Assembly (NCBI GenBank): GCA_021767325.1
Contig: JAASTM010000011.1
Coordinates: forward strand, 1 to 14,464
Length of the DNA stretch: 14,464 bases
Source of the DNA: Spirochaetales bacterium
GTDB lineage: Bacteria; Spirochaetota; Spirochaetia; DSM-16054; Sediminispirochaetaceae
Direction of reading: 5' to 3'
The notes under the pieces: generated by a model
What the model was told of the DNA's origin: nothing
The model's database searches: none
The model's input: only the letters and a program-made list of their open reading frames with translations
Position numbers and translations under genes: made by a program
In this document: positions 1-14,464 of the stretch, piece by piece
Numbering within the stretch: position 1 is the first letter of the stretch
How the letters are laid out: every line of letters starts with the position of its first letter

Positions 1-435
1 GCGCTGCCGGCCGCCATTCTCACCATCACTACACTGGGAGTCGGCTGCTCCTTTTTTCCGGCGGTTCGCCGTATGAAGAACAGCTTTCAACTCGGCTACT
101 ATCTCATACTGATCTTTTCATTGACCGTCAGTTCGATGGCCAATGTGCAGAGCTTAGTACTGTCGGCGCCGATGATTCTGCTGTACGTGGCGGTGCTGCT
201 GGCCTTGGTTTCGGGGATCCATCTGCTGTTTTCAGCTGTTTTCCGCATTGATGTTGATACACATATTATCACATCCACTGCCTTCATTTTCTCTCCGCCC
301 TTTGTGCCGGTAGTGGCAGCGGCGCTGCGGAACAAGCAGGTCATCGTAAGCGGTATCCTGACCGGGGTCACCGGTTGGGTCATCGGCAACTACCTGGGGG
401 TTGCCCTGGCTTATGCGCTCAAAGGCTTTATGTAA
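1..435 (+). CDS. DUF819-family integral membrane protein, C-terminal part (start outside window)
   Basis: The reading frame is open from base 1, so the gene begins upstream of the window and 144 residues of its C-terminus are visible. An ATG at 73 lies inside the open frame and has no convincing ribosome binding site, so I do not take it as the start. The visible part is very hydrophobic, with about four membrane segments. The last part, with SPPFVPVVAAAL, then ILTGVTGWVIGNYLGVALAY, matches the conserved C-terminal pattern I associate with DUF819 (YjcL-like) proteins: a small-residue loop followed by a G-rich helix with GNYLG. These are predicted inner-membrane proteins of unknown function, possibly transporters. 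The next gene begins 21 bases downstream on the same strand, so they are probably co-transcribed. The family call rests on pattern recognition only. Confidence 0.7.
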   Translation, partial: ALPAAILTITTLGVGCSFFPAVRRMKNSFQLGYYLILIFSLTVSSMANVQSLVLSAPMILLYVAVLLALVSGIHLLFSAVFRIDVDTHIITSTAFIFSPPFVPVVAAALRNKQVIVSGILTGVTGWVIGNYLGVALAYALKGFM

Positions 436-456
436 ACCCAGAGAAGGAGTTTCTCC

Positions 457-1587
457 ATGAACGAAGCAGTTTCAATCGAACAGGTCAAACCGGGAACTCA
501 AGCGGAAAAAGAGTTTCTCCAGCTCCCATTTACCGTATATAAAGACAATCCGCACTATGTTCCCTGGTTCACCAGGACCATGAAAAAGATAGTTGCCAAG
601 AATCACCCCTTCTTTGAACACTCCGATGGCGAGTTTTTTATTGCCAAGCGCAAGGATGAGACGGTCGGACGGATTGCACTGCTCGAGCCGAAGCGCTTCA
701 ACGAGTATCAGGATAAAAGGGACGCCCGTTTCTACTTTCTCGAGATAAAAGACGACCTGGGAGCGGCCCGCGAGCTATTCACCTTTGCCGAGGAGTGGGC
801 CATGCAGCGCGGTTTAGACCGCCTGATCGGCCCGCAGGGTTTTTCCGGCTTCACCGGGGCGGGTGTGCTAATCGATGGATTCGATCAAACCGCCTCCATG
901 ACCATGATGAATTACCACCTACCCTATTACCGCGAGCTCCTCGAGTCGGTGGGCTTTGAAAAGTACAAAGACTTTTACAGCGCCGAGATCGATGCCAACA
1001 AACAAATTTTACCACAAAAATACAAAACCTTTGCCGAACTGGCAAAAAAGCGCGGCCGCTTTACCGTGCCGGACCTGTCCACCAAACACGAGCTGCATAC
1101 GGTTGCCCGGGAAGTCGGACAACTCTACAACGAATCCTGGGAAGACCACGAGGAGTTCTGCCCGATGAGTGTGGCCGAGATGAACCAGCTCATTGAGGAT
1201 CTGCTGCAGATAACCGAGCCGTCGCTGGTCAAGATTATCCGCCGTGAGGACCAGCTGGCCGGATTCGTGCTGGCCTTTCCCGATCTCTCGGCTGCACTGA
1301 AGCGGGCCAACGGCAAGGTGAATCCGCTTATCCTGCGTAATCTCATGAAAGAGAAACAAAAAGCCACCAAATACCTGATAAATGGTTTGGGGATCCTCCC
1401 CCAGTACCAGAAAAACGGCGGCATTGCCATCCTCTTCAACGAGATGGCCAAAACACTGCGTCAGCACAATGTCAGTAAAGCAGAAATGACACAGATTGCC
1501 GAAACCACCGATCTGATGATCAGCAATATCAAAAAAATGGGCGCCCGCATCTACAAGACCCACCGGGTCTACCAGAAAAAGCTCTGA
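457..1587 (+). CDS. GNAT-superfamily N-acetyltransferase-like protein (376 aa, probably two GNAT folds)
   Basis: The ATG at 457 is preceded by AGAAGGAG about 9 bases upstream, and 21 bases separate it from the preceding membrane protein gene. The protein looks cytosolic, with no signal peptide or membrane segment. The N-terminal half (about residues 5-180) has a GNAT-like beginning, GEFFIAKRKDETVGRIAL (58-75), and a conserved GPQGFSGFTGAGVLIDGFD stretch (125-143). The C-terminal half (about 215-376) contains GLGILPQYQKNGGIAILFNEM (310-330), which fits the acetyl-CoA pyrophosphate-binding loop and following helix (GNAT motif A). The C-terminal NIKKMGARIYKTHRVYQK fits the end of a GNAT fold. 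Large GNAT-like proteins of this length are widespread, and their substrates are mostly unknown. I cannot name a substrate. The fold assignment is fairly secure; the two-fold reading is inference. Confidence 0.75.
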   Translation: MNEAVSIEQVKPGTQAEKEFLQLPFTVYKDNPHYVPWFTRTMKKIVAKNHPFFEHSDGEFFIAKRKDETVGRIALLEPKRFNEYQDKRDARFYFLEIKDDLGAARELFTFAEEWAMQRGLDRLIGPQGFSGFTGAGVLIDGFDQTASMTMMNYHLPYYRELLESVGFEKYKDFYSAEIDANKQILPQKYKTFAELAKKRGRFTVPDLSTKHELHTVAREVGQLYNESWEDHEEFCPMSVAEMNQLIEDLLQITEPSLVKIIRREDQLAGFVLAFPDLSAALKRANGKVNPLILRNLMKEKQKATKYLINGLGILPQYQKNGGIAILFNEMAKTLRQHNVSKAEMTQIAETTDLMISNIKKMGARIYKTHRVYQKKL

Positions 1588-1667
1588 TTCCGCGCGTTTA
1601 GGGGCCATTTGCTTTTGCTCATTCGAACTTATTACACTTAAAGAAACAGCAACGGAAGGAGGGGCAT

Positions 1668-2015
1668 ATGGAAACCGTACAGGGATTGAATCAGAACGAA
1701 AAGATGTTTCTAGCCGGATGCATGAAAAACCTGATTCTGATGGACGGGAGCATCGAAACCAACGAAATCGAAGGACTCGACGATGTCATCGATGCCCTGC
1801 GCTTCACCGATTTTGACGAACGCCTGGGCAAGTTCGAGGAGCAGACCCACACCTGGGAGAAGTTCTGGGAAGAAGCCTCGCAGATCGAATCGAATGAAAC
1901 CCGCCAATTCATTCTGGCAGTACTCGAGGAGATGGCGGTAAAAGACGCCCTCTACGAGCGGGCCGAACGCAAACTCATCGACGACCTGCGGAACCACTGG
2001 AACATGCCGGCCTAA
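1668..2015 (+). CDS. Small acidic helical protein, TerB-like
   Basis: This 115-residue protein starts at an ATG preceded by GGAAGGAGG, a strong ribosome binding site with about 6 bases of spacing. It is acidic, has no signal peptide and reads as almost entirely helical. Two acidic segments, LMDGSIETNEIEGL (24-37) and AVKDALYERAERKLIDDL (90-107), resemble the paired DG-x-x-E and Asp/Glu helix starts of TerB-like domains, which bind metal or act as interaction modules. This likeness is suggestive only, and a hypothetical protein is the safe call. It lies 80 bases after the acetyltransferase gene on the same strand with no clear terminator between them. Its stop codon directly abuts the stop of the convergent glycosyltransferase gene. 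Confidence 0.6.
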   Translation: METVQGLNQNEKMFLAGCMKNLILMDGSIETNEIEGLDDVIDALRFTDFDERLGKFEEQTHTWEKFWEEASQIESNETRQFILAVLEEMAVKDALYERAERKLIDDLRNHWNMPA

Positions 2016-2027
2016 TTACCGGCCGGC
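2006..2027. terminator. GC-rich hairpin holding the two convergent stop codons in its loop
   Basis: GCCGGCC (2006-2012) and GGCCGGC (2021-2027) form a perfect 7-bp stem with an 8-base loop TAATTACC. The loop contains the TAA stop of the plus-strand gene (2013-2015) and the TAA stop of the minus-strand glycosyltransferase (2016-2018), which touch with no base between them. There is no T-tract on either side, so this is not a classical intrinsic terminator. It may still pause polymerase, protect 3' ends or help separate the convergent transcripts. Confidence 0.45.
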
Positions 2028-2933
2028 CGCGATCTCTCCCTTGTAATGCGCCGCCTTGGCCTCGAACTCCGCGGCTTCGGCACTCTTTCCGCGTTTTCGG
2101 CAGCCGGCGGCATAAATAGCGCATTTTTCCGCGAGCTCCGCCGCAGCCGCCTGCTGGAGTTCAAACGCCCGTGCCGAAGTAAGTGCCGCTGCGGTGTTTC
2201 CGGCCTGCCGGACAAACCAGCGGCTGTGCACCAAATCTTCCAACCCTTTCAATCTAAATAGTTCGATATGTCCGTATTTCTCGGAGAGCTGCTCGCCGTG
2301 GCCGGCCCGCTTAACGATCAGCGGCTCGTCCACATACTCTACCGGGTAGAGGGCCGCCAACCGCAGCCACAGCTCGTAGTCCTCGGCTATCTCCAGGTCC
2401 TCCCGGAACCCGCCTAAGACCTCGTACACATCCCGCCGCATCAGCACGGTGGACGGCCCGATCATGCACTTTTTGAGGGCGTCCGGGAAAACGTCACCCC
2501 GGCGGCTGTGGCAGTGCCGCTTCTGACTGATAATTTTCACATCCCGCAGCCAGATCTCCCTCGAGTGCACCAGCGCCGGTGCGCCCCCCTCCCCCCGCAC
2601 GCTTCGAAGCAGCTCCGCCACCTGCAGCTCCAACTTATCCGGCAGCCAGAGATCGTCGGAGTCGAGAAAGGCAATCAGATCGTAACGGGCGGCCGCGACC
2701 CCGCGGTTGCGGGCCGCCCCCGGCATGCCGCTGTGCTCTATCGGCAGATAACGAAAGCGCGGGTCGGCGGCGAACAGCCGCCGGGCTTCCTCCGGTGGGT
2801 CGGTGGACCCGTCGTCCACCAGGATGCACTCGAGCCGCGGATACGACTGGAAGAGTACCGAGCGCACCGCCTCCAGGGCCAGCTGCGGGCGGTTGTAGAC
2901 CGGAATAACAACACTTATCCAGGGCTGTTCCAT
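2016..2933 (-). CDS. Family 2 glycosyltransferase (GT-A fold)
   Basis: This 305-residue protein transfers a sugar from a nucleotide donor to an acceptor that cannot be deduced from sequence. The N-terminal GT-A domain is complete: ISVVIPVYNRP (6-16), the donor-binding LVDDGSTD (38-45), GAARNRGVAAA (72-82), the metal-binding DSDD (91-94), and EDYELWLRL (184-192) with the likely catalytic acidic residue. Residues about 240-305 form an Ala/Glu-rich helical tail of TPR-like character. There are no membrane segments, so it is cytosolic or peripheral. The ATG overlaps the stop of the upstream vWA frame by one base (TGATG), and GGGAGG lies 8 bases ahead, so it is probably translationally coupled to the chelatase gene. 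No other polysaccharide genes are visible nearby, so the pathway is unknown. Confidence 0.9.
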   Translation of the reverse strand: MEQPWISVVIPVYNRPQLALEAVRSVLFQSYPRLECILVDDGSTDPPEEARRLFAADPRFRYLPIEHSGMPGAARNRGVAAARYDLIAFLDSDDLWLPDKLELQVAELLRSVRGEGGAPALVHSREIWLRDVKIISQKRHCHSRRGDVFPDALKKCMIGPSTVLMRRDVYEVLGGFREDLEIAEDYELWLRLAALYPVEYVDEPLIVKRAGHGEQLSEKYGHIELFRLKGLEDLVHSRWFVRQAGNTAAALTSARAFELQQAAAAELAEKCAIYAAGCRKRGKSAEAAEFEAKAAHYKGEIAAGR

Positions 2934-3841
2934 CAGGCGCCTCCCTCGGCGGTTTCGGCCCGGCCGACGGCGCTCAGCACACTGCCGGCCGACAGGGCCT
3001 CGGAGCCGTAATACCGCCCGCCGGCGGCTTCGGCAAAGCGGCGCATCTCCTGCGTCCGTCCGGCGGACAGCGGCTTGGTGTCGATGCAGATGAGCTCGTC
3101 GGCCTGCCGGCGCAGCCGCGGCAGCAGACCGAGCACCTCGCGGTGGGGATCGGCGTCGCTGTGCAGCGGCACGTTCGCCTCGCCGTCCGACAGCAGCACC
3201 ACAATTTTCGAACCGGCGCTGCCCCGCGAGCCGACCTCGTGCAGCACCTGCAGCCCCTTGGCCAGGGCAGCGGCCATCGGGGTTGCCCCGTCAGGCCGCA
3301 GTCCGTAGAGGGCCTTGCGGGCCAGTGATACCGAGGCGGTTGGCCGCAGGAGCAGTCGAGCCCGCCGGCCACCGAAGGCGATGACCCCGACGCTGTGCCG
3401 CTGCTGGTAGGCCCGGGTGAGCAGCGCCATCACGCTGGCCTTGACCACCGCCAGCCGGCGGCTGGCCCCCATCGAATCGCTGGCATCCACCAGAAACAAG
3501 ACAAAGACCTTCTCGGTGCTACGCCGCACCCGCAGCCGCAGATCACCGGGCGCCACCACAAGCTTCGAACCGGGGTCCACAGCGCTGGCGCTTGCGGGGT
3601 GGCCGCGGTGCAGCAGGCTGTTACGAAGCGTGGAGGTCCAGTCTATGTCGTGAACTTTTTCGCCCGGGCTGGGGGCCCGCGAGGAGACGGTTTTGCCCTG
3701 GCGGCCGCTGCGGCGCCGGCGGCTGCGGCGCTTGCGGTTCTGGGCGGACTTCCAGCCCCGCGGCAGGATGCGCAGCTCCCGGGGCGAAACGTCTATTTGT
3801 TCGGCGAGTTCGGCCTCATCGGCCTCTTCTAGTGTGGGCTT
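2933..3841 (-). CDS. chlD: ChlD-type C-terminal half: Arg-rich linker and von Willebrand A domain, read in the -1 frame of the ChlI-like ORF
   Basis: This is the second half of a ChlD-type magnesium/cobalt chelatase medium subunit. After the slip site the -1 frame gives an acidic segment (PTLEEADEAELAEQ), a conserved PRELRILPRG, a very basic linker (NRKRRSRRRRSGRQGK) and the vWA domain. The MIDAS is intact in fusion numbering: DASDS (D534, S536, S538), T602 in DGATP and D634 in LSDGEAN. Linker and domain order are those of fused AAA+/vWA chelatase proteins. The only possible in-frame start near the domain is a GTG at 3580; it has no ribosome binding site and would discard the linker. No ATG occurs in frame between the junction and the vWA domain. 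I therefore read this as translated only by frameshifting from the upstream ORF, giving 717 residues in total. The alternatives are a disrupted gene or a homopolymer error. Confidence 0.85.
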   Translation of the reverse strand, partial: KPTLEEADEAELAEQIDVSPRELRILPRGWKSAQNRKRRSRRRRSGRQGKTVSSRAPSPGEKVHDIDWTSTLRNSLLHRGHPASASAVDPGSKLVVAPGDLRLRVRRSTEKVFVLFLVDASDSMGASRRLAVVKASVMALLTRAYQQRHSVGVIAFGGRRARLLLRPTASVSLARKALYGLRPDGATPMAAALAKGLQVLHEVGSRGSAGSKIVVLLSDGEANVPLHSDADPHREVLGLLPRLRRQADELICIDTKPLSAGRTQEMRRFAEAAGGRYYGSEALSAGSVLSAVGRAETAEGGA

Positions 3842-5085
3842 TTTTTTTTCAGGAAATCGAAAACGATACTGCCGGCAGCGGCCGAGCCGGGAACCTGCAG
3901 CTCTTCCAGCGGGTCGACCGTGCGCTCGGCCCGGCCTTCGAAAGTGGTCGGCGAAGCCTGACTTTTCCGGGCATCCGGTTCCGGCGAGGCTTCCAGGTCA
4001 GGCAGTTGTACGCCGGCCAGCAGCTGCTCGAGCCGGTCGGCCGCGCTCTCAGGAGTATCGTCCACCCGCCCGCTAATGCGGTGCGGCAGGGCCAGGCGGG
4101 CCGCCTCTTGCACGTCCTGCGGGGCGACCCGCCGGCGACTGTTCAGCGCGGCCAGGGCCATGGCGCATTTAGCCATGACGATATCGGCCCGGTGGCCCTG
4201 CACACCGCCCTCGGCAGCATAGCTGACGATGGTGTCCCACAGCTCCTCCGGCAGCTCGACCTGCGGCAGGAACTCCCGTGCCGCCGCCACCGTTTTACTG
4301 AGGCGCTCTTGCTCGGCCCGCCACTCTTCGGCGAAGCGGCGCTGGTTGGCCTCGAAGGCGATTCTGCGGCGGGCGATCTCTTTACGCAGCGCCGGCTCGG
4401 TCTCGCCCTTTACGCTGATGCAGAGCCCGAAGCGGTCGATGAACTGCGGGCGCAGCTCCCCCTCTTCGGGGTTCATGGTGCCCACCAGCAAAAAGTCGGA
4501 GGGGTGCTGCAGTGAAAAGCCTTCGCGCTCTACCCGGTGAACCCCGGTGGCCGCCGCATCCAGAATGAGGTCGACCAGGTGGTCCTCTAATAGGTTCACT
4601 TCATCGATGTAGAGGATGCCGCGGTTGGCCGCCGCCAGCAGTCCCGGCTCGAAGCGGCGCTGGCCGGTGCGCAGCGTCTCCTCGAGGTGGACCGTCCCGG
4701 CCACCCGCTCTTCGGTGGCGTTCAGCGGCAGTTCGACCAGCGGGACGCGGATGGTGGCGGTTTCAAGGCCGGCGCCGGCGGCGCGGATTTTGTCGCGGCA
4801 CTCGGCATGCGGGCTGTCGGGGTCGGCGGGATCGCAATGGTAGGGGCAATCCTGCACCGTCTGCAGCGGCGGCAGGAGTTCGGCCAGGCCGCGGACGATG
4901 GTGGTTTTGCCGGTTCCCTTTTCGCCGCGGATCAGTAGCCCCCCGATGGAGGGGTCGACCGCATTGGCCAGCAGGGCGGCCTTCAGGCGGGGCTGGCCCA
5001 CCAGGGCCGCAAAGGGGAAGACGGGGCGCTGATACCGGGTCTGTTCGCCCGGGCCGGCTGCACCGGCTGTGTTCGTGTTGCTCAC
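3829..5085 (-). CDS. chlD: ChlI-type AAA+ ATPase, zero-frame product of the chlD-like chelatase gene (418 aa)
   Basis: This is the ATPase module of the metal-chelatase family (magnesium chelatase ChlI/ChlD, or the ChlD-like partner of CobN). It would couple ATP hydrolysis to metal insertion by a large subunit that is not encoded here. Walker A is GEKGTGKT (54-61), Walker B ILYIDEVN (157-164), sensor 1 GTMNPEEG (202-209), the Arg-finger region DRFG (217-220), and the sensor-2 helix HRADIVMAK lies near 300. A cysteine set (C80, C84, C96) in the nucleotide-binding region recurs in the fused ChlD subfamily. The start is GTG at 5085 with GAGG ten bases upstream. A flexible Pro/acidic tail ends in LKKKSPH and TAG. 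The stop comes four codons after an A10 tract, where slippage would extend the protein into the vWA half. The length fits a stand-alone small subunit. No cobalamin or chlorophyll genes lie in the window, so the metal is uncertain. Confidence 0.9.
   Translation of the reverse strand: MSNTNTAGAAGPGEQTRYQRPVFPFAALVGQPRLKAALLANAVDPSIGGLLIRGEKGTGKTTIVRGLAELLPPLQTVQDCPYHCDPADPDSPHAECRDKIRAAGAGLETATIRVPLVELPLNATEERVAGTVHLEETLRTGQRRFEPGLLAAANRGILYIDEVNLLEDHLVDLILDAAATGVHRVEREGFSLQHPSDFLLVGTMNPEEGELRPQFIDRFGLCISVKGETEPALRKEIARRRIAFEANQRRFAEEWRAEQERLSKTVAAAREFLPQVELPEELWDTIVSYAAEGGVQGHRADIVMAKCAMALAALNSRRRVAPQDVQEAARLALPHRISGRVDDTPESAADRLEQLLAGVQLPDLEASPEPDARKSQASPTTFEGRAERTVDPLEELQVPGSAAAGSIVFDFLKKKSPH
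3840..3849 (-). other. A10 slippery tract: probable programmed -1 frameshift or transcriptional slippage site
   Basis: The coding strand reads CTG AAA AAA AAA AGC CCA CAC TAG in the ChlI frame, a run of ten A residues four codons before the stop. Re-reading one base (a -1 slip on A AAA AAA) or inserting one A in the transcript joins the frame to AAG CCC ACA CTA GAA GAG and onward to the vWA domain. I see no clear upstream Shine-Dalgarno-like stimulator. Downstream there is only a weak GGCC-GATGA-GGCC hairpin. The long homopolymer without strong stimulators fits transcriptional slippage somewhat better than ribosomal slippage, but tandem Lys codons allow both. Confidence 0.8.
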
Positions 5086-5089
5086 TCTA

Positions 5090-5118
5090 TTGACACCTCA
5101 TGCCGATATCTCTAGGCT
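5090..5118 (+). promoter_or_regulatory. Candidate sigma70 promoter for the GH1 gene
   Basis: A perfect -35 box TTGACA lies at 5090-5095, and 17 bases later comes TAGGCT (5113-5118), which keeps the three most conserved -10 positions. TATAAG at 5126-5131 is a better -10 hexamer but has no matching -35. The -35 box falls in the leader of the divergent chelatase gene, so the two promoters may overlap in this 70-base gap. I could not pick a minus-strand promoter with confidence. Confidence 0.4.
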
Positions 5119-5155
5119 TACATTCTATAAGATAAACCCTACAGGAGCAACGCAC

Positions 5156-6508
5156 ATGAAACAGCATATTACTACGGGACAGTTTCCCGACGACTTTACC
5201 TGGGGCGTGGCCACCGCCAGTTACCAGGTGGAGGGAGCGGTGGCCGAGGACGGCCGCAGCCCTTCGATCTGGGACACCTTCAGCCACACCCCCGGCAAAA
5301 CCGCCCACGGACATACCGGCGACGTGGCCTGCGACCAGTACCACCGCTACCGCGAGGATGTAGCTCTGATGCGGCAGCTGGGGCTCAAATCCTACCGCTT
5401 CTCCCTCTCGTGGTCGCGTCTGTTTCCCGGCGGCGGACAGGAGCTGAACCAGAAGGGCTATGAATACTACAAAGCCTTGATAGAGGAGCTATTGGCCAAC
5501 GGCATCGAGCCGGCGGTGACACTGTATCACTGGGACCTGCCGCAGGAGCTGGAGGATGCCGGCGGCTGGCCGGAGCGCTTCATAGTCGACAAGTTCGTGG
5601 CGTATGCCGAGCGCTGCTTCGAGCTCTTTCCGCAGGTAAAAAAATGGATCACCTTTAACGAGCCTTTTTGTAGCTCGATTCTCGGCTATCATGTCGGGGT
5701 GCACGCCCCCGGCCGCACCGAGCGCCCGGCGGCCTACCGGGCCATACACCACCTGTTGCTGGCCCACGGCAAGACCGTGCAGGCCTTCCGGGCCCGGCAG
5801 TCCGGCAGCGATGCGGAGATCGGCATCACGCTGAACCTGTTTACCCCGCGGCCGGCCACCCGCCGCAAGGAGGACATCGGTGCCGCCGACCGGGCCGCCG
5901 ACCAGAGCAGCCGCATGTTCCTGGACCCGATCCTGGGACGCAGCTATCCGCAGCGCCATCTGGATGCGTATCCGGAGGTCAAGATGCCAGTGGAGTCCGG
6001 CGACATGGAGATTATCGCCCAGCCGATCGACTTTCTGGGTCTGAACTACTACTGGGAAGATGCCGTTACGGCCGACGAGGAGCAGCCGGAGGGCTTTCGC
6101 ATGGTGCAGCAGTACCAGGACCGCACCACCATGGGCTGGCCGATTACCGCGGAGGGCTTTTACCGCCACATCCGCTGGGTAGCCGCCGAGACCGGCGACC
6201 TGCCGCTGTACATTACCGAGAACGGGGCCGCCTTCCCCGACCGCCTGAGCCCCGACGGGCTGAGCTGCAGCGACCCGCAGCGCATCGACTACCTGCGCCG
6301 CCACTTCGAGGTCTGCCGGCGGGTGATTGCCGAGGGCGTGCCCCTGAAGGGCTACTTTCTGTGGAGCTTTATCGACAACTTCGAGTGGGCTTTCGGATTC
6401 GAGCAGCGCTTCGGCATCGTCTACTGCGACTATGTAAACCAGCGCCGCGTGCCGAAGGACAGCTTCTACTTCTACCGCGACGTGGTAGCCGGGATGGAGC
6501 CGGTCTGA
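5156..6508 (+). CDS. GH1 beta-glucosidase (450 aa)
   Basis: Glycoside hydrolase family 1 enzyme, probably hydrolysing beta-glucosides such as cellobiose in the cytoplasm; there is no signal peptide. The open frame extends upstream, but ATG 5156 is chosen because AGGAG lies 9 bases before it and the family's usual N-terminus, FPDDFTWGVATASYQVEGA (10-28), follows directly. The acid/base is E169 in TFNEP (167-171 region) and the nucleophile is E355 in YITENG. Other subsite residues visible are Q24 (SYQVEGA), H125 and W126 (LYHWDLPQ) and the aglycone/glycone motif WSFIDNFEWAFGF (403-415). The E410-W411 pair fits non-phosphorylated sugars rather than 6-phospho-beta-glucosides. The full family length is present. 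It stands alone: the chelatase gene diverges upstream and a 138-base gap follows. Confidence 0.95.
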   Translation: MKQHITTGQFPDDFTWGVATASYQVEGAVAEDGRSPSIWDTFSHTPGKTAHGHTGDVACDQYHRYREDVALMRQLGLKSYRFSLSWSRLFPGGGQELNQKGYEYYKALIEELLANGIEPAVTLYHWDLPQELEDAGGWPERFIVDKFVAYAERCFELFPQVKKWITFNEPFCSSILGYHVGVHAPGRTERPAAYRAIHHLLLAHGKTVQAFRARQSGSDAEIGITLNLFTPRPATRRKEDIGAADRAADQSSRMFLDPILGRSYPQRHLDAYPEVKMPVESGDMEIIAQPIDFLGLNYYWEDAVTADEEQPEGFRMVQQYQDRTTMGWPITAEGFYRHIRWVAAETGDLPLYITENGAAFPDRLSPDGLSCSDPQRIDYLRRHFEVCRRVIAEGVPLKGYFLWSFIDNFEWAFGFEQRFGIVYCDYVNQRRVPKDSFYFYRDVVAGMEPV

Positions 6509-6592
6509 CGGCGGCCCGGCGGCCCCGGGAGTTTCAGATCCCTATAGCCCCGACCGTCCGTGCGGCGGTGCAGGGCTGCTGATAACACGTAA

Positions 6593-6598
6593 TATAAT
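6593..6598 (+). promoter_or_regulatory. Possible -10 box (TATAAT) for the DA1-like gene
   Basis: A perfect TATAAT sits in an AT-rich island within GC-rich DNA, about 50 bases before the ATG at 6647. No recognisable -35 box lies 16-18 bases upstream and there is no extended -10 TG, so it may need an activator or may be fortuitous. The rest of the 6509-6646 gap holds a GC-rich run just after the GH1 stop without a T-tract, so I do not call a terminator there. Confidence 0.3.
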
Positions 6599-6646
6599 TA
6601 CTTCTCTGAATTGTCGGGCCCGCAGCCGAAGCCTTATATTCGAGGT

Positions 6647-7405
6647 ATGAGCGCAGCGACTTCTCTGCAAAATCCGGTGTGTGCGGTGTGCGGGCAGCCG
6701 ATCGAGGGCAGCTATATCCGCGATTACTGGGGCAACAACTATCACCAGGCCCATGAGAGGACCCATCCGGCCTGTTACTACTGCGGGCGGCTGATTTCGA
6801 AGCGGAGCACTGGCGGGGGCAGCCGCTACTCCGACGGGCGGATGATCTGTAAGCTGTGCCGCAACCGGGCTATCGAGAGCAAAGAGGCTGGGCTGGCGGT
6901 GCTGAACGAGGCGCACGACCTGCTGGAGGGACACGGGATTCTGCTGCGCCCCTTTCGGCCGAAGTTTAGCCTGCTCGACCGACAGACACTACGGAAGTAC
7001 TCGCAAAGCGGAAATGAGCTGGGCTTTACCCAGGCCGGGCGGCGGACGGACCGGCGTACCGGACGGATTATCGAGCTGAAGATTCAGGTGTTTATCCTGG
7101 AGGGGCTGCCCTACGAGGCCTTTCTGGCCACCGCCGCCCACGAGCTGATGCACGCCTGGATCCATCTGAACGGACGGCAGGATGCGGCCCGCTGGTTCAA
7201 AGAGGGCAGCTGCAATATGGCCGCCTACCTGGCGCTGCGGGCCAAGCGCAGCTACGAGGCGGAGTACCAGATCGAGCAGATGCGCCGGCAGACCGACCGG
7301 GTATACGGAAAAGGCTTTCGAAAGGTGCTGCGCTACACCCAGCGCCGGGGCACCACCGCCTGGCTGCAGGCCGTGCGAACGCGGAAGCGACTGCCGCTGC
7401 TGTGA
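6647..7405 (+). CDS. DA1-like zinc metallopeptidase with N-terminal LIM-type zinc finger
   Basis: This 252-residue protein joins a LIM-like zinc finger to a peptidase-like domain. The finger has CAVC (C12, C15), a histidine cluster (H33, H37, H40), CYYC (C43, C46) and a closing CKLC (C68, C71). The second domain holds AAHELMHAW with HExxH at 165-169, and KEGSC with E186 in the spacing expected for a third zinc ligand. This order (LIM, then an HExxH followed by an EG motif) is that of the DA1 family, known best from plant DA1/DAR peptidases. The C-terminus is basic. There is no signal peptide, so it is probably cytosolic. The frame runs upstream to a TTG at 6611. I prefer ATG 6647 with GAGG just before it, although that spacing is unusually short. 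Its substrate is unknown. Confidence 0.75.
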   Translation: MSAATSLQNPVCAVCGQPIEGSYIRDYWGNNYHQAHERTHPACYYCGRLISKRSTGGGSRYSDGRMICKLCRNRAIESKEAGLAVLNEAHDLLEGHGILLRPFRPKFSLLDRQTLRKYSQSGNELGFTQAGRRTDRRTGRIIELKIQVFILEGLPYEAFLATAAHELMHAWIHLNGRQDAARWFKEGSCNMAAYLALRAKRSYEAEYQIEQMRRQTDRVYGKGFRKVLRYTQRRGTTAWLQAVRTRKRLPLL

Positions 7406-7501
7406 GGTTCTGCGCAGGGTGGGGCGGAAGCTTGGGCGCCAAAGATAAATAGCGCCGAACGGCACCTTGCTTCAGGGGCCGCGACGGTTTGATTCTCCAT
7501 G

Positions 7502-7547
7502 AAAAGGCCCCCCGAGACTGCGATGTGCAGCCGGGGGGCCTCTTTTT
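7502..7547. terminator. Strong bidirectional intrinsic terminator between convergent genes
   Basis: GGCCCCCCG (7506-7514) pairs perfectly with CGGGGGGCC (7532-7540), and an inner CTGC/GCAG stem extends the hairpin. TCTTTTT follows on the plus strand and AAAA precedes it, giving TTTT on the minus strand. It lies between the ends of the DA1-like gene (7405) and the 5'-nucleotidase-like gene (7584) and can serve both. The preceding stretch 7406-7500 holds nothing I recognise apart from a weak 5-bp GGCGC/GCGCC hairpin. Confidence 0.85.
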
Positions 7548-7583
7548 GTGCTTTTGTGTTTTTGTGTGGCGCCCGCGTTCTAT

Positions 7584-9488
7584 TTACTCATCCAAGCGAA
7601 TTACCCGCGGATCGGCAGGCGGGTCCGGCATATTCACGCTACTGTTCAGCGCTTCGCTGATGTAGCGGGCCAGGACTTCCTGCTCGCCGATGTCGGTGCG
7701 TTGGGCTCCGCGCTCCTCCGAGGCGGATTTGAGCATGCGGTAGCCGTCGCCGCCGGTCAATAGAAATCCGTTGGTGGCCATGACGATGCGGCGGTCGGAC
7801 AGGTTGCCCTGCACCTCGCCGTCTCTGACCAGTGTGTCGGTGGTGCCGTCGTCATATGTGACCTGCAGGTTCACCACGCGGCTCGGTTCGCTGACGCTGG
7901 TCTCGCCCATTACTCCGGGCTGGCTGGCGTCGTACTCGAGCTGCATGCCGGCAATCTGCGGAAAGCGTCCGTCCGCCGCCGGAACCCGGCTGACCGCATT
8001 TTCCATGGCCGCCAACAGTTCGTCGCCGGTCAGTTCGACCACGGCGGTCTTGTTGTCGAATGCCAGTGCCGACTGAATGGTAAAACGGGTAACCTTCGGC
8101 CCCTCGATGGAGGCGCGTATACCACCGCCGTTCTTCAGGGCTACATCAACTCCCAGATCGGGGAAAGCCTGCCGGGCATACCACAGGGTGGAATCCGCTG
8201 CTAAGCGTCCCAGGTTGGTGGCGCGGCCGCGGACACTGGCCCGTTGGCCGTTGAGCGGTTTCTGAGTGCTGCCGACCTGTTCGAAGGCGGTTTGAATGGT
8301 CGGGGTTTTGGTCAGCGCCTTGAATATCGATTCGACCCTTTGCGGTGTCTCGAGTGAGTGGCCGAGCTTGGTTTCGAGTTTGTCGATTGCTTCCGGGGTA
8401 GTTGCCACTGGTCCGCTGCGCGGGTCAACGCCGATCACATGGCCTTCGCTGTCGAAGGTTACGATCAGATTACCGACATAGCGGTAGAGCTGGCCGCTGT
8501 TCACGTTGACTACGAAGTTCCCGTCACGGTCGCGTAGAATAGTCGGATAATCCACTCCGGAGCTGTCTTCGGGCCGCAGCATGTTGTAGGGTCCGTCCGC
8601 TTCGGGGCGGGCCATGAATCCGGTGGCTCCGGCGGTTACCAGGATGTCGATGCCCCGCAGTTTGGAGGCTGCCAGCGGGTCGGCGGTGTAGTCCTGGGCA
8701 TGGTCCATCAAGATGATCTTGTTGATGCCTTTGCTCTGCAACAGCCGCACTTGCTCCATCACCTGCTGCACAGCCGAGACCTTCGGCTGGTTGGTTTCGG
8801 GGTCGCGACCGCCGTAGAAATCGAGTCCGGGAATAGTTTCCTCGGGATCGTTGATCACATTGAAGAAATCCGCCGGAGCTCGGCCGATGAGGCCTATCCG
8901 TTCGCCGCCGATCTCCACATAGGAGCTGCGGGCAACCTTGCCGGCGTTCTCTTCGACGCTGGCGCCGTCTTCGCCGATCTCGATCTCCGGAACCCCTTCA
9001 GCCAGTTCCACATCGCTGAAATCGAGGTTTACCGCCAGAAAGGGATAATCGGCCTTTTCGAGCATACGGGCAAAATCGTTAATCCCACCATCAAAGACAT
9101 GGTTGCCGATTCCGTTGGCCGACAGTCCCATGGCGTTGAACATGGCGATATCACCCAGGCCCGGCGCTCCGAGTTCGTCCACCTCGGCCGCTGCATTATA
9201 GAAGGGCTTCGGCAGGGTGTGGTCGCCGGCCGTCACGTAAATGGTATTACGGCCCTCATTCGGGGCGATTTCGCGCAGTCCCTGCATAACAGTGCCGTAG
9301 TGAAGTATCTTTGGTTCGAGGGTGTTCGGATCCTGGAAGGATGACTCGTTATCTGAACTGTGAAGTACCTGGAGAGAGTAGGTACTGACCTCCTGCATCC
9401 CTTTGGCCGTTACGGAAACGGCCGCGCCGAATAGAAATGCCGCAACTACTGTGAGTGTTACGACGCGCGTAAGGATCTTGCGTTCCAT
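7584..9488 (-). CDS. Secreted 5'-nucleotidase/UshA-family metallophosphoesterase, atypical metal-site subfamily (634 aa)
   Basis: The ATG at 9488 has AAGGAGG five bases ahead, a strong site; the open frame upstream of it lacks one. Residues 1-28 are a Sec signal peptide (Lys/Arg start, hydrophobic core, VTA cleavage before K29), so the protein is exported. The N-terminal metallophosphoesterase domain keeps GD (D89) and GNHVFD (N129, H130) and a DHAQ histidine near 261. The usual DxH is DNE (HSSDNES, D46/E48), and the usual GHxH is replaced by AGATG near 285. From memory, a subfamily of these enzymes has SDxE and GGSN-like replacements, so this looks like a divergent branch rather than damage. 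The C-terminal 5'-nucleotidase domain is present, with NGGGIRA near 450 and a late TGGDGY. Family members remove phosphate from nucleotides or sugar nucleotides in the periplasm; the actual substrate here is uncertain. Confidence 0.85.
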   Translation of the reverse strand: MERKILTRVVTLTVVAAFLFGAAVSVTAKGMQEVSTYSLQVLHSSDNESSFQDPNTLEPKILHYGTVMQGLREIAPNEGRNTIYVTAGDHTLPKPFYNAAAEVDELGAPGLGDIAMFNAMGLSANGIGNHVFDGGINDFARMLEKADYPFLAVNLDFSDVELAEGVPEIEIGEDGASVEENAGKVARSSYVEIGGERIGLIGRAPADFFNVINDPEETIPGLDFYGGRDPETNQPKVSAVQQVMEQVRLLQSKGINKIILMDHAQDYTADPLAASKLRGIDILVTAGATGFMARPEADGPYNMLRPEDSSGVDYPTILRDRDGNFVVNVNSGQLYRYVGNLIVTFDSEGHVIGVDPRSGPVATTPEAIDKLETKLGHSLETPQRVESIFKALTKTPTIQTAFEQVGSTQKPLNGQRASVRGRATNLGRLAADSTLWYARQAFPDLGVDVALKNGGGIRASIEGPKVTRFTIQSALAFDNKTAVVELTGDELLAAMENAVSRVPAADGRFPQIAGMQLEYDASQPGVMGETSVSEPSRVVNLQVTYDDGTTDTLVRDGEVQGNLSDRRIVMATNGFLLTGGDGYRMLKSASEERGAQRTDIGEQEVLARYISEALNSSVNMPDPPADPRVIRLDE

Positions 9489-9697
9489 AAAAACCTCCTT
9501 AAATTGTACAAATGTGTGCCTTTCAAACTCATAGAATATTCGAAAGCGCCACAGATGCACGTCCAGTAAAGCATTGGGTGCATTTTTAAACGTAAAAATA
9601 AATGCCCCGCAAGGCAAACCGAGATAAACTTGAAACTGGCCTCCGTCCATCTGGCAGCACTCTTGAGTCGCATTATTGGAGCCGTGATTAGAGCTAT

Positions 9698-9726
9698 TTG
9701 AATTATTTCTCGAGGTGGATTATTAT
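9698..9726 (+). promoter_or_regulatory. Sigma70-type promoter for the CsgG-like/barrel gene
   Basis: TTGAAT (9698-9703) and TATTAT (9721-9726) are separated by exactly 17 bases, placing the transcript start near 9733 and giving a leader of about 29 bases before ATG 9762. The rest of the 273-base divergent gap (9489-9761) is AT-rich. It contains two 8-bp palindromes, TTGTACAA (9504-9511, just upstream of the nucleotidase ribosome binding site) and GAATATTC (9534-9541), which could be operators. I see no convincing minus-strand promoter. Confidence 0.6.
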
Positions 9727-9761
9727 AAAAACCAGTTCTACTCTTGTTTTATGGAGTACTC

Positions 9762-11033
9762 ATGAGAAACTCACTATTGTTCTGTGCGGCGCTGTTGTTC
9801 GGTATAGTTGTTGCCGTAGCACCGGCCCAGACCGCCCTCGATACGGCCGTGGAGGAACTGACCACCGATCTTTCCCTCCAGTTCAAAGCCGACCACCCCG
9901 ACCTGGTCTTTCGGCCCAACCTGGCGGTTATAGAGATTACTGATACTTCAGAGGAAGCTCGCCAACACAATATCGGTGACACTCTGACGGTTTTGATTGA
10001 GACAAAGCTTCAACAATCCACCATCTTCAACCTGATCGATCCGGAAAAGCGCGACACTCTGCTAGCAGAAATCAAATTCTCCCTCTCCGGACTCTCCGAT
10101 ACCGAGCGCCTGGAACCCGGCCGCCTGGCCGCCGTGGACTACTATCTCGACGGTACGGTTAGCTCGTTGGCCGACGAGTTTCGCCTAACCCTCCGAGCGA
10201 TCGAAGTAAACAGCAGCTCGGTCATTTTCACCGGTACCGCTCAGATAGACAAGGCGCTGCTCATCGAGCGAAGCCGCCAGCTGCAGGCCGCCTACGTCAG
10301 CCGCTATGGAATTGGTATCGAGATTTCGGCGGTTCCCTTCATGTACCTGCATAGTACCGCCGCCGACATTGAAGGGCAGCCCGTCCCCGGCCAGACCATG
10401 CTGATGCAGCTCGACCTGAACTACCGTCTCAACCGCAACTTTCTGTTCTGGGGCAGCTTTCAGTTTTCCGCCGGCGGCATCCGATTCAGCGACACTTGGG
10501 AGCCGGACGCCACCTACAGCGCCGCCGATTGGGATAATCTTGGTGATCCGGGCGGAGCGGGCGGCAACAACGACCTCCAATATTCGAAAGACCGCACGTA
10601 CTGGTCTACCGGCCTCGGTGCCGGTTATGTATTCAACCTCAACCGGAACTTCAATATTACCCTTGGGGGGCAGCTGCAATACGACATGCACTATCTAACC
10701 CAACTCTACCGTATGCCCAATACCGGCAGCGGCGGTGAGACGGTTTCCAACATCATCACCTCCGCCGATGCACGCACAACTGCCGCCGGCCCGGTACTGA
10801 AACTGCAGTATTTCCTGGGCCCGCGCTTCACCCTGAACCTGCGCTACAGCTACATGCAGCAGCAGACGGAGGAAAAGGCCGACCTGTTTTACTATTCGGA
10901 CGTGCGCTACAGCGAGGGCGAATCTATCCCGGCCCTCTATGAGCTGCGCCCAAACCTTGATATTAACGGTCGAGAGCACAGCTACGACCTGTCCGGCCAC
11001 CGGATGAGCTTGGGAATTGGGTTTTATTTTTAA
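9762..11033 (+). CDS. Outer-membrane protein: CsgG/FlgO-like periplasmic domain plus C-terminal beta-barrel
   Basis: The open frame starts at a TTG (9744), but ATG 9762 is preferred because GGAG lies 5 bases ahead and a clean signal peptide follows (MRNSLLFCAALLFGIVVAVAPA, cleaved near A22). The early Cys is not in a lipobox. Residues about 53-163 resemble CsgG/FlgO/LpoB-type domains: a strand (LAVIEITD), a helix with Leu repeats (IGDTLTVLIETKLQQ), NLIDPEKRDTLLAEIKFSLSG, then YYLDGTVSSL and strands ending in GTAQID. From about 180 onward there are alternating hydrophobic strands rich in Tyr/Asn/Gly, ending in MSLGIGFYF; a terminal Phe is typical of proteins inserted by the BAM complex. It therefore likely spans the outer membrane with a periplasmic domain. 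It may anchor or export another envelope protein, but this is inference. It is convergent with the giant surface protein gene. Confidence 0.7.
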   Translation: MRNSLLFCAALLFGIVVAVAPAQTALDTAVEELTTDLSLQFKADHPDLVFRPNLAVIEITDTSEEARQHNIGDTLTVLIETKLQQSTIFNLIDPEKRDTLLAEIKFSLSGLSDTERLEPGRLAAVDYYLDGTVSSLADEFRLTLRAIEVNSSSVIFTGTAQIDKALLIERSRQLQAAYVSRYGIGIEISAVPFMYLHSTAADIEGQPVPGQTMLMQLDLNYRLNRNFLFWGSFQFSAGGIRFSDTWEPDATYSAADWDNLGDPGGAGGNNDLQYSKDRTYWSTGLGAGYVFNLNRNFNITLGGQLQYDMHYLTQLYRMPNTGSGGETVSNIITSADARTTAAGPVLKLQYFLGPRFTLNLRYSYMQQQTEEKADLFYYSDVRYSEGESIPALYELRPNLDINGREHSYDLSGHRMSLGIGFYF

Positions 11034-11058
11034 TTCGTTGAGTACTCTTTGAGAAGAT

Positions 11059-11101
11059 GGCGGCGCGCCGATTGCAGATACTGCTGTTTCGGCGGGCCGC
11101 C
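11059..11101. terminator. Bidirectional hairpin between convergent genes
   Basis: GGCGGCGCGCCG (11059-11070) pairs with CGGCGGGCCGCC (11090-11101) over 12 positions with one G-G mismatch. The loop contains an inner GCAG-ATA-CTGC stem. It sits between the stop of the barrel gene (11033) and that of the giant surface protein (11108). The flanking T-rich sequence is weak on both sides (ATTTATTTG on the plus strand), so its efficiency is uncertain. Confidence 0.6.
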
Positions 11102-11107
11102 TAACAT

Positions 11108-14100
11108 TTATTTGACTACCAGCACCTTCCTGTATTCATCTATATCCGGCGCAGTTACACGGATGTAATAGATACCCCGGGCCACGATGTTGCCGGCTTG
11201 GTTGCGGCCGTCCCAGCTGATGGCGTACTCGCCGGGGGCTTGGGTACCTCGCTTGAGGATATCCACCAGATCGCCACCGAGATTGAATACTTGGATAGTT
11301 ACTCGTCCACCCTTTTCGAGTATATAGAACAGGTCTACTTTCTCACCCTTTCGCGGGTCGATTACATTCTTTAGTATCGATACTTGACTGGTTTGTGCCC
11401 TTACTTCCTGCAAGTCGAAACTCCAGGTTCGTATTCTGCGGTACCAGTCAGCGGTCGAAGGATCGCTGCAGCGGCCGTGATATAATGGAGGAGTTCCACC
11501 ATCGGGGTATTCAAAGAAAAAGTCAAACGAAGTGTTGTCAATTAATTCGCTGTTGCTTGAAGCAATGGTATGAGCTGCAATGTTCGCCGCCACATCGGTG
11601 TCGGGTAGGTTATCCACTCCTGTAGTAAGCGGAAACGGGACGATACCGCTAAAATCGCTTTCGTCGAAATTCGGTAACCATAAGCCCGGGTTGTCGCTGC
11701 TGATAAAAGTCGAAGCGACCTGGGTATTGAAGTGTATTCTTGCAGATCCGCCCGTTCCGGCTACATTACTTTCTATGTAGATCGCTTGGGGTTGCAGGAA
11801 GTCCGTCGCATCGAAGTCGGTAATCCGCCCGATATCGGGTTCGCGTTCGATACTACGCTGGGTTTCGGTGTTAATAGCATATACCGGCTGAATGACACCG
11901 AGGCCTACGTCGGTGAGACGATGCACGTTTTCGGAGGCTACATTCGGCGTGGAGGCCATATCCCGGAATCCAGCAAATATATTCAGTCGCGGGTCTCCGG
12001 CTAACTGACCGGTGTCGCGAATATCGTCGGGTGTCACTGCGGTAGTCAGCGGCAATACCAGCTCTTTAACCCCACCGTTTTCCGTACTTACCGTTGTAAT
12101 ACTGCCCACATTGTCGATTGCAGCGCCGGCTGTATTTTCCAATGCAAAATCAGCGGTTGTGAACGCGCCGCCCCCGGCGCTTTCCACTCCTTCGGAGAAA
12201 TGGACGAATAGTTCATCTCGAGGACCGTTTGCTATCGATAGTGTATATCCTATAACCGGCTCGGCAGCATCTTCCATGACCGGCGGTACTGCCGGCATAG
12301 TCACGATATAGGTTTCGGTCGCGCTGTCGACCAAGGTTGTATTATTTATGATGTCCCACGAAGGCGTAGCGCCGGTATCTAAGTAAGGTTTCTCCTGCAA
12401 ATAGATGACGAAGTCCTCTGCGTTCAACCCTACGTTCACCCCAAGCGCGTACCCGGTAATGTCATAACCATCTACCTCAGCCTCAAATCCGTCAAATTCT
12501 TCATACGGATCTGGTGGAGCGGTGTAATCTTTTAATGGTGCCGGAAGAGTTATTACCAATCCATCGATTTTTCCGTTTTGATCCTCATCCCAAGTTCTAT
12601 TGCTTTGAACTAACATCTGACTGATCCAACCAGGTGTAGTACCAGGGTCTGTAAACATCGAGCCTGTAATCACGTTGATGTTCCGAGGAGTGGCTTCACT
12701 GTACTGTATTCCCACATTGTCCATTGCGATCGATGCACCGGTCTGTAGATCGAAGATAAAATATTGGGCTTGCGGGCCAGTGTAGCCCTGATTCGTAAGC
12801 AAGATACTCCAATTGTTGCCCGTTACCGGTCCCTGAATAGTAAACATCCCTCCACTTATAATTCTGGTGGTACTCCCGTTTGCAAACGCCAGCGTACCGA
12901 CAACAGTTCTGGAAAAATTGTAGAATGCATTATCTCCGCTGATGACTTGATCGGGCGCACCGGCAACCGGAGCTACCGGGAGTACACCATAGGGATCATT
13001 TCCAACTGTATCAAAAATAACCTCGCTCTGGTTTGCAATAAAACCGCCGAAATTGTCTGCTCCCGCCATTGCACTATCGCTGTTATTGTTGTTCGTCCAA
13101 TTGCCGCCTACATCAAATGTGTAACCGGTATTGACAAATTCAATTTGACCGATATTATCGCTGTCGCTGTCAATTGTTACATTTCCATTGACAGTAATAT
13201 TCGCATCCAGCCGCAGATTACCATCGATAATAACCAGGTTGTTACCAACCGTAAAATCGCCGGTAGCGTTATAGTTCTGAGCACCTTCGATAAACAGATT
13301 GTTGAAGGCTGCAGTGGGAATAACTATGGAACCCGCACCGCCGCCATCGGTATAGCGGAAGGATCCGACGGTTGTGTACGCAGTGATGGTTTGGGTTCCG
13401 GCCCGTCCGGTCAGCTGGATTTCACCGTTATTATCGAGGTCATTGATCTCGAAATCGAAGGATTGTAGGTCGACATAATCAGTCGCTGAAGCAATGCTAA
13501 GCTGTCCATCTACAAACAGTCCTGTTGAGGTGGCCGAGTTGATGACCTGCACAGTACTGCTGCTGTTGACTGTCACGTTATTGAAGCGGCCGTTCATGCT
13601 GCCGTCGGAATGCAGGGTTTGAGTTGCACCGCCTTCGAAGGTCACGGTGTTCCCTGCAGTCAAGGTGCCGAAGTTAGTCCAATCTCCGGATAGATTGATA
13701 TTGTTTGTACCAGTCGCCAGTTCTCCGCCGCTGATTCTGAAGTTGCCGGCCACATCGAACACACCGTTCTGGGTAATGGTTCCACCGGCCTGCAGAGTGA
13801 GGTTAGCCGGTGCAGTTATAGCATTTACCGTCATGTCATTTACATCGCGGATGGAAATGTTATTTGCCCCTGAGTTCGAAACCGAAATATTGCCGCCGAA
13901 ATCGTTGTTCGCGTCGTTCAAGGCTATCGCGCCGGCATTTCCGGTGATATCCGTTGTTCCGGTCACGGAAATCTCGCCGCTCTGACTGATTCCCGACTGA
14001 GTGGTAACAGTCAGATTTCCGCTTATACTGCTGGAGGCTCCAGCGAATGCAAATGTATCCAAGTCTTGCAATTGGACCGTCGCGCCGGCGGAAATTACTA

Positions 14101-14464
14101 CGCTGCCGAAATCGTTATTTGCATCGTATAGAGTTATGTTCTGATCGCTGCCATCGTTCGCAGTAAAATCGGCGGTCCCGCTCACTACGACAGTTCCGGA
14201 TTGGGTAATCGCACCTTCCGCGGTAAGTGTAAAATTACCGACAGCCTGTGAAACCGACACCAGATCGATAGCGATACCACCGTCGTTATTAAACAAAACA
14301 TTCCCGCTGGTGTTGTTCGTTACATCCAACGCTCCCACCGCATTGCCGGTGCCGCTGAAACTTACCCCGCCGTCGGCCACGATCGTAAGGCTCCCCTCGG
14401 TGATCCCGGCGGTCCCCCCGCCGTCTCCAACCGCACTGGCCGCCTCCAGGGTCAGATCCGTCAC
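11108..14464 (-). CDS. Giant secreted beta-helix surface protein with FlgD-like C-terminal domain (partial, 5' end outside window)
   Basis: 1118 C-terminal residues are visible and the frame runs off the window edge, so the full protein is larger; the first visible codon is GTG but is not evidence of a start. Visible residues 1 to about 560 are Gly/Asn/Thr/Ser-rich with short strands (for example NLTLQAGGTITQNG, GNVTIDSDS), the pattern of a right-handed beta-helix as in filamentous haemagglutinin-type adhesins. WDEDQNGKIDG near 625 matches a DxDxNGxID calcium-loop pattern. A middle part (about 640-1020) has Ig-like or cadherin-like strands. Residues about 1026-1118 resemble a FlgD Ig-like domain (KGEKVDLFYIL, VTIQVFNLGGDLV, GEYAISWDGRNQAGN, GIYYIRV), commonly found at the C-terminus of large secreted proteins. 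The role is probably adhesion or surface coating. Base composition is clearly less GC-rich than the 2-7.4 kb block, as is usual for such proteins or after transfer. Confidence 0.75.
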   Translation of the reverse strand: MTDLTLEAASAVGDGGGTAGITEGSLTIVADGGVSFSGTGNAVGALDVTNNTSGNVLFNNDGGIAIDLVSVSQAVGNFTLTAEGAITQSGTVVVSGTADFTANDGSDQNITLYDANNDFGSVVISAGATVQLQDLDTFAFAGASSSISGNLTVTTQSGISQSGEISVTGTTDITGNAGAIALNDANNDFGGNISVSNSGANNISIRDVNDMTVNAITAPANLTLQAGGTITQNGVFDVAGNFRISGGELATGTNNINLSGDWTNFGTLTAGNTVTFEGGATQTLHSDGSMNGRFNNVTVNSSSTVQVINSATSTGLFVDGQLSIASATDYVDLQSFDFEINDLDNNGEIQLTGRAGTQTITAYTTVGSFRYTDGGGAGSIVIPTAAFNNLFIEGAQNYNATGDFTVGNNLVIIDGNLRLDANITVNGNVTIDSDSDNIGQIEFVNTGYTFDVGGNWTNNNNSDSAMAGADNFGGFIANQSEVIFDTVGNDPYGVLPVAPVAGAPDQVISGDNAFYNFSRTVVGTLAFANGSTTRIISGGMFTIQGPVTGNNWSILLTNQGYTGPQAQYFIFDLQTGASIAMDNVGIQYSEATPRNINVITGSMFTDPGTTPGWISQMLVQSNRTWDEDQNGKIDGLVITLPAPLKDYTAPPDPYEEFDGFEAEVDGYDITGYALGVNVGLNAEDFVIYLQEKPYLDTGATPSWDIINNTTLVDSATETYIVTMPAVPPVMEDAAEPVIGYTLSIANGPRDELFVHFSEGVESAGGGAFTTADFALENTAGAAIDNVGSITTVSTENGGVKELVLPLTTAVTPDDIRDTGQLAGDPRLNIFAGFRDMASTPNVASENVHRLTDVGLGVIQPVYAINTETQRSIEREPDIGRITDFDATDFLQPQAIYIESNVAGTGGSARIHFNTQVASTFISSDNPGLWLPNFDESDFSGIVPFPLTTGVDNLPDTDVAANIAAHTIASSNSELIDNTSFDFFFEYPDGGTPPLYHGRCSDPSTADWYRRIRTWSFDLQEVRAQTSQVSILKNVIDPRKGEKVDLFYILEKGGRVTIQVFNLGGDLVDILKRGTQAPGEYAISWDGRNQAGNIVARGIYYIRVTAPDIDEYRKVLVVK
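13715..14317 (-). repeat. Degenerate ~70-residue repeats in the beta-helix part of the surface protein
   Basis: In visible-residue numbering, the motif DANNDFG recurs at 114-120 and 184-190, exactly 70 residues apart. ITQSG, ISQSG and ITQNG recur at 86, 159 and 230. Each is followed by a V-x-G-x-x-x-x-x strand (VVSGTADFTAN, SVTGTTDITGN, DVAGNFRISGG). The DNA copies have diverged, so this is an old internal duplication, probably of several helix turns, and it may continue upstream of the window. Confidence 0.65.

Follow-up and report, generated by a model that had tools for sequence, protein, structure and literature searches.

A chlD-type gene broken at a run of ten adenines in a Spirochaetales bacterium and its probable two products

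The window, which is the whole 14,464-base stretch of DNA analysed here, carries a gene that is very probably a frameshifted chlD (fs-chlD), in which one gene gives rise to two products. Read without a slip, it would make a ChlI/CobS-like AAA+ ATPase that is intact and ends in a short lysine tail. A one-base slip within a run of ten adenines (A10), in which one A is added to the message or the ribosome moves one base back, would make a ChlD-like protein, in which an arginine-rich linker and a vWA domain follow the same AAA+ part. BchI:BchD assembles as a two-tier ring, and by analogy the short and long products probably form a two-tier AAA+/AAA+-vWA ring.

Antonov 2020 reportedly also deals with fs-chlD genes. 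Published examples, including those of Spirochaeta thermophila and Brevefilum fermentans, have the same AAA+/vWA gene, an A-rich slip site, and a short and a long product (PMC3711429, PMC9227772). Species at stage 1 of fs-chlD have no large subunit (PMC9227772). Genes of this kind are thus already known, also from a Spirochaeta without a large subunit, and the window extends a known recoding family by one species.

Anatomy of the locus

The gene lies on the minus strand, and its features are as follows.

5094..5098, minus strand: AGGTG, a Shine-Dalgarno-like sequence 8 nt ahead of the GTG start, read from the sequence
3829..5085, minus strand: zero-frame open reading frame (ORF) of a ChlI/CobS-like AAA+ ATPase, the putative short product; 418 aa, GTG start, C-terminus ...FDFLKKKSPH
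4903..4926, minus strand: GEKGTGKT, which we take to be the Walker A motif; the majority of its positions are invariant across relatives
4594..4620, minus strand: GILYIDEVN, presumably the Walker B region, from the translation and relatives
3841..3897, minus strand: QVPGSAAAGSIVFDFLKKK, a conserved tail directly ahead of the slip, from relatives; disordered in the AlphaFold2 model
3840..3849, minus strand: the candidate A10 slip tract (T10 on the plus strand), codons AAA AAA AAA A, read from the sequence; A8 to A11 in 54/54 readable broken chlD loci
2933..3841, minus strand: continuation in the -1 frame, KPTLEEADEAELAEQ..., then the Arg-rich linker and vWA domain; 302 aa and a stop; a slip is needed to attach it to the AAA+ part
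3470..3487, minus strand: DASDSM (DxSxS), presumably the first MIDAS motif of the vWA domain, from the translation and domain search
2016..2933, minus strand: family 2 glycosyltransferase, whose ATG (2933-2931) shares one base with the vWA-frame TGA; the same neighbour is found in the closest relative, L146

The zero frame runs from the GTG at 5085 to ...IVFDF CTG AAA AAA AAA AGC CCA CAC TAG, with its stop (3831-3829) three codons past the A10 run. The -1 frame (AAG CCC ACA CTA GAA GAG...) stays open from within the A10 as far as the TGA at 2935-2933, and it has no stop in the 169 nt that precede the zero-frame stop. Slipping at the third AAA would give a fusion of 415 + 302 = 717 aa, with the predicted junction peptide ...FLKKKKPTLEEADEAELAEQ..., in which KPTLEEADEAELAEQ is preceded by K. 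The AAA+ and vWA domains are both matched by Pfam and NCBIfam, and the best solved relative of the AAA+ part is ChlI (8osf_A, E 1.4e-94). The first-pass annotation had described an AAA+ frame of 418 aa ending just past the A10, a 717-aa slip product, and a -1 frame running through an Arg-rich linker into an intact vWA/MIDAS domain; re-reading of the frames and both domain searches bear this out.

In the AlphaFold2 model of the short form, made with 28 sequences, the AAA+ domain is confident, while residues 366-418, which include the conserved tail, have pLDDT below 50; the model gives no role for the tail. Outside this tail, the linker is variable among relatives.

The A10 is more than a chance feature. 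The window has no other A/T run that reaches 8 bases, and 1.75% of windows simulated with a first-order Markov model had one of at least 10 anywhere. The A10 is positioned in the overlap of the zero and -1 frames and is kept in relatives. The window has the arrangement of an fs-chlD gene: a ChlI-like AAA+ part, then a vWA part in another frame, and a conserved A-rich run in the overlap.

Gene neighbourhood was rejected as a clue to function. A glycosyltransferase is common to the window, L146 and L001, and a GNAT-family neighbour is common to the window and L001 only. When the neighbours in 13 relative loci were compared only with one another, no gene besides the fs-chlD parts was common to all of these loci and the window.

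Run length, stimulators and the mode of slipping

The window belongs to a Spirochaetota and KSB1 tree group (SH-aLRT 91), in which 16/16 sampled rows are broken and the closest relative has an identical A10. The first-pass annotation had proposed a homologue alignment, which finds the A-tract and frame break kept in all 16 rows as A9 (9), A10 (6) or A11 (1). The run lies in codon phase 0 in 13 rows, 1 in 2 and 2 in 1, and the relation is -1 in all 16 (in L094 by inspection). In 10/16 rows, the T ahead of the run and its first two As form a -1-frame TAA, which confines the frame change in these rows to the run itself.

A wider survey gave 54 readable broken loci, all with a pure run at the break: A8 in 2, A9 in 40, A10 in 11 and A11 in 1. 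This means that 52/54 sites have at least 9 As, regardless of codon phase (0 in 16, 1 in 34, 2 in 4). As background, counting from 7 As upwards, these loci hold 381 runs of A7, 107 of A8, 22 of A9 and 4 of A10. A run of A9 or longer occurs in 4/99 unbroken rows; three or more of the 99 are second copies (L102, L159, L192). The relation is -1 in 52/54 broken sites and in 28/28 Chloroflexi rows. Among the 54, L094 has an A9 slip site with a -1 continuation and a second break further downstream; its slip is counted as -1, although the script labelled it +1.

The loci are best matches per search and not a random sample: the best 80 of at least 513 confirmed relatives, the best 30 of 159 matching genomes and the best 30 of 77 matching genomes. 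Second copies were left out (L083 of L001, L111 of L060, L142 of L012, L147 of L063), as was L163, a locus labelled broken in which one stretch cannot be read. L014, in which an AAA+ ORF has an in-frame stop ahead of the vWA part, is in neither the broken nor the unbroken count. Among 398 Pseudomonadota genomes, of which 30 had a match at E <= 1e-90 and gave 30 fetched loci, no broken chlD was found; the published Pseudomonas and Delftia cases lie outside this sample.

The run could work through either of two machineries. The two products of dnaX share an AAA+ N-terminus. Thermus thermophilus dnaX is a case of programmed transcriptional realignment that likewise has an A/T run of 9 and two products, and its mRNAs carry extra As, according to a review (PMC5009743). 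It is a different gene of a different complex, and RNA heterogeneity has been demonstrated for dnaX (same review). The same review gives 9 As or Ts as the length for efficient slippage by bacterial RNA polymerase. One mark of transcriptional realignment is a break that coincides with an A/T run of roughly 9 bases or longer, and the window has A10 there. Reporters with chelatase cassettes gave 63% with 11 As, 40% with 9 and 10% with 7 (PMC3711429).

Ribosomal -1 frameshifting on A_AAA_AAA or A_AAA_AAG within the run, with run length only raising efficiency, could also make the fusion, and is a credible minority reading. In the literature, fs-chlD counts as frameshifting, called programmed, translational or ribosomal. 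An in-frame A_AAA_AAN heptamer lies within each A-run of at least 9, and 7-A cassettes were still active. By a published rule, a frame direction that is not conserved among orthologues indicates transcriptional realignment and a conserved relation indicates ribosomal frameshifting (PMC3711429); by this rule, the uniform -1 relation in the 16 clade rows and 28 Chloroflexi rows points to the ribosome. However, 7 As would then suffice, yet no sampled run is shorter than 8. Frame direction is, moreover, not conserved in methanogens: at a single site in Methanoregula-type archaea, A9 gives -1 (L148, L149, L151), while A8 gives +1 (L063) and A10 is in frame (L150), the last two each from one assembly in which homopolymer errors are possible. 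The run is also kept in some genes whose AAA+ ORF has few or no AAA codons: AAA:AAG is 1:14 in L084, 0:16 in L085, 0:6 in L093 and 0:4 in L094, against 6:3 in the window.

The sampled sites also differ from published fs-chlD, which usually has downstream structures. The window site gives no signal of downstream RNA structure (z = +1.2), nor do the 54 sites (mean z -0.09 and -0.05), with separate shuffles for a 22-site set, which includes the window, and the 54-site set. A downstream stimulator as a general feature of these sites is therefore rejected, and the stimulators are weak, as had been suspected at first reading. Upstream, Shine-Dalgarno-like 4-mers are weakly enriched (15/54 against 8.1 expected), which speaks, if anything, for the ribosome. 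Downstream structure is usual but not obligatory in fs-chlD (PMC9227772), so the window's membership stands without it.

RNA polymerase slippage is favoured somewhat over ribosomal frameshifting, with a small remainder for a mixture, because the conserved feature is run length (at least 9) and not a phased heptamer or a stimulator; the A9 mode fits transcriptional slippage. Tentatively, and at slightly less than even probability, the broken chlD family as a whole may consist of transcriptional-slippage genes, in which a homopolymer of about the RNA polymerase hybrid length is selected in any codon phase and any DNA-level frame, and a mixed mRNA pool supplies both subunits. On the same tentative footing, the Spirochaetota, KSB1 and Chloroflexi genes would encode a chelatase-like AAA+/vWA machine without a chelatase subunit, and in Spirochaetota and KSB1 the conserved C-terminal tail would mark the short form. 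The run-length rule and absence of structure need not hold beyond this sample, since an fs-chlD cassette with as few as 7 As has been published (PMC3711429) and a review sees strong potential for structure in Pseudomonas-type genes (PMC5009743).

The large subunit and the task of the pair

The magnesium chelatase motor is encoded by two genes and works with a large H subunit. The AAA+ and vWA parts of the window gene match chains of this motor, BchI:BchD and ChlI:ChlD (PDB 1g8p, 2x31, 8osf). Here, in contrast, there is one gene, no H subunit was found in relatives, and the AAA+ part of the predicted long form keeps its Walker motifs.

It had been proposed that the gene supplies the small and medium subunits of a CobN-type cobalt chelatase. 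The best NCBIfam match is indeed TIGR02442, a putative cobaltochelatase (the two parts score 471 and 167 bits, and the cut-off for a whole protein is 779), CbiC is present in the near relatives G376 and G382, and CobN is present in tract-bearing methanogens (6/6, plus G404). Nevertheless, PF02514 (CobN/ChlH) was not found in 15/15 genomes of the Spirochaetota/KSB1 clade, including four single-contig genomes of 2.5-4.7 Mb, and CbiC is absent from 13/15. CobN/ChlH was likewise not found in 27/28 Chloroflexi genomes, which brings the count to 42/43 bacterial genomes over the two main broken-gene clades. Pfam finds no cobalamin or chlorophyll/chelatase domain in 10 other window proteins, a set that leaves aside the ORF 11108-14464. 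The cobalt-chelatase reading, judged from the relatives' genomes, is not supported and is improbable.

The search for a separate chlI, also proposed at first reading, found a single chlI/chlD-like match (E <= 1e-40) in each of 8/8 fs genomes with up to 4 candidates scored per genome, and again one each when all candidates in four genomes were scored. In this clade the pair seems to do without CobN/ChlH, and a role as helper in remodelling some other protein or inserting metal into it is therefore more likely than one as a tetrapyrrole chelatase. Comparable AAA+ and vWA partners exist in the MoxR/vWA pairs, among them NorQ/NorD and RavA/ViaA, which have no chelatase subunit and serve to mature another protein or to insert metal into it. 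They are separate genes of a different AAA+ subfamily, and a function in common with the window gene would be a guess.

Alternative readings of the break and its significance

The -1 frame has no ATG, GTG or TTG between its upstream stop and 200 nt past the A-run, in keeping with the first-pass view that it lacks a plausible start. Its first candidate, a GTG at 3580, opens a 215-aa vWA frame, and could in principle give an internally started vWA protein beside the AAA+ protein, with no fusion. This is very unlikely: no Shine-Dalgarno-like sequence is seen ahead of this GTG, second-frame starts vary in position among relatives, several of which have none nearby, and the conserved A-run would be left unexplained. 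An internal start was accordingly rejected.

The first annotation saw one chlD-type gene that, through its slip site, would yield a product of ChlI size and another of ChlD size; this is supported by the conservation above and by selection on both halves. Against L146, dN/dS is 0.208/1.375 for the AAA+ part (205 codons compared) and 0.164/1.120 for the post-slip part (293 codons), or about 0.15 on either side of the break. Both halves are under purifying selection, and the break is neither sequencing error nor decay. Homopolymers of 10 bases are error-prone, and the frame is continuous in many relatives that lie outside the clade (99 rows), but an assembly error or decaying pseudogene of one unbroken 700-aa chlD has a very small probability and is largely refuted by the comparative data, in which the same kind of break recurs in 54 readable loci with differing run lengths and compensated flanks.

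The significance of the fs-chlD gene rests on its mechanism and task rather than on the gene itself. Should the tract prove to act through transcriptional slippage, a family now classed as ribosomal frameshifting would have to be reclassified, and the archaeal relatives with A8, A9 and A10 at one site are a natural series for testing the mechanism. In addition, the lack of a detected CobN/ChlH in 42 of 43 genomes makes the question of a ChlI-ChlD motor without a chelatase testable.

Structure and conservation of the window gene

The window gene joins a ChlI-like AAA+ frame to a vWA part lying in another frame, an arrangement here termed broken. Its features are as follows.

5085, minus strand: GTG start of the zero-frame AAA+ ORF (418 codons), which matches ChlI (PDB 8osf_A, E 1.4e-94)
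8 nt ahead of GTG 5085, minus strand: AGGTG, read from the sequence
3849-3840, minus strand: A10 run, read from the sequence
From within A10 to the stop at 2933, minus strand: -1 frame with an Arg-rich linker, then a vWA domain with DASDSM, from domain searches

The AAA+ ORF also matches NCBIfam TIGR02442 and TIGR02030, both under the whole-protein cut-off, and its zero frame ends in CTG AAA AAA AAA AGC CCA CAC TAG. The product sizes given in the first-pass annotation, 418 aa for the short form and 717 aa for the AAA+/vWA fusion that slipping would make (the long form), are correct. The A10 is the only A/T run of at least 8 in the window, and an A/T run of at least 10 occurs anywhere in 1.75% of Markov-1 simulated windows. 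Elsewhere in the window, positions 6611-7405 encode a protein with a DA1-like domain (PF12315), a family for which plants are the better-known source, and 11108-14464 hold a long ORF (1118 aa) that extends past the window edge and looks like a putative repetitive surface protein.

Relatives were collected by scanning species genomes across Bacteria and Archaea (the best 80 loci of 513 confirmed relatives) and by sampling 392 genomes of the phylum of genome G001, 16 of which had a match at E <= 1e-40. In a tree of 137 AAA+ domains (99 unbroken and 38 broken, with 16 Chloroflexi rows with near-identical sites omitted beforehand), the Spirochaetota and KSB1 rows form one group (n=16, SH-aLRT 91 by a quick method), the window's clade. 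All 16 rows are broken, with A9 in nine, A10 in six and A11 in one, which bears out the expectation that tract and frame break are kept among relatives. The run starts at codon phase 0 in 13 rows, 1 in two and 2 in one. The closest relative, L146 (77% identity over the portion of L146 available), shares the A10, the KKKSPH tail and the adjoining glycosyltransferase. Between these two genes, dN/dS is 0.208/1.375 in the AAA+ part (205 codons) and 0.164/1.120 in the post-slip part (293 codons), indicating purifying selection on both halves. Sequencing error or gene decay at the window is therefore very unlikely. In clade member L094 (genome G013), a second frame break 3′ of the A9 site, absent in its sister genome G056 (L093), is either a sequencing error or a real indel.

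Run length and the level of the proposed slip

Loci were classed solely by their blast matches to the two domain parts, AAA+ and vWA, and the break was inspected only later. With four duplicate copies and an unreadable row excluded, 54 broken loci were left, effectively fewer because many are related (28 Chloroflexi rows, many with an identical site, and 16 from the window's clade). The run at the break is A8 in 2, A9 in 40, A10 in 11 and A11 in 1, compared to 381 A7, 107 A8, 22 A9 and 4 A10 among background A-runs of at least 7 in the same loci; 52 of 54 break sites thus reach nine, against 5% of the background. Codon phase at the break is 0 in 16, 1 in 34 and 2 in 4. The run is kept in L084, L085, L093 and L094 although AAA is scarce in their AAA+ ORFs; the window ORF favours AAA 6:3. 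Transitions between broken and unbroken require at least 9 changes on the tree. Judged from these sequences, the feature kept at broken chlD sites is the length of the run. Four of the 99 unbroken rows (L052, L112, L150 and L152) also have a linker A-run of at least 9 (A9-A10). For three of them, L052, L150 and L152, calculation places a stop shortly after a one-base slip, so that slipping would yield a short form, the mirror image of the broken genes.

Transcription is, on balance, the somewhat favoured level of the proposed slip in the window gene. One A added by RNA polymerase would restore a -1 relation. According to the available text of PMC5009743, efficient slippage by bacterial RNA polymerase occurs at runs of nine As or Ts, the Thermus hybrid is 9-10 bp long, and T. 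thermophilus dnaX gives mRNAs carrying extra As. Ribosomal frameshifting has a smaller though appreciable chance. A heptamer frameshift requires seven As in phase, whereas at least two extra As are kept at 52/54 sites regardless of phase. The frame relation also varies at one site in Methanoregula-type archaea (L063, A8, +1; L148, L149 and L151, A9, -1; L150, A10, in frame), and their more distant relatives include L155 (A10, +1) and L152 (A9, in frame). The 2013 survey, as far as its available part goes, assigns mixed directions to transcriptional realignment and uniform ones to ribosomal frameshifting (PMC3711429). Under that rule the evidence from the window's clade itself (-1 in 16/16, L094 by inspection) and from the Chloroflexi rows (28/28) leans to the ribosome. 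The accessible portions of PMC9227772, PMC3711429, PMC5009743, PMC8211752 and PMC8037382 treat chelatase as frameshifting, not transcriptional slippage. Published E. coli reporters with chelatase cassettes (PMC3711429) gave 63% with 11 As, 40% with 9 and 10% with 7, which fits either mechanism; the last cassette shows that a 7-A site occurs outside the 54-locus sample.

Downstream RNA structure did not exceed that of shuffles at the 54 sites (mean z -0.09 over 50 nt and -0.05 over 70 nt). In contrast, the sections available describe stimulators as usual for frameshifted chlD genes (PMC9227772) and report potential for structure in Pseudomonas-type genes (PMC5009743), a type absent from our sample.

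The short-form tail and the adjoining gene

The linker 3′ of the AAA+ lid is variable ahead of its last 19 residues, QVPGxxAAGSIxFxFLKKK (window 3841-3897), which are nearly invariant in seven aligned sequences. The strict pattern is found in 15/16 clade members, L086 having a diverged form, and in none of the other loci compared, second copies aside. In an AlphaFold2 model the tail is disordered (pLDDT <50 for residues 366-418). Candidate roles for it are docking by the short form and an effect within the ribosome tunnel.

At window 2931-2935, TGATG overlaps the vWA-frame stop with the start of a family 2 glycosyltransferase, and in L146 a GTG start of this gene is possible inside the last vWA-frame codons. 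Given these overlaps, there may be translational coupling between the glycosyltransferase and the long form, and the slip may thereby control that gene too.

The large subunit and possible function

A CobN-type cobalt chelatase role, as first proposed, is not supported by the search for the large subunit: PF02514 (CobN/ChlH) was not found in 15/15 genomes of the clade, several of them metagenome bins of unstated completeness. In G376, G355, G056 and G013, the broken gene lies on one contig of whole-genome size (2.5 to 4.7 Mb). CbiC, a marker of the cobalamin pathway, was found in 2/15, and comparison of relatives' neighbours gave no gene common to the whole clade. PF02514 was likewise not found in 27/28 Chloroflexi genomes with a broken gene (G492 is the exception). 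It is present in 6/6 tract-bearing methanogens of one set, in G404, in 3/4 further genomes (G398, G399, G400 and G402), and in 6/8 Spirochaetota with best matches of other types, one of which, G137, also carries L101, a broken chlD with an A10 run that belongs to a different lineage. On these results, the AAA+/vWA pair of the clade most likely functions with no chelatase subunit at all. The 2022 paper, in its available part, names two species without this subunit (PMC9227772). By analogy with partial accounts of similar domain pairs, our guess is a NorQ/NorD- or RavA/ViaA-like maturation of another protein.

Frameshifted chlD genes are already published, including that of Spirochaeta thermophila, which lacks the large subunit (PMC9227772, available part). 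By its sequence, the window gene appears to add one more case. Three features go beyond the accessible portions of PMC9227772, PMC3711429, PMC5009743, PMC8211752 and PMC8037382: the pattern of run lengths, the series of frame relations in archaea and the conserved tail.
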